DNA of 64,000 nucleotides from Thermoleophilia bacterium (GTDB taxonomy: Bacteria > Actinomycetota > Thermoleophilia > Gaiellales > Gaiellaceae), in contig JAHDVS010000001.1 of assembly GCA_023382435.1 (NCBI GenBank), positions 1-64,000 of the forward strand, given 5' to 3'. The notes below the pieces were generated by a model. That model saw only the letters and a program-made list of their open reading frames with translations. It was not told the DNA's origin and did no database searches. A program made the position numbers and the translations under genes. Shown here in pieces: positions 1-64,000 of the stretch (positions are counted from its first letter, which is position 1; each line of letters begins with the position of its first letter).

Positions 1-1
1 G

Positions 2-496
2 ATCCACGCACTGATCGATCTTGCCGCGGCCATCGCCCGAGCCGGGACGCCCGCTGCGCCGGTGAACATCGGGGTGATCTCGGGTGGCCGCTCCGTCAAC
101 TCGATCGCCGACGAGGCCGAGCTGGTGGTCGAGCGCCGCGCGCTCGAGGAGGCCGACCTCGAGGCGTTCTCGGCGTCGCTCGCGGGGCTGACCGTGAAGC
201 CGCCGCTCGAGCTGGCCGTCGAGACGGTCGGCCGCCGCCCTGCCGGCCGCCTCGATCGGGGCTCCGGCCTGCTCGAGGCCGTGCTCGCCGTGCGCCGCGA
301 GCTCGGACTCACGGAGACGCTGACCGCGGGCTCGACCGATGCGAACGCGGCGCTGGCGCTCGGCATCCCGGCGCTCACGATCGGCGTCTCGAACGGCGGC
401 GGCATGCACTCGCCCGGGGAGTGGATCGAGCCGGACAGCCTCGCGCTGGGAGCGCGCCAGCTCGAGCTCGTGCTGAAGCGGCTGCTGCGACCGTAG
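2..496 (+). CDS. M20 family metallopeptidase, C-terminal part (cut by window edge)
   Basis: The reading frame is open from the first bases of the window, so the N-terminal half lies outside it. About 164 residues are visible. They begin in the lid/dimerisation domain (VNIGVISGGRSVNSIAD), which in M20 hydrolases covers the metal site, and end in the catalytic domain. The motif GSTDANAAL and a late His in GGGMHSPGEW are typical of the C-terminal metal-ligand region of PepT/ArgE-like M20 enzymes. These are di-zinc amidohydrolases acting on peptides or N-acyl amino acids. The substrate cannot be told from this fragment. It converges on the next gene, whose stop lies 11 bp away. Confidence 0.85.
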   Translation: MHALIDLAAAIARAGTPAAPVNIGVISGGRSVNSIADEAELVVERRALEEADLEAFSASLAGLTVKPPLELAVETVGRRPAGRLDRGSGLLEAVLAVRRELGLTETLTAGSTDANAALALGIPALTIGVSNGGGMHSPGEWIEPDSLALGARQLELVLKRLLRP

Positions 497-507
497 AGCC
501 CCCGCCC

Positions 508-879
508 CTACACCCGGACGACGCCGTCGACGTCGCGGTAGCGGCCCTTACGCCAGGTTCCGTCGAGCATGTCGCCCATGCACCGGTTGACGAGCGCGGC
601 GAACGCCTCGTCGAGGATGTGCATGTCGCACGCGAGAAGATCGAGGTTCTCGTTGTCGGGGTCGAACCGCTCGCGCAGGACGGCGAGCATCCGGGTGGCC
701 CGGTGCGACCAGGTCGGGCAATCGGGGTCGGGCAGCCACACCGGCCCGTCACCGTTTCCCTTCGCCCAGCCCCGCTCGGTGCTCGCGAGCTCCTCGCTCT
801 GGTCGTAGGCCGACCAGCCGCGCATCGGCACGATCAGGGGCCGCCTGGCGTCCGCCTCGCGGCGGAGCCGCGCGACCAC
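508..879 (-). CDS. Hypothetical protein
   Basis: I do not recognise this family. The chosen GTG start gives about 123 residues; an ATG at 825 would give 105, and neither has a clear ribosome site. The chain is acidic and polar in its C-terminal half, with Trp- and Cys-containing patches (GPVWLPDPDCPTW, LLACDMHILDEAF) that look like a folded soluble domain and not like a frame shadow. No signal peptide or membrane segment is visible. It lies downstream of the cupredoxin gene on the same strand and could be co-transcribed. The start is uncertain because the frame stays open further upstream. Confidence 0.45.
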   Translation of the reverse strand: MVARLRREADARRPLIVPMRGWSAYDQSEELASTERGWAKGNGDGPVWLPDPDCPTWSHRATRMLAVLRERFDPDNENLDLLACDMHILDEAFAALVNRCMGDMLDGTWRKGRYRDVDGVVRV

Positions 880-1016
880 GTCCCCGCTGTGTGGCGCTTC
901 GCCATCGCGAAGGATCTCTACCGGCGGGTGCGTCCGCGCAAGGCCCGACCAGACCAGCCCGCCGCGGCCCGTGCGGCCCCCGGCGCGGCCGGGCGGGGCG
1001 AATACGGCCCGGAGCG

Positions 1017-1421
1017 CTACTTCACGGTCAACGTCCCCTCCATGCCGCCTTCCCGGTGGCCCGGCACGCTGCAGTAGAACGTGTACGTTCCCGGCTCGAG
1101 CGTCGCGACCGTCGTCCGCGTGCCGCCCGTGAACGTCTCGCCGGCCACGGCGACGCCGTTGCCCTCGATCGAGACGTCGTGGGGAAGCGGCGAGTCGTTC
1201 ACGAGCACGAGCGCTACCTCCCCGGCGGGCGCCTCGAGCTCGGCGGCGTCGAACGCGAGCGCGCCGCCCGGGTCGGCAGCGAGCTCGAGCGTCGTGGCTT
1301 CCGCCGCGGCGGCGGTCGTGGCCGGCGCGGCCTCCTCGCCGCCGTCGCCGCCGCAGCCGGCCGCGAAGCCGAGCGCGGCAAGAGCGGACGCCGCGAGCAC
1401 GGGCAGATGCTTCGAAGACAC
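1017..1421 (-). CDS. Secreted cupredoxin (plastocyanin-like blue copper protein)
   Basis: 134 residues. The N-terminus has a hydrophobic signal segment ending near Cys23 (GFAAGC), so it may be a lipoprotein, although the position before the Cys is not canonical. An Ala/Thr-rich linker leads to a cupredoxin domain from about residue 44. The type 1 copper ligands are all visible: His81 in PLPHDV, then Cys117, His122 and Met127 in YCSVPGHREGGM. Such proteins carry electrons outside the cytoplasmic membrane; the partner is not in this window. The GTG start is preceded by a strong GGAGGGAGG site, which fixes it. Confidence 0.85.
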   Translation of the reverse strand: MSSKHLPVLAASALAALGFAAGCGGDGGEEAAPATTAAAAEATTLELAADPGGALAFDAAELEAPAGEVALVLVNDSPLPHDVSIEGNGVAVAGETFTGGTRTTVATLEPGTYTFYCSVPGHREGGMEGTLTVK

Positions 1422-1514
1422 GGTTCCTCCCTCCTCGTAGTCCCTGGCTAGTGCCTACGGTAGCGAACTCCGCGCCGGCAGGCCACCGTGCCATCGTCCC
1501 GCTCGCCGACCGAG

Positions 1515-1985
1515 CTACCCCGCGGCGCGAAGAGCGTCGATCGTCCGCTGCCAGCGCTCGACGACCGCGGCCGAGTCGCCCAGCCGAAAGCGGATCCCGC
1601 TCGTTAGCTCCGCATAGCCGACCGTGTCGACCTCGACCGACTCGACCCGGCACGTGGAGAAAGAGAGCGAGTCGTCCGGGGAGGGCAGAGGCTCGATGCC
1701 CGTGAGGCGAACGGTGTAGGAGGCGGGCGGCAGCACGCAGGCGAGCGTCGCACGACCGTTTCGCTCGAGGCTCCGGGCCGTACGCGTCCCGCGCCAGAGG
1801 GCGACACGGATCTCGGTCCCCGAGACGGCCAGCACCTCGCCCACGCTCAGGAGCGCCACGTTGGGCCACCCCTCGTCGGAGATCGTGATCAGCTCGAAAG
1901 TCTCGCCGACCCGGCGGGCAAGCTCACGCCCGTCGAGCAGGTCGACGAGCTCCGCGGGTGCCGCCGCGAGCGCCCGCTTCGACAT
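1515..1985 (-). CDS. Pyridoxamine 5'-phosphate oxidase-like split-barrel protein
   Basis: About 156 residues from the ATG at 1985. The pattern TISDEGWPNVALLSVGEV followed by RTARSLERNGRATLAC resembles the FMN-binding split barrel of the pyridoxamine phosphate oxidase-like superfamily, which also includes F420- and heme-binding members. The cofactor cannot be decided from the sequence alone. It starts only 5 bp after the stop of the DUF2269-like membrane protein gene, so the two form an operon. Assignment is to superfamily level only. Confidence 0.6.
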   Translation of the reverse strand: MSKRALAAAPAELVDLLDGRELARRVGETFELITISDEGWPNVALLSVGEVLAVSGTEIRVALWRGTRTARSLERNGRATLACVLPPASYTVRLTGIEPLPSPDDSLSFSTCRVESVEVDTVGYAELTSGIRFRLGDSAAVVERWQRTIDALRAAG

Positions 1986-1990
1986 CGCGC

Positions 1991-2464
1991 CTAGAGAAAC
2001 GGCTTGGCGGCCATCACGAAGACGGTGCCGACCAGGATAGTCACGTCGACGCGCGAGGCGACGAGGATGCGCCGGGCTCTCCTCAGCGCCTCGGGATCGT
2101 CTGGCGGCCGCTCGGCGAGCAGCTTGGCGAGCCTCCCGGACTCGGGGCCGAGGAAGCCGCCGCCGATCACGCTCGAGAGCGCGAACGCGACGAGCCCCCA
2201 GACGACGACGAAGTCGCCGTACGACCAGGCGCTGCCGCTCTCGACGAGCGCGATCCCGAACCCGAGCGCGACGAGCGACGAGGTTCCGAACACCTTGCTC
2301 CCGATCGCTCCGACCCGCGCGACCGCCGTCGTGAGACCGGCCGGATCGTTCGCCCGCTCCGCCGCGAGCAGGTAGATGACGAGCATCAGGCCGCCGCCGA
2401 CCCACAGGACAGCAGCGAGCGTGTGGAAGCCGGCGAACCACTGGTACGAGGACATTGCGAGCAT
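1991..2464 (-). CDS. DUF2269-like integral membrane protein
   Basis: 157 residues with four predicted membrane helices: about 9-31 (FHTLAAVLWVGGGLMLVIYLL), 58-76, 81-101 and 138-154. The opening His-Thr-Leu-Ala-Ala-Val-Leu-Trp-Val-Gly-Gly pattern is that of the DUF2269 family of small membrane proteins, whose function is not established. An internal Met at codon 4 is an alternative start. The first gene of a two-gene operon with the split-barrel protein downstream. Confidence 0.6.
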   Translation of the reverse strand: MLAMSSYQWFAGFHTLAAVLWVGGGLMLVIYLLAAERANDPAGLTTAVARVGAIGSKVFGTSSLVALGFGIALVESGSAWSYGDFVVVWGLVAFALSSVIGGGFLGPESGRLAKLLAERPPDDPEALRRARRILVASRVDVTILVGTVFVMAAKPFL

Positions 2465-2600
2465 CGGAGTGCTTTGGTATCAGGCGGCGGCCGTCGAAGT
2501 CAAACGGGAACCGCGCCGTCGCGGCTACCGCGCGGGTCGCCGCGAAGCGCTCGCCGGGCGAGCGTCGCCCCTGCCGCGCTGCCGGAGGGCACGCCGCGGC

Positions 2601-2703
2601 CGGCGCCTGGTCGTCGACGGGCGCACGTGGACCGGGTTCGCGAACAGCGCGGAGGAGTACGCCGGCAGCTTCGTCGGAGCCCACGACCGGGCGGTGGATC
2701 CGG
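2601..2703 (+). pseudogene. Possible relic of a DJ-1/PfpI-type gene
   Basis: The 239 bp between the membrane protein gene and the TfoX-like gene has no intact gene. In one forward frame it reads RRLVVDGRTWTGFANSAEE and continues for about 15 residues. This looks like the C-terminal VDG..xTGFAN.EE segment of DJ-1/PfpI (type 1 amidotransferase-like) proteins. No start codon or catalytic nucleophile region is present, and the frame runs into the oppositely oriented TfoX-like gene. The match rests on one short motif from memory, so it may be chance. Confidence 0.25.
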
Positions 2704-3048
2704 TCAGCGGCGGCGCTTCGGCTGCTTCGGTGGCAGCGAGCGCGCGTGCGCGATCGCCTGCTCGAGCCAGCGACGGAGAGCAGCTCCGCGCAGCCCCTCA
2801 GGGGCCGCATACACCATTCCACGCATCGGCCTGCCCGTGAAGTCCATCGGGCGGACGTGCGGGCGCCCGAGCGCTTCGTCCGCGCGCTCGGCGCCGAGCC
2901 GCAGCATCAGGTCGCCGGCGACGATCCCGCAGCACATGTGGCCGTCGAGCATGAACGCGAGGCCACCGAACATCTTCCGCTCGCTCAGCCCGGTCTCAGC
3001 GGCCACCACCTCGCGAACGCGCTCGGCGAGCCCCTCGTCGTACGCCAT
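2704..3048 (-). CDS. TfoX N-terminal domain family protein
   Basis: 114 residues. The start MAYDEGLAERVREVV, the motif SERKMFGGLAFMLDGHMCCG and a later VRPMDFTGRPMRGMVY match the TfoX/Sxy N-terminal domain. In Proteobacteria TfoX regulates competence, but stand-alone one-domain members like this are common in Actinobacteria and have no known role. The tail PPKQPKRRR is basic. It sits 4 bp downstream of the nitrilase-family gene on the same strand and is probably co-transcribed with it. Confidence 0.8.
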   Translation of the reverse strand: MAYDEGLAERVREVVAAETGLSERKMFGGLAFMLDGHMCCGIVAGDLMLRLGAERADEALGRPHVRPMDFTGRPMRGMVYAAPEGLRGAALRRWLEQAIAHARSLPPKQPKRRR

Positions 3049-3052
3049 GCGG

Positions 3053-3904
3053 TCAGGCTAGACCGGGGCGCTCGGGAGGGCCAGGCCCCGGGATGGCCAG
3101 CGCCCCGTAGAGCTCCGGGCGGCGGTGGGAAAACAGGTGCATCTCGTACTCCCCGGGCCGGGGGACGAGGCTCTTCTCCCGCGCCTCCGCCGGGTCGATC
3201 TCGGCGACGAGGAGGCTCTCCCCGATCGCGTCCGCCTCCGCGATCCGCCTGCCGCGAACGTCGCAGATCTGGCTCCAGCCGCAGAACTCGGCGTTCCCCT
3301 CCCGACCGACGCGGTTCGCGGTCAGGAGGAAGATCCGGTTCTCGTTCGCCCGCGCCCGGGTCAGGAGCTCCGCGTTCGAGCGCGCCTCGACCGGCCAGTT
3401 CGTCGGGTGAGCGACGAGCTCCGCGCCCCCGAGCGCCAGGGCCCGTGTCAGCTCCGGGAAGCGCAGGTCGTAGCAGATCTCGAGCCCGATCCGACCGATC
3501 GGCGTCTCGAACAGCGCCAGCTCGTCCCCCGGCCTCACGAAGCGATCGACACCGAGGAACGGCAGATGCGACTTGCGATAGCGGCCGACGACGCCGGCCG
3601 GTCCGACGAGCAGGGCGGTGTTCCTGAGCGTGTCGCCGTCGCGCTCGAGCAGGCCCGCGACGCAGTGGAGCCCGAGCCGCCCGCAGGCCCCGACGAGGGC
3701 GTCGCTGAACGGCCCCGGGATCTCCTCGGCATGCGGCAGCGCGTCCTCGGCGCTCTCGAACATGTAGCCGGCGCTCGCGCACTCGGGCAAGACGACGAGC
3801 GAGCAGCCCGCCCGCGCGGCCTCCTCGAGGCTCACGAGGCAGCGCTCGCGGTTGCGCTCGAGCTCTTTCAGCCGCGGCTCGATCTGGGCGACGCCGACGA
3901 GCAT
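3053..3904 (-). CDS. Carbon-nitrogen hydrolase (nitrilase superfamily)
   Basis: About 283 residues from the ATG at 3904; the open frame extends 25 codons upstream but lacks family similarity there. The catalytic Glu (VVLPECASAGY), Lys (YRKSHLPFLGVDRF) and Cys (GLEICYDLRFPE) of the nitrilase superfamily are all present in order. These enzymes hydrolyse nitriles or, more often, amides such as deaminated glutathione or omega-amides. The exact substrate is unknown. A TAGACT hexamer at 3915-3920 lies 10 nt before the ATG, consistent with a leaderless transcript. It diverges from the asparaginase gene across a 73 bp shared promoter region. Confidence 0.85.
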   Translation of the reverse strand: MLVGVAQIEPRLKELERNRERCLVSLEEAARAGCSLVVLPECASAGYMFESAEDALPHAEEIPGPFSDALVGACGRLGLHCVAGLLERDGDTLRNTALLVGPAGVVGRYRKSHLPFLGVDRFVRPGDELALFETPIGRIGLEICYDLRFPELTRALALGGAELVAHPTNWPVEARSNAELLTRARANENRIFLLTANRVGREGNAEFCGWSQICDVRGRRIAEADAIGESLLVAEIDPAEAREKSLVPRPGEYEMHLFSHRRPELYGALAIPGPGPPERPGLA

Positions 3905-3977
3905 CCCGCAGCCGAGTCTATCCCGCGCCGAACGGACGCAGTACAGTCGCAAGGCGAGTGCCCGGGACGGCGGGAAC

Positions 3978-5063
3978 ATGAATCCGGTGCTGATCGAGGT
4001 GTGCCGAGGCGGCGCCGTCGAGTCGGTGCATCGGGGTGCTCTGGCGGTCGTCTCCGCCGGTGGCGAGCACGTGCTTGCGCTCGGCGACGTCAGCCGGCCG
4101 GTGCTGCCGCGATCGGCGGTGAAGCTGCTCCAGGCGCTGCCGCTCGTGGAGAGCGGCGCCGCGGCAGCGCTCGGCCTGGGCGACGAGGAGCTGGCGCTGG
4201 CCTGTTCCTCCCACAGCGGCGAGCCGGCTCACGTGGCCACGGCAGCCGCCATGCTCGCCCGAGCGGGGGTGGGAGCGGAGGTGCTCGAGTGCGGCGCACA
4301 CTGGCCCCTGGACGAGGCCGCCGGGCGCGAGCTCGCCGCGCGGGGCGAAGCGCCGGGCGCGCTCCACAACAACTGCTCGGGCAAGCACGCCGGCTTCGTC
4401 TGCCTGGCCCACCACCTGGCCGGCGGGCGGGAGTTGCCTGCGTACGCGCGGGGTTACGTGGAGGCAGGGCACCCGGTGATGCGCGAGGTCACGGCGGCGC
4501 TCGAGGCCGCCACCGGCCGGGAGCTCTCGACCGCGGTGCTCGGTATCGACGGCTGCTCGATCCCGACGTTTGCGATCCCGCTCGAGCACCTGGCCCTCGC
4601 CTTCGCGCGCGTCGCCACCGGCACCGGGCTGCGCGACGGCCAGGCCGAGGCGGCGAGGCGGCTGCTCTCGGCGGCCGCCCGCGCGCCGTTCATGACCGCC
4701 GGCTCCGGCCGCTTCGACACGCGGGTGCTCGACCTGCTCGGCGAGCGGGCCTACTGCAAGGTCGGCGCCGAGGGCATGTACTGCGCCGCCTTCCCGGAGA
4801 GCGGGCTCGGCGTGGCGCTCAAGATCGACGACGGTGCCACTCGGGCGGCCGAGGTGGTACTGGCCGCGCTGATCGAGGCGTTCGTCCCGCTCGACGAGCG
4901 CGAGGCGCAGGTCGTGCGCGGCCTCGCGGACGTGCCGCTGCGGAACTGGAACGGCCGCGAGGTCGGCGCGCTGCGTCCGGCCGCGGGCTTCAGAGAGGCC
5001 GCGGCGGCGCTCTCCCGCGAGGGAGCCCTGGGAGCGCCGCCGTGCGAAGGACGGGGACGGTAG
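3978..5063 (+). CDS. Asparaginase II family protein
   Basis: 361 residues from the ATG at 3978, chosen because the conserved opening NPVLIEVCRGGAVESVHRG begins there and GGCGGG lies 6 bp before it. The hallmark HNNCSGKHAGFV of the PF06089 asparaginase family is seen at about residues 133-144, with GCSIPTFAIPL and TAGSGRFDTR further on. Members hydrolyse L-asparagine to aspartate and are unrelated to E. coli AnsA/AnsB. A TACAGT hexamer at 3942-3947 may be the -10 element. The last ~15 residues are poorly conserved. Confidence 0.85.
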   Translation: MNPVLIEVCRGGAVESVHRGALAVVSAGGEHVLALGDVSRPVLPRSAVKLLQALPLVESGAAAALGLGDEELALACSSHSGEPAHVATAAAMLARAGVGAEVLECGAHWPLDEAAGRELAARGEAPGALHNNCSGKHAGFVCLAHHLAGGRELPAYARGYVEAGHPVMREVTAALEAATGRELSTAVLGIDGCSIPTFAIPLEHLALAFARVATGTGLRDGQAEAARRLLSAAARAPFMTAGSGRFDTRVLDLLGERAYCKVGAEGMYCAAFPESGLGVALKIDDGATRAAEVVLAALIEAFVPLDEREAQVVRGLADVPLRNWNGREVGALRPAAGFREAAAALSREGALGAPPCEGRGR

Positions 5064-5169
5064 ATCGTCGCGAGTCGGATGCAAACGTCAGCGGCGCCCA
5101 GGGCTTCGTTCGATTCGTCGTCCAAGAACACCCTGCCCAAACTTCATCTGCTAACGTTGGGTAAAAACG

Positions 5170-5517
5170 ATGGCAGCCAACCTCAGAGAACGGTCGCGTC
5201 GAGGCCGTCTGGTCGACCGCCACTGGGACGCGCGGCCCGCAGCCCTTGGCGGCCGCAGTGCGAGGCGCGGCTTCACCTACCGCGCCTACGTGCCCGAGAA
5301 GATCGCCGACGACGACTTCCTGCTCAGCTCACACATCGCTGGTACCGAGGAGCGTGCGCGCCAAGCCGTCCTCCGCCTCGAGCGGGCAGGAGTCCTTCGG
5401 CAGACAGCCATCAGGCGGCGAAACCGCGCCTGGGAGTGCGTCGGCCTCTTCGATCTGCTCGATCGCTTCGAGCGGGAGCTCGGGCCGGCGACGCGCACCC
5501 CACAGCCGACATGCTGA
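5170..5517 (+). pseudogene. Internally deleted Fic/DOC family gene
   Basis: The frame is intact for 115 residues but looks like two ends of a Fic protein joined together. Residues about 1-60 match the N-terminal region of actinobacterial Fic proteins (LVDRHWDARP, FTYRAYVPEKIADDDFLL). Residues about 62-110 match the C-terminal winged-helix tail (ARQAVLRLERAGVLRQ, RRNRAWECVGLFDLLDRFE). The roughly 250-residue core carrying the HxFxDGNGR AMP-transfer motif is missing. The product, if made, cannot AMPylate. It could be a dead remnant or a small DNA-binding protein. Intergenic 5064-5169 upstream holds no clear promoter. Confidence 0.55.
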
Positions 5518-5581
5518 GACGTAGCACGCGGTACGCTCGGAAGGACTTCCTGGACGAGCCGCCAGCTGAGCCGGGTCAATA

Positions 5582-5609
5582 GAAGAAGCCCTGTTTCCAG
5601 GGCTTCTTC
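5582..5609 (-). terminator. Strong hairpin terminator for RNase P RNA
   Basis: A perfect 12 bp stem (GAAGAAGCCCTG with its complement) around a 4-nt loop, immediately after the 3' end of the RNase P RNA. The T run after it on the minus strand is short. It could also end transcription from the Fic remnant on the other strand. Confidence 0.8.
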
Positions 5610-5613
5610 CGTA

Positions 5614-5942
5614 GCAGGCCTGTAAGCCGGATTCTGTCGGGGGTGACCATCCATCTAGGCCGCCGGTCTCCCGGCGGCTCGAGCGGCGTACCCGGCTCCT
5701 CGGCGGGCCACCTGGTAGCGGAGCCTGTTTGCCTTGCACCGGACGGGGTTTGGCGAGCCGCCGCGTCGCCGCGGCGCTGGTGGGCTCTTACCCCACCTTT
5801 TCACCCTTACCCCCTGGGGGGCGGTGTCCTTTCTGTTCCACTTTCCGTCGGCTTTCGCCGCCTGGGGTTTCCCCAGCGTCCTGCCCTGCGGTGTCCGGAC
5901 TTTCCTCGGACCGCCGGAGCGGCCCGCGGCCACCCGGCCTGC
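5614..5942 (-). ncRNA. rnpB: RNase P RNA (M1 RNA)
   Basis: On the minus strand the conserved CR-I block GAGGAAAGTCCGGACACC is followed by GCAGGGCAGGACGCTGGG, an ACAGAAAGGACACCG segment, and near the 3' end GATGGATGGTCACC and ACAGAATCCGGCTTACAGG. These are the universal core of bacterial type A RNase P RNA, the catalytic subunit that trims tRNA 5' leaders. The ends are set by the P1 helix, GCAGGCC pairing with GGCCTGC, giving about 329 nt. A strong hairpin follows directly. Confidence 0.95.
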
Positions 5943-5973
5943 GCCCCGGAGTGTAGCTCGGAGGCGCGCGGAC

Positions 5974-6321
5974 CTACGCGCGGCCGAGGACGACGTCGAC
6001 CCCGGAGAGAACGAGGGCGAGGTCTGCCGGGCCAACCCGGCCGACGCGCTCTGCCAGTGTCCCGCGATCGAGCGTCACGATCTGAGAGACGTTCGCGACG
6101 GAGTCCTTCGGCAACCCAATGCGAGCCGCGGGCAGCAGAACGTTTCCCGGCGCCGCCGCCCAGCGGAGATTGCTCGTCAGCGGGACAACGACGACTGTGG
6201 CGAGCCTGCTCGCGTTGAACGAATCACCCTGGACGACCACGACCGGCCGGTGAAGCCCGGGCCCGGATCCGGTCGGCTCCGGGAGCGACGCCCAGAAGAC
6301 ATCGCCCTGACTGACTACCAC
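5974..6321 (-). CDS. MazF/PemK-family mRNA interferase toxin
   Basis: 115 residues from a GTG at 6321 that overlaps the antitoxin stop by 7 bp. The opening VVVSQGDVFWASLPEPTGSGPGLHRPVVVVQ is the MazF/PemK fold signature, with the G-x-RPVVVVQ strand and a later SQIVTLDRGTLAERVG segment. MazF toxins are sequence-specific RNases that halt translation. The frame upstream of 6321 is open but lies inside the antitoxin gene. It ends 31 bp before the RNase P RNA, on the same strand. Confidence 0.85.
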   Translation of the reverse strand: MVVSQGDVFWASLPEPTGSGPGLHRPVVVVQGDSFNASRLATVVVVPLTSNLRWAAAPGNVLLPAARIGLPKDSVANVSQIVTLDRGTLAERVGRVGPADLALVLSGVDVVLGRA

Positions 6322-6551
6322 TCGACGCGCTCGAGAGCTCCGCGAGCGCCGGCGTCGACCCACGGATCAGGCTGCCCACCGAGCTCGGTAGCCAGCTCGT
6401 CCAGGATGCGAGTCACCGAGCGCGGCTCGCGCCGCAGAACGTACTCGGCAAGGGCCTCGCGATACACCTGGCTGCGCGACATGCCGAGACGCGAGGCGAG
6501 TTCTTCCGCCTGCCGGAACAGGTCATCGGGGATCGAGACAGCCGTTTTCAT
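6315..6551 (-). CDS. Ribbon-helix-helix antitoxin (MazE/CopG type)
   Basis: 78 residues. MKTAVSIPDDLFRQAEELA followed by LGMSRSQVYREALAEYVLRR is a ribbon-helix-helix DNA-binding domain, and the C-terminal acidic part (LATELGGQPDPW) would wrap the toxin. It sits just before and overlaps the MazF gene, which is the expected order. There is no Shine-Dalgarno site. A TATACT hexamer at 6559-6564 lies 7 nt before the ATG, suggesting a leaderless mRNA, and the short inverted repeat ATAC-N5-GTAT (6550-6562) overlaps the start and is a candidate autoregulatory operator. Confidence 0.85.
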   Translation of the reverse strand: MKTAVSIPDDLFRQAEELASRLGMSRSQVYREALAEYVLRREPRSVTRILDELATELGGQPDPWVDAGARGALERVEW

Positions 6552-6581
6552 ACCCGGAGTATAACCAGACGCAACGGGCCG

Positions 6582-6776
6582 TCACACGAGGACGAGCTGT
6601 GGCTCGGCCCCCGTCGACGACGCCGACTCGAGCATGGACCCGCAGCCCGCGCACTCGACCCGGCCGCGCTCTGCCTCGACCTCCTCGCCGCACACCGGAC
6701 AGTCCCCCGCCTCGCCGGCGAGCAGCGCCTCGAGCGCCTCGTCGAGGGTGCGCGTGAGCACGGCGACGGCGGTCAT
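6582..6776 (-). CDS. Small zinc-ribbon protein in the lexA operon
   Basis: 64 residues with two Cys pairs, CPVCGEEV and CAGCGSML (about residues 26-47), spaced as a zinc ribbon, preceded by a helical segment RTLDEALEALLAGEAGD. Its ATG overlaps the lexA stop (ATGA), so it is translationally coupled to lexA and presumably under SOS control. The function is unknown; it could act as a small RNA/DNA-binding or adaptor protein. Confidence 0.7.
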   Translation of the reverse strand: MTAVAVLTRTLDEALEALLAGEAGDCPVCGEEVEAERGRVECAGCGSMLESASSTGAEPQLVLV

Positions 6777-7396
6777 AGCCTGCGAAACAGCCCGACCACC
6801 CGCCCGAGGATCTGCACGTGCTCGGGGTAGAGAGGCTCGAGCGCCGCGTTCTCGGGCTGGAGGCGGACGCGGCCGCCGTCGCGGTAGAACGTCTTCACGG
6901 TCGCCTCGCCCGCTCCCTCGTCCTCGCCGACGAGCGCCGCGACGACGTCACCGTTCTCGGCCGTCGCCTGACGATGCACCACGACCACGTCCCCGGGCAG
7001 GATCCCGGCCTCGATCATGCTGTCGCCGCGGACGCGGAGCAGGAACTCCTCGCCGCCGCGCGACAGGGTCTCGGGCACGGCCAGGTGATCCTCGACGTTC
7101 TCCTCGGCCAGCAGCGGCGAGCCCGCTGCGATCTCGCCGACGAGCGGCAGCACCCGGACGCGACCCTCGTCTCGCTCCGGCTCCCGGTTGCGGCCGACGA
7201 GCTCGAGGGCGCGCGGCTTCGCCGGGTCGCGGCGCACGTAGCCCGCCTGCTCGAGCTTCGCCAGGTGGACGTGGACGGTGGAAGGCGAGGCAAGGCCGAC
7301 CTCGGCCCCGATCTCCCGCACCGTGGGCGGGTAGCCGTGCCGGCGCGCGTATTCGACGATGAAGTCGTAGATCTCCCGCTGGCGTCCGCTCAGCAT
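6773..7396 (-). CDS. lexA: LexA repressor
   Basis: SOS repressor and self-cleaving protease. From the ATG at 7396 it has 207 residues: a winged-helix domain (MLSGRQREIYDFIVEYARRH, HGYPPTVREIGAEVGLAS), the Ala91-Gly92 cleavage site in VGEIAAGSPL, catalytic Ser126 in VRGDSMIEAGI and Lys168 in ATVKTFYR. An ATG further upstream at 7417 falls inside the SOS box and is rejected; the ATG at 7396 has GGGAGGGTGAG just before it. LexA binds the box upstream of its own gene, so it autoregulates, and RecA filaments trigger cleavage on DNA damage. Confidence 0.97.
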   Translation of the reverse strand: MLSGRQREIYDFIVEYARRHGYPPTVREIGAEVGLASPSTVHVHLAKLEQAGYVRRDPAKPRALELVGRNREPERDEGRVRVLPLVGEIAAGSPLLAEENVEDHLAVPETLSRGGEEFLLRVRGDSMIEAGILPGDVVVVHRQATAENGDVVAALVGEDEGAGEATVKTFYRDGGRVRLQPENAALEPLYPEHVQILGRVVGLFRRL

Positions 7397-7409
7397 CTCA
7401 CCCTCCCGA

Positions 7410-7425
7410 TCGAACATTCGTTCGT
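7410..7425 (-). promoter_or_regulatory. SOS box (LexA operator) upstream of lexA
   Basis: TCGAAC-ATTC-GTTCGT is a one-mismatch copy of the Gram-positive LexA operator TCGAAC-N4-GTTCGA. It lies 13 bp before the lexA start codon. Confidence 0.9.
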
Positions 7426-7476
7426 GTCAGAGTAGCGCGCCGAACGGACGCCGTCAACGCTAGACTTCGTCCGCGC

Positions 7477-7560
<84 letters not shown>

Positions 7561-7567
7561 TGTGTCC

Positions 7568-7597
7568 GAGCGCCCCCACCCGGGGCGCTCGTTTCTT
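7568..7597 (+). terminator. Intrinsic terminator after tRNA-Leu
   Basis: Perfect 9 bp stem GAGCGCCCC/GGGGCGCTC with a 5-nt loop followed by GTTTCTT. Confidence 0.85.
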
Positions 7598-7626
7598 GCG
7601 GGCCTGCCGCCAGCTACCGTGTCCGG

Positions 7627-8838
7627 ATGAGGCTGCTCGCGCTCGCGCTCGCGCTCGCCTCCCTCGCCCTCGCGGCGTGCGGTTCCTCGAGCCCGGAGAC
7701 CGGCGACCCGGCCGGGGCGGAGCCGGCCGCAATACACGAGGCTACGCCCACCGAGCAGGCCGCGACAACCGCGTCGACCGCAGCTGCGGATGACGCGCCG
7801 ACCGGGGAGGCACCGACCGAGACGGCCGCGCCGACGAAGCTCCGGCTCGTCGAGATCGTCTCGGGCCTCGACTCGCCCGTCCAGCTCGCGGCGGCGCCGG
7901 GCGAGCCGGAACGGCTCTACGTCGTCGAGCAGGCGGGCAGGATCCTGGTGCTCGAAGGCGGCGAGTTGCTCCCCACCGCCTTCCTCGATATCGAGGACCG
8001 CGTCGCGAGCGGCGGCGAGCAGGGGCTTCTGTCCGTCGCCTTCCACCCCGGCTACGCGACGAACCGGCTGTTCTACGTCAACTACACGGACGAGCGGGGC
8101 GACACCCGCGTCGCCGAGTACGAAGCGGCGCCGGGGGCCGAGCCGGTCGAGCGCCGGCAGCTGCTCCTCGTCGAGCAGCCGTACGAGAACCACAACGGCG
8201 GCCAGCTCGCCTTCGGCCCCGACGGCCTCCTCTACGTTGGCACGGGGGACGGGGGCGCCGGCGGCGACCCCGAGAACCGCGCGCAGGATCTCGCCTCCCC
8301 GCTCGGGAAGCTCCTCACCCTGGACGTCGATCGCGCGGGCGCGGAATGGGCGCTCGCGGGCTACGGGCTCCGCAACCCGTGGCGATTCTCGTTCGATCGG
8401 GAGACGGGAGATCTCTGGATCGCCGACGTGGGCCAGGACGCCTGGGAGGAGATCAACGTGACGCCGCGCTCGAGCCCCGGTCTCGAGAACTACGGCTGGG
8501 ACGCGTACGAGGGGCTCGCGCCGTTCGAGGACAAGGCGCCTGACGCCAGCGGGAAGCTGGTCTGGCCGATCCACGTCTACGGCCGCGAGGACGGCTGCTC
8601 GATCACGGGCGGCTTCGTCTACCGCGGCGCGGCGATCCCGACCGCGAGCGGCCGCTACTTCTTCGGCGACTACTGCAGCGGCCGGATCTGGAGCCTTCGC
8701 CTCGAGAGCGGCGAAGCGAAGGACGTGAGAGGCCACTCGATCGAGCTGAAGGATCTGACCTCGTTCGGAGAGGGCCTCGACGGGGAGCTCTACCTCGCCT
8801 CGCAAGACGGGTCTGTCTACCGCCTCGCGAGCGAGTAG
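7627..8838 (+). CDS. PQQ-dependent sugar dehydrogenase-like lipoprotein
   Basis: 403 residues. A lipoprotein signal peptide ends at LALAACGSSS, then a low-complexity Ala/Thr linker to about residue 68. The rest is a six-bladed beta-propeller of the soluble glucose/sorbosone dehydrogenase family, with the conserved ENHNGGQLAFGPDGLLYVG and GYGLRNPWRFSFDRETGDLWIADVGQ segments, and NYGWDAYEG. Homologues oxidise sugars at the cell surface using PQQ, but many actinobacterial members have unproven activity. The ATG at 7627 is 6 nt after a TACCGT hexamer (7615-7620), so the mRNA may be leaderless. The next gene starts 3 bp downstream. Confidence 0.85.
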   Translation: MRLLALALALASLALAACGSSSPETGDPAGAEPAAIHEATPTEQAATTASTAAADDAPTGEAPTETAAPTKLRLVEIVSGLDSPVQLAAAPGEPERLYVVEQAGRILVLEGGELLPTAFLDIEDRVASGGEQGLLSVAFHPGYATNRLFYVNYTDERGDTRVAEYEAAPGAEPVERRQLLLVEQPYENHNGGQLAFGPDGLLYVGTGDGGAGGDPENRAQDLASPLGKLLTLDVDRAGAEWALAGYGLRNPWRFSFDRETGDLWIADVGQDAWEEINVTPRSSPGLENYGWDAYEGLAPFEDKAPDASGKLVWPIHVYGREDGCSITGGFVYRGAAIPTASGRYFFGDYCSGRIWSLRLESGEAKDVRGHSIELKDLTSFGEGLDGELYLASQDGSVYRLASE

Positions 8839-8841
8839 GGC

Positions 8842-9417
8842 TTGGTCTCGCAAGCGCCCGACCTGATCGAGCCGCGGATCGGCTGGCGGGCCTGGGACGT
8901 CGTCGACCTCGACGGAGCGCTGCGGCTCTGCTCGCTCGCGTTCTGGACCGTGTGGTTGCCCCGCAGCGAGACTGCGGCGACGTGCCGGCGCACGCACGTC
9001 GAAGCGCCGCTCGCAGGGCTCCCCTGGCACGAGGCGCCGCGGGAGTCGTGCTCCTGCGGGATCCATGCGACACGGACGGCGGCCCGGACGCTCGAGTTCT
9101 CGCGCGGTGTCCCCCGGAAGCCCGACGCGGTGCATCGCATCGTCGGTCAGGTCTCCCTCTGGGGCCGGGTCGTCGAATGCGAGGACGGCTGGCGCGCCTC
9201 GCGCGCCTATCCCGCCCGGCTCCACGTCCCCGCCGCCGGCACCGGCCGGCGGCTCGCGCCGGGCGCGCTCGCCGCGGCACGGCTCCCGATCGAGACGGTC
9301 GCACGCGGCCTCGCCGACTACGGCGTTCCCGTCGACATCGTCGAGGCCGCCACGACGGGCGAGCTCGGACGGCGCCTGCGGGCCGGCCCCGCCCGACCGG
9401 CCGGCTACAGCAGGTAG
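8842..9417 (+). CDS. Hypothetical protein with C-x-C-G-I motif
   Basis: About 191 residues from a TTG only 3 bp after the dehydrogenase stop. The N-terminal half has Trp-rich conserved-looking text (IEPRIGWRAWDVVDLDG), then Cys48 and a C-S-C-G-I-H motif at residues 70-74, and a Val-rich strand (VGQVSLWGRVVEC). I have the impression of a recurrent actinobacterial family with P..C.CGIYA motifs, but know no function. The Cys residues might bind a metal. The end overlaps secG by 13 bp on the opposite strand. Confidence 0.55.
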   Translation: MVSQAPDLIEPRIGWRAWDVVDLDGALRLCSLAFWTVWLPRSETAATCRRTHVEAPLAGLPWHEAPRESCSCGIHATRTAARTLEFSRGVPRKPDAVHRIVGQVSLWGRVVECEDGWRASRAYPARLHVPAAGTGRRLAPGALAAARLPIETVARGLADYGVPVDIVEAATTGELGRRLRAGPARPAGYSR

Positions 9418-9623
9418 AAGAGGCCGATCGTGTTCGCGGCGAACACGACGCTCACGACCACGGTCAGCCGGGTCAGGTTGCGCTCGACGATGTGCTGGCC
9501 GCCGTGGGACATCGGCGTGAAGCCGAGCCCGCCGAAGCCCGCGTCGCGGCCCGAGTGCATGAGCACGAGCACGACGAGCGCGATCGACGTGAGGACGTGC
9601 CAGACCGACAGAGCACCGAGCAT
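9405..9623 (-). CDS. secG: Preprotein translocase subunit SecG
   Basis: 72 residues with two membrane helices (about 5-22 and 52-71) and the conserved cytoplasmic loop Ser-Gly-Arg-Asp-Ala-Gly-Phe-Gly-Gly-Leu-Gly. SecG is the small subunit of the SecYEG channel and assists SecA-driven export. A TATCCT hexamer at 9630-9635 ends 6 nt before the ATG, pointing to a leaderless mRNA. Confidence 0.92.
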   Translation of the reverse strand: MLGALSVWHVLTSIALVVLVLMHSGRDAGFGGLGFTPMSHGGQHIVERNLTRLTVVVSVVFAANTIGLFYLL

Positions 9624-9656
9624 GCGGCCAGGATACCGGCTCGGGACAGCGGCCCG

Positions 9657-10568
9657 CTAGCGGAGCCTGCTCACCTCGAGCCCGCTCCGGGCCCCCGCGT
9701 GGTCGACCTGGATCGTCGTGTGGCCGAGCCCGAAGTCCTCCCTGAGCAGGCGCTCGAGCTCGAGCCGGATCCGGTGGCAGTCCGCTCCCGGCTCGACGAG
9801 CACGTGCGCGCTGAGCGCGGGGAACCCGGAGGTGATCGTCCAGATGTGGAGATCGTGCACGTCCACGACACCGCCCACCTGCGCGAGCCGCCGGCCCACG
9901 TCGCCGGGATCGACGCCCTCGGGAGCAGCCTCGAGCAGGATCCGGGTTGCATCCCGGAGAATCGTCCATGCGCTCGCGAGCACGAGCAGGCCGATCACGA
10001 GGCCGGCAATCGGATCGGCCCGCGTCCAGCCGGTCGCAAGGACTGCCGCCGCGGCCGCGATCACCCCGAACGAGCCGAGCGCGTCGGCGACGACGTGGCG
10101 AAACGCGGCGTCCACGTTGAGGCTCTCGCGCCGCGAGCGGAGGAGCACGCCGCCGGCCGCCAGGTTGACCGCGAGGCCGACGATCGCGATCGCGAGCATC
10201 CAGCCGCCGAGAACGTCGGGAGGGTCGGATAGCCGGCGCCCGGCCTCGACGAACACCCAGATCGAGATCGCCACGAGGGTGACGCCGTTTGCGAGCGCCG
10301 CGAGGATCTCGGCCCTGCGGTAGCCGAACGTCTTCTGTGCGGTCGGCGGGCGGGCCGCGAGCCACGCCGCGAACAGCGCGAGCGCAAGCGAGACGTTGTC
10401 GGAAAGCATGTGTCCCGCGTCGGCGAGCAGGGCGAGGCTGCCCGTCAGGATGCCGCCGACCGCCTCGACGGCCGTGTAGGCGGCGGTCAGGACGAGCGCG
10501 GCGGCGAGCGCGCGCCCGCCGCGGATCGCGCCGGCTCCGTGCCCGTGCGGGTGCGCGTGGTCGTGCAT
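9657..10568 (-). CDS. Cation diffusion facilitator (CzcD-like) metal exporter
   Basis: 303 residues. The N-terminus is His-rich (MHDHAHPHGHG). Six membrane helices follow, with the HxxxD pattern LADAGHMLSDN in helix 2 and FRHVVADALGS in helix 5 that form the zinc transport site. A cytoplasmic domain at about 215-303 contains VHDLHIWTITSG, the conserved CDF C-terminal motif. It exports Zn2+ or related divalent metals in exchange for protons. Its ATG overlaps the stop of the glycosyltransferase gene by one base (TGATG), so translation is coupled. Confidence 0.93.
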   Translation of the reverse strand: MHDHAHPHGHGAGAIRGGRALAAALVLTAAYTAVEAVGGILTGSLALLADAGHMLSDNVSLALALFAAWLAARPPTAQKTFGYRRAEILAALANGVTLVAISIWVFVEAGRRLSDPPDVLGGWMLAIAIVGLAVNLAAGGVLLRSRRESLNVDAAFRHVVADALGSFGVIAAAAAVLATGWTRADPIAGLVIGLLVLASAWTILRDATRILLEAAPEGVDPGDVGRRLAQVGGVVDVHDLHIWTITSGFPALSAHVLVEPGADCHRIRLELERLLREDFGLGHTTIQVDHAGARSGLEVSRLR

Positions 10569-11596
10569 CACCGCCGCCGCCCGGCGGCCCGCTCGAGCAC
10601 GTCCGCGATCCGGGCGGCCTGGCGGACGACGTCGTGCTCCGCGGCGGCGACCCGGGCCGCGAGGTTCGGCGTGGGTAGCTCGGCCGCCTCGCGGAGCCCG
10701 GCCTCGATCGACTCGACGCTGAGCGGATCGACGAGGACACCGGCGCCGGGCGGCACGAACTCGGGCGGTCCGCCGATCCGGGTCGCCACCACGGATCGCT
10801 CGCTCGCCATCGCCTCGAGCAACGTCTGGCCGAACGGCTCGATCGTGCTCGGCAGGGCGAGCACGTCGCAGGCGGCGATCCACTCCGCAACCCGGGGGTG
10901 CGGCACCCTGCCGGCCAGGCGGACGCCCGGACGCCCGGCCGCGAGCGAGCGCAGCGGCCCGTCGCCGACCAGGGCAAGCTGGCCGCCGCCGAGCCGCTCG
11001 TGGGCCTCGAGCAGCCTGCGCACGTTCTTGCGCTCGTCGAGCGTGCCCACGAACACGAAGAACGGGCCGTCGCCGTTCCAGCCGAGCAGCGCGCGCGCCT
11101 CGGTCGCGTTGCGCCCGCGGAAGCGCCGCAGATCGACGCCGCAGTCGATCACCTCCACCCGATCCCGCAGCTCCGGCAGCGCGAGCACGAGCTCCCGGCG
11201 CAGGTAGTCGGAGACCGCGACGACCGCAGCGGCCCGGCGGACAGCCAACCGCGTCGCCGCCCGCACGCCCGGGATCGCGCCGATGTTGCGCACGTCGCGC
11301 CCGTGAGCCGTCAGCACGAGCGCGGCGCGGGAGGCGAGCGCGGCCACCGCGGCGAGCGCCCCGGCGGGAACGAGGAAGTGCGCGTAGACGACGTGCGGGC
11401 GGAAGCTGCGGGCCTTGCCGAAAGCGTCCCGGCCGAGCTCGACGTACTTCGTCCGGGAGCCGCCGCGGTGGTCGATCACCGCGCGCTCGACCTCGTGACC
11501 CTGCGCGAGCAGTTCCCGCTCCACCTGCGCGACGAACACACCGAGATCAGGATCGGACCGGCCGGGGTACATCTGGGAGACGAGCAGGATCCGCAC
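10568..11596 (-). CDS. Glycosyltransferase family 4 protein
   Basis: 342 residues from a GTG at 11596, chosen because VRILLVSQMYPGRSDPDLGVFV is the first Rossmann strand of the fold. The donor-binding half shows FFVFVGTLDERKNVRRLLEA and the E-x7-E region STIEPFGQTLLEAMA of GT4 enzymes (GT-B fold). These transfer a sugar from a nucleotide-sugar donor to a lipid, glycan or small thiol precursor. The acceptor is unknown. It precedes the CDF exporter in a two-gene operon. Confidence 0.88.
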   Translation of the reverse strand: MRILLVSQMYPGRSDPDLGVFVAQVERELLAQGHEVERAVIDHRGGSRTKYVELGRDAFGKARSFRPHVVYAHFLVPAGALAAVAALASRAALVLTAHGRDVRNIGAIPGVRAATRLAVRRAAAVVAVSDYLRRELVLALPELRDRVEVIDCGVDLRRFRGRNATEARALLGWNGDGPFFVFVGTLDERKNVRRLLEAHERLGGGQLALVGDGPLRSLAAGRPGVRLAGRVPHPRVAEWIAACDVLALPSTIEPFGQTLLEAMASERSVVATRIGGPPEFVPPGAGVLVDPLSVESIEAGLREAAELPTPNLAARVAAAEHDVVRQAARIADVLERAAGRRR

Positions 11597-11647
11597 GGCC
11601 TCATTCTGCTCCGGCTGCCGGCTCCGCGCGAGCGGAGGCGGGCCCGG

Positions 11648-11800
11648 GTGCATGAGGAGGCCGAGATCGAGATCGAGCCGCTCGAGGAGCATGACCTCGA
11701 CGCCGCCGACCGTGTCTTCCGCCTCGCGTCCCGGCCACAGCCGTCCCGGGACCCACGTTCTCGACAAGTGGCGGTAGCGCGCCGCCTCCGTTTCCCCTAA
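11648..11800 (+). pseudogene. Possible relic of a GNAT acetyltransferase gene
   Basis: A forward frame reads EAEIEIEPLEEHDLDAADRV and then FRLA, which looks like the beta1-alpha1 start of GNAT proteins (IRPLEERDLPAADRVFRLAF). After about 25 residues the similarity stops and the frame ends at 11800, so no acetyl-CoA site exists. It fills the 215 bp gap between the glycosyltransferase and the DUF4333 lipoprotein. The inference rests on one short motif. Confidence 0.3.
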
Positions 11801-11811
11801 GATCCCGCCTG

Positions 11812-12126
11812 ATGTTCCGTCGCCGCCTCGTCCTCCTCGCGCTGCCGCTGAGCCTCGGCCTGGCCGCGTGCGGCGGCAGCCTCACGATCGGCGAGATCGA
11901 GGACAAGCTGAACGAGCAGGTTCCGGAGAAGGTCGCCGAGACGGGCGTCGCGGTCTCCGCCGTCGACTGCCCGGATGACGCCTCCGTCGACGTCGGCAGC
12001 ACGTTCGAGTGCGACGTCACGGCCGTCGAGGCGGGGCAGGACGTGATCTACACCGCCACGGTCACGGTCGCCAGCGAGAGCTCCGTCGAGTGGGAGCTCA
12101 CCGCCGTGCGGCCCGCCGACGGGTAG
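11812..12126 (+). CDS. DUF4333 domain lipoprotein
   Basis: 104 residues. A signal peptide ends in the lipobox LGLAACGG. The body matches DUF4333, a small actinobacterial surface domain with one conserved disulfide (here AVDCPDDAS and FECDVTA). The function is unknown. A TAAGAT hexamer at 11798-11803 lies 8 nt before the ATG with no ribosome site, so the mRNA may be leaderless. Intergenic 12127-12259 after it holds an 18 bp palindrome and the tRNA-Thr promoter. Confidence 0.8.
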   Translation: MFRRRLVLLALPLSLGLAACGGSLTIGEIEDKLNEQVPEKVAETGVAVSAVDCPDDASVDVGSTFECDVTAVEAGQDVIYTATVTVASESSVEWELTAVRPADG

Positions 12127-12163
12127 CGCCGCGGCCCCTCGCCGCGCGCCCGGCCCCGGTGGG

Positions 12164-12181
12164 CTGGTCGAGCTCGACCAG
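12164..12181. repeat. Perfect 18 bp palindrome
   Basis: CTGGTCGAG joined directly to CTCGACCAG without a loop, 37 bp downstream of the DUF4333 gene. The lack of a loop argues against a terminator and suits a dimeric protein site, but no regulated gene is obvious. Confidence 0.5.
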
Positions 12182-12259
12182 GGGGATTCGCGCAAGGCGG
12201 CTTCGAGCCGACCCCGATGTATCGCCAGGGGATCCGGGCTCGGCTACCGTGACGGGCAC

Positions 12260-12332
12260 GCCGGTGTAGCTCAACAGGTAGAGCAGCGCCCTTGTAAGGC
12301 GAAGGTTGGAGGTTCGAGTCCTCTCACCGGCT
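12260..12332 (+). tRNA. tRNA-Thr (anticodon TGT)
   Basis: Acceptor GCCGGTG pairs with CACCGGC, D-arm TAGCTCAACAGGTAGAGCA, anticodon loop CTTGTAA, T-arm GGAGGTTCGAGTCCTCT. CCA is not encoded. A TACCGT hexamer at 12245-12250 is the likely -10 element. Confidence 0.95.
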
Positions 12333-12345
12333 CCTGGGCCCGCGC

Positions 12346-12386
12346 GTAGGGGCGGGTCCTGACCCGCCCGGGTCCTGACCCGCCCG
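12346..12386. repeat. Palindromic intergenic element, copy E, with a 16 bp tandem duplication
   Basis: Starts GTAGGGGCGGGT and forms the hairpin GGGCGGGT-CCTG-ACCCGCCC. The 16 bp unit CGGGTCCTGACCCGCC is then repeated once in tandem (12353-12368 and 12369-12384). It belongs to the same GTAGGGGC...GCCCC family seen at 14929, 23616, 29084 and 62413. It lies between tRNA-Thr and the stop of the sigma factor gene and may serve as a bidirectional terminator. Confidence 0.6.
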
Positions 12387-13049
12387 TTACAGGAGCACCT
12401 GGCGCTCGGCCTGGTGGGCGAGCACCTTGCGCTTCACGCGCTGGAGCGCGTTGTCGACCGTCTTCGTGTCGCACCCCAGCTCCTCGGCCATCTGCTCGTA
12501 GGAGAGGCCCTCGAGGTAGAGGCGCAGCGCCTCGGACTCGAGCCTCGAGAGACCGGTGCCGAGGGCGAAGACGAGGCTCTGGAGCTCCTCGGTCGAGATC
12601 ACGCAGATGGCCGGGTCGTCGACCCCGGGGCCGGCGAGCGCGTCGCCGACGGTGACGTCCGAGTCGTCCTGGCCGGCCGGCGTCTGGCTGAACGACACGT
12701 ACGTGTTCAGCGGCGCGTGCTTGAAGCGGGTCGCGGTCTTGATCGCGGTGATGATCTGGCGGGTGATGCACAGTTCGGCGAAGCTGCGAAACGTCGTCTC
12801 CTTGTCGGAGCGGAAGTCGCGCACCGCCTTGTAAAGACCGATCAGCCCCTCCTGGATCAGATCCTCGGAGTCGCCGCCGGCGATGAAGTACGAGCTCGCC
12901 TTCAGCCGGACGAAGCCTGTGTAGCGGCGGATCAACGCGTCCAGCGCATGGTCGTCGCCGTTGCGCGCCTTGATCACGAGATGGAGATCCTCAACCTCGC
13001 GTTGAGCTTTAGTAGCGAGCTGCGTTGCCGTGAGCTGGCGTTGAGGCAC
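12387..13049 (-). CDS. RNA polymerase sigma factor, SigH/sigma-30 type
   Basis: 220 residues, GTG start 7 bp after GGGAGG. Region 2 is seen in ALIRRYTGFVRLKASSYF, SEDLIQEGLIGLYKAVRDF and TFRSFAELCITRQIITAIK. Region 4 is at the C-terminus (LSRLESEALRLYLEGLSYEQ, CDTKTVDNALQRVKRKVLAH). The layout is that of the stationary-phase/sporulation SigH group, not of a short ECF factor. A near-consensus promoter precedes it with a leader of about 75 nt, so its expression may be driven by the housekeeping sigma factor. No anti-sigma gene is adjacent. Confidence 0.9.
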   Translation of the reverse strand: MPQRQLTATQLATKAQREVEDLHLVIKARNGDDHALDALIRRYTGFVRLKASSYFIAGGDSEDLIQEGLIGLYKAVRDFRSDKETTFRSFAELCITRQIITAIKTATRFKHAPLNTYVSFSQTPAGQDDSDVTVGDALAGPGVDDPAICVISTEELQSLVFALGTGLSRLESEALRLYLEGLSYEQMAEELGCDTKTVDNALQRVKRKVLAHQAERQVLL

Positions 13050-13130
13050 CGGATCCTCCCTCTTCGCGGACGATCGAGCGTCGGGACCGCCCGTCCCATC
13101 GAGTTATCTCACCCTCTACTTGAGGTCATG

Positions 13131-13159
13131 ACCATAGCAGGCTCTGCAGGAAACTTCAA
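13131..13159 (-). promoter_or_regulatory. Sigma-70-type promoter of the SigH-like gene
   Basis: TTGAAG (13159-13154), a 17 bp spacer, then TATGGT (13136-13131) on the minus strand, about 80 bp before the start codon. Confidence 0.6.
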
Positions 13160-13223
13160 GGTTGTTGGCGTTGGTTCAACATGATCGGAATGAAATGCCT
13201 CGGGGCTGAGTCGCGCGGCTGTC

Positions 13224-13251
13224 TTGACTGCGATCGGCGCGGCCGTATAGC
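13224..13251 (+). promoter_or_regulatory. Near-consensus promoter reading into a truncated secreted-protein stump
   Basis: TTGACT, 16 bp, TATAGC, ending 8 nt before a GTG-ATG pair at 13260. This is one of the best promoter matches in the window, but it drives only a short stump. Confidence 0.55.
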
Positions 13252-13259
13252 TTCCGAAC

Positions 13260-13352
13260 GTGATGCGGCGACGCCCCGTGGCCGCCGTCCCGCTCGGGCT
13301 CGCCCTCGTCGTGGCGGGCGGCGCCAGCGGCGCGGGAAGCGGGGCCGGTCGC
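13260..13352 (+). pseudogene. Signal-peptide stump of a lost secreted protein
   Basis: The frame starts MMRRRPVAAVPLGLALVV and then AGGASGAG, a typical export signal with a basic n-region and hydrophobic core. After about 30 residues it enters the palindromic element copy A and becomes low-complexity Arg/Pro/Ser text that runs into the oppositely oriented amidase gene. A good promoter lies just upstream. I infer that the body of a secreted protein gene has been lost. Confidence 0.4.
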
Positions 13353-13415
13353 GGCCGGACAAGTCCTGTCCCTACACGTCGCGACCGATCCCGGCCAGCG
13401 GTTTCCGATCGAACG
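13352..13415. repeat. Composite intergenic element, copy A (diverged)
   Basis: CGGCCGGACAAGTCCTGTCC is a decayed version of the palindrome in copy C, and is followed by CCTACACGTCGCGACCGATC and CCGGCCAGCGG, the 3' module shared with copies B and C. The module contains the short palindrome GTCGCGAC. Confidence 0.6.
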
Positions 13416-13456
13416 CGGCCGAATCGCCCGGAATCGCGGCCTCCAACATCACGCCC

Positions 13457-14869
13457 TCAGAGCGGCGGGCGGCGGTGGGCCCACGGGCGCACGCGCTCGA
13501 GCGCGGCGCCGATCCGCAGCGCCTCGTCGTCGCGGTAGCGGCGGGCGACGATCTGCAGCCCGATCGGGAGGCCGTCGGAGCTCCAGCCGGCCGGGACGCT
13601 CAGCACCGGGCACTGGCTGACGAAGTTGAACTGCGAGGTGATGTCGAGGCCGTGGTAGAGCCCGTCGCCGCGGTCTCTGTAGTAGACGAAGTCGTCCTGG
13701 TCGACGGGCGGCGCGGGACGGGACATCGTCGGCACGAGCAGAGCGTCGAAGCGCTCGAGGATCGGCCGCAGGCTCTCCCACTGGCGGGTGCGCAGGAACT
13801 CGATCCGTTTGAACTCGACGGCGCCGAGCGCGAGCCCGTCGTCCATCAGCGCGACGACACGCGGGTCGATCCGGTCTCTGAACTCCTCGAGCTTGTCCCC
13901 GAAGATCGCGGCCAGGTAGACGCCCCAGTGGGCGACCCACGCGTCCGGGATCTCGCGCGTCCAGCCGAGATCCACCTCCTCGACGACCGCGCCCGCGCCC
14001 GCGAGCGCCTCGGCCGCCTCGCGCACGGCCGCCTCCGTCTCGGGATCGATCGCGTAGCAGCCGAGGTCGACGTCGAGCGCGAGCCGCAACCCCGAGGGGT
14101 CCGGGTCGAGCGGCGCGGCCAGGTCGAGCGGCGGCGCGAGCGACATGATGTCCCGCTCGTCCGGCCCCTGGGCGACCGAGAGGAACAGCCGCGCGTCGTC
14201 GACCGTGCGCGCGAGCGGCCCGAAGTGCTGGATCGTGTCGAACTGGGTCGGCAGGAAATCGAGCGGGATCCGCCCGAAGCTCGGCTTCAGCCCGACCAGG
14301 CCCGACCACGAGGCGGGGATCCGCACCGACCCGCCCATGTCCGTCCCCTCGGCGAGCGGCACGCAGCCGGACGCGACCGCCGCGCCCGACCCCCCGGACG
14401 AGCCGCCGGGCGTGCGCTCGGGATTCCAGGGGTTGCGGGTGACGCCCCAGAGCGGGCTCTCCGTGAAGCTCGAGTACGCGAACTCGGGAGTCGTCGTCTT
14501 GCCGACCATGATCGCCCCGGCGCCGAGCAGCGTGTCCACGATCGCCGCGCTGCGCTCGGGCACCCAGTGCTCGAATGCGAACGAGCCCATCGTCGTACGT
14601 TTGCCCCTGGTCGGCGTCAGGTCCTTGATCGCGAGCGGCACGCCGTGCAGCGGCCCGAGCGCCGAGCCGTCCCGCACCGCCCGCTCCGCCGCGCGCGCCC
14701 GCTCGAGCGCCTCCTCCGGGTAGACGAAGCAGAAGCAGTTGAGGACCGGGTTGACCTGCTCGATCCGCGCGAGGCTGTTTTCGACGACCTCGACCGGGGA
14801 GAGCTCGCCCGCCCGGATCAGCCGGGCGAGCTCGGCCGCGGGCGTGTAGCAGAGGTCGAGGTCGGGCAC
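13457..14869 (-). CDS. Amidase signature family protein
   Basis: 470 residues from a GTG at 14869; the frame stays open for 50 more codons but that stretch lies in repeat copy B. The Ser-cisSer-Lys triad is visible: Lys in LAIKDLTPTRGKRT and the two serines in GGSSGGSGAAVASG followed by GTDMGGSVRIPAS. The order and spacing match amidases such as GatA relatives, but no gatB/gatC neighbours exist, so it is more likely a catabolic or aryl-amide hydrolase. TAGAAT (14882-14877) lies 7 nt before the start with no ribosome site. Confidence 0.88.
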   Translation of the reverse strand: MPDLDLCYTPAAELARLIRAGELSPVEVVENSLARIEQVNPVLNCFCFVYPEEALERARAAERAVRDGSALGPLHGVPLAIKDLTPTRGKRTTMGSFAFEHWVPERSAAIVDTLLGAGAIMVGKTTTPEFAYSSFTESPLWGVTRNPWNPERTPGGSSGGSGAAVASGCVPLAEGTDMGGSVRIPASWSGLVGLKPSFGRIPLDFLPTQFDTIQHFGPLARTVDDARLFLSVAQGPDERDIMSLAPPLDLAAPLDPDPSGLRLALDVDLGCYAIDPETEAAVREAAEALAGAGAVVEEVDLGWTREIPDAWVAHWGVYLAAIFGDKLEEFRDRIDPRVVALMDDGLALGAVEFKRIEFLRTRQWESLRPILERFDALLVPTMSRPAPPVDQDDFVYYRDRGDGLYHGLDITSQFNFVSQCPVLSVPAGWSSDGLPIGLQIVARRYRDDEALRIGAALERVRPWAHRRPPL

Positions 14870-14887
14870 CGGCCGGATTCTAGTGCT

Positions 14888-15055
14888 GCGTCTTGCAACG
14901 TCGGGCTGGAAACGCAGGGAAGGTGTAAGGGGCGGGACTCGTCCCGCCCCTACGAATGCGAGCACCGGAAAACGAGACGGGTTGAGGGTGGGCGGTGACA
15001 CCCCCACGTCGGTCGTCACGACCGAACCCGGCCGGCGGTTCCCGATCGAACGTCT
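14888..15055. repeat. Composite intergenic element, copy B (long form)
   Basis: The parts in order are: GCGTCTTGCAACGTCG; a palindrome GGGGCGGGAC-TC-GTCCCGCCCC (14929-14950) followed by TACG; GGAAAACGAGACGGGTTGAG; and the 3' module from 15005, which contains CGGTCGT-C-ACGACCG and CCCGGCCGGCGG. All parts have counterparts in copy C at 23583. It lies in the amidase upstream region, beginning 6 bp beyond the amidase -10 hexamer. Confidence 0.7.
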
Positions 15056-15092
15056 CGAGAGACAGCACGAGGCGGTCCGGCCTGCCGGCGAG

Positions 15093-15269
15093 CTAGCCCC
15101 GCCCGAGCAGGCCGAGCGACAGGCGCCGCAGCCGCCCGCGGCGGCACGCCTCGCGCTCGAGGAACTCGCGCTGCTCCGCTTCGCGCAGGGCGATGCGCTC
15201 CCGGAGCAGACGCTTGACCTCGGCCCACTCCGCTCGCTCTTCAGGAGTCGGTTCCTTCTTCCTCGTCAT
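15093..15269 (-). CDS. Small charged hypothetical protein (58 aa)
   Basis: ATG at 15269, 58 residues: a Lys/Glu-rich helical N-terminus (MTRKKEPTPEERAEWAEVKR) and an Arg-rich end (RRGRLRRLSLGLLGRG). Its start lies inside the preceding small frame, overlapping it by 29 bp. Nothing is known about it; the codon pattern and helical heptad-like spacing make it a plausible gene, but short GC-rich frames can arise by chance. Confidence 0.35.
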   Translation of the reverse strand: MTRKKEPTPEERAEWAEVKRLLRERIALREAEQREFLEREACRRGRLRRLSLGLLGRG

Positions 15270-15387
15270 CGTCTTCCCGGATCAGACGCTCGATCTCTTC
15301 CAGCTTAGCGTCGATGCCCATGAGAAACCGCATGATCAGGGACAGATCAGCCCTGATCGGCGCGAACTCACGCGGCCGCGCGAACAT
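15241..15387 (-). CDS. Small acidic-tailed hypothetical protein (48 aa)
   Basis: ATG at 15387, 48 residues; a GTG at 15393 would add two. A short amphipathic part (IRADLSLIMRFLMGIDAKLE) is followed by an acidic tail with DDDEEE. AT-rich codons (ctg atc atg cgg ttt ctc atg) stand out from the surroundings. It overlaps the 58-residue frame in a different frame, so the two would be translationally coupled. No family recognised. Intergenic 15388-15451 shows nothing further. Confidence 0.35.
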   Translation of the reverse strand: MFARPREFAPIRADLSLIMRFLMGIDAKLEEIERLIREDDDEEEGTDS

Positions 15388-15451
15388 CCGCACATCGTGC
15401 CGCTCCCCACCCGGCCTGACAAGATGGCCGGGCCGGACCGGGCCGGGCCGG

Positions 15452-15898
15452 CTACCCCGGCCGTCCCCGCCGCCAGCGCTCGAGCTTGGCGCGGGTCTCC
15501 GGGTCGAGCGCGTCCTCGATCTTCGAGCGGCCCGCCGGTCCCGGCTGCGGCGGTCGCTCCGCCGCGAGCTCGCGCATGAACTGGCGGGAGGAGACGCGCT
15601 CCACCCACGGGCCGGCGGTCTGGCGGATCGCCGCGTCCGAGGAGACGACCGCGACCCGCTCCGCCGTGCGCCGCTCGGCGGCGATCCGCTCGATCAGCTC
15701 GTCCGCGTGCTCGGCGAAGCGAACCTCGAGCGGCCCGACCCGCCGCTCCTCCCCCGCCCCGTCGAAGACGACGACGCCGCGCGCGCCCCTGAGCGCGACG
15801 AAGCCGGCGAGCCGGTCGACGAGCTCCTCTCGCGAGGCGACCGGCCCCGCGTGGAGGAGGTTGTAGCCGTCGAACACGTACAGGGTCGGCTCAGGCAC
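15452..15898 (-). CDS. NYN domain protein (YacP/Rae1-like putative RNase)
   Basis: 148 residues. The opening LYVFDGYNLLHAGPVASREELVDRLAGF carries the first catalytic-type Asp of the NYN/PIN fold, followed by GVVVFDGAGEER and VAVVSSDAAIRQTAGP with further Asp residues. B. subtilis Rae1 of this family cleaves mRNA in the ribosomal A site. The gene follows and overlaps rlmB by 8 bp, the same context as yacP next to the rRNA methyltransferase in Firmicutes, which supports the assignment. Confidence 0.85.
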   Translation of the reverse strand: MPEPTLYVFDGYNLLHAGPVASREELVDRLAGFVALRGARGVVVFDGAGEERRVGPLEVRFAEHADELIERIAAERRTAERVAVVSSDAAIRQTAGPWVERVSSRQFMRELAAERPPQPGPAGRSKIEDALDPETRAKLERWRRGRPG

Positions 15899-16607
15899 GT
15901 TGGCGGGCGGCCTCGAACAGCATGACGCCAGCGGCGACGCTCACGTTCAGCGAGGCGACGCGGCCGGTCAGCGGGATCGAGATCGCTCCGTCGCACGCGC
16001 GCAGCACGCCCGGCCGCACGCCCGCGCCCTCGGCACCGAGGACGAGCGCGGTGCCGCCGGTCAGGTCGGTCTGCCACAGCGACGCGTCCGCGTCCTCGGC
16101 GGCCGCCCAGACCCAGAGGTCGGCCCGCTTGATCTCGCCCAGGTAGCGGGCGAGGTTGACCACGACCGCGACCGGCAGATGCTCGACGGCGCCGGCGGAG
16201 GCCCTGCAGACGGCGGCCGTGACACGCGCCGCGCCCCGCTCCGGGAGCACGACGCCGCTCGCCCCCGCCCCCTCCGCGCTGCGGCAGACGGCGCCGAGGT
16301 TGTGCGGGTCGGTGACGCCGTCGAGGCAGACGACGAGCGGACGCTCCCCCGCGGCCAGCTCGTGCGCCTCGGCGTAGCGGTACGGCTCGCAGAACGCGAC
16401 CACGCCCTGGTGGTCGCGCGTCCCCGCCGCGGCCGTGAGCGCAGCCTCGGGCCGCACCTGCACCCGCGGGCCCGGCGCCTCGCGCAACCACATCTCGGCC
16501 GCGAGCGCCCGCTCGCTCGCGAGCAGCTCGGCCACCTCCCGCCGCCCGGCCCGCAGCACCTCCCGGACGGGGTGGCGCCCGTAGACGAGCTCCCGGGGGG
16601 CGGTCAC
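15891..16607 (-). CDS. rlmB: 23S rRNA (guanosine-2'-O)-methyltransferase, SpoU/TrmH family
   Basis: 238 residues. An N-terminal substrate-binding domain (ELVYGRHPVREVLRAG) leads to the knotted SPOUT domain with DGVTDPHNLGAVCRSAEGAG, LVLGAEGAGVRPGVL and IPLTGRVASLNVSVAAGVML, the three SpoU motifs. It methylates a ribose in 23S rRNA (G2251 in E. coli). The GTG start overlaps the cysS stop (GTGA). The cysS-rlmB-NYN order is common in Gram-positives. Confidence 0.93.
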   Translation of the reverse strand: MTAPRELVYGRHPVREVLRAGRREVAELLASERALAAEMWLREAPGPRVQVRPEAALTAAAGTRDHQGVVAFCEPYRYAEAHELAAGERPLVVCLDGVTDPHNLGAVCRSAEGAGASGVVLPERGAARVTAAVCRASAGAVEHLPVAVVVNLARYLGEIKRADLWVWAAAEDADASLWQTDLTGGTALVLGAEGAGVRPGVLRACDGAISIPLTGRVASLNVSVAAGVMLFEAARQRA

Positions 16608-17887
16608 TGCCGGCGCACGAGCTGGAAGCCGGGCTCCTCGGCGACGTCGCGCACGTCCCAGCCGGCCCCGGCGATCTGCTCGCGCAGCCGGTCGGCTTCT
16701 GCGAAGTCGCGGGCCGCCCGCGCCTCGAGTCGCCGGGCAGCCAGCTCGGCGACCCCGGCCGGGGCGGCGTCGAGCGCGGCGAGCATCTCGAGCCCGAACA
16801 CCTCGAGCCCGCGGCGCAGCTCACCGGTGGCGCCGCGCGCGCGCCACTCGTGGAGGACGGCGAGCGCCTCGGGGGTGTTGAAGTCGTCGTCGAGCGCGGC
16901 GGCGAACGGCTCCCAGTCGCCCGCGGCGGCCGGCTCGGGGTGGAGTCGGAACGCGTTGCGGAACGCCTCCGCCTGCGCCGCCGCGGCCGCCATCGTCTCG
17001 TCGGAGAAGTCGACCGGCTTGCGCCAGTGCGCGGTCAGGAAGAACACGAGCAGCGCCTCGCGGCCCCAGCGCTCGAGCACGTCGCGCAGCGAGGCCACGT
17101 TGCCGAGCGACTTCGACATCTTCTCGCCGGTGAAGCGCAGCATCCCGTTGTGCATCCAGACGCGGGCGAACTCGCGCCCGGCACCGCGGGACTGGGCGAG
17201 CTCGTTCTCGTGGTGGGGGAAGACGAGGTCGAGACCGCCGCCGTGGATCTCGAAGGCCGGGCCGAGGTATTTCTCGGCCATCGCGGAGCACTCGATGTGC
17301 CAGCCGGGCCGCCCGCCGCCCCAGTAGGGCCAGGACGTGTCCTCGCCAGGCTTCGTCCGCTTCCAGAGCGCGAAGTCGCGGGGATCCTCCTTGAGCGGGT
17401 TGGGCTCCTGCTCCTCCACCTGGTCGGGCCGCTGCCCCGAGAGCCGTCCGTACTCGGCAAGCCGGGCGACGCGGAAGTAGACGTCGCCGTCGACCTCGTA
17501 GGCGAGGCCCCGCTCGAGCAGCTCCTCGATCAGGCTGACGATCTCGGGAACCGTCTCCGACGCCTTCGGCTCGACGTCCGGGCGCCCCAGCCCGAGCGCA
17601 TCCGTGTCCTCGACGTACCAGCGTGAGGCCCGCTCGGCCAGCTCGGCACTCGCCCCCGGAGCGGCGTCGTAGATCTTGTCGTTGATGTCGGTGATGTTCT
17701 CGACGAGGGTGACCTCGTAGCCGCGGCGCTCGAGCCAGCGCTTCACCCACATCGAGATCACGAACGGGCGGGCGTTGCCGACGTGGATGCGCTGGTAGAC
17801 GGTCGGCCCGCAGACGTACATGCCGATCGGCCCCGGCGGGGGCGGCAGCTCCTCCTTGCGCCGGCTGAGCGTGCTGTAGAGCCGCAT
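16604..17887 (-). CDS. cysS: Cysteinyl-tRNA synthetase
   Basis: 427 residues. Class I synthetase with MYVCGPTVYQRIHVGNARPF (zinc Cys and the HIGH-like HVGN), WHIECSAMAEKYLG and HHENELAQS (remaining zinc ligands) and KMSKSLGN. The length is slightly short of the usual 460, mostly in the C-terminal anticodon part, which still has the conserved RDFAEADRLREQIAGAGWDV end. Attaches cysteine to tRNA-Cys. It could also be a MshC-like ligase for mycothiol, but the length, full zinc site and rlmB linkage favour CysS. Confidence 0.95.
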   Translation of the reverse strand: MRLYSTLSRRKEELPPPPGPIGMYVCGPTVYQRIHVGNARPFVISMWVKRWLERRGYEVTLVENITDINDKIYDAAPGASAELAERASRWYVEDTDALGLGRPDVEPKASETVPEIVSLIEELLERGLAYEVDGDVYFRVARLAEYGRLSGQRPDQVEEQEPNPLKEDPRDFALWKRTKPGEDTSWPYWGGGRPGWHIECSAMAEKYLGPAFEIHGGGLDLVFPHHENELAQSRGAGREFARVWMHNGMLRFTGEKMSKSLGNVASLRDVLERWGREALLVFFLTAHWRKPVDFSDETMAAAAAQAEAFRNAFRLHPEPAAAGDWEPFAAALDDDFNTPEALAVLHEWRARGATGELRRGLEVFGLEMLAALDAAPAGVAELAARRLEARAARDFAEADRLREQIAGAGWDVRDVAEEPGFQLVRRQ

Positions 17888-17892
17888 CCCGG

Positions 17893-19512
17893 CTAGAACA
17901 CCGGCGTCTCGCGCCAGACGCCCCAGACCTCTCGCAGCGCGTCGCACATCTCGCCCATCGTGACGTCGGCGCGAGCGGCGTCGATGATCGCGCCCATCAG
18001 GTTCACGTCCCCGGCCGCGTCCGCCGCGAGCCGCTCGAGCGCGCGCCGCGCAGCCTCCGCGTCCCTCGAGGCCCTGAGCGCGCGCACCCGCTCGGCCTGC
18101 TCGCGCTCGAGCGCCGGGTCGACGTGGAAGAGCGGCACCTCCGGCTCGCCGCCCTCCACGTACGCGTTCACGCTCACGATCCGCCGTTCCTCCCGCTCCA
18201 GCTCGGCCTGGAAGCGGAACGCCGCCTCCGCGATCTCCGACTGGAAGAAGTTCTGCTCGATCGCCGCGATCACCCCGCCGAGGCGCTCGATCCGCTCGAA
18301 GTACTCGTACGCCTCCCGCTCGAGACGATCGGTCAGGGCCTCGAGAAACCAGGAGCCGCCCAGCGGATCCGGCGTCGACGCCACCCCCGTCTCCTCCGCG
18401 ATCACCTGCTGCGTGCGCAACGCGATCTTGACCGCGGCCTCCGTCGGCAGCGCGAGCGCCTCGTCGAACGAGTTCGTGTGCAGCGACTGCGTCCCGCCCA
18501 GCACCGCGGCCAGCGCCTCGATCGCCGTGCGCACGATGTTCAGCTCCGGCTGCTGCGCCGTCAGTGACACCCCGGCGGTCTGCGAATGGAAGCGCATCAG
18601 CATGCTCCGCTCGTCCTTTGCCCCGTAGCGGTCGCGCAGCTCGCGCGCCCAGATTCGCCTCGCCGCCCGGTACTTCGCGATCTCCTCGAAGAAATCGATG
18701 TGCGCGTTGAAGAAGAACGACAGCCTCGGCGCGAACTCGTCCACCGACAGGCCCCGCTCGAGCCCCCATTCCACGTACGTGAACCCGTCCGCGAGCGTGA
18801 ACGCGAGCTCCTGCGCCGCGGTCGAGCCCGCCTCCCGGATGTGGTAGCCGGAGACGGAGATCGGATGCCAGAGCGGCATCTCCCGCGCGCAGAACTCGAC
18901 CATGTCCGTGACCAGGCGCATCGACGGCCCCGGCGGGAAGATCCACTCCTTCTGCGCGATGTACTCCTTCAGGATGTCCGTCTGCGCTGTCCCCCGCAGC
19001 GCCGCCCTCGGCACCCCCTGCTCCTCCGCCACGCACACGTAGAAGCCGAGCAGGATCGCCGCCGGCGAGTTGATCGTCATCGACGTCGACACCTCGCCCA
19101 GCGGGATCCCCGCGAACAGCTCCCGCATGTCGGCGAGCGAGTCGACCGCGACGCCCTCCCGCCCCACCTCGCCCAGCGAGCGCGGATGGTCCGAGTCGTA
19201 GCCCATCAGCGTCGGCATGTCGAACGCCGTCGACAATCCCGTCTGCCCGTGCTCGAGCAGGTAGCGGAACCGCTCGTTCGTGTCCCGCGCCGTCCCGAAC
19301 CCCGCGAACTGGCGCATCGTCCACAGCCGACCCCGGTACATCGACGGGTACACGCCCCGCGTGAACGGAAACACCCCCGGATCCCCCAGGTCGCGGCCGT
19401 AATCCACGGCCACGCTCGCCGGCGAGTACAGCGGCTCTACCTCGATCCCCGACATGGTCGAGAAAGAAGCGGGGCGCTCGCTCGTCGCGCGGCGGTTCTC
19501 GGTCGTCGCCAT
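17893..19512 (-). CDS. Methylmalonyl-CoA mutase family, large (alpha) subunit
   Basis: 539 residues from the ATG at 19512, which has AGGAGGTGACGTGG directly before it. The TIM-barrel catalytic domain is complete: [57 protein letters not shown], then [20 protein letters not shown] and [20 protein letters not shown]. The B12-binding domain (DxHxxG) is absent, so this is the separate-subunit type and needs a small cobalamin-binding partner not found in this window. The substrate may be methylmalonyl-, isobutyryl- or another branched acyl-CoA. It ends 5 bp before cysS. Confidence 0.9.
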
Positions 19513-19517
19513 CCACG

Positions 19518-20597
19518 TCACCTCCTGACTGGAGTATCGGCGCTCAGCGCCGCTCGCGCGCGGCGAAGCGCCTCGTCGCGGGGCAGCGCGTGGAGGACCG
19601 CCCACAGCTCGGGGCCGCGCTCCGCGCCGGTGAGCACGAGCCGCAGCGCGCGCAGGTCGCCACCCGCGGCCTTCAGCTCCCGCACGAGCGCGCGCGCGGC
19701 GTCCGCGTCGAGCTCGTCCCCCGCCGCCGCTCGCAGCGCCGCGAAGCGATCGAGCGTCGCGGGCGAAGACGTGGCGGCGGGCAGCGGCGCCTCGAGCAGC
19801 GAGCGCGCGAGCTCGCGCGCCTCGACGAGCGTGCGCGCCCCGCGCAACGCCGGGGCCAGCCGGGAAGGCGCGTCAGCTCGCGCACACAGCGCCGCATCGG
19901 AGAGCGCGGCGATCGCGTCGATCGCGAGCCTGCCGATACGGGCCCGGTCGAGCTGCACGTCCGCGCGGGGCAGATCGAGCTCGTCGAGGTAGGCGACGAG
20001 CGCCTCGGCCGGGATCCCCTGCTCGCGCAACTCGGCGATCGAGACGGCGCCGTCGCGCTTGGAGAGCTTCGCGCCGCCGGGCCCGACGAGCAGCCCGTGG
20101 TGGATGTACTCGGGCGGGTCGGCCCCGAGCGCCCGCGCGAGCGCCTGGTGCAGCGACGTGTTCGGGAGGTGGTCGCGCCCGCGGATCACGTGCGTGATCC
20201 GAAGCTCGGCGTCGTCGACGACGGAGGCGAGGTGGAAGGTGGCGGAGCCGTCCGGGCGCAGCAGCGTCGCGCGGCGCTCCCCGCGGAAGCGGACGGCACC
20301 CGCCTCCTCGTGCGCCGCCCCGGTAGCGAGCAGCCGTGCGGCCGCATCGCGGTAAAGCGGGCCGCGCTCGCTCTGCCGCAGCGGCCCCTCGTCCCAGCGG
20401 ATCCCGAGCCACTCGAGGTCGGAGAGGATCGCCGCCTCGGCAGCCGGGTCGGCCCGGGCCGCGTCGGTGTCGTCAATGCGCAGGACGAGCGTGCCGCCGC
20501 GCTCGTCGGCGAAGCGGCGGTTGGCACGCGCGGTCAGGGCGCTGCCGAGATGGAGCGAGCCGGTCGGGCTCGGCGCGAAGCGGACGCGCGTCGTCAC
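19518..20597 (-). CDS. gltX: Compact glutamyl-tRNA synthetase
   Basis: 359 residues, GTG start. The catalytic domain has the signature [53 protein letters not shown] and the KMSKS-like [14 protein letters not shown]. The anticodon-binding region is reduced to about 120 residues but keeps the final [19 protein letters not shown] motif of GluRS, which argues against a GluQ-type enzyme. Normal GluRS has about 470 residues, so this is unusually short. It may be a genuine compact lineage form or a paralogue. It ends 5 bp before the mutase start. Confidence 0.8.
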
Positions 20598-20648
20598 CGG
20601 GTCAGCGTAGCGCCCGCGCCGCCCGGCGTCCGGCCCGCGATCCAGCTG

Positions 20649-21194
20649 CTATCGCCGGGCGGCCCCGTGCAGGAACTGCTCGACGGCGGCCGCGGCCACC
20701 TCCTCGACCCCGACCCCGTGCCGCCAGGCGTGCTCGACACCGGCGAGGAGGAGGCTCGCGTAGCTCGCGACCTGCCACTCGATCTCGACGTCGTCGCGGA
20801 CGAGCTCCTCGCGGCGGGCCCGGTCGAGCACCGCGTGCATGCGGCCGACCACGAGCTCCTCGGCCGCCTCGTGCTCGGGCAGCCGGGGCTCGCGCAGCAT
20901 GACGATGTAGCGGGTACCGACGGTAAGAACTGCCCTGGCCATGCGCGCGAGCGCCTCCTCGGGCGGCACCTCGTCGAGTTGCGCCTCCTCGAGTCGCTGC
21001 GCCGCCTCGGCGATCGCGGCCAGGCAGACGGCGTGCACGAGGCTCTCACGGCTCGGGAAGTAGCGATAGAGCGTCGCACGGCCGACGCCGGCGGCCTCGG
21101 CGACCGCGGCCATGCTGACGTCGATTCCCTCGGTGGCGAGGAGCCCGGCTGCGGCGCGGATGACCCCCTCGCGGACGTGCTCGCCGGCGGTCAC
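20649..21194 (-). CDS. TetR family transcriptional regulator
   Basis: 181 residues. The N-terminal helix-turn-helix is clear (VREGVIRAAAGLLATEGIDV, AAVAEAAGVGRATLYRYFPS), followed by an all-helical ligand domain. The GTG start overlaps the stop of the MMPL transporter gene (GTGA), so both come from one mRNA. It very probably represses the operon by binding the palindrome at the transporter gene start and releases on binding a substrate of the pump. Confidence 0.92.
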   Translation of the reverse strand: MTAGEHVREGVIRAAAGLLATEGIDVSMAAVAEAAGVGRATLYRYFPSRESLVHAVCLAAIAEAAQRLEEAQLDEVPPEEALARMARAVLTVGTRYIVMLREPRLPEHEAAEELVVGRMHAVLDRARREELVRDDVEIEWQVASYASLLLAGVEHAWRHGVGVEEVAAAAVEQFLHGAARR

Positions 21195-23452
21195 TCCGGC
21201 TCGGCCTCCCCGACCGCAGCCGCTCCGCCCGCAGCGCTACCGGCAGCCGCCTCGGCGACGGGCGGCTCGATCGTCAGGTTCGGCAGCAGGCGGTCGAGCC
21301 AGCGCGGCATGTACCAGGCGCGCTCGCCGAGCAGCCACATCAGCGCGGGGACGAGCACGAGGCGCACGACAAACGCGTCGATCACGATCGCGGCGCCGAG
21401 GGCGACCCCGAACTCCTTGATGACGCGGTCGGAGCCGAGGACGAACGAGAAGAAGACCACGGCCATGATCAGGGCCGCGGCGACGACGACCCGCCCGATC
21501 GCGCCGACGCCGTCGATGATCGCCCGGCGGGGCTCGTCACCGTGGACGTACTCCTCCCTGATCCGGCTGACCAGGAACACCTCGTAGTCGGTCGAGAGCC
21601 CGAACAGGATCGCGAGCACGATCACCGGCAGGAACGACTCGATCGGCCCGGTCGTGTCGAGCCCGACCAGGCTGGAGCCCCAGCCGAACTGGAACACCGC
21701 CACCAGCACGCCGAACGCGGCGAGGGCCGATGCCGCCGTCGTCAGCGACGCCTTGATCGCCACGACGATGGAGCGGAACGCCATCGACAGGATCAGGAAG
21801 GTGATGCCCATCGCGACGAGCAGGAAGATGGGTAGGCGGCTGAAGATCTGCGCGGCGATGTCCTCGAACGCCGCGGTCTGGCCGCCGACGAAGGCGCTGC
21901 CCCCGGTGCCGGCGAGCGTGTCGGGCACCGTCGCGGCGCGGAGGCTCTCGACGAGATCGGCGGTCTCCTCCGAGTCGGGCGGCGTGGTCGGGTAGGCGAC
22001 GATCAGGGCCGTGTCCCCGGCGTCGTTGACGCTCGGCTTGCGCACCGAGGCGATCCCGTCGGTCTCGCGGAGCCGCTCGACGAGCCGCTCGGCCGCCCCG
22101 GGCGCGCCGCGCTGGTCGACGGCGATCAGGAGCGGGCCGTTGAAGCCCGCGCCGAAGCCCTCCGCGAGCAGGTCGTAGGCGCGACGAGTCGTCGTGCTCG
22201 TCGGGCTCGAGCCCGCGTCGCTCGAGCCGAGACGTGCCCAGCCGCCGGGGGTCGCGAGCAGGCCGAGGAGCAGGAGGGCGACGGTCAGGGAGAGCCCCGG
22301 CCGCCGGGTCACGAGACGCGCCCAGCGGGCTGGCAGCGACCGCTGCCGCGCCGCGTAGGAGTCGTCCTGAACCTTGATGAACGGAACCCGGCCCCGGTCG
22401 ATCCGGTGCCCGAGCAGGCTGAGCACGGCCGGGAGCAGCGTGATCGCGGCGAGCACGGCGACGATGACCGTGATCGCGGCGCCGAGCCCGAGCTTGGTCA
22501 CGAAGTCGAGCCCGATCACGGCGAGCGCCGAGATCGAGATCGCGACCGTGGCGCCGGCGAAGATCACGGCCCGGCCGGCCGTGGCGGTGGCGGCCGCGGC
22601 GGCGTCCACGGGGGAGAGGCCGTCGTGGAGAGCCTGGCGGAAGCGGGTGACGATGAAGAGGGCGTAGTCGATCCCGACGCCGAGCCCGATCATCGTCGCG
22701 AGCGTAGGCGTGACCGTGTTGAACGTGGTCACGGCGGCGGCGAGCATGAGCAGCGAGAGCCCCGTGCCGAGAGCGACGAGGGCGAGCAGGATCGGCAGGC
22801 CCATGGCGACGACGCTGCCGAACACGATCACGAGGATCACGACGGCGGCGATCAGCCCGAGCAACTCGCTCTTGCCGGTCTCGGGCTCCTCGGAGGCGGC
22901 GAGTACGGCGCCCGTGAACTCGGCCTGAACCGGCGAGCCCTCGACGGCGGCGAGCACGTCCTCCTGGAGCCGCTCGACGTCCTCCTTGGGCACCTCGAAA
23001 CCGGGCCGGTCGAACTGGACGTCGGCGTAGGCGATCCGCCCGTCGTCCGAGAGCTCGCCCGCCTCGGGCTCGAAGGGGTCGCCGGCGCTCTCCACTCCCG
23101 GTATCTCCGCCGCCGCGGCCAGGGCCCGCTCGACCGCCTCCCTGCTCGCGGCGTCGTCGAGGCGGCCCTCGTCGACGGCGAAGACGAGGGTGGCAGAGTC
23201 TCCGGAGCGGTCGGGGAACCGCTCGTCGAGCAGGTCGAATGCCCGCTGCGCGTCCGAGTTCGGAATGCTGAAGTCGTCGACGAGCGTGCCGCCGGCCACC
23301 CTGCTGACCCCGACCACCGCGACCACGGCAGCGAGCCAGATCGCGATCGTCCGCCAGCGGTGCCGCGCGCACGCGCGACCGAGCCGCGCGAGCGCGCCCT
23401 CGTGGTCCGTGTGGTGTCCGGCGCCGCCCGCGCCCCCGTTCGTACCGCTCAC
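21191..23452 (-). CDS. MMPL/RND family transporter
   Basis: 753 residues from the GTG at 23452, preferred because GAGGAGG lies 5 bp before it; a TTG at 23479 sits inside the operator palindrome. Two repeats, each with one helix, a large extracellular loop and five helices: loop 1 at about 50-185 and loop 2 at about 405-535. Helix motifs such as GLGVGIDYALFIVTRFRQ and FGLSTDYEVFLVSRIREEY carry the proton-relay Asp pairs of MMPL proteins. The C-terminus is Ala/Gly-rich. Family members export lipids or drugs at the inner membrane. It forms an operon with the downstream tetR gene. Confidence 0.92.
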   Translation of the reverse strand: MSGTNGGAGGAGHHTDHEGALARLGRACARHRWRTIAIWLAAVVAVVGVSRVAGGTLVDDFSIPNSDAQRAFDLLDERFPDRSGDSATLVFAVDEGRLDDAASREAVERALAAAAEIPGVESAGDPFEPEAGELSDDGRIAYADVQFDRPGFEVPKEDVERLQEDVLAAVEGSPVQAEFTGAVLAASEEPETGKSELLGLIAAVVILVIVFGSVVAMGLPILLALVALGTGLSLLMLAAAVTTFNTVTPTLATMIGLGVGIDYALFIVTRFRQALHDGLSPVDAAAAATATAGRAVIFAGATVAISISALAVIGLDFVTKLGLGAAITVIVAVLAAITLLPAVLSLLGHRIDRGRVPFIKVQDDSYAARQRSLPARWARLVTRRPGLSLTVALLLLGLLATPGGWARLGSSDAGSSPTSTTTRRAYDLLAEGFGAGFNGPLLIAVDQRGAPGAAERLVERLRETDGIASVRKPSVNDAGDTALIVAYPTTPPDSEETADLVESLRAATVPDTLAGTGGSAFVGGQTAAFEDIAAQIFSRLPIFLLVAMGITFLILSMAFRSIVVAIKASLTTAASALAAFGVLVAVFQFGWGSSLVGLDTTGPIESFLPVIVLAILFGLSTDYEVFLVSRIREEYVHGDEPRRAIIDGVGAIGRVVVAAALIMAVVFFSFVLGSDRVIKEFGVALGAAIVIDAFVVRLVLVPALMWLLGERAWYMPRWLDRLLPNLTIEPPVAEAAAGSAAGGAAAVGEAEPE

Positions 23453-23471
23453 GAAGCCCTCCTCGACGTCT

Positions 23472-23510
23472 TGAGACAACCGTGTCTCAGGACGTTACCG
23501 GATTGTCTCA
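23472..23510 (-). promoter_or_regulatory. Candidate TetR operator upstream of the MMPL gene
   Basis: A perfect inverted repeat TGAGACA-N4-TGTCTCA at 23472-23489, with a further half-site TGTCTCA at 23504-23510. It ends 19 bp before the preferred GTG start, where a repressor would block transcription. Confidence 0.7.
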
Positions 23511-23582
23511 AAGCCTGGCCGGGGGAACCGCGCCGCCGTCGCCGGTGGCCTCGTCCGCTTGCCCGGCTCGTAGTGAGGCGTC

Positions 23583-23680
23583 TCGCAACGTTGCACGGGA
23601 AACGGGGCGGGTTGCGGGCCGGACAGGTCCGGCCCCTACGTCGTTGCGACCGATCCCGGCCGGCGGGGTTGCGGTCGAAC
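23583..23680. repeat. Composite intergenic element, copy C
   Basis: GCGTCTCGCAACGTTG (from about 23578), GGGAAACGGGGCGGGTTGCG, a perfect palindrome GGGCCGGAC-AG-GTCCGGCCC (23616-23635), CCTACGTCGTTGCGACCGAT and CCCGGCCGGCGG. Part by part it matches copy B, and the 24-base palindrome core is identical to copy D at 62417. It fills the space between the MMPL operator and the stop of the OsmC gene. Confidence 0.7.
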
Positions 23681-23684
23681 AGCC

Positions 23685-24212
23685 TCAGTCCGGGCCGAGC
23701 CGCCAGCGGGTCTCGACGGGGACCGCGAGGCGCATGGCGCCGAGACCGGGGCAGCGCTCCTCGGCGAGCCGGACGAGCTCTCGCGCCGCCGCCTCGCCGG
23801 CGTCGGTCTCGAGCTCGATCTCGCAGGTGAGCCGCGCGAATCCTCTCGGCCCGTCCGCGATCCCGTAGAAGGCGGCGAGGTCGGCGTCGGCGCTGACGTC
23901 GACACGCAGGCTGCGAATGCCGATCCCGAGCAGGGCCGCGTTGACGGCGACGGTGATCGCGAGGCAGCTGCCGACGCCCGCGAGCATCGCCTCGAGCGGG
24001 TTCGGACCGAGGCCGGCGCCGGCGAAGCTCTCCGGCTCGTCGACGACGATCGTGTGGCCGCCGGCCCGCGTCTCCACGGTCAGGTTGCGGACGAGCTCGG
24101 CGCTCGCCCGGAAGCGGACCGTCGTGCCCGCGCCGCTGCGCGCCCCGGCCGCGCTGTCCGCGAGCACGCGGCGGATCTCCCCGGGGTTGTCGATCAGGCT
24201 GTCGGTGGCCAT
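23685..24212 (-). CDS. OsmC family peroxiredoxin-like protein
   Basis: 175 residues. FAGAGLGPNPLEAMLAGVGSCLAITV is the OsmC/Ohr helix carrying one redox Cys, and CEIELETD plus EERCPGLGAMRL carry further cysteines, the last being in the position of the second OsmC Cys. OsmC proteins reduce organic hydroperoxides; many family members of this subtype have unproven substrates. TACGCT (24224-24219) lies 6 nt before the ATG with no ribosome site. Confidence 0.85.
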   Translation of the reverse strand: MATDSLIDNPGEIRRVLADSAAGARSGAGTTVRFRASAELVRNLTVETRAGGHTIVVDEPESFAGAGLGPNPLEAMLAGVGSCLAITVAVNAALLGIGIRSLRVDVSADADLAAFYGIADGPRGFARLTCEIELETDAGEAAARELVRLAEERCPGLGAMRLAVPVETRWRLGPD

Positions 24213-24251
24213 CGGCGGAGCGTAGCGCCGCCCGAACGGAGGCGCGCGCCG

Positions 24252-25976
24252 CTAGCCGACGAGGCGCGCCTGGTAGCGGAACGGCATGCCGTCGTCGAGC
24301 GGAACGCCGTAGCAGGCGAAGAACGGCGGGCTCGTGTCGCTGCCGCAGCTCTCGGTGCGCGTGCTCCCGTTCGTGAGCACGAGCGCCACGTAGCTCAGCT
24401 TCCGGAATCTCTTGATGGTGGCGATGCCGACGCCGCTCCTGAGGCGAATCGGAACGGTCTTCAGCCGGCCCGACCGCGTCTCGGTGATCACCGACGCGCG
24501 CGCGCCGACGCCGGCGTCCGAGAGGTCGACGGCGACCACAAGCCGCGAGCGAGCCTTCGTCCCGCGCCCCGGGACGAACCTGGCGTAGCCGGCGGTCAGG
24601 TGATCGAGGTACATGGCCTTGGTCGGCGTCTTGCGCTTCTTCGAGCTGAGAACGAGCCCGCGCGGCATGGGGGCCGCGAGCTGAACGGGCTGTCCGAGCT
24701 CGTTCTCGGTCATCCACATCCAGCCCTCATCGTAGAAGGCGGGGGGCCACCAGTTCGCGACCGCGTAATGGTTGTAGAACGAGGCGAAGTCGATGCCGCT
24801 GTCGGCCAGAGCTCTCGGCAGGGCGATCAGCGAGTGCTCGCCGAGCTTCCCGGGCACCGCGTCGCTCGCCTCGAGGATCCTGCGCACGAGCACCCGGTCG
24901 TACGTGTCAGTCAGGAGCTGGAAGAACGTGTAGGCGCCATAGACCACGTGCTCCAGAGCACCGCTGACGGTTGACAGATCGAGCGGAACATCCGGCCAGA
25001 CGACCTGGCTCTCACCCACGAACCAGTGATTGTCGTTGACATCGTCGAAGACCTCGTCCTCCACCCAGGTCGCGGTAGCCTCCGCGAGCCAGTCGTCGAG
25101 GGCGTAGTTGTAGGCGAACTGGATGGCGTGGAAGAACTCGTGCGCGGCCGTGGCCCTCAGCACGTCGAGCCAGCCGGAGCCCTGGAACGCGTAGTCGTTG
25201 TCGAGGACGCAGTACGAAGACGCGTCCTTGCCCTGGTAGAGCGACTCCTGGCGCAGAATGTTGGGGTCATCCGTCGTGCAATAGCCGAGCGTACCTCCGG
25301 ATCTGCCCTCAACATCCATGATGTAGATGTCGAGCCGAGGCCCGAGACCGATCGAGTCGGGCGAGTTCGCATCGCTCTTCGGCGGCCGGTACCCGAGCAC
25401 GCCGACCTCCGTGCTCCAGACGACATCCATGACCTCGAACACCCTGTCGATGTAGTCGGAGCGACCGTTGCCGTCGGTATCGACAGCCGGCGGTGCGTCT
25501 CGGGTCGTCGTCACCCAGCTGACGCAGTAGTTGGTGCACCAGCCGACGTAAGCACTCCCGATCGCAGCCGTCTCGTAGAAGAACCAATCGCTCGCGTCCG
25601 GGCTGCCGGCATCGTCGGGCCGAAGCGCCGTTGGACGCTGGAAGAGACGCTCCGCCCGCTCGCGCTCGGCCGCGCTCAGCCCGTCGAGGCGTAGCGCGAG
25701 ATCGCGCAAGACGAGCGTCGCGTCGTGCGGGCCGGGCCTCGCGACGTCGCCGAAGCGCCGCACGACCGCGTCGCGGTCGAAGATCGCGAGCGCGCGCTGG
25801 AGCGCGTACTGCGACTCGCTCAGCTCGCCCGCTCGCAGGGCGCGGGTGACCGCGTCCTCGGGAAGCGCCGAGAGGGCGGGGAGAGGCCCGGCCGTAGCGA
25901 CACCGCCGACACCCACGAGAAGAGCGGAGGCGGCAACGGCGAGCGCGATCAGGGGACGCCAGCGGATGGCCAGCAT
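24252..25976 (-). CDS. Secreted MXAN_6640-like putative metalloprotease
   Basis: 574 residues with an N-terminal signal peptide (LIALAVAASALLVGVGGVATAG). A calcium-loop-like segment VDTDGNGRSDYIDRVFEVMD precedes the zinc motif HEFFHAIQF at about residue 281, followed by WLAEATATWVEDEVFDD, whose Glu residues could be the third ligand. Cys pairs (WCTNYC, YCTTDD, YCVLDND) suggest disulfides. The layout matches the MXAN_6640 family of putative secreted metallopeptidases. The C-terminal ~150 residues look like an all-beta domain. Codon use is less GC-extreme in places. Confidence 0.75.
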   Translation of the reverse strand: MLAIRWRPLIALAVAASALLVGVGGVATAGPLPALSALPEDAVTRALRAGELSESQYALQRALAIFDRDAVVRRFGDVARPGPHDATLVLRDLALRLDGLSAAERERAERLFQRPTALRPDDAGSPDASDWFFYETAAIGSAYVGWCTNYCVSWVTTTRDAPPAVDTDGNGRSDYIDRVFEVMDVVWSTEVGVLGYRPPKSDANSPDSIGLGPRLDIYIMDVEGRSGGTLGYCTTDDPNILRQESLYQGKDASSYCVLDNDYAFQGSGWLDVLRATAAHEFFHAIQFAYNYALDDWLAEATATWVEDEVFDDVNDNHWFVGESQVVWPDVPLDLSTVSGALEHVVYGAYTFFQLLTDTYDRVLVRRILEASDAVPGKLGEHSLIALPRALADSGIDFASFYNHYAVANWWPPAFYDEGWMWMTENELGQPVQLAAPMPRGLVLSSKKRKTPTKAMYLDHLTAGYARFVPGRGTKARSRLVVAVDLSDAGVGARASVITETRSGRLKTVPIRLRSGVGIATIKRFRKLSYVALVLTNGSTRTESCGSDTSPPFFACYGVPLDDGMPFRYQARLVG

Positions 25977-26020
25977 CCTAGACAGGTGTCAACAACGCGT
26001 CAACGCGTGGGCCGGAGCGC

Positions 26021-27193
26021 TCACTCGATCCCGTGCAGTCGCCTCGCGTTGCCAGCGAGCACGCCCTCGCCGATCGCGAGCGCCTCGCTCGCGCTGAGCC
26101 ACGCCCGCTCGACCGCGGTCGCGAGCACCCGGCCGAGCGCCTCCCGGGCGAGCTGGGCCGCCAGCCAGATCACCTCGGGCTCGGAGGCCTCGTCGGAGCC
26201 GTGCAGCACTTTCGCGGGCGGGGCGACCCCGAGCACCACCTCGAGCTTCTGGTCGATCGCGAGGCTTGCCCAGGGCACCATGATCGACACGTCCAGGTAG
26301 ACCTGGGGCAGCACGGAGGCGACGTAGGCGCCCTCCTCGAGCCATGGCCAGCCCGAGTGGACGAGCACGACCGGCTGATCCGGGTGGCGGGCGAGCAGCG
26401 GGAACAGGTCCTGCGGCCGGGCGCGGCCGAGCACGATCGCGGGATCGCCGCCGCCGCAGTGGATGTGCAGCGGCCGGTCGTGACGGGCCGCCGCCTCGAG
26501 CGTGCGGTAGAGCAGCCGGTCGCGCACCGTCTTCGCGTGCTCGCGCGACTCGACGAAGCCGCTCGCACGCCATAGCTCGAACTCGCGCTCGCAGTAGGCG
26601 CTGGGCGCCTCGGGCTGCACGTCGAGCCCGGTCCGGTAGGCGATCACGCTCTTGAACGCAACGAGCCCCGGGTCCGCCGCCTCCCCGTCGAGCCGCGCCA
26701 CGAACCCCTCCTCGAGCTCCCGGAACGAGCGGGCTCGCTGTGCGAGCTCCGCGATCCACGGCTCGATCCGCCCGACCCGATGGACGGTCGCGGCGCTGTC
26801 GGCCGCGAAACGCTCGGGCGAGATCGTCGGCTGCGGATAGCCCTCGTCGTAGACGAGCCCGACGACGTTCGCGCTCTCCCAGAGGCGCGCGTTGTACGCG
26901 ACCGGGTCGGCGGCGAGGGCACGCCGGCGAGCGCGCGCGACCTCCTCGCGGCTCGGCTCGCAGCCGAGGTGCTCGGCGAGCCGCCGGCGCATTGCCAGCG
27001 CGAGCGGCGTCGACCCGGTGAGGAGCGCCAGCGCCCTGGCCGAGCGCTCGTCGGCGAGACCCGAGGAGACGAGGCACATCCCGGTCATCGTGACCCTGTC
27101 CTCGAAACCCGCTGGATCCACCGCAAGCAGGTCGTCGTTTCGCCACGGGTGGCAGTGGACGTCGACGACCGGGGCGGAGGCGAGGTCGATCAT
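26021..27193 (-). CDS. Amidohydrolase family protein (FluG N-terminal/uronate-isomerase-like)
   Basis: 390 residues from the ATG at 27193. The metal motif VVDVHCHPW opens the barrel; PLHIHCGGGDP, VLVHSGWPWLEEGAY and KVLHGSDEASEPE supply the other His and Asp ligands. The last motif resembles amidohydrolases related to the FluG N-terminus and to uronate isomerase. The reaction is unknown. An upstream in-frame extension of 27 codons lacks conservation. Intergenic 27194-27342 carries nothing clear beyond divergent promoters. Confidence 0.82.
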   Translation of the reverse strand: MIDLASAPVVDVHCHPWRNDDLLAVDPAGFEDRVTMTGMCLVSSGLADERSARALALLTGSTPLALAMRRRLAEHLGCEPSREEVARARRRALAADPVAYNARLWESANVVGLVYDEGYPQPTISPERFAADSAATVHRVGRIEPWIAELAQRARSFRELEEGFVARLDGEAADPGLVAFKSVIAYRTGLDVQPEAPSAYCEREFELWRASGFVESREHAKTVRDRLLYRTLEAAARHDRPLHIHCGGGDPAIVLGRARPQDLFPLLARHPDQPVVLVHSGWPWLEEGAYVASVLPQVYLDVSIMVPWASLAIDQKLEVVLGVAPPAKVLHGSDEASEPEVIWLAAQLAREALGRVLATAVERAWLSASEALAIGEGVLAGNARRLHGIE

Positions 27194-27342
27194 CCGGGGC
27201 CAGTGATGGTAGACGAGGCCGCGCGTGCGCGCCCTCCCCCGGGCCGGGGAGGCCGGCCGGGGATTCTCACGCAATCCTCAAATTTCCCTCACACCGGTTC
27301 GCCACGGTTCGGGTGATCACCTTCGACCGAGGAGACATGCGT

Positions 27343-27699
27343 ATGCGAATCCGTTACGTGCTCACCACCATGGCGGTCGCGGCCGGGCTCGCCGGCGGCA
27401 CGGCCGGCGCGGCGCTCGCCGACGAGCAGACCGAGCCGACCCCGGAGCAGATCGCGGCTCGCTGCGAGCGCGGCCAGAACATGCTGGAGCGCCTCCAGGG
27501 TCTGAACGGCCGCCTCACCGACCGGATCGCGGCGCTGGAGACCAAGCTCGCGAGCGGGGAGCTGGACGAGCGGCAGACCGCGATGGTCGAGCGGCGGCTC
27601 GGGAAGCTCGGGAAGCACCTTGACCGGCTCGAGCAGCGCATCGCGAAGCTCGAGGCGAAGCTCGCCGAGAAATGCTCCGGCGAGGAGGAGCCGGCCTAG
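27343..27699 (+). CDS. Secreted coiled-coil protein of unknown function
   Basis: 118 residues. The ATG at 27343 has GAGGAG 8 nt before it and is chosen over one at 27337. A signal peptide (VLTTMAVAAGLAGGTAGAALA) is followed by a long alpha-helical stretch with heptad leucines (MLERLQGLNGRLTDRIAALE and LGKLGKHLDRLEQRIAKLEA), and two Cys near the two ends (ARCERGQ, EKCSGEE) that could form a disulfide. It resembles small envelope coiled-coil chaperone-like proteins only in general form. Confidence 0.65.
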   Translation: MRIRYVLTTMAVAAGLAGGTAGAALADEQTEPTPEQIAARCERGQNMLERLQGLNGRLTDRIAALETKLASGELDERQTAMVERRLGKLGKHLDRLEQRIAKLEAKLAEKCSGEEEPA

Positions 27700-27716
27700 C
27701 CGACCGCACCGAAGCG

Positions 27717-27745
27717 CGGGCCCCGGCGGGCGGCGCCGGGGCCCG
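27717..27745 (+). terminator. GC-rich hairpin after the coiled-coil gene
   Basis: A perfect 12 bp stem CGGGCCCCGGCG with its complement around a 5-nt loop, 17 bp after the stop. No T run, so it is a strong hairpin but not a textbook intrinsic terminator. Confidence 0.6.
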
Positions 27746-27783
27746 TATGATCCGGGCGTGCTCGCCGCGCTCCGCGCCGCCCG

Positions 27784-27906
27784 TGCGCCTGCTTCGGGCC
27801 GATCGCCGGGAACATCCACGGGACCGACGAGTTGGTCGACCTCGACACGGTCCGGGACACGGCGCTGATCGTCGCGCTCGCGATCGCCGGCTGGTGCGGG
27901 ACGTGA
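27784..27906 (+). pseudogene. C-terminal relic of an M20 peptidase gene
   Basis: A forward frame reads CACFGPIAGNIHGTDELVDL and continues to DTALIVALAIAGWCGT and a stop at 27904. This is the C-terminal end of M20 peptidases, with the metal His in NIHGTDE and the family's final WCG. It is in a different frame from the intact M20 gene that starts inside its last codons (GTG at 27903), so it is the remains of a separate, probably adjacent paralogue whose first 350 or more residues have been lost. Confidence 0.55.
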
Positions 27907-29087
27907 CCGGAAGCGCCCTGCCCCTGCTGGCCGTGGAGGAGGCGCGGCGCGTCGCCGCAGGGGTCGGGGCCGACCTCGCCGTCTTGCTCGGCGACCTCGA
28001 GACCTGGGTGAACGCGGACACCCCGGGCGGCGATATCGAGCGCCTCGACCGCCTCGCGGCGGTGATGGCCCACACGCTCGACGGCTACGGGCTCCACCCC
28101 GAGCTCGTGCCGGTGGCGGGGAAGGGCCTCTACCTCCACGCCGTGCTCGAGGGGAGCGGGCGGGCGCGGGTCGCACTGCTCTGCCACCACGACACCGTCT
28201 TCCCGGCCGGCACCGCCGCCGCGTGGCCGTTCCGGGCGGGCGTCGAGCGCTGCCACGGGCCCGGCGTCGCCGACATGAAGGGCGGGATCGCGGTCGCCGC
28301 CCACGCGGCGCGCCTGCTCGCCCTCGGCCCGCGCCCGTTCGCCCGCGTCGAGCTCGTCTCGGTCTCCGACGAGGAGACGCGGTCGGGTGCGCCGCTGACG
28401 CTGGATCGCCTCGAGGGCTTCGACGCGGTGCTGTGCCTCGAGTGCGGGCGAGTTGACGGCTCGGTCGTCTCCGCCCGCAAGGGCGGGCGCTGGTTTCGAA
28501 TCCACGCGCTCGGCCGCCCGGCCCACGCCGGCGTCGATCCGGACGGGGGCCGAAACGCGGTTCTGCCGCTCTGCCACGAGGCGCTTCGTCTCACCGAACT
28601 CCATCACGCGCGCGAAGGACTGACGTTCCAGGTGACCGAGCTGATCACGCCGGCGGGCGTCAATACCGTCCCCGGCGAGGCGTTCCTGACCGGCGACCTG
28701 CGAGGCCCCACCGCCGCGGATCTCGACTGGGCGATGGAGCAGGTGCGCGCGCTCGGCCACCACCCGGACGTGGAGCTGCGCGAGGAGGATCTCGGCGGGC
28801 CGCCCCCGCTCGAGCGCACGCCCGCCGTGGCCGCCCTCGCCGGCGCCGCGATCGAGCTCGGCGCCGCGATCGGTCACCACTTCGGGGAGTCCCTCACGGG
28901 CGGGGTCTCCGACGGCTCGTGGGCCGCCGCGGCCGGGATCCCGACCCTCGACGGCCTCGGCCCGGTCGGCGGCGACGACCACACCCCCGACGAGTACGTG
29001 GAGACGCCGACGTTCGCGACCCGCGCCGGCGTCGTCGCAGGCCTGGTCGCCGCGATCGACGCGGGGCTGCTGGCCGACGCCGCGTAG
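27903..29087 (+). CDS. M20 family metallopeptidase (CPDG2/ArgE-like)
   Basis: 394 residues from a GTG at 27903. Both metal-site halves are seen: VALLCHHDTVFPAG with the first His and the bridging GPGVADMKGGIA, then SVSDEETRSGAP with the general-base Glu pair and LECGRVDGSVVSARKG. The lid domain starts near 190 and the last His ligand is in GGDDHTPDEYVETP. The pattern fits glutamate carboxypeptidase-like M20A enzymes that cleave acyl-amino acids or folate-like substrates. The stop codon forms the start of palindromic element F. Confidence 0.88.
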   Translation: MTGSALPLLAVEEARRVAAGVGADLAVLLGDLETWVNADTPGGDIERLDRLAAVMAHTLDGYGLHPELVPVAGKGLYLHAVLEGSGRARVALLCHHDTVFPAGTAAAWPFRAGVERCHGPGVADMKGGIAVAAHAARLLALGPRPFARVELVSVSDEETRSGAPLTLDRLEGFDAVLCLECGRVDGSVVSARKGGRWFRIHALGRPAHAGVDPDGGRNAVLPLCHEALRLTELHHAREGLTFQVTELITPAGVNTVPGEAFLTGDLRGPTAADLDWAMEQVRALGHHPDVELREEDLGGPPPLERTPAVAALAGAAIELGAAIGHHFGESLTGGVSDGSWAAAAGIPTLDGLGPVGGDDHTPDEYVETPTFATRAGVVAGLVAAIDAGLLADAA

Positions 29088-29107
29088 GGGCGGCCGATCC
29101 GCCCCGG
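29084..29107. repeat. Palindromic intergenic element, copy F
   Basis: GTAGGGGCGG-CCGAT-CCGCCCC, overlapping the TAG stop of the M20 gene, as copy D does at 62413. CCTAC follows after a 4-base insertion. Probably ends transcription from both converging genes. Confidence 0.55.
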
Positions 29108-29110
29108 CGC

Positions 29111-30157
29111 CTACCCGCCCGGGCAGAGCGCAGCCCGGTAGCTCTCCGCCACCGTCGCCTCCGTGCCCGCCGCGATCGGGTCGCCCGTCGCCATCGCGTC
29201 GGCGTACTCCCAGACCACCTCGGGGTACAGGCCGTCCCCGTCCAGCTCGAGCAGGATCGGCCAACGATGGGATGCGGCCATGGCGTCGACCGCGGCTCGC
29301 GCGGCCGCCTCGTCGCCCGACTCGGTCGCAGCGACCCACCGCTCGATCCAGGCGCACGCGACCGCGCCGGCGACCTGGGCGCCGAGCTGGTAGCGATCGC
29401 GGACGGGATCGCGAACGGCGTCCCCGCTCTCGAGCGCCGACCGGTCGAAGCCGGGTGGCAACGTGATCCCGACCAGCATCGCGTCGACGACCTCGGCGCG
29501 ATCGACGGGCTTGACGACGCTCTTGGGCATGGCCGAGAGCCACTCTTCCACTCCCACCTCGCGCAGCGACGCGACCAGGGCCTCGAACGCGCGGGGACCA
29601 GACGCGAGCCCGCGCGCCTCGATCGTGTGGTCCTCGACCAGCCAGATCGCGATGAAGTCGCTGGTTCCCCGGTAGCGGAGCACGTCGGCCTCGGCGCCCT
29701 CCACCCGGACGGTCGTCTCGAGGTCGGCGCTGCGGCGCCGGTCCTCGACGAGCGCCTCGTACTGGCTCGCCGGCTGCCAGCGCAGCTCGAGCAGGCGCCC
29801 ACCGTTCGCGAACGTCATCTCGCCTTGGTCGGCGGCGAACTCATCGGCGCGGACGACCTGCCAGCCGGGCTCCCCCACGAGCAGGCGCGGCGCCGCCTCT
29901 GCCACCCGCAGCGCCTCCGCCGCCCACGCGACCTCGCCGCTTCGCCCGAGCACGAGCACGCCCGCGACGACCGCCGCGACGACCGCCGCGACCGCCGGCA
30001 CCGCTACTCGCACCCTGCGCAGCCTGGCCCACCGAGCCCCCGTCGTGTCCGCGATCTCCGCCATCAGCTCACCCCTCACCTGTCGGGCGAGCCCGGGGCC
30101 CGGGCCGGCAGCCGTCGGCCGCGCTTCCCGCAGGAGGTCGATCTCATCCCTGCTCAT
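29111..30157 (-). CDS. Putative membrane-anchored anti-sigma factor
   Basis: 348 residues. A cytoplasmic N-terminal part of about 50 residues opens MSRDEIDLLREARPTAAGPG, then one membrane helix at about 51-70 (VAVPAVAAVVAAVVAGVLVL), then an extracellular domain with strands such as FIAIWLVEDHTIEARGLASG. It starts inside the 3' end of the ECF sigma gene (14 bp overlap), the usual arrangement for an anti-sigma factor. No HxxxCxxC zinc motif is visible, so it is not a ZAS-type. The outside domain may sense an envelope signal. Confidence 0.65.
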   Translation of the reverse strand: MSRDEIDLLREARPTAAGPGPGLARQVRGELMAEIADTTGARWARLRRVRVAVPAVAAVVAAVVAGVLVLGRSGEVAWAAEALRVAEAAPRLLVGEPGWQVVRADEFAADQGEMTFANGGRLLELRWQPASQYEALVEDRRRSADLETTVRVEGAEADVLRYRGTSDFIAIWLVEDHTIEARGLASGPRAFEALVASLREVGVEEWLSAMPKSVVKPVDRAEVVDAMLVGITLPPGFDRSALESGDAVRDPVRDRYQLGAQVAGAVACAWIERWVAATESGDEAAARAAVDAMAASHRWPILLELDGDGLYPEVVWEYADAMATGDPIAAGTEATVAESYRAALCPGG

Positions 30158-30755
30158 CGCTTCCTCCTTCCCCCGGCTCGCACTGAACCGTCACCGATTC
30201 ATTCCCGATCTCCGCCAGGAGTTCGCGCAGCGTGCCGCGCGCCCGGCTCAGCCGCGAGCGGACCGTCCCGGTCGGAATCTCGAGCGCCGCCGCGACCTCC
30301 TGGTAGGACAGCTCTTCCCAGGCGACGAGAATGACGACGTCGCGATCGCCCTTCGGCAGCGCAGCCAGCGCCGCGAGCAGGCGGGCCCGCTCGGCCCGCG
30401 CCGCCACCCGATCATCGGCGCCATCGCTTTCGAGGTAGCCGTCGCTCCGCTCGGCCTCGAGCCGGGCCAGCGCTCGCAGATGCCGCGTCTGCGTGCGCCA
30501 GCGCTTGAGCAGGACGTTCGTGGCCAGACCGTAGAGCCAGGGCAGCGCGCTCTCGTGGAGCGGCCGGAAGCGGGCGCGCTGCTCGAACGCGATCCGGAAC
30601 ACGTCGCCGGCGAGCTCGTCCGCCTCGTCGCGCCCGATCCGCCGCTCGAGGTAGCGGTGGATCGTCGCGAAATGGCGGTCGAACACGATGCCGAACAGCT
30701 CGGGGTGCCTAGACGCCCGCGCGAGGATCTCGGCGTCGCTGCGAGCGTCCCCCAT
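30144..30755 (-). CDS. ECF-type RNA polymerase sigma factor
   Basis: 203 residues. Region 2 is in LFGIVFDRHFATIHRYLERR, DEADELAGDVFRIAFEQRAR and ALPWLYGLATNVLLKRWR; region 4 is in LAALPKGDRDVVILVAWEEL, SYQEVAAALEIPTGTVRSRL and SRARGTLRELL. ECF factors redirect RNA polymerase to a small regulon and are held by a cognate anti-sigma factor, here the overlapping downstream gene. The autoregulated target promoter is not obvious in the upstream sequence. Confidence 0.93.
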   Translation of the reverse strand: MGDARSDAEILARASRHPELFGIVFDRHFATIHRYLERRIGRDEADELAGDVFRIAFEQRARFRPLHESALPWLYGLATNVLLKRWRTQTRHLRALARLEAERSDGYLESDGADDRVAARAERARLLAALAALPKGDRDVVILVAWEELSYQEVAAALEIPTGTVRSRLSRARGTLRELLAEIGNESVTVQCEPGEGGSDEQG

Positions 30756-30810
30756 CCCAGGATCATTCCCGCTCAGCCCACAACGGTTCGCGCGAAGACG
30801 TCGATCGAAG

Positions 30811-31165
30811 CTATGGAAGCCGGAACAGGTCGAGGTAGGCGGGGAAGGCGCTGGACGCGAGCTCGAGCCGCAGGCGATGGCCGGGGCGCAGGCGATAGGC
30901 GAGCTGGCCGACGGCGAGCTGCCGGGGGATCGTCGGGTCGGGCGCGTCGATGTGGACGGCCCGGTCGGCGCTCCCGGAAGATCCGGGCAACGAGCGGCAC
31001 GACCGCGTACTCGCCGCACTTGTCGTACGGGAGACGGATCAGGATCAGCGGATGGCGGCGCCCGCACGCCGGTAGGTAGACGTCGGTCGCGATCCGCACG
31101 CCGTCGTGCATCTCGACCATGTGCGGGCACGCGTCGTCGGGGACGTCGGCGGGGCCGATCCAGCT
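30811..31165 (-). pseudogene. Internally deleted CocE/NonD hydrolase (S15-like) gene
   Basis: The first ~65 codons encode the start of an X-Pro dipeptidyl-peptidase/CocE-type hydrolase: MVEMHDGVRIATDVYLPACG, then LILIRLPYDKCGEYA. Near 30975 the frame shifts and continues as AVHIDAPDPTIPRQLAVGQL, AYRLRPGHRLRLELASSAFP and AYLDLFRLP before a stop, which is the C-terminal jelly-roll end of the same family. Some 400 residues with the catalytic Ser, Asp and His are missing. Both ends kept their order and strand, so one deletion plus a frame shift explains it. 31166-31244 is non-coding. Confidence 0.6.
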
Positions 31166-31244
31166 TCACCGGTGGTGCACCAGCCCCAGCGATCGGGGTG
31201 TCGCAACGCACGACCTCACTCACGTAACTATGTAAACTACAGAA

Positions 31245-31511
31245 ATGGAGATCAGGATCTCCGCCACTGAGCTCGCCCGGCGCCTCGGGGACGTGCTCGG
31301 CCGGGTGCGCTACCGCGAGGACTCGTTCCTCGTCGAGCGCAACGGGGAACCGGTCGCGCGCCTTGTCCCCGTCGCCGGCCAATCCGCCACCTCGCTGCAC
31401 GAGGCGCTGGCCGCGTGGCGGTCGGCGGCGCCCCCCGACCCGGCGTTCGCCGACGAGCTCGAGCGGATCGGGCTCGCAGACGAGCCGGCGGAGCCCGCAT
31501 GGGGCTCGTGA
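31245..31511 (+). CDS. Phd/YefM-type antitoxin
   Basis: 88 residues. MEIRISATELARRLGDVLGR followed by DSFLVERNGEPVARLVPV is the Phd/YefM DNA-binding fold. The acidic C-terminal half (FADELERIGLADEPAEP) would neutralise the toxin. The toxin gene starts inside it with a 13 bp overlap. TATGTA at 31229-31234 lies 10 nt before the ATG and no ribosome site is present, so a leaderless start is likely. The pair lies in an AT-richer stretch right after the CocE relic. Confidence 0.85.
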   Translation: MEIRISATELARRLGDVLGRVRYREDSFLVERNGEPVARLVPVAGQSATSLHEALAAWRSAAPPDPAFADELERIGLADEPAEPAWGS

Positions 31512-31921
31512 TCGACACGAGCGCGCTCGTGGCTCTGGAGCGCTCGGGGCTCGACTGGGAGCGCGCCGTGCCGCCGGAGCTGGCCGGCGAGGAGGCCGTC
31601 ATCCCGGCGATCGTGTACGCGGAGCTGCTTGCCGGCGCGCGGCTGGCGGACACGCCGCAGCGGGCGGCCGCCCGTCAGAGCATGATCGACGCGCTCGCGA
31701 CCCGCGTGCCGATCGTCGACTTCGGCCGCGAGATCGCCGTCCGCTGGGCCGACCTCTTCGCGGTGCTCCGCCGGCACGGGAGCACGGTGCCGGCGAACGA
31801 TCTCGCGGTCGCCGCGACGGCCCTGCACCTCGGCTACGGGTTGCTCGCGGGGCCGGGTGACGAGCTGCACTTCCGCCGCGTCCCCGGGCTCGCGGTGCAC
31901 CTGCTCGGCGCCGCCGCATAG
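31499..31921 (+). CDS. PIN domain ribonuclease toxin (VapC-like)
   Basis: 140 residues. The PIN-domain acidic residues appear as MGLVIDTSALVALERSG (Asp6), VYAELLAGARLA (Glu), and TVPANDLAVAATALHLGYGL (Asp), with a further acidic residue near GDELHFRRVPGLAV. VapC toxins cut tRNA or rRNA when freed from the antitoxin. The overlap with the antitoxin gene couples translation. Convergent with ispF. Confidence 0.87.
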   Translation: MGLVIDTSALVALERSGLDWERAVPPELAGEEAVIPAIVYAELLAGARLADTPQRAAARQSMIDALATRVPIVDFGREIAVRWADLFAVLRRHGSTVPANDLAVAATALHLGYGLLAGPGDELHFRRVPGLAVHLLGAAA

Positions 31922-31929
31922 ACCCCGTT

Positions 31930-32412
31930 CTACGCGCGCCGGACGAGCGCGACCGCCTGCGCGGCCAGGCCCTCGCCGCGGCCGGTGAAGCCGAGGCCGT
32001 CCGTCGTCGTCGCGCGCACGGCGATCAGCCCGGCGTCCACGCCCAGAGCGGCGGCGAGCCGCGAACGCATCTCGTCGCGATGCGACGCGAGGCGCGGGCG
32101 CTCCCCGACGAGGACGCAGTCGGCGTTGACGAGCTCGTAGCCCGCCGCCCGCGCCTCCGCGTACGCCCGCGCGAGCAGGTCGAGCGACGAGGCGCCCTTC
32201 CAGGCCGGGTCGCCGGACGGAAACAGCGAGCCGATATCGCCGAGGCCGGCCGCGCCGAGGATCGCGTCGACGAGCGCGTGCGCGATCACGTCCCCGTCCG
32301 AGTGGCCGGCCAGACCGGCCGGCTCGTCAGGGAACTCGACGCCGCCGAGCACGAGCGGCACGCCCTCCTCGAGCGCGTGGGCGTCGACGCCGATCCCGAC
32401 CCGCACGTCCAT
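31930..32412 (-). CDS. ispF: 2-C-methyl-D-erythritol 2,4-cyclodiphosphate synthase
   Basis: 160 residues. Zinc ligands in RVGIGVDAHALEEG (Asp8, His10) and the conserved AGHSDGDVIAHALVDAILGA (His42) are present, with TTDGLGFTGRGEGLAAQAV at the end. It makes the cyclic diphosphate in the MEP isoprenoid pathway in the cytosol. The ATG overlaps the stop of the PHP phosphatase gene by one base. Confidence 0.97.
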   Translation of the reverse strand: MDVRVGIGVDAHALEEGVPLVLGGVEFPDEPAGLAGHSDGDVIAHALVDAILGAAGLGDIGSLFPSGDPAWKGASSLDLLARAYAEARAAGYELVNADCVLVGERPRLASHRDEMRSRLAAALGVDAGLIAVRATTTDGLGFTGRGEGLAAQAVALVRRA

Positions 32413-33242
32413 CAGCCGAGCGGCTCCTGCCGCCGCCGGCGGCCGTGGAATACCGACACCGTCTCGTAGCCGACCCGGCGAGCGAGCGCGAGCGCCCGGT
32501 CGAAGCTCTCCCCCACCAACTCCGACCCGTGCGCATCGGAGGCGATCGTGATCGCCACGCCGCGCTCGCGCAGCCCCCGCAGGAGCGGCTCGTCCGGGTA
32601 GACCTCCCCGACCGGCTTGCGCAGCCCCGCCGTCGAGATCTCGACCGCGACCCCGGCGGCCGCGATCGCGGCGGCCACCCGCTCGTGCAGCTCGGCGACG
32701 ACGGCTGCTCCGGGCCGCCGCCCGGAGATCTTCGCGAGATCGGGGTGGGCGATCACGTCCACGTGCCCGCTCCCCGCCAGCTCGCAGAGCGCCGCGAAGT
32801 ACTCGCGCCAGACCGCCTCGACGGGCAGCTCGCCCCACACCCCCGGCTCCAGGTCGATCGGGAGTTCCCCCACCTCGTGCACGGAGCCGAGCAGGAGATC
32901 CCACGGATAGGGGGCGAGCAGCTCCGCGAGGCGCTCCCGGCGCTCACCGACCCAGTCGACCTCGAGCCCGAGCCGGACCGGGAAGCCGCGCCGGCGCGCC
33001 TCGACCACGACGTCCACGTAGCGGTCGAGATCGTGGACGCAGCGTTCCAGGTGATAAGGGATGTGCCAGACATCGCGCGTCTGCCGGAAGTAGTACACAT
33101 GCTCGGTGAAAGCGATCTCGTCGACCCCGCGGGCGGCGGCCGCCTCCACGTAACGCTCGACCGCGTCCAAGGTGTGCACGAGCGGCTCCGCCCCGTCCGG
33201 GCCGGCCGGACCGCGCAGATGCATGTGGTAGTCGACGATCAC
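32412..33242 (-). CDS. PHP-domain phosphatase (HisK-type histidinol-phosphatase family)
   Basis: 276 residues. Metal-binding His and Asp residues of the PHP fold: MIVDYHMHLRGP, IAFTEHVYYF, LGLEVDWVGERRE, LLGSVHEVGELP, VDVIAHPDLAK and ITIASDAHGSEL. This matches the HisK-type histidinol-phosphatases, though PHP phosphoesterases have varied substrates. It is inserted between ispD and ispF with overlapping starts (GTGA with ispD, TGATG with ispF), an unusual place; a link to histidine synthesis is not supported by neighbours. Confidence 0.85.
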   Translation of the reverse strand: MIVDYHMHLRGPAGPDGAEPLVHTLDAVERYVEAAAARGVDEIAFTEHVYYFRQTRDVWHIPYHLERCVHDLDRYVDVVVEARRRGFPVRLGLEVDWVGERRERLAELLAPYPWDLLLGSVHEVGELPIDLEPGVWGELPVEAVWREYFAALCELAGSGHVDVIAHPDLAKISGRRPGAAVVAELHERVAAAIAAAGVAVEISTAGLRKPVGEVYPDEPLLRGLRERGVAITIASDAHGSELVGESFDRALALARRVGYETVSVFHGRRRRQEPLG

Positions 33243-33916
33243 CCGGCGAGCAGCCTCTCCACCGCCTCGAGATCCACCGCCGTCGTCACCTTGAGCAGGC
33301 CGGGATCGCCCTCGACGACGCAGACCCGCCCCCCGTGACGCTCGACGATCGCCGCGTCGTCGGTGGCGTCGTCTCCGATCGCCGCGAGCGCCTCGCGCAG
33401 CACCACCGCCCGGAACGCCTGCGGCGTCTGCACAGCCACGAGCCCCGAGCGATCGAGCGTCTCCACGACCGCGCGGTCGCGGACGCGCTTGATCGTGTCG
33501 GGGATCGGCAGCCCCGGGACCGCCCCGTCCCAGCCCTCGCGCAGAGCCGCGAGCAGCCGCTCGACGACCGCGTCAGTCACGAGCGGGCGGGCAGCGTCGT
33601 GCACCATGATCGTGTCCGCGCCGTCGGGCACCTCGGCCACGCAGATCCGGACCGATTCGGCCCGGCTGCGCGTCCCGCCGGTCACGCAGGCCGAGACCTT
33701 GCCGGCCCCGAGCTCCTCGGCGACCAGGATCGCGGGCTCCTCCCAGCCCGGCGGCGCCGCGACCACGATCCCGTCCACCCACGGGCAACCGTCGAGCCGC
33801 TCGAGCGCCTCGGCGAGCAGCGAGCGGCCCGCGAGCTCGACGAACGCCTTCGGACGCTCGCCGCCGAGCCGCTCACCTCGCCCGGCCGCGACGAGCACCG
33901 CCCAGACGCCGCTCAC
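33239..33916 (-). CDS. ispD: 2-C-methyl-D-erythritol 4-phosphate cytidylyltransferase
   Basis: 225 residues, GTG start. WAVLVAAGRGERLGGERPKA is the nucleotide-binding loop, and MVHDAARPLVTDAVVERLL, VPGLPIPDTIKRV and TPQAFRAVVLREAL are the conserved IspD blocks. It transfers CMP to methylerythritol phosphate, the third MEP pathway step. It lies 61 bp after carD and overlaps the PHP gene, forming a carD-ispD-PHP-ispF cluster. Confidence 0.97.
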   Translation of the reverse strand: MSGVWAVLVAAGRGERLGGERPKAFVELAGRSLLAEALERLDGCPWVDGIVVAAPPGWEEPAILVAEELGAGKVSACVTGGTRSRAESVRICVAEVPDGADTIMVHDAARPLVTDAVVERLLAALREGWDGAVPGLPIPDTIKRVRDRAVVETLDRSGLVAVQTPQAFRAVVLREALAAIGDDATDDAAIVERHGGRVCVVEGDPGLLKVTTAVDLEAVERLLAG

Positions 33917-33977
33917 GGCTGCACGCCCGCGGCGCCGGAATCCCTGTGGTCCGACCCGGGTACGGTGGGCGTGGTGC

Positions 33978-34484
33978 CTACGCGCTCAGGGCAGCGCTGA
34001 CGCCGACGCCGTCCAGAACCTCGTCGAGCCACTCGGCGGTTCCCTCCTCGTCCATGTCCTTCGCGTACATGAGCTCGGAGGCGAGGATCTTCTTCGCCTT
34101 GACGAACATCTGCTTCTCGCCCGTCGAGAGACCCTTCTCGCGCTCGCGGAGCGAGAGGTTCCGGACGACCTCCGCGAGCTCGAAGATGTCCCCGGTCTTC
34201 ATCTTGTCCCGGTTGTGCTTGAAGCGCCGGTTCCAGTTCTTCGGCATGGTCGTGCCGTTGCCGTTCAGGACCTCGATCACGCGCTCGACCATCTCCTCGT
34301 CGATCACCCTGCGCAGGCCGACGCGCTCGGCGTTCTCCGTGGGGACGTTGACGACCATGTCGTTGTGCAGGATCTGGATCGTCAGGTACTCCCGTTCCTG
34401 ACCGAGCGCCGACCTCAGCTCCTTCCGCACCACCGTGCCTGCACCGTGGTGGGGATACACGACCTTGTCGCCGATTTGAAACAC
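33978..34484 (-). CDS. carD: CarD family transcriptional regulator
   Basis: 168 residues from a GTG at 34484 with GGAGG 6 nt before it. FQIGDKVVYPHHGAGTVV is the Tudor-like RNA polymerase interaction domain; the C-terminal helical domain contains the DNA-contacting Trp in TMPKNWNRRFKHN and the conserved LSTGEKQMFVKAKKILASEL. CarD binds the polymerase beta subunit and stabilises open complexes, notably at rRNA promoters. A promoter and a hairpin with eight T residues lie in its leader. Confidence 0.95.
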   Translation of the reverse strand: MFQIGDKVVYPHHGAGTVVRKELRSALGQEREYLTIQILHNDMVVNVPTENAERVGLRRVIDEEMVERVIEVLNGNGTTMPKNWNRRFKHNRDKMKTGDIFELAEVVRNLSLREREKGLSTGEKQMFVKAKKILASELMYAKDMDEEGTAEWLDEVLDGVGVSAALSA

Positions 34485-34508
34485 CCTCGCCCTCCTACCC
34501 TTAGGCCG

Positions 34509-34540
34509 AAAAAAAATCCGCACATGACGCATCCCGCGGA
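34509..34540 (-). promoter_or_regulatory. Hairpin plus T8 run in the carD leader (possible attenuator)
   Basis: On the minus strand TCCGC...GCGGA encloses a 14-nt loop that can itself pair (ATG/CAT) and is followed by eight T residues, between the promoter and the carD ribosome site. This is the shape of a weak intrinsic terminator placed inside a 5' leader. Confidence 0.45.
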
Positions 34541-34547
34541 GCGATCC

Positions 34548-34577
34548 ATTCTACCGCATCGGTGACAAAAGACGCAA
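34548..34577 (-). promoter_or_regulatory. carD promoter
   Basis: TTGCGT (34577-34572), 18 bp, TAGAAT (34553-34548) on the minus strand, about 64 bp before the carD GTG. Confidence 0.6.
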
Positions 34578-34626
34578 GTTTCCAGGAGTTTTTCCACAGC
34601 TCGATTCCGGCCGCGCCCGCGCAGCT

Positions 34627-35712
34627 CTAGAGCTGGAGGTAGCGATCGACCAGATTCTGCTCCTGGAGGCGCCTGAGCCCCTCGCGAATCTCCCGTGCCC
34701 GGACCGCACCGACGCCCTCGACAGCCTCGAGCTCGCGGTGGCTCGCCCGGATGGTCGCGTCGAGGCTCCCGAAGTGCTTGACCACGTGGCGGACCACCGG
34801 CTCGGGGAGGCGCGGCAGCTGGGACAGCACGCGGTAGCCACGCGGGACGACGCTCACGTCGAGCGGATTCGCATCGCGCTGGTACCCGAGCAGCCCGATC
34901 ACCTCCTCGAGCTCGAGCAGCCGCTGGTAGGGGAGCGCCGCCAACTCCTCGAGCGCACGGGTCGCGCGCTTCGCCTCCGCCGTGGCTTCGTAGTCGAAGA
35001 CGACGGCGGCTTTGTCGCGCGGGACGCTCTCGAGGAGCTCGTCGAGCTGCATGCGGATCAACCGGCTCTCCTCGCCGAGCTCGGTGCAGTTGCGCTCGAC
35101 CTCGGCGGCCACCCGCGTCGTCAGCTCGGCCCGCTGGAGCACGACGACCACGTCGTCGAGCGTGACTGCGCCCTGGAACTCGAGCGTCGTCAGCCGGGTA
35201 AGCCCCTGCTCGAGCCGCTGACGGTACGTCTCGAGCGTCCCGAGCGCCTGGTTCGTCCGGGCGAGCACGTCGGAGATCTCGCCCAGCTGGTAGCGCAGGT
35301 CCCCGATGAACACGGTCACCGTCTCGCGCTGCTGGGAGATCGAGACGACGAGCGCGTCGGTCTGCTTCGCGACGCGCTCCGCCGTACGGTGCCGTGTCCC
35401 GGTCTCCGACGACGGGATGTTCGGGTCCGGCATCAGCTGGACGTTCGCGTACACGAGCCGGGTTCCCGCGGTGTTTACGATGATCGCCCCGTCCATCTTC
35501 GCGAGCTCGTAGAGATGCTGGGCGGTGAACGGCACGTCGAGGCGCATGCCGCCGGAGAAGAGGAACGAGAGCGTCGACGGCTCGCCGATCACGATCAGCG
35601 CGCCGAGACGGGCCCTGATGATGTCGTCGACCCCGGCGCGCAGGGGCGTTCCCGGCGCGACCTGCCTCAGCGCCTGGAGGAGCTGGCTATCCGTCCTCGG
35701 GTCGACTCGCAT
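34627..35712 (-). CDS. disA: DNA integrity scanning diadenylate cyclase
   Basis: 361 residues. The DAC domain has the catalytic DGA at 74-76 (AKMDGAIIV) and GTRHR at 105-109; a helical middle region and a C-terminal HhH domain (LEAVEGVGAVRAREIREGLR) follow. It forms octamers that make c-di-AMP and pause on branched DNA. The start overlaps the radA 3' end by 26 bp, the usual radA-disA pairing; RadA is known to modulate DisA in other bacteria. Confidence 0.97.
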   Translation of the reverse strand: MRVDPRTDSQLLQALRQVAPGTPLRAGVDDIIRARLGALIVIGEPSTLSFLFSGGMRLDVPFTAQHLYELAKMDGAIIVNTAGTRLVYANVQLMPDPNIPSSETGTRHRTAERVAKQTDALVVSISQQRETVTVFIGDLRYQLGEISDVLARTNQALGTLETYRQRLEQGLTRLTTLEFQGAVTLDDVVVVLQRAELTTRVAAEVERNCTELGEESRLIRMQLDELLESVPRDKAAVVFDYEATAEAKRATRALEELAALPYQRLLELEEVIGLLGYQRDANPLDVSVVPRGYRVLSQLPRLPEPVVRHVVKHFGSLDATIRASHRELEAVEGVGAVRAREIREGLRRLQEQNLVDRYLQL

Positions 35713-37042
35713 CGAGAGCCACGGCCACCGCCTGCCTCAGCGTTGCCGCCGCGGTAACGCGAATCTTGCCATGAACGGCGGCCCCGTCAGGGGCGACGAC
35801 CTCGACGAGGCCGAGCTTCGCGCACTCGGCGAGTCTCCGCTCGGCCTGGGAAGTCGGTCGCAGCCGGCCGGTGAGGCCGATCTCGCCGAAACAGGCAACA
35901 CCGGCCCGGACGCGCGCGCGGCGGGACGCGGACGCGATCGCCAGCGCGATCCCGAGGTCGGCACCGGGCTCGTCGATCCGCACCCCTCCCGCCACGTTCA
36001 CGAACACGTCGGCCTGCCCGAGGCCGATCCCCGCGTGACGGCCGAGTACGGCGACGATCATCGCGAGCCGCTTCGGATCGACGCCGGTGCCGACCCGTCT
36101 CGGCATCGCGAGATCGGTCGGGGCAACGAGCGCCTGGATCTCGAGCAGGAGCGGCCGCGTTCCCTCGATCGCGCACACCACGACCGAGCCGGGCTGGTCG
36201 ACGTCGCCGCGGCCGAACAGCTCGGACGGATCGGCGACGCCGACGAGCCCCGCCCCGGTCATCTCGAACACGCCGAGCTCGTTCGTCGAGCCGAACCGGT
36301 TCTTGACCGCCCGCAAGACCCGGTGAGCCCGATAGCGGTCGCCCTCGAACGCGAGGACGCAGTCGACGAGGTGCTCGAGCACGCGGGGCCCCGCAACCGA
36401 CCCGTCCTTCGTCACGTGGCCGACGAGGAACGTCGCGATCCCCGACTCCTTGGCGAGTCGAAGCAGCCGCCCGGCCGCCTCGCGCACCTGGGCGACCGAG
36501 CCGGGCGCCGAGCCGAGCTCGGGCGCGTAGAGCGTCTGCACCGAGTCGATCACGCAGACCTCCGGCCGCTCCCGCTCGAGCGTGGCGCAGACGACGTCGA
36601 GATTGGTCTCGGCCAGGATGCCCACGTCGCCGGCGCCACCGAGCCGGTCCGCACGCAGCTTGACCTGGGCCGCCGACTCCTCACCGGTCACGAGCACGAC
36701 CGGGCGGCTAGCGCTGAGCTCGCGCAGCGCCATCAGGAGCAGCGTCGACTTGCCGATGCCCGGGTCGCCCGAAACGAGCACGAGCGAGGAGGGGACGAGC
36801 CCGCCGCCGAGGACCCGGTCGAGCTCGGGGACGCCGCTCGGAATCCGCTCGGCAGCTGCCGCGTCGATCTCGGCAAGCCGGAGCAGCGGCTGCGCGGCGG
36901 CAAGCGGCGTTGCGCCGTTACGCGCGGGCAGGGCCTCCTCCACGAGCGTTCCCCAGCCGCCGCACGCGGGGCAGCGTCCGAGCCAGCGCCCGGTCGTGTA
37001 CCCGCACTCGGCGCACGCATGCTGGACAGCCGCCCTCGCCAC
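35687..37042 (-). CDS. radA: DNA repair protein RadA
   Basis: 451 residues, GTG start. A four-Cys zinc finger (Cys10, 13, 24, 27), a RecA-like ATPase with Walker A at about 92-100 (SGDPGIGKST), the RadA-specific KNRFGSTNELGVFEM, and a Lon-like C-terminal domain (VDPKRLAMIVAVLGRHAG through GEIGLTGRLRPTSQAERRL). It drives branch migration in recombination. TACCAT (37054-37049) lies 6 nt before the start with no ribosome site. Confidence 0.97.
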   Translation of the reverse strand: MARAAVQHACAECGYTTGRWLGRCPACGGWGTLVEEALPARNGATPLAAAQPLLRLAEIDAAAAERIPSGVPELDRVLGGGLVPSSLVLVSGDPGIGKSTLLLMALRELSASRPVVLVTGEESAAQVKLRADRLGGAGDVGILAETNLDVVCATLERERPEVCVIDSVQTLYAPELGSAPGSVAQVREAAGRLLRLAKESGIATFLVGHVTKDGSVAGPRVLEHLVDCVLAFEGDRYRAHRVLRAVKNRFGSTNELGVFEMTGAGLVGVADPSELFGRGDVDQPGSVVVCAIEGTRPLLLEIQALVAPTDLAMPRRVGTGVDPKRLAMIVAVLGRHAGIGLGQADVFVNVAGGVRIDEPGADLGIALAIASASRRARVRAGVACFGEIGLTGRLRPTSQAERRLAECAKLGLVEVVAPDGAAVHGKIRVTAAATLRQAVAVALDASRPEDG

Positions 37043-37130
37043 CTTCGCATGGTACGAGACGGGTCAGACGCGGCCGGTCACGTGACCGGGCCGGGAATGT
37101 GACGAAAGCCGGGCGCGGGAGGGCGGGCTG

Positions 37131-39662
37131 CTAGCCGTCCGCACCGTCGTCGTGCTCGCCCGGCTCCTCCGGCGGGACGGTGACTTTCTCGCGCTCGGGC
37201 TCGGCTGGCGCCTCGATCAGGTCGAGCGCGATCCCGTCGTCGTCGTCGTCGCTGCGGTCGACGCGGATCACGGACCCGGGCGCGATCGAGCGGCCGAGCA
37301 CGAAGTCGGCAAGCGGGTCCTCGATGAAGCGCTGGATCGCACGGCGCAGGGGGCGGGCGCCCATGGTCGGGTCGTAGCCCTTCTCGACGAGCAGCTCCCT
37401 GGCGGCATCGGTCAGCTCGATCGTCGCCTCGTGGAGGGCCATCTGCTCGCGCAGGCGCTTCAGCATCAACTCGACGACGATCTTGATCTCGTCCCTCGAG
37501 AGCTTGTGGAAGACGATCACCTCGTCGATCCGGTTGAGGAGCTCCGGGCGGAAGACCTTCTTCAGCTCACCCATGATCCGGTTCTTCATGTCGTCGTAGG
37601 AGAGGCCGCTCTCGTCCTCGACGGTGAACCCGAGCGTCTGGTTCTTCGAGATGGTGGCCGCGCCGATGTTCGACGTCATGATCACGATCGTGTTGCGGAA
37701 GTCGACCTTGCGCCCCTGCGAGTCGGTCAGCTTCCCGTCCTCGAGGATCTGGAGCAGGATGTTGAAGACGTCCGGGTGGGCCTTCTCGATCTCGTCGAGC
37801 AGCACGACCGAGTAGGGCTTGCGGCGGACGGCCTCGGTCAGCTGACCACCCTCGTCGTAGCCGATGTAGCCGGGCGGCGAGCCGACGAGCCGCGACACGG
37901 AGTGCTTCTCCATGTACTCGGACATGTCGACCTGGATCATCGAGTCCTCGTCGCCGAACAGGAACTCGGCGAGCGTGCGGGCCAGCTCGGTCTTGCCGAC
38001 GCCAGAAGGGCCGAGGAAGATGAACGAGCCGGTCGGGCGCTTCGGATCCTTGATCCCGGCGCGGGCCCGGCGAATTGCCTTCGAGACCGCCTTGATCGCG
38101 AGGTTCTGCCCGATCACGCGCTTGTGCAGCTCGTCCTCCATGCGCATCAGCTTCTGCGACTCGGCCTCGGTGAGCTTGAACACGGGGATGCCCGTCCACA
38201 TCGAGACGATGTCCGCGATCTCCTCCTCGCCGATCTGCGGCTGCACGCCACCCTCCTCGGCGCGCCAGCGCTCCTCGAGCTCGCGCTTCTTCTGGGTCAG
38301 CTTGCGCTCCTTGTCGCGGAGGTTCGCTGCCTTCTCGAACTCCTGGGCCTCGATCGCGTTCTCCTTGTCGACGCGGACGCGCTCGATCTCCTCCTCGAGC
38401 TCGCGATACTGCGGCGGGGCGCTCATCGTCTTGATCCGCATCCGCGACGCCGCCTCGTCGATCAGGTCGATGCCCTTGTCCGGCAGGTGGCGATCCTGGA
38501 TGTAGCGGTCGGAGAGCACGGCGGCGGCGCGGAGCGCGTCGTCGGTGATCGTGCAGCGGTGGTGGGCCTCGTAGCGGTCGCGCAGGCCGCGCAGGATCTC
38601 CACCGTCTCGTCCACGGACGGCTCCTCGATCCGCACCTGCTGGAAGCGCCGCTCGAGCGCAGCGTCCCGCTCGAGGTACTTCCGGTACTCGTCGAGCGTG
38701 GTGGCCCCGATCGTCTGGAGCTCGCCGCGGGCGAGCGCCGGCTTCAGGATCGAGGCGGCGTCGATCGCGCCCTCCGCGGCGCCGGCGCCGACGAGGTTGT
38801 GGAGCTCGTCGATGAAGAGCACGATGTCGCCGCGCTGGGTGATCTCCTTCATCACCTTCTTCAGGCGCTCCTCGAACTCGCCGCGGTACTTGGAGCCGGC
38901 GACGAGCGCGGCCAGGTCGAGCGTGTAGATCTGCTTGCCCTTGAGAAGCTCCGGCACCTGGTTCGTGGCGATGCGCGCGGCGAGCCCCTCGACGACGGCG
39001 GTCTTGCCGACGCCGGGCTCGCCGATCAGGACGGGGTTGTTCTTCGTGCGCCGCGACAGGATCTGCATCACGCGCTCGATCTCGGTCTGGCGGCCGACCA
39101 CGGGGTCGAGCTTGCCCTCGGACGCGAGCTTCGTCAGGTTGCGCCCGAACTGGTCGAGCAGCTTCGAGCTCTTGGCCTTCTCCCCCGACGCGCCGGAGGA
39201 GGCGGCGCCGGCCTGGCCGCGCCGACCGGGGCCGGAGAGCATGCGGATGATCTCGTTGCGGATCTTCTCCGCGTCGGCGTCGAAGTCGAGCAGGATCCGC
39301 GCGGCGACACCCTCGTTCTCGCGCACGAGCCCGAGCAGGATGTGCTCCGTGCCGATGTAGTTGTGGCCGAGCGAGAGCGCCTCGCGCAGCGCGAGCTCGA
39401 GCACCTTCTTCGCGCGCGGGGTGAACGGGATCTGACCGCTCGTGACCTCGTCGCCCTGCCCGACGATCCGGGCCACCTGGGCGCGCACCTCCTCGACCGT
39501 GATGTCGAGGCTCTCGAGCACGCGCGCGGCAAGCCCCTCCTCCTCGCGCAAGAGCCCGAGCAGGATGTGCTCCGTGCCGATGTAGTTGTGCTTGAGCGCG
39601 CGGGCCTCGTCCTGGGCCAGAACGACGACCTGTCGTGCTCTCTCCGTGAAGCGTTCGAACAC
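37131..39662 (-). CDS. clpC: ATP-dependent Clp protease ATPase subunit ClpC
   Basis: 843 residues from the GTG at 39662 ([20 protein letters not shown], the standard ClpC start); another GTG lies nine codons upstream. Two N-terminal Clp repeats (about 1-145), D1 with Walker A GEPGVGKT at 214-221, a middle coiled coil with a UVR-type motif ([19 protein letters not shown]), D2 with Walker A GPSGVGKT near 550, and the ClpP-loop region. It unfolds substrates for ClpP. No CtsR gene or mcsA/mcsB is next to it. The C-terminus is acidic. Confidence 0.97.
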
Positions 39663-39798
39663 GCTTCCTGCCTTTCCTCGGTCGCCCACCTATCGTAGCG
39701 GACGTGTTCGCTGGTCCGGATCAGCGGAGCGGCTCCTTCACGAAGTCCAAACGACGGGGTGCCGGCCGTTAGTCCGGTGGCGGCGCTACCGTGCCCTG

Positions 39799-40671
39799 GT
39801 GACGCTCGAGACGGCCATCCACCCCCGCGGCCCCTACTCGCTCGAGCTGTCGGCGCGCCGAGCCGGCGACCGTACGCGCGTCTTTCGCGACGGCCTCCTC
39901 ACCTGCGTCCTCGAGGCCGAAGGCGTCCCCGCGCTCGCACGCGTGTGGCAGATCCGGGACGGGACGCTCAGGGTGAGGCTCGACAGCGCCGAGCCGGAGG
40001 CGACCCTCGAGCGCCTGCGCTTCGTGCTCGCCGCCGACGCCGACCACACGGAGTTCCTGCGGCGGTTCGGCTCGGATCCGCTGATCGGCCACGCGACGTT
40101 TCGCCTGCGCGGCCTGCGCCCGCTCCGCACGGCGACGGTCACGCACGCGCTCCTGCGCGCACTCTGCGGGCAGCTGATCGCGGCCCGCGAGGCCCGCCGG
40201 ATCGAGGCGCGGCTTCTGCGCGCGTGCTCGGGCGAGCACGCCGGGCTGCTGCTTCCGCCGCAGCGCTCCGCATTCGCGCCCCGCAGCCCCGCGGAGCTGG
40301 CCGCGCACGGGCTCGTCGCGCGCAAAGCATCCGCGCTCGTCCGGCTCTGCCGCGAGCTCGACCTCGAGCGGCTGCACGGGGTCACGACCGCGGTCGCGGT
40401 CACCCGGCTCTGCCGCGAGCGGTCGCTCGGTCCCTGGTCGGCCGGGGTCGTCTGCCTCGAGGGGCTCGGTCGCTACGAGCACGGGCTCGTCGGCGACCTC
40501 GGTCTCGTCAAGCTCTGCTCGCGCCTGCTGGGCCGTGACGCGACCGCCGCGGACACCGCCGAGCTGCTCGCCGGCTACGGGGAGTGGGCGGGGCTGGCGA
40601 GCGTCTATCTGCTCGCGGGCGCGGCTCCTGCGGCGGGGCCGCTGCCGCGCCCGTGGCGCGACGCGGCCTAG
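39799..40671 (+). CDS. HhH-GPD DNA glycosylase (AlkA-like)
   Basis: 290 residues from a GTG at 39799, six nt after a TACCGT hexamer. An N-terminal beta domain (ETAIHPRGPYSLELSARRAG) precedes the helical HhH-GPD domain with ATVTHALLRALCGQLIAARE, and a final GRYEHGLVGDLGLVKL containing the catalytic-type Asp. This order is that of 3-methyladenine DNA glycosylase II, which removes alkylated bases. The linker helix-hairpin-helix is less clear, so the substrate range is uncertain. Confidence 0.78.
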   Translation: MTLETAIHPRGPYSLELSARRAGDRTRVFRDGLLTCVLEAEGVPALARVWQIRDGTLRVRLDSAEPEATLERLRFVLAADADHTEFLRRFGSDPLIGHATFRLRGLRPLRTATVTHALLRALCGQLIAAREARRIEARLLRACSGEHAGLLLPPQRSAFAPRSPAELAAHGLVARKASALVRLCRELDLERLHGVTTAVAVTRLCRERSLGPWSAGVVCLEGLGRYEHGLVGDLGLVKLCSRLLGRDATAADTAELLAGYGEWAGLASVYLLAGAAPAAGPLPRPWRDAA

Positions 40672-41057
40672 CCCTGACCCTCGAGCTGCTTCATGAAGTC
40701 GGCAACGTCGAAGTAGGCGTTCCAGGAGACGAACTGCGACCCGTCGTGCCGGCCGATGATTGCCTCGTTCCACACGACCGGGTTGCCCGACTCCCTGTGC
40801 GTGCCGCGCCCGGTCAGCTCGGCGGCGATCAGGCCGTCGGCCTCGACGAGCGTCTTCACCTCGAGCTCGAGCGGCCCGAACCCGTCCATGAAGCCGGTGA
40901 TGAAGCCCGCGAACGCGTCGGCGCCCGAGAGGGCGCCCATCGGGTTCCACACGGCGAGATCCTCAGCGAACGTCTCGCGCATCAACGCGCGCAGCGCGTC
41001 CTGATCGTCCGCTGCGATCCCGGCCCAGAAAGCAGCCGCCTTGTCCTTCATCGCCAT
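40668..41057 (-). CDS. SnoaL/NTF2-like domain protein
   Basis: 129 residues with AGGAGG before the ATG. The sequence AAFWAGIAADDQDALRALMR, NPMGALSGADAFAGFITGFM and VKTLVEADGLIAAELTGRGT is a cone-shaped alpha+beta NTF2-like fold related to SnoaL. The product could be an enzyme or a binding protein; no catalytic residues can be assigned. The stop overlaps the glycosylase stop by 4 bp on opposite strands. Confidence 0.7.
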   Translation of the reverse strand: MAMKDKAAAFWAGIAADDQDALRALMRETFAEDLAVWNPMGALSGADAFAGFITGFMDGFGPLELEVKTLVEADGLIAAELTGRGTHRESGNPVVWNEAIIGRHDGSQFVSWNAYFDVADFMKQLEGQG

Positions 41058-41133
41058 CGTCCCTCCTGTCGCTCGTGGAGCCCGGATCGTCGCATACCCG
41101 AGGCCACGTCGCCGGCGCAGCCGCGCCCTCGCG

Positions 41134-42069
41134 TCAGCCGGCCTTCGCGGTCCTCCGCGCGAGACAGGTGGCGGTCAGCTCGACCGCCGGGAGCTGCGAC
41201 GATGCCTCGAGCTCGAGCGCGTACCCTCCCTCGTCCACGACCTCCGAGACGATCTCGAAGAAGCCCTGCGGGATCGACCAGCCGCCGGAGACCGCCCGGT
41301 AGCCTGCCGGGCACGTGACCTCGAGCGTGTGGCGCGAAGTACCGCCGGCTGCACTCGCCGCTCTCGGCGGCGCGTCCACCGAGCCGAGGATCTTCTGCGC
41401 GATCGTTCGCAGCAGGTGGGCGTGCTTGCGCGCCCTGCGGGTGCGCTCGCCCTGGCAGAGGACTTCCAGGGTCACGTCGCGCTCGTCCGTCTGGCTCGTG
41501 TTGAAGAGCTGGAAGCGCCAGGCACGGGTGTCGAGAACCGGGTACGACCCCTGGAGCTCGACCACGTGGTCGCGCTCCGCTGCCCCGAAAGTCGGGAAGC
41601 TCCCGGCGGGACAGGCGACGGAAAGCTCCCCGCCGGTGAAGGGGTCGAGGTGCACGATCTGCTCGACGAGCTCGGGGGAGCCGAGCCCGTGCGCGTGCCG
41701 CTTGCCCTTGCGGTCCTTCGCATACCCCGTTCGCGGCTTGAGGCAGGAGCCGGTCAGCTCGACCTCGATCGGGATCGAGGCATCGCTCGAGAGCGTCACC
41801 ACGGCACCCTGCCCGGACTCGGTCGGCTCGATCCCGTCGAGGAAGATCCCCGGCTGCCCCTGCCACCCCGCCAGCCAGATCAGCACGTACCCGGTCGGGC
41901 AGTCGAACGTGAACGTCGCCCCGCCCGGCGGCACCGTGACCGTCTTCGAGTGGTACTCGACCCCGGCGGCGTGCCCATGCTGCCCGGGCCCGTGGGCGGC
42001 GCCGGCGGTGACGACGAGCAGGCCGGCGGCGGCGAGCGCTACGGCGAGGAGGCGAGCGGGGCGGCGCAT
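41134..42069 (-). CDS. Secreted protein of unknown function
   Basis: 311 residues from the ATG at 42069, which gives a clean signal peptide (LLAVALAAAGLLVVTAGAAHG). The mature part contains three similar beta-rich segments, each with a Cys-Pro pattern (FTFDCPTGYVLIWLAGW, LSVACPAGSFPTF, LEVTCPAGYRAVSGGWSIPQ), suggesting a repeated domain with disulfides. I do not recognise the family. TAGGCT (42085-42080) lies 10 nt before the ATG. Confidence 0.6.
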   Translation of the reverse strand: MRRPARLLAVALAAAGLLVVTAGAAHGPGQHGHAAGVEYHSKTVTVPPGGATFTFDCPTGYVLIWLAGWQGQPGIFLDGIEPTESGQGAVVTLSSDASIPIEVELTGSCLKPRTGYAKDRKGKRHAHGLGSPELVEQIVHLDPFTGGELSVACPAGSFPTFGAAERDHVVELQGSYPVLDTRAWRFQLFNTSQTDERDVTLEVLCQGERTRRARKHAHLLRTIAQKILGSVDAPPRAASAAGGTSRHTLEVTCPAGYRAVSGGWSIPQGFFEIVSEVVDEGGYALELEASSQLPAVELTATCLARRTAKAG

Positions 42070-42127
42070 CCGAGCGGGGAGCCTACCGCGGGCCCGGAAC
42101 GGAGGCAAGGCACGGGTAGCGACCGGG

Positions 42128-42556
42128 CTAGAACCTGTACGACCTCGCGCGGCTCAGGAACCAGCCGTGCCCCTTCGCGTTCGTGCAGGTGAGGCCCGAG
42201 CGGCGCGACTCGCAGCGGAAGCCGTTGCGCTGCCAGTACCAGCCGTACTTCAACACCTTCGCCCCGGGGTCGAGGGCGGTGTCGCCGGCGCAGACCACCT
42301 TCGCCTTGCCCGTCTTGCCCATCCAGAAGCCGTATCCCCACTCGACGTAGTCGGGGCAGCTCCCCGGTCGTGGCGGCAGCGGCTTCAGCCTCGTGAGGAT
42401 GTCGCAGCGCATGTAGGCCGGCTCACCCGAGAACTTCGAGTAGATGCAGCCGATGTTCCCGGACGGCGTACGGAACGCCTGGTAGACCGCGCTCGAGGAG
42501 GGGGCGAACGCGAGCGCCGCGCCGATCACCGCGGCCAGCAGGAGCAGCCGTCGCAT
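42128..42556 (-). CDS. DUF6636-like secreted protein
   Basis: 142 residues from the ATG at 42556. Signal peptide (LLLLAAVIGAALAFAPSSSA) followed by FRTPSGNIGCIYSKF, MRCDILTR, CAGDTALDPGAKVLKYGWYW and GLTCTNAKGHGWFLSRAR. The regular Cys spacing and the GLTC.N..GHGF.LSR ending match the DUF6636 family of exported actinobacterial proteins with unknown role. TAGAAT (42569-42564) lies 7 nt before the start, so leaderless translation is likely. Confidence 0.75.
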   Translation of the reverse strand: MRRLLLLAAVIGAALAFAPSSSAVYQAFRTPSGNIGCIYSKFSGEPAYMRCDILTRLKPLPPRPGSCPDYVEWGYGFWMGKTGKAKVVCAGDTALDPGAKVLKYGWYWQRNGFRCESRRSGLTCTNAKGHGWFLSRARSYRF

Positions 42557-42634
42557 CGACCAGATTCTACGACGTCCTGGCCGGAAATGCACGCGCGAGC
42601 TCGGCGACGACGCGCTCGCTGTTGCGCCCGTCCC

Positions 42635-44002
42635 CTACGGGGTCGGCCGTAGCGCCGGGAACAGCACGACGTCGCGGATCGTCTCGCGACCGGTGAAGAG
42701 CATCGCCAGGCGGTCGATGCCGAGGCCGAGGCCGCCCGTCGGGGGCATGCCGAAGGAGAGGGCCTCGACGTAGTCGGGGTCGCCCTGCGGAGCGTCCTCC
42801 GCCTGCTCCGCCTCGCCGCCCGCGAAGCGGGCCGCCTGCTCCTCGGCGTCGTTGATCTCCGTGTAGGCGTTGCCCAGCTCCATGCCGCAGACGAAGTACT
42901 CGAACCGCTCGACCGTGCGCGGGTCGTCGTCGAGCGTCCGCGCCCACGGGGAGAGCTCGACCGGGTAGTCGTGGAGGATCGTCGGCGCGACGAGCTCCGG
43001 CTCGACGAAGTGCGAGAGCGCGTGGTCGACGAGCTGCGCCCACGTCCTGTCGGCACCCGTGTCGACGCCGCGGGCCTCCAGGCGAGCGCGCAGGTCGGCC
43101 TCGTCGCGCGCCCACAGGCCCCGCTCGGCGAGCGCGTCCTCGAGACGGAGCCGCCGCCAGGGCGCCTTCACGTCGACCTCGTGGTGGCGGAACGTCATCC
43201 TGGTCGTCCCGAGCACGTCGAGGGCCACCACCTCGACGAGCTCCTCGATGCGAGCCATCGTGTCGCGATAGTCGGCGTAAGCCTCGTACCACTCGAGCAT
43301 CGTGAACTCCGGCTGGTGCTTGTAGGAGATGCCCTCGTTGCGGAAATCCTTGCCGATCTCGTACACGCGCTCGAGGCCGCCGACGATCAGGCGCTTCAGG
43401 TAGAGCTCGGTCGCGATCCGCAGGTAGAGGTCGGTGCCGAGCTCGTTGTGGTGCGTCACGAACGGTCGCGCGAACGCGCCCCCGTAGCGGGGCTGGAGCA
43501 CGGGTGTCTCCACTTCGACGAAGCCGTGCCCGTCCAGGTAGCGGCGGATCGCCGAAACCATGCGGCTACGGATCAGGAAGTCCCGGCGCGTCTCCTCGTT
43601 GACGAGCAGGTCGAGGTAGCGGCGCCGGTAGCGCGTCTCAGTGTCGACGAGCCCGTGGTAGTGATCGGGCAGCGGCTGGCGGGTGCGGGCCAGCACCTCG
43701 AGCTCGTCCACGGCCAGAGACGGCTCCCCTCGCCGGGTGCGCGCGAGCACCCCGGTCGCGCCCACGATGTCGCCCAGGTTGACGTCGACCGGCCCCGAGC
43801 GGTCGGCCGCACAGAGGAGTTGGAGCTGTCCGGAGCGGTCGACGAGGTCGAGGAAGACGAGCTTGCCGTGCCCCCGCCGGCCGAGCACGCGCCCGGCCAC
43901 GCGCCGCCGCTCCGTGCCTTCCTCGCCCGCGGCGAGACGCTCCGCCCCGGCACGGACGGCCGCAATCTCGTCGCGGTCGGGGAAGCGCTTCGGCGCGGGC
44001 AT
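42635..44002 (-). CDS. lysS: Lysyl-tRNA synthetase (class II)
   Basis: 455 residues. An OB-fold anticodon domain (VAGRVLGRRGHGKLVFLDLV) precedes the class II core with motif 2 (IGKDFRNEGISYKHQPEFTM) and motif 3 (PPTGGLGLGIDRLAMLFTG). Attaches lysine to tRNA-Lys. TAAGAT (44017-44012) lies 9 nt before the ATG. It follows greA on the same strand, a frequent pairing. Confidence 0.96.
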   Translation of the reverse strand: MPAPKRFPDRDEIAAVRAGAERLAAGEEGTERRRVAGRVLGRRGHGKLVFLDLVDRSGQLQLLCAADRSGPVDVNLGDIVGATGVLARTRRGEPSLAVDELEVLARTRQPLPDHYHGLVDTETRYRRRYLDLLVNEETRRDFLIRSRMVSAIRRYLDGHGFVEVETPVLQPRYGGAFARPFVTHHNELGTDLYLRIATELYLKRLIVGGLERVYEIGKDFRNEGISYKHQPEFTMLEWYEAYADYRDTMARIEELVEVVALDVLGTTRMTFRHHEVDVKAPWRRLRLEDALAERGLWARDEADLRARLEARGVDTGADRTWAQLVDHALSHFVEPELVAPTILHDYPVELSPWARTLDDDPRTVERFEYFVCGMELGNAYTEINDAEEQAARFAGGEAEQAEDAPQGDPDYVEALSFGMPPTGGLGLGIDRLAMLFTGRETIRDVVLFPALRPTP

Positions 44003-44058
44003 CAGGCAGCGATCTTACGCGCGGCCGGGCACGATCTGCGGGGGCCGCCCGGCCGGAC

Positions 44059-44532
44059 CTACGCGGCCTTGATGTCCATGATCTTGTACTTGAGCGTGCC
44101 GCGTGGCGCGGCGACCTCGACGGTCTCGCCCTTCTTCTTGCCGATGATCGCCCGGCCGACCGGCGACTCGTTCGAGAGCCGGTGCTGAACCGGGTTCGCC
44201 TCGGCGGAGCCGACGATCGTGTACTCGATCGTCTCGTTGGCGTCGAGGTCCTTGAGTCGGACGCGCGTGCCGATCCCGACGACGCCGGACGGCACCTCGC
44301 CGGCCTCGATCACGCGGGCGTGCACGAGCCGCTCCTCGAGCAGCGCGATGCGATGCTCGAGCATCGCCTGCTCGTTCTTCGCATCGTCGTACTCGGAGTT
44401 CTCCGAGATGTCGCCGAACTCACGAGCGTGCTTGATCCGCTCGGCGACCTCGCGCCGCTTCGCGGTGGAGAGGTACGCGATCTCCTCCTTGAGCTTCGTG
44501 TACCCCTCTTCTGTGAGGATGACTTCCTTCAC
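44059..44532 (-). CDS. greA: Transcription elongation factor GreA
   Basis: 157 residues, GTG start after a run of seven G residues. The N-terminal coiled coil (LTEEGYTKLKEEIAYLSTAK, then HAREFGDISENSEYDDAKNE with the tip acidic pair) inserts into the polymerase secondary channel, and the C-terminal FKBP-like domain has SPVGRAIIGKKKGETVEVAA. It promotes cleavage of backtracked RNA. A good promoter lies upstream. Confidence 0.97.
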   Translation of the reverse strand: MKEVILTEEGYTKLKEEIAYLSTAKRREVAERIKHAREFGDISENSEYDDAKNEQAMLEHRIALLEERLVHARVIEAGEVPSGVVGIGTRVRLKDLDANETIEYTIVGSAEANPVQHRLSNESPVGRAIIGKKKGETVEVAAPRGTLKYKIMDIKAA

Positions 44533-44587
44533 CGTTCCCCCCCAAAGACAGAAAAAGCGTGGTGCCCCGGGCACCTCGCGAGCGACG

Positions 44588-44615
44588 ATTGTAGCAGCGC
44601 CGGTCGCGCCGTCAA
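44588..44615 (-). promoter_or_regulatory. greA promoter
   Basis: TTGACG (44615-44610), 16 bp, TACAAT (44593-44588) on the minus strand; the leader to the greA start is about 50 nt. Confidence 0.7.
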
Positions 44616-44655
44616 CCGGGGGAAACGCGGGTGCCGCGGGTATCATTCCCGGCCC

Positions 44656-45714
44656 TTGAGCCCGGAGCTGCGCACGCCCTGGCGGATCGGTCCGGTCGAG
44701 GTTCCGACCCGCGTCGTCCTCGCCCCGATGGCGGGTGTCAGCGTCCAGGCGTTCCGGCGCCAGGGACGGCGCTTCGGTGCCGGCCTCGTCTGCTCGGAGA
44801 TGGTGAGCTGCGCGGGCCTCGCGCACCGCAACGAGCGCACGCAGAGCTACCTCCTGATCGCCGCCGACGAGCATCCGCTGTCCGTGCAGATCTTCGGCGC
44901 CGACCCGGACGCGATGGCCGAGGCGGCCCGAATAGTCGAGGCTGCGGGGGCCGACATCGTCGACCTGAACCTGGGCTGCCCGGTCAGAAAGGTCACGAAG
45001 ACCGGCGCCGGGGCAACCCTGCTCGAGGATCCGGACCTGGCGAGCCGGATCGTCGACGCGGTAGCCCGAGCGGTGTCCGTTCCCGTCACCGTGAAGATGC
45101 GCAGAGGCCTCGAGGCCGGCTCCCGGGCCGCCCTCGCAGCGGGCCCCCGGCTCGTCGAGGCGGGCGCGCAGGCGCTGGCCCTCCATCCGCGCTCCGCGAC
45201 GCAGATGTACTCGGGGGCGGCCGACCATGCCCTAACGGCAGAGCTCGTGCAGATCGTCGGCGTGCCCGTGATCGCCTCCGGCGACATCGGCTCCCGCGAG
45301 CGCGCCCGCGAGGTGCTCGAGCAGACCGGCTGCGCGGCCGTCATGGTCGCCCGGGCTGCCCAGGGAAACCCGTGGGTGATCTCCGAGATCGTCGACGGCG
45401 CATCCGAGGCCCCGAGCAGGGCGGAGGTGGCCGGGGAGCTTCTCGCCTTCATGAGCGAGACGGCCCGTGAGCTCGGCGAGCGACGCGCGACCGGCTTCCT
45501 GAAGAAGTTCTACGGGTGGTACCTCGGTCACGGGCGCTTCCCCAAGCCCTTCAAGCAGGAGCTGCTCGGACTCGCGACCGTGGCCGAGGTCGAGCGTCGC
45601 ATCCTCGCCGCGGAGCCCGCGGCAGCGGACGTGCGCGACCGGCTCCTGGCCGGGGCCGCGAGGGGTGACGAGACCCTGCTGGCCTTGCCGGTCTCCGCCC
45701 ACGGGGGCGGCTAG
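44656..45714 (+). CDS. dusB: tRNA-dihydrouridine synthase, DusB-like
   Basis: 352 residues from a TTG at 44656; TATCAT at 44641-44646 lies 9 nt before it and there is no ribosome site. The FMN barrel shows RVVLAPMAGVSVQAFRRQGR, ADIVDLNLGCPVRKVTKTGA with the active-site Cys, and HPRSATQMYSGAADHALT. A C-terminal helical RNA-binding part follows. It reduces uridines in tRNA D-loops using NADPH. The start is inferred from the conserved APMAG distance. Confidence 0.92.
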   Translation: MSPELRTPWRIGPVEVPTRVVLAPMAGVSVQAFRRQGRRFGAGLVCSEMVSCAGLAHRNERTQSYLLIAADEHPLSVQIFGADPDAMAEAARIVEAAGADIVDLNLGCPVRKVTKTGAGATLLEDPDLASRIVDAVARAVSVPVTVKMRRGLEAGSRAALAAGPRLVEAGAQALALHPRSATQMYSGAADHALTAELVQIVGVPVIASGDIGSRERAREVLEQTGCAAVMVARAAQGNPWVISEIVDGASEAPSRAEVAGELLAFMSETARELGERRATGFLKKFYGWYLGHGRFPKPFKQELLGLATVAEVERRILAAEPAAADVRDRLLAGAARGDETLLALPVSAHGGG

Positions 45715-45736
45715 CGCACGCCGTACAATCCGCGAC

Positions 45737-48700
45737 ATGGCGGTCGTGACAGGCGAGCGCCGCATCGTCACCGTCCTCTTCGCGGACATCGTCGGCTCGA
45801 CCGCGATCGCGGAGACGCTCGGTGCCGAGCGGTCGAAGCTCCTCGTCGACGAGGTGATGCACGTCATGGGCTCGGAGGTCGAGCGCTACGAGGGCACGGT
45901 CGCCCAGTACAGCGGCGACGAGCTCTACGCCGTCTTCGGCGCGCCGGTGGCGCACGAGGACGACTCCGAGCGAGCCGTCCGGGCCGCCGTTGCGATCCAG
46001 CGGTCGCTCGGCCGCTACGCGGCCGAGGTGCGGGACGCCTACGGGATCGAGCTCTCGGCGCGGATCGCCATCAACACCGGCCCGGTCGTGATCCGCCCGG
46101 ACAGCGATGACCCGTACAACGCCCTCGGCGACACGGTCAACGTGGCCGCGCGGATCCAGAAGCTCGTCGGCGGGGGCGAGATCGTGGTCGGGCGCGAGAC
46201 GAAGGCCCAGGTCGAGAGCTGCTTCGAGCTCGAGTCGATGGGCCCCCAGACGCTCCGTGGTCTCAGCGGCACGGTCGAGGCGTTCCGTGTCCTCGGCACC
46301 GCGGATGGCGGCCCCACGCCCCCGCCCTGCGCCCTCGTCGGGCGCGACTTCGAGCTGGCCGTACTCGAGCGCGTCCTCGACGGGCTCCTCGACGGTCGCG
46401 GCGCGATCGTCACCGTCCTCGGCGAGCCGGGCATCGGTAAGACCCGGCTCGTGCTCGAGGTGCGCTCACGCTACAGCGACCGTGTCCGCTTCCTCGAGGG
46501 GAGAGGCGTCTCCTACGCCCAGGCGCTGCCGTACTGGCCGATCCGCGACCTGCTGCGGGAGCTCGTCGGCGTGGATGCCTCGGCGCCCGAGACGCGCGTT
46601 CGCCTCGAGCTGAAGGCCGAGCTCGCGCGCGTTCTCGGCGAGGAGGCGGACGCGGCCTACCCGTTCCTCGCCGCCCTGCTCGGGCTCGCGCTCGAGCCCG
46701 AGGCGGGCGCCGCGCTCGCCGAGCTGAGCCGCGAGAGCGTGCAGCGCCAGACGTTCGACCGTTTCGGCGAGCTCGTCTGTCGCCTCGCGCGAGAGCGACC
46801 CGTCTGCCTCGTCCTCGAGGACCTCCACTGGGGGGACGACTCGACGCTCGAACTGGTCGAGGCGATCCTCCCGGCCACCGAGCAGGAGGCCGTCGCGATC
46901 GTGCTCTGCTACCGCGGCGAGCCGGAGCATGGCTCGTGGCGGCTCGGGGAGCGAGCGCGCCAGCGGCATCCGCACCGCTACCGGGAGCTCGAGCTCCGGC
47001 CCCTGCCCGAGGACGCCAGCCTGTCCCTTGTCCACGTCCTCGCCGACGCGGAGCTCCCGGACCCGGTCGCACGCCTGCTCGTCGACCGGGCTGGCGGCAA
47101 CCCGTTCTTCCTCGAAGAGGCGCTCAGAGATCTCGTCGAGCGAGGGACGCTCCGCCGTGCCGGCGACCGCCTCGAGCTCGCCGTCGACGAGACGGAGCTC
47201 TCGGTGCCGCTGCTCGTCCAGGGCGCCCTCCAGGCCCGCCTCGACAGGATCGACCCGGGAACGCGGGAGGTGCTGGGCGTGGCCGCGGTTATCGGTCGCA
47301 CGTTCGCGATGCCCCTGCTCGAGCGCGTGGTCGGAGCGGAGCGGCTGCTGCCGGCGCTGACCGAGCTCCAGCGGCTCGACCTCGTCGTCGAGACGAGGCG
47401 GCGGCCCGCGCCGGAATACCGCTTCCGTCACGGCCTCGTTCAGGAGGTCGCCTATTCGAGCCTGCTCGAGACGAGAAGGCGCAAGCTCCACCGGCGCGTG
47501 GGCGAGGCGCTCGAGCAGCTCGTCGCCACGGCACCGGAGTCCGCGTACGGTCTGCTCGCCCGTCACTTCAGCGAGGCCGACCTGCCGGAGCGCGCGGTCG
47601 ACTACCTGCTGCACGCCGGGGATGCCGCCCGGGCGCTGGGCGCCGAGCAGGCGGCGCTCGAGGACTACGGTCGCGCCCGCGACTTCCTCGTGCGGCTCGG
47701 CGACGAGCGGCGAGCCCGCGAGACGCTGTTCAAGATCGCCCTCGCCCACCACCTCGCCTTCGACTTCGAGCGGGCCGAGCAGGCGTACGACGAGGCGTTC
47801 TGCTGCCGGGTCGAGGAGCGCGTGCAGCTCGCGCCCACGAGGACGCTCGAGCTCGGAGTGCGCCGCCCCGGCGACCTGATCCCCGGCAGCGTCTACTCGG
47901 CGGACTCGCTGTTTCTGACCGAGCTCCTGTTCCGCGGGTTGCTGATGGTGGACGCCGATCTCGGGGTCGTCCCGTCGCTCGCCGACAACCTCCGCGTCTC
48001 CGGGGACGGCCTCGAGTACCTGTTTCGCCTGCACGAGGGGTTGCGCTGGAGCGACGGGCAAGCGCTCACCGCGGAGGACTTCGCCTTCACCTGGCGGTCG
48101 ATGCGTGAGGAGGAAGCGCTGACGTCGTTCCACCTGGAGAACCTCGAGTCGGCCCGCGCCCTCGACGACCGCACGCTCGAGATCAGGCTGCGCGCCCCGT
48201 GCAACTTCTTCCCGTACCTGCTCGCGTCGGCGTGGACCTACCCGTGGCCACGGCATCGCTGCGAGGAGCTCGGTCCCGACTGGCGCCTGCCCGGGAACCT
48301 GGTCGGCAACGGTCCGTTCGTGCTCGCCGAGCTCGGCCCCGATCAGGCCCTCCTGACCGCCAACTCGCACTGGCTCGGGCCGCGCGGGAACGTGCGCGAG
48401 ATCCGCCTGTCGTTCCAGGACAGCGACGCCGACATTGCCGGAGCGTGGCGTGAGGGACGCTTCGACGTCTGCACCATCCACGAGCCGACGCTCGAGAGCG
48501 ACCCCGATACGCTCGGGCGGGTGATCCCGGAGCTCTCGACCCGCTACATCGGCTTCCGGGCCGACCGGCCGCCTTTCTCGAGCGAGCTCGTCCGCAAGGC
48601 GTTCGCCCACGCCGTCGACCGCGAGCGCCTGCTCGCGAGCTTCTCGAGCTGGCAGCGGCCGTCCGTCCGGGGCGGCCTCGTACCGCCGGCGATGCCGGGG

Positions 48701-49240
48701 CACTCGCACCGGATCGCCCCCGAGCACGACCTCGAGCTGTCCCGGCGCCTGCTCGCCGAGGCGGGACACGAGGGAGGGAGCGGCCTACCCGAGCTCGTTC
48801 TCTCCGTCCCGAGCTGGCTCGCGCCGGCCGCCGGATTCGTCGAGCAGTGGGCCGAGCTCGGGACGAGCGTGCGCGTCGTCCCGATCGACAGCCACTGGGA
48901 TGTCCCCGACGCGGCCGACCTCTGGGTCTCGAGCTGGTCGGCAGACTACCCCGACCCGGACGGGTGCTTCCGCGGTCTGTTTCGCCTCGACCTGCCGCTG
49001 GCCCGCGACGAGGAGCTCATGGAGGCGCTCGACGAGGCGCGCGGGCTCACCGATCGCGCCGAGCGCATGCGCCGCTACCAGGAGCTCGATCGGCTCATCG
49101 TCGGCGAGCGCACGCTGCTGCTCCCGATCTCCTACGGGCGCTCGATGCTCGTGCACCGCACCTGGGTCGACGGGGTCTGGGCCAATGCGCTGTCGAAGGC
49201 GCACCTCGACGGCGCGATCGTCAACCGGCCGGGTGGCTGA
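45737..49240 (+). CDS. Nucleotide cyclase / STAND-type ATPase / peptide-binding-protein fusion
   Basis: 1167 residues, one frame. Residues 8-170 are a class III cyclase domain: metal Asp17 in VTVLFADIVGST and Asp61 in QYSGDELYAVFG, and the catalytic GDTVNVAARI (131-140). The usual purine-specifying Lys before the second Asp is replaced (AQYSGD). A Val-Gly-Arg entry (200) leads to an AAA/STAND ATPase with Walker A 229-236 (GEPGIGKT) and Walker B LVLEDLHWGDDS, then helical TPR-like repeats to about 690. Residues about 697-1150 are a family 5 solute-binding domain (LIPGSVYSADSLFLTELLFR, LRWSDGQALTAEDFAFTWR, DLWVSSWSADYPDPDG). No signal peptide or membrane helix exists, so the binding domain would be cytoplasmic. 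TACAAT lies 7 nt before the ATG. Confidence 0.88.
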   Translation: MAVVTGERRIVTVLFADIVGSTAIAETLGAERSKLLVDEVMHVMGSEVERYEGTVAQYSGDELYAVFGAPVAHEDDSERAVRAAVAIQRSLGRYAAEVRDAYGIELSARIAINTGPVVIRPDSDDPYNALGDTVNVAARIQKLVGGGEIVVGRETKAQVESCFELESMGPQTLRGLSGTVEAFRVLGTADGGPTPPPCALVGRDFELAVLERVLDGLLDGRGAIVTVLGEPGIGKTRLVLEVRSRYSDRVRFLEGRGVSYAQALPYWPIRDLLRELVGVDASAPETRVRLELKAELARVLGEEADAAYPFLAALLGLALEPEAGAALAELSRESVQRQTFDRFGELVCRLARERPVCLVLEDLHWGDDSTLELVEAILPATEQEAVAIVLCYRGEPEHGSWRLGERARQRHPHRYRELELRPLPEDASLSLVHVLADAELPDPVARLLVDRAGGNPFFLEEALRDLVERGTLRRAGDRLELAVDETELSVPLLVQGALQARLDRIDPGTREVLGVAAVIGRTFAMPLLERVVGAERLLPALTELQRLDLVVETRRRPAPEYRFRHGLVQEVAYSSLLETRRRKLHRRVGEALEQLVATAPESAYGLLARHFSEADLPERAVDYLLHAGDAARALGAEQAALEDYGRARDFLVRLGDERRARETLFKIALAHHLAFDFERAEQAYDEAFCCRVEERVQLAPTRTLELGVRRPGDLIPGSVYSADSLFLTELLFRGLLMVDADLGVVPSLADNLRVSGDGLEYLFRLHEGLRWSDGQALTAEDFAFTWRSMREEEALTSFHLENLESARALDDRTLEIRLRAPCNFFPYLLASAWTYPWPRHRCEELGPDWRLPGNLVGNGPFVLAELGPDQALLTANSHWLGPRGNVREIRLSFQDSDADIAGAWREGRFDVCTIHEPTLESDPDTLGRVIPELSTRYIGFRADRPPFSSELVRKAFAHAVDRERLLASFSSWQRPSVRGGLVPPAMPGHSHRIAPEHDLELSRRLLAEAGHEGGSGLPELVLSVPSWLAPAAGFVEQWAELGTSVRVVPIDSHWDVPDAADLWVSSWSADYPDPDGCFRGLFRLDLPLARDEELMEALDEARGLTDRAERMRRYQELDRLIVGERTLLLPISYGRSMLVHRTWVDGVWANALSKAHLDGAIVNRPGG

Positions 49241-49241
49241 C

Positions 49242-49949
49242 GTGGGCTCCGAGACGCGCGTCGCGCTCGTGACCGGGGCGAACCGCGGTATCGGGCTCGA
49301 GATCGCCCGCCGGCTCGCCGCCGCCGGTCTGACCACGTACGCGACCGCGCGGGACCCCGCCGCGGCCGAGCGAGCAGCCACCGGGCTGGCCGGGGAAGGA
49401 TTGCCCGTTTTCGGGCGCCAGCTCGACGTGACCGACCAGGCAAGCGTGGAGCGGCTCGCCGAGGAGCTTGGACGCGATCCGGGCCGGATCGACGCGCTCG
49501 TCAACAACGCCGGCGTCCTCATCGACCACGACTGGACCGCCGCCGAGCCGGATCTCGAGCTCGTACGTCGGACGCTCGAGACGAACCTGCTCGGCACCTG
49601 GCGGGTGACCGCCGCGTTCCTGCCGCTGATGCGCCGTCGCGGCCACGGGCGGATCGTCAACGTGTCCACGAGCATGGCGCAGCTCTCCTCGATGGGGGGC
49701 GGCTCCCCCGGCTATCGCACCTCGAAGACGGCGCTGAACGCACTCACCCGCGCGCTGGCGGCGGAGCTCGCGGGCACCGACGTGCTCGTCAACTCGATGG
49801 ATCCGGGCTGGGTGCGTACCGACATGGGCGGGGAAGCCGCGCCGCGCTCGATCGGGGAGGGCGCGGACACCGCGGTCTGGCTCGCCACGCTGCCCGGGGG
49901 CGGCCCGTCCGGCGGCTTCTTCCGCGACCGCGAGCCGATCCCCTGGTGA
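49242..49949 (+). CDS. Short-chain dehydrogenase/reductase
   Basis: 235 residues. The Rossmann motif RVALVTGANRGIGLEIARRL, the NNAGVLIDHD strand, catalytic Ser in VNVSTSMAQLSS and YRTSKTALNALTRAL (Tyr-x3-Lys) are complete. Plant-like SDRs with this pattern reduce carbonyls with NADPH; the substrate is unknown. GTG at 49242 is used; a second in-frame GTG at 49233 overlaps the end of the fusion gene, so the two are probably co-transcribed. Confidence 0.88.
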   Translation: MGSETRVALVTGANRGIGLEIARRLAAAGLTTYATARDPAAAERAATGLAGEGLPVFGRQLDVTDQASVERLAEELGRDPGRIDALVNNAGVLIDHDWTAAEPDLELVRRTLETNLLGTWRVTAAFLPLMRRRGHGRIVNVSTSMAQLSSMGGGSPGYRTSKTALNALTRALAAELAGTDVLVNSMDPGWVRTDMGGEAAPRSIGEGADTAVWLATLPGGGPSGGFFRDREPIPW

Positions 49950-49967
49950 ACGAGCGCGGCGAGCGCG

Positions 49968-50732
49968 CTACGCGTTGCGTTCCCAGATCAGACGCAGGCC
50001 TTCGAGCGTCAGGTCCGGGTCGACGAGCTCGATCGTCTCCGAGTGCGGGGAGATCAGGGAGGCGAGGCCTCCGGTGGCGATCACGCGGGCGTCCTCGCCG
50101 AGCTCGGAGCGCATGCGGCGGACGATGCCGTCGACCTGACCCGCGAACCCGTAGACGAGGCCGGACTGGAGCCCGCCGACGGTCGTCTTCCCGATCACCT
50201 CGGGCGGCTCGACGAAGTCGACCTTGACGAGGCGTGCCGCGCGCGCGAACAGGGCGTCCATCGAGATCTCGATTCCGGGAGCGAGAACGCCGCCGACGTA
50301 CTCGCCGCCGCGCGAGACAGCGTCGAAGTTGGTGGACGTGCCGAAGTCGACGACGATCGACGGGGCTCCGTAGCGCTCGCGGGCGGCAACCGCGTTGACG
50401 ATCCGATCGGGACCGACCTCGTGAGGGTTGTCGTACAGCACCGGAATCCCCGTCTTCGTGCCCGGCCCGACGACGAGCAGCCGCGCCCCCGCGTAGCGCT
50501 CGGCGAACGACCCGTACTCGCGCACGAGCGGAGGCACCGTCGAGGAGAGGCAGACGCCGCCGAGATCGTCGAAGTCGAGCTCGCGCAGCTCGAGCAGGCG
50601 ATCGACGAGAGCGCCGATCTCGTCAGCGGTCCGCTCGGCCTCCGTGGCAACGCGCCAGCGCTCGGCCAGGCGATCCCCGGCGAAGACGCCGAAGACCGTC
50701 TGGGTGTTGCCGACGTCGACCGCGAGCAGCAC
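49968..50732 (-). CDS. coaX: Type III pantothenate kinase
   Basis: 254 residues, GTG start. LLAVDVGNTQTVFGVFAG is the ASKHA phosphate-binding strand, with VDFGTSTNFDAVSRGGEYVG and PGIEISMDALFARAARL as the other conserved CoaX blocks. It phosphorylates pantothenate, the first step of CoA synthesis. It lies 32 bp after the DUF2469 gene on the same strand. Confidence 0.95.
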   Translation of the reverse strand: MLLAVDVGNTQTVFGVFAGDRLAERWRVATEAERTADEIGALVDRLLELRELDFDDLGGVCLSSTVPPLVREYGSFAERYAGARLLVVGPGTKTGIPVLYDNPHEVGPDRIVNAVAARERYGAPSIVVDFGTSTNFDAVSRGGEYVGGVLAPGIEISMDALFARAARLVKVDFVEPPEVIGKTTVGGLQSGLVYGFAGQVDGIVRRMRSELGEDARVIATGGLASLISPHSETIELVDPDLTLEGLRLIWERNA

Positions 50733-50764
50733 GCCTCAGGGCTTCGAAGCGCCGGCCCGCGGGC

Positions 50765-51136
50765 TCATTCGTCCTCGGGCGCGAGCGGCTCGCCGAGCTT
50801 CTCGGCCAGCGCCTCCGGCGTCAGGGTCGGCAGCTCCCCCTCGCCACGCAACTCCTCGATCGTCACGTCGCTCGAGGTGTACACCTCGGCGCGCGGGATC
50901 ATCCGGGTGGGCCGGTTCTTGTCCCACACCCAGACGTCCTCCATGACGACGTGGAAGAACGGGTAGCTCGCCTGGGGCAGGACCCTGAGGTCGAGCTTGT
51001 TGCACAGGTACGTGGAGTCCTGCGTGACCACGCAGTAGCGAAACAGCCCGAAGACCGCCGTGTACTCCTTCTTCAGGCGAAGCTCGAGCTCGGCCTCGTA
51101 CTCGTCGAGCTCGTCGAGGTTCGACATGCCGCCCAT
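50765..51136 (-). CDS. DUF2469 family protein
   Basis: 123 residues. EYEAELELRLKKEYTAVFGL, RYCVVTQDSTYLCNKLDLRV, MEDVWVWDKNRP and a final VTIEELRGEGELP match the DUF2469 family found across Actinobacteria, where the gene is usually near rnhB/yraN; here it ends the folate gene cluster instead. Function unknown. It overlaps folK by 64 bp in another frame. Confidence 0.75.
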   Translation of the reverse strand: MGGMSNLDELDEYEAELELRLKKEYTAVFGLFRYCVVTQDSTYLCNKLDLRVLPQASYPFFHVVMEDVWVWDKNRPTRMIPRAEVYTSSDVTIEELRGEGELPTLTPEALAEKLGEPLAPEDE

Positions 51137-51591
51137 GATAGCTCCGCCAGGACGTCCGCCACCCGTCGCCCGTCGGGGAGCGCGAGCTCCGGGGCGATCT
51201 CGAACAGCGGCTCCAGCGCGAAGCGCCGCTCCACGAGCCGCGGGTGGGGAACGACCAGGTCCGGCTCGTCCGCCGTCTCGTCTCCGTGGAGCAGCAGGTC
51301 GAGATCGGCCGTGCGCGGGCCGAAGCGACGTGTCGCGTCACGCACCCGCCCGAGGGCGAGCTCGATCTCGAGCAGCCTGGCGAGCAGCTCTCGCGGCGCG
51401 AGCTCGGTCTCGACGGCACAGACCGCGTTCAGGAAGCGAGGCTGGTTCTCGTCGCCGACGGGGGCGGTGTCGCGGAAGCTCGAGGCGGCGACGACACGCA
51501 GGCCCGGCGTGGCGTCGAGCAGCTCGAGCGCGCGGCGCAGCGCCGCCTCGCGGTCACCGAGGTTCGACCCCAGGCCGACGTAGGCGATCAC
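51073..51591 (-). CDS. folK: 6-hydroxymethyl-dihydropterin pyrophosphokinase
   Basis: 172 residues, GTG start. AYVGLGSNLGDREAALRRAL, NQPRFLNAVCAVETELAPRE, LGRVRDATRRFGPRTADLDL and VVPHPRLVERRFALEPLFE are the HPPK signature with the Asp pair that binds magnesium. The last ~20 residues (ACRTSTSSTSTRPSSSFA) are low complexity and arise from reading into the DUF2469 gene. It supplies the pterin diphosphate used by FolP. Confidence 0.95.
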   Translation of the reverse strand: MIAYVGLGSNLGDREAALRRALELLDATPGLRVVAASSFRDTAPVGDENQPRFLNAVCAVETELAPRELLARLLEIELALGRVRDATRRFGPRTADLDLLLHGDETADEPDLVVPHPRLVERRFALEPLFEIAPELALPDGRRVADVLAELSWAACRTSTSSTSTRPSSSFA

Positions 51592-51617
51592 GGGCCCGGC
51601 GCTGGCTGCTTCCGGCC

Positions 51618-51977
51618 TCAGTGGCGTGACCGCTCCACGACCGCCGCGGTGAACTCGACCGGCGTTTCGAGCTTGACTTCGGGCTTGCGCACGCGCACCC
51701 GCACGCGCGAGACGTCGAACTGCGCGAGTAGCGTGTCGGCGATCCGCGCAGCCAACGTCTCGATCAGGTTGCAGCGGGTACCGGTTGCGACCGCTTCGAC
51801 GCAGGCGGCGACCTTCCCGTAGTCGACGGTGTCGGAGAGGCGGTCGCTGCGAACGCCCGCGTCGTGCGCGACCAGGGTCACGTCGAACAGGAACGGCTGC
51901 CCCCGCTCGCGCTCCTCGGGCAGCGCGCCGTGGTACCCGTACACCTCGAGGCCGTAGATCTCGAGCGCGACCTCCAC
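51618..51977 (-). CDS. folB: Dihydroneopterin aldolase
   Basis: 119 residues from the GTG at 51977, four bp after folP. ALEIYGLEVYGYHGALPEER with the catalytic Glu, SDTVDYGKVAACVEAV and ETLAARIADTLL are the FolB blocks, and RVRVRKPEVKLETPVEFTAA carries the conserved Lys. Converts dihydroneopterin to hydroxymethyl-dihydropterin. Confidence 0.95.
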   Translation of the reverse strand: MEVALEIYGLEVYGYHGALPEERERGQPFLFDVTLVAHDAGVRSDRLSDTVDYGKVAACVEAVATGTRCNLIETLAARIADTLLAQFDVSRVRVRVRKPEVKLETPVEFTAAVVERSRH

Positions 51978-51981
51978 GGCG

Positions 51982-52809
51982 TCAGTGCGCCCCCACGAGC
52001 GCGTGCGCGGCGGTGAGCGCCTCGACGTGCTCGCGCACGTCGTGAACCCGAAAGATCGAGGCACCCCGCTCGTACGCGAAGACCGCCGCGCCCACGGACG
52101 CCGCGAGCGACCCGGCGATCGCGACCTCGTCGCCGAGGATCCTCGCGAGGAAGCGCTTGCGCGAGATGCCGACGAGCACCGGACGACCCAGTGCGACGAG
52201 CTCGTCCAGGCGGGCGAGCAGCTCGAGGTTGTGCTCGACGGTCTTGCCGAACCCGATGCCCGGGTCGAGGCAGATCCGCTCCTCGGGCACGCCCTCCGAG
52301 ACCGCGAGCTCGAGCCGCTCCTCCAGGAAGGCGCACACCTCGGAGACGACGTCCTCGTAGCGGGGCCCGAGCTGCATCGTCCGGGGCGTGCCGAGCATGT
52401 GCATGAGGCACAGGTAGGCCCCGCTCCCGGCAACGACGCCGGCGAGCTCGGGATCGGCGCGCAGCGCGGTGACGTCGTTCACCAGCACGGCACCGAGCTC
52501 GAGGGCGCGGCGCGCGACCTCCGCCTTCGACGTGTCGATCGAGAGAGGCACCGCGCCGCCGAGCAACTCGAGCACGGGGACGACGCGGGCGAGCTCCTCA
52601 TCGAGGCCGACGGCGGCGGCTCCCGGCCGCGTCGACTCCCCGCCGACGTCGACGAGCACGGCGCCCTCGGCGCGAAGCTGGCACGCCCGCGCGGCGGCGG
52701 CGGCGGGGGCCAGGAAGCGGCCACCATCCGAGAACGAGTCGGGCGTCGCGTTGACGACGCCGATCACGCTCGGGCGCGGAAGCAGCTCCTCGATCGGCAG
52801 GACTGTCAC
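51982..52809 (-). CDS. folP: Dihydropteroate synthase
   Basis: 275 residues, GTG start. SVIGVVNATPDSFSDGGRFL and VLVDVGGESTRPGAAAVGLD are the two loops that bind phosphate and pABA; SIDTSKAEVARRALELGAVL, ICLDPGIGFGKT and VLVGISRKRFL complete the family. It condenses pABA with the pterin and is the sulfonamide target. No folE is seen, so the first step enzyme is elsewhere. Confidence 0.96.
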   Translation of the reverse strand: MTVLPIEELLPRPSVIGVVNATPDSFSDGGRFLAPAAAAARACQLRAEGAVLVDVGGESTRPGAAAVGLDEELARVVPVLELLGGAVPLSIDTSKAEVARRALELGAVLVNDVTALRADPELAGVVAGSGAYLCLMHMLGTPRTMQLGPRYEDVVSEVCAFLEERLELAVSEGVPEERICLDPGIGFGKTVEHNLELLARLDELVALGRPVLVGISRKRFLARILGDEVAIAGSLAASVGAAVFAYERGASIFRVHDVREHVEALTAAHALVGAH

Positions 52810-52837
52810 GACCGGATTGTACGAGGGAGCGAAGCCG

Positions 52838-54793
<1,956 letters not shown>

Positions 54794-54870
54794 GGGGGAT
54801 CACACGGCCCTCATGCGTGTCCACGAAGGGTAGCAGGGCACCCCCTTCCGGCCGCCCCCGCCGGGCCGGC

Positions 54871-55443
54871 TCAGGGCAGCTCCTCGGCCTGGGCGGCGAG
54901 CTCGTCCCGCAGGATTCCCACGTACGGCAGGTTGCGGTAGAGCTCCGCGAAGTCGAGACCGTAGCCGATCACGAACCGCTGCGGGATCTCGAAGCCGACG
55001 TAGCGGCACTCGACGTCGGTCGTGCGGCGGGCGGGCTTCGTCAGGAGCGCGCACACCTCGAGGGAGGCCGGCAGGCGCGCCCTCAGCATACGGACGAGGT
55101 ACGCGAGCGTGAGCCCGGAGTCGACGATGTCCTCGACGATGAGGACGTTCCGACCCTCGACGGACAGATCGAGATCCTTGAGAATCCGCACGACACCCGA
55201 GGAGTCGGTCGCCGACCCGTAGCTCGAGATGGCCATGAAGTCGACCTCGCACGGGGTATCGATCGACCGCATCAGGTCGGAGACGAAGAACACGGCGCCC
55301 TTGAGGACGCCGACGAGCAGGAGATCGCGGCCACGGTAGTCGGCAGAGATCTCGGCCCCGAGCTCGGCGATCCGCCGCCCGAGCGTATCCTCGTCGATCA
55401 GCACCGCCTCGACCGCGGCGCTCAGCTCGCCCTGCCTCGTCAT
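54871..55443 (-). CDS. hpt: Hypoxanthine phosphoribosyltransferase
   Basis: 190 residues from the ATG at 55443, which overlaps the tilS stop (ATGA). The PRPP-binding loop is [20 protein letters not shown] and the base-binding end is [39 protein letters not shown] is the N-terminal PPi loop. It salvages hypoxanthine and guanine. Confidence 0.96.
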
Positions 55444-56450
55444 TCCCCACTCCTCGTCGCGACGACGGCGTCCTCGTAGCCCGGTACGGTGGCTACCCCC
55501 GGGACGACGACGACCGCGTCTCCCCGGACGACGAGCGGCCACGCTTCCCGCTCCGACCGGGGAATCTTCGCACCGACGAACAGATCCTGCACTTTCGTAC
55601 GCGAGGGCTCGGCAAGGCGGTCGCCCGCGCGCCAGCCGCGGACGACGAGCCCGGGCGCACACGGCTCGATCGTCCACTCGCCCCAGCGCACGGGACCGGC
55701 CAGCCGCACCGGCGCCCGCTCGAGCCACACCCGCTCGTATTCGCGCACGGCAACGAGCCCCCGCCCGAGGTCGACGCGCCTCGAGCCGGCAGGTGTCGCC
55801 AACAGCTCGGCGAGCGCCCGCTGGACGGGTCGGGGGAAGTCCGCGGGACGATCGAGCGCCGCGAGCACGTTGCGCTCGGCGGCCGGGTGCAACTCCCGCA
55901 GGTGCGGCAGGATCCGCTCGCGGATCAGACCACGCTTCGTGCCCGGGTTCGTCGAGTCGACCCGGTAGGGCAGGCCCTCGTCACGGCAGTAGGCGGCGGC
56001 CTCGTCGCGCCACACGCGAAGCAGCGGCCGGACGACCCCGTCGTCGCGCCGCACGCGAATCCCGGTCGTCGTCCCGCTCGAGGCGAGCCGGTAGAGGATC
56101 GTCTCGACCTGGTCGCTCGCCGTGTGGCCCGTGGCGCGCAGGCCGCCGGCGGGGATCGCGTAGCGCTGCTCGCGCAGCCCCGCCTCGGAGAGCCCCCCGC
56201 CGGGCGCGTCCACGACCCGGGCGCCGAGCGTCTCGGCACAGAAGCGGGCGTCTCGGTCGGACTCGGCGCCCCGGAGGCGATGGTTGACGTGGAGCGCCGA
56301 GACGCGGTAACCGAGCGCGCCGAGCACGTGCCAGAGGCAGGTCGAGTCGGGCCCGCCCGAGACGAGGCAGACGATCTCGCCGCCCGGAGCAATCAGGTCG
56401 TGCTCGCGGACGTGCTCCTCGACCCGTGCACGGAGCGCGGCGGGGCTCAT
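55440..56450 (-). CDS. tilS: tRNA(Ile)-lysidine synthase
   Basis: 336 residues. The PP-loop is [40 protein letters not shown] and [20 protein letters not shown] follow as in TilS. A C-terminal TilS domain with [20 protein letters not shown] is also present. It makes lysidine at the wobble base of tRNA-Ile(CAU). TACGAT (56462-56457) lies 6 nt before the ATG; this is the likely start of the seven-gene operon. Confidence 0.95.
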
Positions 56451-56514
56451 CGCTCGATCGTAGCGCCTGGCTCGAGTTGCCCTCCGGTGACCAGGCCGGG
56501 TATACCCCGCCACG

Positions 56515-58851
56515 ATGACCGGGCTCACCGAGACGGAGGCTCGTCGCAGGCTGGCCGAGCGGGGGCCGCGACGGCCGCCGCAGACGAGCCGCTCGTACGC
56601 GAGCATCGTCCGTGCGAATCTCTTCAACCTGCCGAACGCGGTGCTCGTGTTCTTCGGCGTGGCAACGGTGGCGCTCGGCGAGCTGGCCGACGCTCTCTTC
56701 CTCGGCGTCGTCGTCGCGAACACGGTGATCGGCTCGGCCCAGGAGATCCGCGCGAAGCGCGCACTCGACCGGCTCGCGGCGCTCGTCCGACCCCACGCCC
56801 TCGTGATCCGCGACGGCAGCCCGCGCGCCCTGCATGTGGACGAGGTCGTCGCGGGCGACCTCGTGGCACTCCAGCCCGGCGACCAGGTCGTCGCGGACGG
56901 GACGGTGCTCGAGAGCGACGGGCTGCGACTCGACGAGTCGATCCTGACCGGTGAGTCGAGGCCGGCCACGCGCGCACCGGGCGAGCCCGTGCTCTCGGGC
57001 GCGTTCGTCGCCGAGGGAGCCGGGCGCTACGAGGTCACGGCCGTGGGCCCCGAGAGCTACGCGGAGCGTCTCGCCGGGGAAGCGCGCGCCTTCCGCCATC
57101 CGCCCTCGCCGTTCCAGGTGGGCCTCGGCCGGCTCGTGGTCGCGCTCGTCCTGCTCGGCGTCCCCCTCGGCATCGCGCTCTCGCTCACGCTGTGGCTGCG
57201 CTCGGCGCCGTTCGACGACGCGCTGCCGACCGTCGTCGCGGCCGCGATCAACCTCGTCCCCGAGGGGCTGATCCTGCTCTCGAGCATCGCCTACGTGGCC
57301 GGGGCGGCGCGGCTCTCGCGCCACGGGGCGCTCGTTCAGCAGGTCAGCGCGATCGAGTCGCTCGCCGCCGCCGACATCGTCCTGACCGACAAGACGGGCA
57401 CGCTGACCGAGTCGCGCCTGCGCCTCGTCGGGCTGCTGCCGGCCGCTGGGGTCGCCGAGAGCGAGCTCGGCCAGGCGCTCGGGCGCTACGCCACCTCCTC
57501 TCCGATCGAGAACGCGACGCGGGACGCGCTCGCGCGGGCGCTCCCGCAGCCGGCCGAGACACCGCTCGAGACGGTGCCGTTCTCGTCGAGGCGCAAGTGG
57601 GGCGCCGTGCGCCTGCGAGACACGACCGTCGTCCTCGGAGCCCCGGAGCTGTTCCAGCTCGGACAGCTGGCGACTGCCGCGGCCCGGGAGTCGCAGCTCG
57701 GTCGCCGCGTCGTCGCCATCGGCGTGACCGACAGGCCGCTCGGGCAGGACAGCGACGGGCTTCCGGCCGGTACGAGAGCCCTCGGGCTCGCGACGATCGC
57801 CGAGGAGCTGCGACCGGGCATCCGTGAGACGATCGCTTTCCTCGGGCGCGAGCACGTCGAGCTGAAGGTCGTCTCGGGCGACGCCCCGGCCACCGTCGCG
57901 GCCATCGCGGCGGACGCGGGAATCCCGCCGGGCGGCCCTCCGGTCGACGGGGCGCGCCTGCCCGAGGACGACGACGAGCTGCGCGCGCTGCTGCGGCGGG
58001 CCGCGGTCGTGGGCCGGATCTCGCCGGAGGGCAAGCGACGGATCGTGGAGGCGCTGCGCGACGACGGGAGGCACGTCGCGATGATCGGCGACGGGGTCAA
58101 CGACGTCCCGGCGCTGAAGGCCTCCAGGGTCGCGATCGCGCAGGGCTCGGGAGCGCAGATGGCGAAGGCCGTCGCGGACCTCGTGCTCGTCGAGGGCGAC
58201 TTCGCGGCGGTGCCGCGGATGGTCGCGGAGGGGCGGCAGATCCTGCGCAACCTGCAGCGCGTCTCGAAGATCTACGCGACGAAGGCGCTGTTCGGCGCGT
58301 TCATCGTGCTCTGCCTCGGCCTGGCGCCGATCCCGTACCCGTTCCTCCCGCGGCAGCTCTCGCTCGCCTCCTTCTTCGTCACGGGCGTGCCGCCGTTCTT
58401 CCTCGCGCTCGCTCCCAGCTCCGGCGAGTGGCGCATGACCTCCTACCTGCGGGAGGTGGGGGAGTTCGCCGTCCGGGCCGGCGCGGCGATCGCCCTGGGC
58501 GTGATCGCGAGCTACGTGCTCGCCCACGAGGCGCTCGGGCTCGGAGTCGGGCCCGCGCGCACCGTCTCGCTCTCGGTCTACGTGATCTCGTCGCTGTGGA
58601 TGATCTTCGCGCTCGAGGCGACGAACCCCCGGCGCGCGCGCTGGGTCGGCGGGCTCTGCGCCACGCTCCTCCTCGCCTACGTGCTCGTGTTCGCGGTCGG
58701 GCCGCTACGCGACCTCTTCAGGCTGTGCACGCCCGACAGCGAGGCGCTCGGGATGCTCGCCGTCGGCGTGGGCCTGGCGATCGCGGCCCTGACGGCGCTC
58801 GGAATCCGCCCGGCCCCCGGCGGCGGTCAGGCGAAGATCAACGAGCGGTAG
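56515..58851 (+). CDS. P-type cation-transporting ATPase (CtpE/PEGL type)
   Basis: 778 residues with about ten membrane helices. Actuator motif LTGES at 144-148, phosphorylation Asp292 in TDKTGTLTES, hinge MIGDGVNDVPALKAS near 525. The helix 4 motif is NLVPEGL (246-252), as in Mycobacterium CtpE, which has been linked to calcium uptake, so Ca2+ is a reasonable but unproven substrate. No N-terminal heavy-metal domain. TTGCCC-18-TATACC (56477-56506) precedes the ATG, with the -10 hexamer 8 nt away. Confidence 0.88.
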   Translation: MTGLTETEARRRLAERGPRRPPQTSRSYASIVRANLFNLPNAVLVFFGVATVALGELADALFLGVVVANTVIGSAQEIRAKRALDRLAALVRPHALVIRDGSPRALHVDEVVAGDLVALQPGDQVVADGTVLESDGLRLDESILTGESRPATRAPGEPVLSGAFVAEGAGRYEVTAVGPESYAERLAGEARAFRHPPSPFQVGLGRLVVALVLLGVPLGIALSLTLWLRSAPFDDALPTVVAAAINLVPEGLILLSSIAYVAGAARLSRHGALVQQVSAIESLAAADIVLTDKTGTLTESRLRLVGLLPAAGVAESELGQALGRYATSSPIENATRDALARALPQPAETPLETVPFSSRRKWGAVRLRDTTVVLGAPELFQLGQLATAAARESQLGRRVVAIGVTDRPLGQDSDGLPAGTRALGLATIAEELRPGIRETIAFLGREHVELKVVSGDAPATVAAIAADAGIPPGGPPVDGARLPEDDDELRALLRRAAVVGRISPEGKRRIVEALRDDGRHVAMIGDGVNDVPALKASRVAIAQGSGAQMAKAVADLVLVEGDFAAVPRMVAEGRQILRNLQRVSKIYATKALFGAFIVLCLGLAPIPYPFLPRQLSLASFFVTGVPPFFLALAPSSGEWRMTSYLREVGEFAVRAGAAIALGVIASYVLAHEALGLGVGPARTVSLSVYVISSLWMIFALEATNPRRARWVGGLCATLLLAYVLVFAVGPLRDLFRLCTPDSEALGMLAVGVGLAIAALTALGIRPAPGGGQAKINER

Positions 58852-59612
58852 CTGAGCGTCCGGCGCATGCCGATGGACGCGTACAGGGCGAGGGCAGGGG
58901 CGTTCTCGGAGCGAGCGAACAGGCATACCGCGGGGACGCGTGAGAGCAGGACGACGCAGAGGTCGGCGAGCGCTCGCTTCGCGTAGCCGCGGCCCCGATC
59001 CTCCGGGTCGACCCAGACCTGCTGGAGCTGAATGGCGAGCGGTGTCCACGCCGACGCCTCGGCCTTGAAGCGGATGCGGCCCGCCTCGACCCAGAGCCAG
59101 CTGCGCCCGAGCTCGATCTGGCTGCGCGTCCTCCACCGGAACAGGTCGGGATCGCGAGCACAGGCGTCGATGCCGACCTCCTCGAGGTAGGCGGCGGCGC
59201 AGGCCGGAACGAGCAGGTCGAGGTCGTCGAGGGTGGCCGCCCGCAGGCCGGTGCCCGCGGGCGGCGGCGGCGCCTCGAGCTCGAACACCGGCTGACCCGG
59301 CCGGTCTTCGAGCGGCACCGGGAGCGTGCGCCGGATCGCACCCCACAGCTCGCCCACGGCCCGCTCCTCGCCGACGATCATCCGCGGCCGGGAGCGCCCG
59401 ACCGCCTTCGCGAGCACTGCCACTCCCGTCCCGGAAGGCACGAGGTTCGCGCCGGCATGGCAGAGGGCGGTCAGCCGCCCGTGCTCCTCGACGGCAACGA
59501 AGCGCCCGAGGCCGCGTCGTGCGATGTCCTCGAGAAAGACGCGCTCGATCGGCTCGGCGGCGCAGAAGTCGAGGATCGCCTCGAGCGTCGGGGGGTCGAC
59601 GACCGTCGCCAC
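58827..59612 (-). CDS. GNAT N-acetyltransferase with DUF4081-like N-terminal domain
   Basis: 261 residues, GTG start, with TAGGAT (59624-59619) six nt before. The C-terminal half is a GNAT fold with QLQQVWVDPEDRGRGYAKRA as the acetyl-CoA pyrophosphate loop and CLFARSENAPALALYASIGM as the last strand. The N-terminal half resembles the DUF4081 part of two-domain actinobacterial acetyltransferases (VFLEDIARRGLGRFVAVEEH). Substrate unknown. Ends 25 bp inside the ATPase gene on the opposite strand. Confidence 0.8.
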   Translation of the reverse strand: MATVVDPPTLEAILDFCAAEPIERVFLEDIARRGLGRFVAVEEHGRLTALCHAGANLVPSGTGVAVLAKAVGRSRPRMIVGEERAVGELWGAIRRTLPVPLEDRPGQPVFELEAPPPPAGTGLRAATLDDLDLLVPACAAAYLEEVGIDACARDPDLFRWRTRSQIELGRSWLWVEAGRIRFKAEASAWTPLAIQLQQVWVDPEDRGRGYAKRALADLCVVLLSRVPAVCLFARSENAPALALYASIGMRRTLSYRSLIFA

Positions 59613-59654
59613 CCCCGCATCCTAGGCGTGAGGCCCGTTCGCTATCGTCCCCGC

Positions 59655-60371
59655 GTGGCCATCCACCTGCGCGCCAAGCCGGGCGACTACGCGCCCGCCT
59701 GCCTGCTCCCCGGCGACCCGCTGCGCGCCCGTCGGGTCGCGGAGCGCTTCCTCGACGACGTACGTCAGGTCAACGGGGAGCGCGGGCTGCTCGGCTTCAC
59801 GGGCTCGTTCGAGGGCACCCCGGTGTCGGTGCAGGCGACCGGGATGGGCTGCCCGTCGGCGGCGATCGTCGTCGAGGAGCTCGCCGGGTTCGGCGTCGAG
59901 CGGCTCTTGCGGATCGGTACCTGCGGCGCGCTGGCGCCCGCACTCGCCCTCGGCGACCTCGTCCTCGCCCTCGCCGCCGTGCCCGCGGACGGCACGTCGC
60001 GCCACTACACGGCGGGCGAGCCGCACGCGCCCACCGCGGACTGGGAGCTCCTGCACGGGGCTGTCCACGCCGCGAAGACGCTCGGGCTGAAGCTCAGCGT
60101 GGGCCCGGTCGCCACGTCGGACACGTTCTACGACCCGGATCCCGACCGCCACCGCCGCTGGGCGGCGCGCGGCGTGCTCGCGGTCGAGATGGAGGCGGCA
60201 GCGATCTTCACGGTTGCGGCGCTACGCGGCCTCCGCGCGGCCTGCCTGCTCACCGTCTCGGACCTCGTCGACGGCAGGCACACGGAACGCATCTTGGACG
60301 ATGCGCTCGAGACGGCCGTGACGGCGATGGCCGAGCTGGCGCTGCGCGCGGCGACCTCGGCGAAGCACTGA
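59655..60371 (+). CDS. Purine-nucleoside phosphorylase (DeoD/NP-I family)
   Basis: 238 residues from a GTG at 59655, six nt after TATCGT. PGDYAPACLLPGDPLRARRV, VQATGMGCPSAAIVVEELAG, LLRIGTCGALAPALALGDLV and VLAVEMEAAAIFTVAALRGL are the phosphate- and ribose-binding motifs of hexameric NP-I phosphorylases. Purine versus uridine preference is not certain; the LLTVSDLVDGRHTER end is nearer to DeoD. Five bp before the lipid kinase gene. Confidence 0.87.
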   Translation: MAIHLRAKPGDYAPACLLPGDPLRARRVAERFLDDVRQVNGERGLLGFTGSFEGTPVSVQATGMGCPSAAIVVEELAGFGVERLLRIGTCGALAPALALGDLVLALAAVPADGTSRHYTAGEPHAPTADWELLHGAVHAAKTLGLKLSVGPVATSDTFYDPDPDRHRRWAARGVLAVEMEAAAIFTVAALRGLRAACLLTVSDLVDGRHTERILDDALETAVTAMAELALRAATSAKH

Positions 60372-60376
60372 GGGCC

Positions 60377-61303
60377 GTGACGGACGTCGCGTTCCTCGTC
60401 AACCCGGGCTCCGACAACGGCAGGACGGGGCGCGCCTGGCCCGAGCTCGCCCACCGCGCCGCCGCGGCCGGGCTGGCTGGCGAGGCCCTGATCTCGACCC
60501 GGCCGGGCGAGCTCCCGGGGCTCGTCGAGCGCGCCGCAGCGGACGGGGCGCGCCTCGTCGTGGCCGTCGGCGGCGACGGCACGGTCAACGAGGTCGCGAG
60601 CGGGCTGCTCGCGCTGCGGGAGCGCGACGCGGAGGCGCCCGAGCTCGCCGTGCTGCCACGCGGCACCGGCACTGATTTCGTCCGCACGTTCCGGATCCCC
60701 ACGGCGCTCGATCGGGCGATCGCGGCGATCCGGGACGGGCGAACGCGCACGATCGACGCCGGCCGCGTCGAGTACCGCTCCTGGGCGGGCGCGGACGACG
60801 TCGGCTGGTTCGTGAACGTCGCCAGCGCCGGCATGAGCGGCGCGGTCGCCCGACGCGCGAACTCGACCACGAAAGCGCTTGGCGGCAAGGCCTCGTTCCT
60901 CGCGGCCACGCTGGCCGTGTTCGCACGCTGGCAGCCGAGCGAGGTCGAGGTCGCCGTCGACGGGGAGAGCCGCCGCGGGCTCTGCTACGACGTGCTGGTC
61001 GCGAACTGCCGCTTCCTCGGTGGCGGCATGCAGATGACGCCGGAGGCGGACCCCGACGACGGGCTCTTCGACGTGCTCGTGCTCGGCAAGATCACCCGCA
61101 CGGATCTCGCGCTGACGCTGCCCAGGGTCTACCGCGGCACGCACCTTCCCCATCCGAAGGCCGAGCTCCTGCGCGGTGCCGTCGTCCACGTGGACGCGGC
61201 AACGCCGTTGCCGATTCAGCTCGACGGCGAGCAGCCGGGCACGACGCCCGCGCGCTTCGAGATCGTTCCCGGCGCCCTGCGCCTGCGGGTGCCGCCCGCG
61301 TAG
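60377..61303 (+). CDS. Diacylglycerol/lipid kinase family protein (YegS/BmrU-like)
   Basis: 308 residues. The kinase motif VVAVGGDGTVNEVASGLLAL, AVLPRGTGTDFVRTFRIP and the C-terminal ANCRFLGGGMQMTPEADPDDGLFDV are the DAGK catalytic domain blocks. These kinases phosphorylate diacylglycerol or related lipids at the inner face of the membrane. Downstream of and close to the nucleoside phosphorylase gene, probably one transcript. Confidence 0.88.
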   Translation: MTDVAFLVNPGSDNGRTGRAWPELAHRAAAAGLAGEALISTRPGELPGLVERAAADGARLVVAVGGDGTVNEVASGLLALRERDAEAPELAVLPRGTGTDFVRTFRIPTALDRAIAAIRDGRTRTIDAGRVEYRSWAGADDVGWFVNVASAGMSGAVARRANSTTKALGGKASFLAATLAVFARWQPSEVEVAVDGESRRGLCYDVLVANCRFLGGGMQMTPEADPDDGLFDVLVLGKITRTDLALTLPRVYRGTHLPHPKAELLRGAVVHVDAATPLPIQLDGEQPGTTPARFEIVPGALRLRVPPA

Positions 61304-61315
61304 CCCGGCAGCGCC

Positions 61316-61633
61316 TCAGCCCGCGGGCCCCTCCGCGTCGTGCGACCGCGCCTTCGCCGGTGGCCTGGCGACGAGCTTCTCGAGCTTCGCGAGCCGCTTC
61401 TCCATGCGGTCGAGCTCCGCTCGCAGCGCCTCGACCTCGTCGAGCGGCGCGACGTTGAGCTGGTGCAGAACGCCGCGCTGCACCTTCCCCGCCCGACCGC
61501 GCGCCTCCGTCAGTCGCTCGAGTGCCTCCGCGGCGTGGGCCTCCTCGCGCAGCCGGCGGATCGCCTCGTCACCTTTGACCGCCAGGCGCTCCAGCACTCC
61601 CTGGTCAACCGCCTCCTTCTTCGCCTCGGGCAT
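61316..61633 (-). CDS. Coiled-coil hypothetical protein
   Basis: 105 residues, nearly all charged helix: DEAIRRLREEAHAAEALERL, EALRAELDRMEKRLAKLEKL. The two helices are split by a short Pro-containing turn (NVAPLDEVEA). It looks like a small alpha-helical coiled coil of the phasin-like or scaffold type, but no family is recognised. Convergent with the lipid kinase gene. Confidence 0.55.
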   Translation of the reverse strand: MPEAKKEAVDQGVLERLAVKGDEAIRRLREEAHAAEALERLTEARGRAGKVQRGVLHQLNVAPLDEVEALRAELDRMEKRLAKLEKLVARPPAKARSHDAEGPAG

Positions 61634-61714
61634 TCCCGCCTCCTCAGCGCCGCGGTTGGGGCGGCACGTGCGCCACCCCGGGACACGGTCAGCTTAGCGC
61701 CGTAGACTTGCCCC

Positions 61715-62416
61715 GTGGACGTCCTCGTCCTCCAGCACATCGCCTGCGAGCCACCCGGCGAGTACGAGGACGTGCTGCGTGAGCGTGGCGCCACGCTCCA
61801 CCGGGTCGAGCTCGACGAGGGCGAGCCGCTCCCCGACTGGCGGGAGTTCGACGCGATCGTGGCGATGGGCGGCCCGATGAGCGTGGGCGACGAGGACGAT
61901 CACCCGTGGCTCGTCGACGAGAAGAGAGCGATCGGCGAGGCGGTGCGCGCCGGCGTGCCCTACTGGGGCGTCTGCCTGGGTGTGCAGCTGCTCGCCGCGA
62001 GCCTCGGGGCGCGCGTGTTCGCCGGCCCGAAGCCCGAGGTGGGCGTGCTGCCCGTCACGCTGACCGACGCGGCGCTCGCCGACCCCGTCTTCGCGAGCCT
62101 GCCCGCCGAGCTCGTGACGTTCCAGTGGCACGGCGACACGTTCGAGCTCCCGGACGGCGCCGTGCTCCTCGCGTCTTCGCCCGCGTACCCTGCGCAGGCG
62201 TTCCGCTTCGGCAAGCGTGCCTACGGCATCCAGTTCCACCTCGAGCTGACGAGCGACCTCGCGGACGAGTGGGCTGCCGTGCCCGCCTACGGCGAGGCGC
62301 TCGACCGGGTGCTCGGGCCCGGCTCGCTGCCGCGCCTCGTCGCCGAGCTCGACGCCGCCTCGGGCTCGATGCGCTCGCACGCCCGCGGCCTGCTCGAGCG
62401 CTGGCTCGACCTGTAG
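61715..62416 (+). CDS. Class I glutamine amidotransferase-like protein
   Basis: 233 residues, GTG start six nt after TAGACT (61703-61708). The nucleophile elbow is PYWGVCLGVQLLAASLGA with Cys, and the His-x-Glu pair is in YGIQFHLELTSDLADEW. FDAIVAMGGPMSVGDEDDHP is the oxyanion strand. It is related to the amidotransferase domain of GMP synthase but stands alone; such proteins often hydrolyse gamma-glutamyl compounds. Its TAG stop is the start of palindromic element D. Confidence 0.85.
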   Translation: MDVLVLQHIACEPPGEYEDVLRERGATLHRVELDEGEPLPDWREFDAIVAMGGPMSVGDEDDHPWLVDEKRAIGEAVRAGVPYWGVCLGVQLLAASLGARVFAGPKPEVGVLPVTLTDAALADPVFASLPAELVTFQWHGDTFELPDGAVLLASSPAYPAQAFRFGKRAYGIQFHLELTSDLADEWAAVPAYGEALDRVLGPGSLPRLVAELDAASGSMRSHARGLLERWLDL

Positions 62417-62440
62417 GGGCCGGACAGGTCCGGCCCCTAC
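62413..62440. repeat. Palindromic intergenic element, copy D (perfect)
   Basis: GTAGGGGCCGGAC, AG, then GTCCGGCCCCTAC: 13 bp perfect arms. It overlaps the amidotransferase stop on one side and the sirtuin stop on the other, so it is well placed as a two-way terminator. Its 24-base core is identical to that of copy C. Confidence 0.75.
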
Positions 62441-63177
62441 AGCGCCTCGAGCACGCTCTCGAGCACGTCGCCCGCGGGCGCGTCGAGGACGAGCGCGGCG
62501 GCCCGGTCGTAGCGGGTCGCGCCGAGGTTGACGATCGCGAGCTGCCCTCCGGCCGCGAGCGTCTCGTCTGGCAGGCCGGCGACCGGGTAGACCTCGAGCG
62601 ACGAGCCGACCACGAGCAGCAGCGGCGCCTCGCGCGCCAGCTCGAAGGCTCGCTCGATCGCCGCCGCCGGAAGCTGCTCCTCGAAGAAGACGACGTCCGG
62701 CTTCAGCACCGTGTCGCAGGCATCGCAGCGCGGCGCCCCCGTCGAGCGGGCGAGCCGCTCGAGCACGTCCTCGAGCCGATAGGAACGGGCGCAGCGGCGG
62801 CAGCTCGAGGTACGGATCGAGCCGTGCACCTCGACGACGTCCCGGCTGCCCGCCCGCCCGTGCAGGAGGTCGATGTTCTGCGTGACGACGGCGCGCACGA
62901 GGCCGCGGCGCTCCAGCTTCTCGAGAGCCAGGTGCGCACGGTTCGGGCGGGCCGCGGCCAGCAACTCGACACGGAGGCGGTAGAAGCTCCAGACCCGCTC
63001 CGGATCGCGGCGAAACGCCGACAGCGACGCGTACTCCATCGGGTCGACCGTCGCCCAGATCCCGGTCGGCGAGCGGAAGTCGGGGAGACCGCTCTCGGTC
63101 GAGATCCCCGCGCCCGTGAGCACGACCGCGCCGCCCGCGTCGCGGAGCATCCCGGCGAGTCGCGCTGCGCCCTGCAT
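62437..63177 (-). CDS. cobB: NAD-dependent protein deacylase (Sir2 family)
   Basis: 246 residues. VVLTGAGISTESGLPDFRSP, VVTQNIDLLHGRAGSRDVVE with catalytic His in VHGSIRT, a four-Cys zinc site (SSCRRCARSY and APRCDACDTV) and LLVVGSSLEVYPVAGL are all present. It removes acetyl or acyl groups from protein lysines. TACGAT (63190-63185) lies 7 nt before the ATG, within a 15 bp space shared with the divergent thioesterase gene. Confidence 0.93.
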   Translation of the reverse strand: MQGAARLAGMLRDAGGAVVLTGAGISTESGLPDFRSPTGIWATVDPMEYASLSAFRRDPERVWSFYRLRVELLAAARPNRAHLALEKLERRGLVRAVVTQNIDLLHGRAGSRDVVEVHGSIRTSSCRRCARSYRLEDVLERLARSTGAPRCDACDTVLKPDVVFFEEQLPAAAIERAFELAREAPLLLVVGSSLEVYPVAGLPDETLAAGGQLAIVNLGATRYDRAAALVLDAPAGDVLESVLEAL

Positions 63178-63192
63178 CCCGGGAATCGTACG

Positions 63193-63624
63193 ATGCCGCC
63201 CGTGGACGGCTTTCGCTTCTCGACCGATCTGCGCGTGCGCTTCAACGAGACCGACGCGCAGGGGGTCGTGCACAACTCCGCGTACCTGATCTGGCTCGAG
63301 ATCGCCCGGATCGACTACCTCGACCGCTTCCCGGGCGGCTACCGGGGCATGGTCTCTGAACACGGGATCGACGTGACGACCGTCGAGGCGCACGTCCGCT
63401 ACCTCGCGGGGTGCCGCTTCGACGACCGCCTGCGGATCTGGGCACGCACCGCCGACCTGCGCGGCGCCCGCTTTCGCTTCGAGTACGCACTCGAGCGGGT
63501 GAGCGACCCCCCGGGCCTCGTCGCCGACGGCTGGACGCAGCACGCGTGCGTCTCCGCGGACACGCTGCGCCCGACCCGGATGCCGGGCTGGCTCGCCGAG
63601 ACGCTGGGCTCGCTCGAGGGCTAG
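63193..63624 (+). CDS. Acyl-CoA thioesterase, 4-hydroxybenzoyl-CoA thioesterase/YbgC type
   Basis: 143 residues. The hotdog-fold motif RVRFNETDAQGVVHNSAYLI contains the catalytic Asp, followed by WLEIARIDYLDRF. It hydrolyses an acyl- or aroyl-CoA; the substrate is unknown. Starts 15 bp from the divergent sirtuin gene and ends overlapping the next, opposite gene by 4 bp. Confidence 0.88.
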   Translation: MPPVDGFRFSTDLRVRFNETDAQGVVHNSAYLIWLEIARIDYLDRFPGGYRGMVSEHGIDVTTVEAHVRYLAGCRFDDRLRIWARTADLRGARFRFEYALERVSDPPGLVADGWTQHACVSADTLRPTRMPGWLAETLGSLEG

Positions 63625-63998
63625 GCCGGTGGAGAGGGCGGATCGCCGCCGGTCGTCGCCGGGGGCGGCTGCGTCTCCGCCGGCGGCTGCGTCTCCGGCG
63701 GCTGCGTCGAGCCGCCGCTCTGCGAGCCACCGCCCTGCGAACCGCCGCCCTGCGAGCCGCCGCCCTGCGAGCCGCCGCCCTCGGTCGGCTTCGGCTCCTG
63801 CGGCTTGGGCTTCGTCCCGACGTGGACGATCTTCGGCTCGGCGCGGTAGCCCGAGTACCAGACGGTGTCGTAGAGGACGTTGCCGTTCGCGGCATAGACG
63901 ATCCGGCGCACCGAGACCGACCGCGCCGGCTCGCCGGGATCCTCGACCCACTTCTCGCCGACGTAGCGGTCGGGCTCGCCCACCTTGTCGACGGGCGG
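63621..63998 (-). CDS. C-terminal part of a secreted protein, perhaps VanW/G5-like (cut by window edge)
   Basis: About 125 codons are visible on the minus strand; the frame is open through the window end. The segment SVSVRRIVYAANGNVLYDTV followed by SGYRAEPKIVHVGTKPKP resembles the C-terminal beta domain of VanW/G5-type exported proteins, whose role is in cell-wall glycan or peptidoglycan binding. This is a memory-based match. A low-complexity tail follows, with GGGSQ repeats and Pro/Thr-rich text. Confidence 0.6.
   Translation of the reverse strand, partial: PPVDKVGEPDRYVGEKWVEDPGEPARSVSVRRIVYAANGNVLYDTVWYSGYRAEPKIVHVGTKPKPQEPKPTEGGGSQGGGSQGGGSQGGGSQSGGSTQPPETQPPAETQPPPATTGGDPPSPPA
63709..63783 (-). 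repeat. 15 bp tandem repeat encoding GGGSQ units
   Basis: Five near-identical 15 bp units encode Gly-Gly-Gly-Ser-Gln in the partial secreted protein. Such repeats can expand or contract by slippage and would alter linker length. Confidence 0.85.
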
Positions 63999-64000
63999 CT

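Follow-up and report, generated by a model that had tools for sequence, protein, structure and literature searches.

A class III cyclase, a STAND ATPase and a family-5 solute-binding domain fused in one actinobacterial chain: a candidate cytoplasmic receptor cyclase

Within the 64,000-nucleotide stretch of Thermoleophilia DNA analyzed here (the window), an uninterrupted frame on the forward strand runs from 45737 to 49240, ends with TGA at 49238-49240 and encodes a product of 1167 aa, a fusion of a cyclase, a STAND ATPase and a solute-binding protein (SBP). Upon re-reading of the ORF, the coordinates and the unbroken 1167-codon frame given in an earlier note on this DNA proved correct. The ATG at 45737 is taken as the start, because the frames of orthologues close just upstream of it and a -10-like hexamer ahead of it is kept in all 12 genes of its own subfamily (clade A). 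An upstream GTG at 45665 was ruled out, since the orthologue frames close short of it and the -10-like box directly precedes the ATG. The hexamer, TACAAT at 45724..45729 (+), was recognized by conservation, and its first base is at -13 from the start codon. In each of the 12 clade-A genes, which belong to two families, it begins between -11 and -13; the window's family has TACAAT or TATAAC, and family f2 has TAGACT, CAGACT or CACACT. It is kept although the upstream genes differ between genomes. This conserved position makes it likely that the fusion gene has its own promoter and a leaderless mRNA. A long antisense frame at 46466-48769 (-) is unsupported as a gene and is most easily explained as a shadow frame in GC-rich DNA. 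Downstream, a short-chain dehydrogenase frame occupies 49238-49949 of the window, with a likely GTG start at 49242, one base past the stop codon of the fusion gene. No such frame was found ahead of coaX in the relatives read, so that it resembles a local insertion; it may be translationally coupled to the fusion gene.

The presence of three domains in a single chain, proposed earlier, is confirmed by Pfam matches that are all above the curated cut-offs. The first domain, aa 10-183 (45764..46285, +), is a class III nucleotide cyclase catalytic domain, identified by its match to Guanylate_cyc (PF00211, E 5e-16) and by alignment to solved cyclases. The metal-binding Asp17 and Asp61 and the transition-state Asn135 and Arg139 are invariant in 16 of 16 aligned rows; these residues, together with the homology of the catalytic domain, place the protein in class III. 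In the alignment to solved cyclases, the canonical purine-specifying Lys and Asp/Thr are not present: Gln57 aligns with the substrate Lys of CyaB/CyaC-type cyclases, and Asn128 with the second purine residue. The Gln/Asn pair is invariant across the 12 clade-A genes. In a second subfamily (clade B, described below), the sites hold mostly Asp, with Ala, Gly or Thr, and a Lys is found one position before the Asp. The specifying Lys is missing from every fused protein with a readable site, and the first purine site in unfused relatives can be Lys, Gln, Asp or others. Hence the remark in the earlier note that the Lys is absent holds, but the absence is not peculiar to this protein, residues other than Lys being common in the cyclase-STAND family of the phylum. 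Non-canonical purine residues do not exclude membership of class III, because such variation is known within the class. In the cyclase Ma1120, mutating the specifying residues shifts the preference between ATP and GTP (PMC4215837). In the solved chain of M. tuberculosis Rv1900c, an Asn is aligned at the Lys site. Rv1900c (Castro et al. 2005) and Rv0386 (Sinha et al. 2005) are both reported to be active adenylyl cyclases, the purine sites of Rv0386 reportedly being Gln/Asn. Since the metal and transition-state residues are kept, these two proteins are reportedly active and the preference of Ma1120 is mutable, the fusion cyclase is likely to be catalytically active. cAMP would be the better guess for its product; Gln57 and Asn128 themselves do not reveal the substrate.

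The second domain, aa 200-388 (46334..46900, +), is the core of a STAND-type ATPase (AAA_16, PF13191, E 1.5e-24). The Walker A (GEPGIGKT) and Walker B (LVLEDLHW) motifs and a downstream GGNPF at aa 453-457 are invariant or almost so in the alignment, which places the protein in the AAA_16 branch of STAND ATPases. A short TPR-like helical stretch with a linker covers aa 601-691 (47537..47809, +), where TPR_12 matches weakly in orthologues.

The rest of the chain, aa 692-1167 (47810..49237, +), is a complete OppA/DppA-like SBP of family 5, identified by Pfam and by matches to PDB chains. SBP_bac_5 (PF00496) matches aa 744-1080 above the cut-off (E 1.3e-54, 186 bits) over profile positions 2-359 of 368, and phmmer pairs aa 716-1147 with positions 29-499 of an OppA chain from the PDB (E ~1e-26). 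Judged by these matches, the C-terminal part is essentially an entire mature binding protein. No signal peptide is found, the N-terminus of the chain being the cyclase, and no transmembrane segment either; the top 19-residue Kyte-Doolittle mean is 1.66 and is located inside the cyclase. Because the chain starts with the cyclase and has no 19-residue window with membrane-like hydrophobicity, it should be cytoplasmic. The family-5 fold without a signal peptide, described in the earlier note, is thus borne out. Lipobox or Tat-type leaders, which the fused copies lack, are present on stand-alone SBPs from this genome and its class. With no export signal and no transporter among the tested neighbors, the domain does not qualify as the SBP of an ABC importer.

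The binding cleft is conserved in part. The OppA sequence WCADY aligns with WSADY here, W1067 corresponding to Trp417 and D1070 to Asp420 in the numbering of the 3tcf chain. We take Asp420, which is 419 in mature numbering, to be the contact of the peptide alpha-amino group. In clade A, D1070 is found in 12 of 12 proteins and W1067 in 11 of 12, and the WxxD[YF]PDP region is conserved. The position of Arg414 of the OppA chain, presumably the contact of the peptide C-terminus, is Val1064 here. With the N-terminus Asp kept and the C-terminus Arg replaced, the pocket appears only partly OppA-like. Since the Trp-x-x-Asp of OppA is retained, the ligand of the window clade probably has a free alpha-amino group and is oligopeptide-like. 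In the second subfamily, wherever the motif could be located, the position of the OppA-type Asp is taken by Gly; by this substitution the ligand is probably a different one, and by the other residues at the purine sites the product is perhaps different as well. A structure model made from a three-sequence alignment has a mean pLDDT of 45.7, too low to be reliable.

The fusion is not confined to the window. The database search called for by the earlier note finds the same three Pfam domains, in the same order, in members of both subfamilies, and in at least 35 genomes the cyclase/AAA and SBP parts are in one frame, although contig ends truncate a few of these frames. Besides the source genome, 11 genomes of the order, from families f1 and f2, have a full-length clade-A orthologue; the matches cover residues 1-1163 of 1167, with identities of 52-63% in the search and 51-62% globally. 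The second subfamily (rows L017-L020, L081-L086 and L090-L098), at 37-39% identity, is present in f1 and in three further families of the phylum (f19, f22 and f53). Three other rows of this subfamily, L058, L062 and L066 (G246:C100, G278:C113 and G281:C201), have one internal stop codon each, due to decay or to draft-assembly error. At L126 and L130 (G030:C24 and G025:C292), one or two more cyclase-AAA genes lie within a few kb of the fused genes, which suggests local clusters of cyclase-AAA proteins. L073, L075, L077 and L078 were considered as further fusions and rejected; only the SBP matched Pfam, and they look like ordinary SBPs in over-long GC-rich frames. Viral contigs have no relative of the fusion and only one distant SBP, and plasmids have only distant SBPs, at no more than about 29% identity among the matches listed.

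Could the chain be an artefact of assembly or annotation, in which a frame error near 47826 has joined two genes, one for a cyclase and one for a binding protein? The source genome is a draft in 79 contigs, but at least 35 independent assemblies, drawn from several families, read through the junction in frame, the linker region is conserved, and the dus and coaX neighbors are kept in relatives. The in-frame assemblies refute the frame join, and we give the artefact practically no credence. The earlier note had also allowed for homologues split into two genes by a stop and a start at the junction; no such break is seen in these relatives.

In the window's family, the gene lies between dus and coaX in several genera, and these shared flanks argue for vertical inheritance within the family. 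The neighbors differ in f2 and in the second subfamily. The synteny contains no transporter or peptidase gene, the neighbors being housekeeping genes. An inventory of the genome gives two class III cyclases, four cNMP-binding domains and three family-5 SBPs. Thus components for a cyclic-nucleotide response exist in this genome, and the fusion protein may be one of just two sources of cyclic nucleotide in it. The other two family-5 SBPs have lipoprotein leaders. The second class III cyclase is at C54:3664-4197; its locus (L002/L133/L136, G000:C54:1643-4197) includes an adjoining same-strand gene for a CRP-like cNMP-binding protein.

In a tree of SBPs, a branch supported at 99/95 sets 29 of 29 fused sequences apart, the unfused SBPs being thinly sampled and on long branches. 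Since the fused SBPs form one supported clade, the fusion probably arose once. In a tree of the cyclase/AAA part, made by a quick method, the fused proteins form two adjacent clades joined at 83. Two apparently unfused rows within these clades, L016 and L097, are contig-end truncations, and L104, the sister of clade B, is a genuine cyclase-STAND-TPR protein. The cyclase tree taken alone is compatible with two separate fusions, which may have occurred; the simplest account would be one fusion, plus either its loss from L104 or a branch that is slightly out of place. L104 has a TPR_12/TPR_MalT array of ~400 aa (with a weak TPR_MalT score) at the place of the SBP. This long array suggests a sensor swap, in which the captured SBP replaced the long TPR sensor of a cyclase-STAND-TPR ancestor. 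In five related gene pairs (Nei-Gojobori), the cyclase has a dN/dS of ~0.07-0.27, AAA/TPR one of 0.10-0.29 and the SBP one of 0.09-0.42. Every domain is under purifying selection, dN/dS being below 0.45 throughout the five pairs. The highest dN is that of the SBP in four of the five pairs, and such faster change fits the expectation for a sensor.

Of the suggestion in the earlier note that a binding protein was captured as an internal ligand sensor, the capture as a C-terminal sensor-like module is supported. We consider it rather probable that the protein is a receptor cyclase, soluble and cytoplasmic, whose OppA-like SBP couples the level of a ligand to a cyclic nucleotide. The SBP would serve as the ligand-sensing end in place of a TPR sensor, and its closure upon ligand binding would shift the STAND ATPase between an ADP-closed and an ATP-open (oligomeric) state. 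The shift would unite the cyclase domains as the dimer that class III catalysis requires. The cytosolic level of the ligand would thereby be turned into that of a cyclic nucleotide, most likely cAMP, to be sensed by the cNMP-binding proteins of the cell. The protein is probably an internal nutrient (peptide) sensor. We are more tentative, at slightly less than even chances, about a wider class of cyclases that act as cytoplasmic receptors, their captured oligopeptide-binding protein setting cAMP or another cNMP, via the STAND ATPase, according to how much of a peptide-like ligand is in the cell, and the two subfamilies sensing different ligands.

Two other readings accept the fusion but not this coupling. 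The SBP might be a protein-interaction or structural module that binds no small ligand, the cyclase/STAND switch being triggered by, for example, a partner protein or the nucleotide state. Its rate of evolution, the fastest of the domains with dN/dS up to 0.42, would agree with this, as would the missing OppA-type Arg for the C-terminus, the difference between the subfamilies at the N-terminus Asp and the lack of transport genes in synteny. However, the fold is retained at its whole length, purifying selection acts on the SBP in every pair, and the Trp-x-x-Asp of the cleft is conserved in the window clade without an obvious structural reason; we therefore regard such a module as unlikely. Alternatively, the cyclase could be dead and the protein a ligand-regulated STAND ATPase or scaffold, as the want of a purine-specifying Lys throughout the readable fused proteins might indicate. 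We find this a little more unlikely still: D17, D61, N135 and R139 are invariant, Rv1900c has Asn at the Lys site, and Rv1900c and Rv0386 are reportedly active.

Close to the fusion among known systems are the cyclase-AAA_16-TPR proteins, which include L104 and others of the closest unfused relatives. Like the fusion, they are soluble and begin with a class III cyclase, with a STAND ATPase and helical repeats behind it, but they end in a long TPR or HTH region where the fusion has a complete OppA-like SBP. Rv0386, for instance, is a cyclase-STAND protein with a C-terminal HTH regulator (PMC9552081). The TOMM kinase/cyclase model TIGR03903 scores 271.9 bits over residues 5-662 against a cut-off of 705.75, and the kinase domain is absent. 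With OppA/DppA of ABC importers the fusion shares the Pfam family, the fold length and the Trp-x-x-Asp; unlike them, it lacks a leader or lipobox, linked permease genes and the Arg for the peptide C-terminus, and its SBP sits behind a cyclase/ATPase. In MalT-like regulators, a STAND ATPase is gated by a C-terminal ligand-binding sensor, but the sensor of MalT is a TPR superhelix and its output is DNA binding, whereas here they would be an SBP and a cyclase. SgrR and DsvR are cytoplasmic proteins with an N-terminal HTH and a C-terminal SBP_bac_5 that is believed to respond to a metabolite inside the cell (PMC13060122; PMC4021124). Likened by domain description, they share with the fusion a cytoplasmic C-terminal SBP_bac_5 without an export signal, but their output is the N-terminal HTH, and they have no cyclase/STAND, ATPase or TPR parts. 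Nor is the fusion of the SgrR type, Pfam finding no HTH in it and its N-terminus being a cyclase with AAA_16. A survey of SBPs indicates that their profiles match cytosolic signaling proteins too (PMC9602780).

The general picture that emerges is that both halves of the protein have precedents: SgrR and DsvR provide one for a family-5 domain that senses from within the cytoplasm, and cyclase-STAND-TPR is an established type. Neither a union of a cyclase-STAND protein with a family-5 SBP nor a coupling of the family-5 sensing principle to a cyclase/STAND switch was found in the open-licence literature searched. To our knowledge, very few bacterial cyclase-STAND proteins have a known ligand. A sensor fold whose ligands can be screened directly would make such a switch testable with a defined small molecule, and would also carry over to second-messenger enzymes the role of internal sensor that transport-type binding proteins have in LacI, LysR and SgrR.
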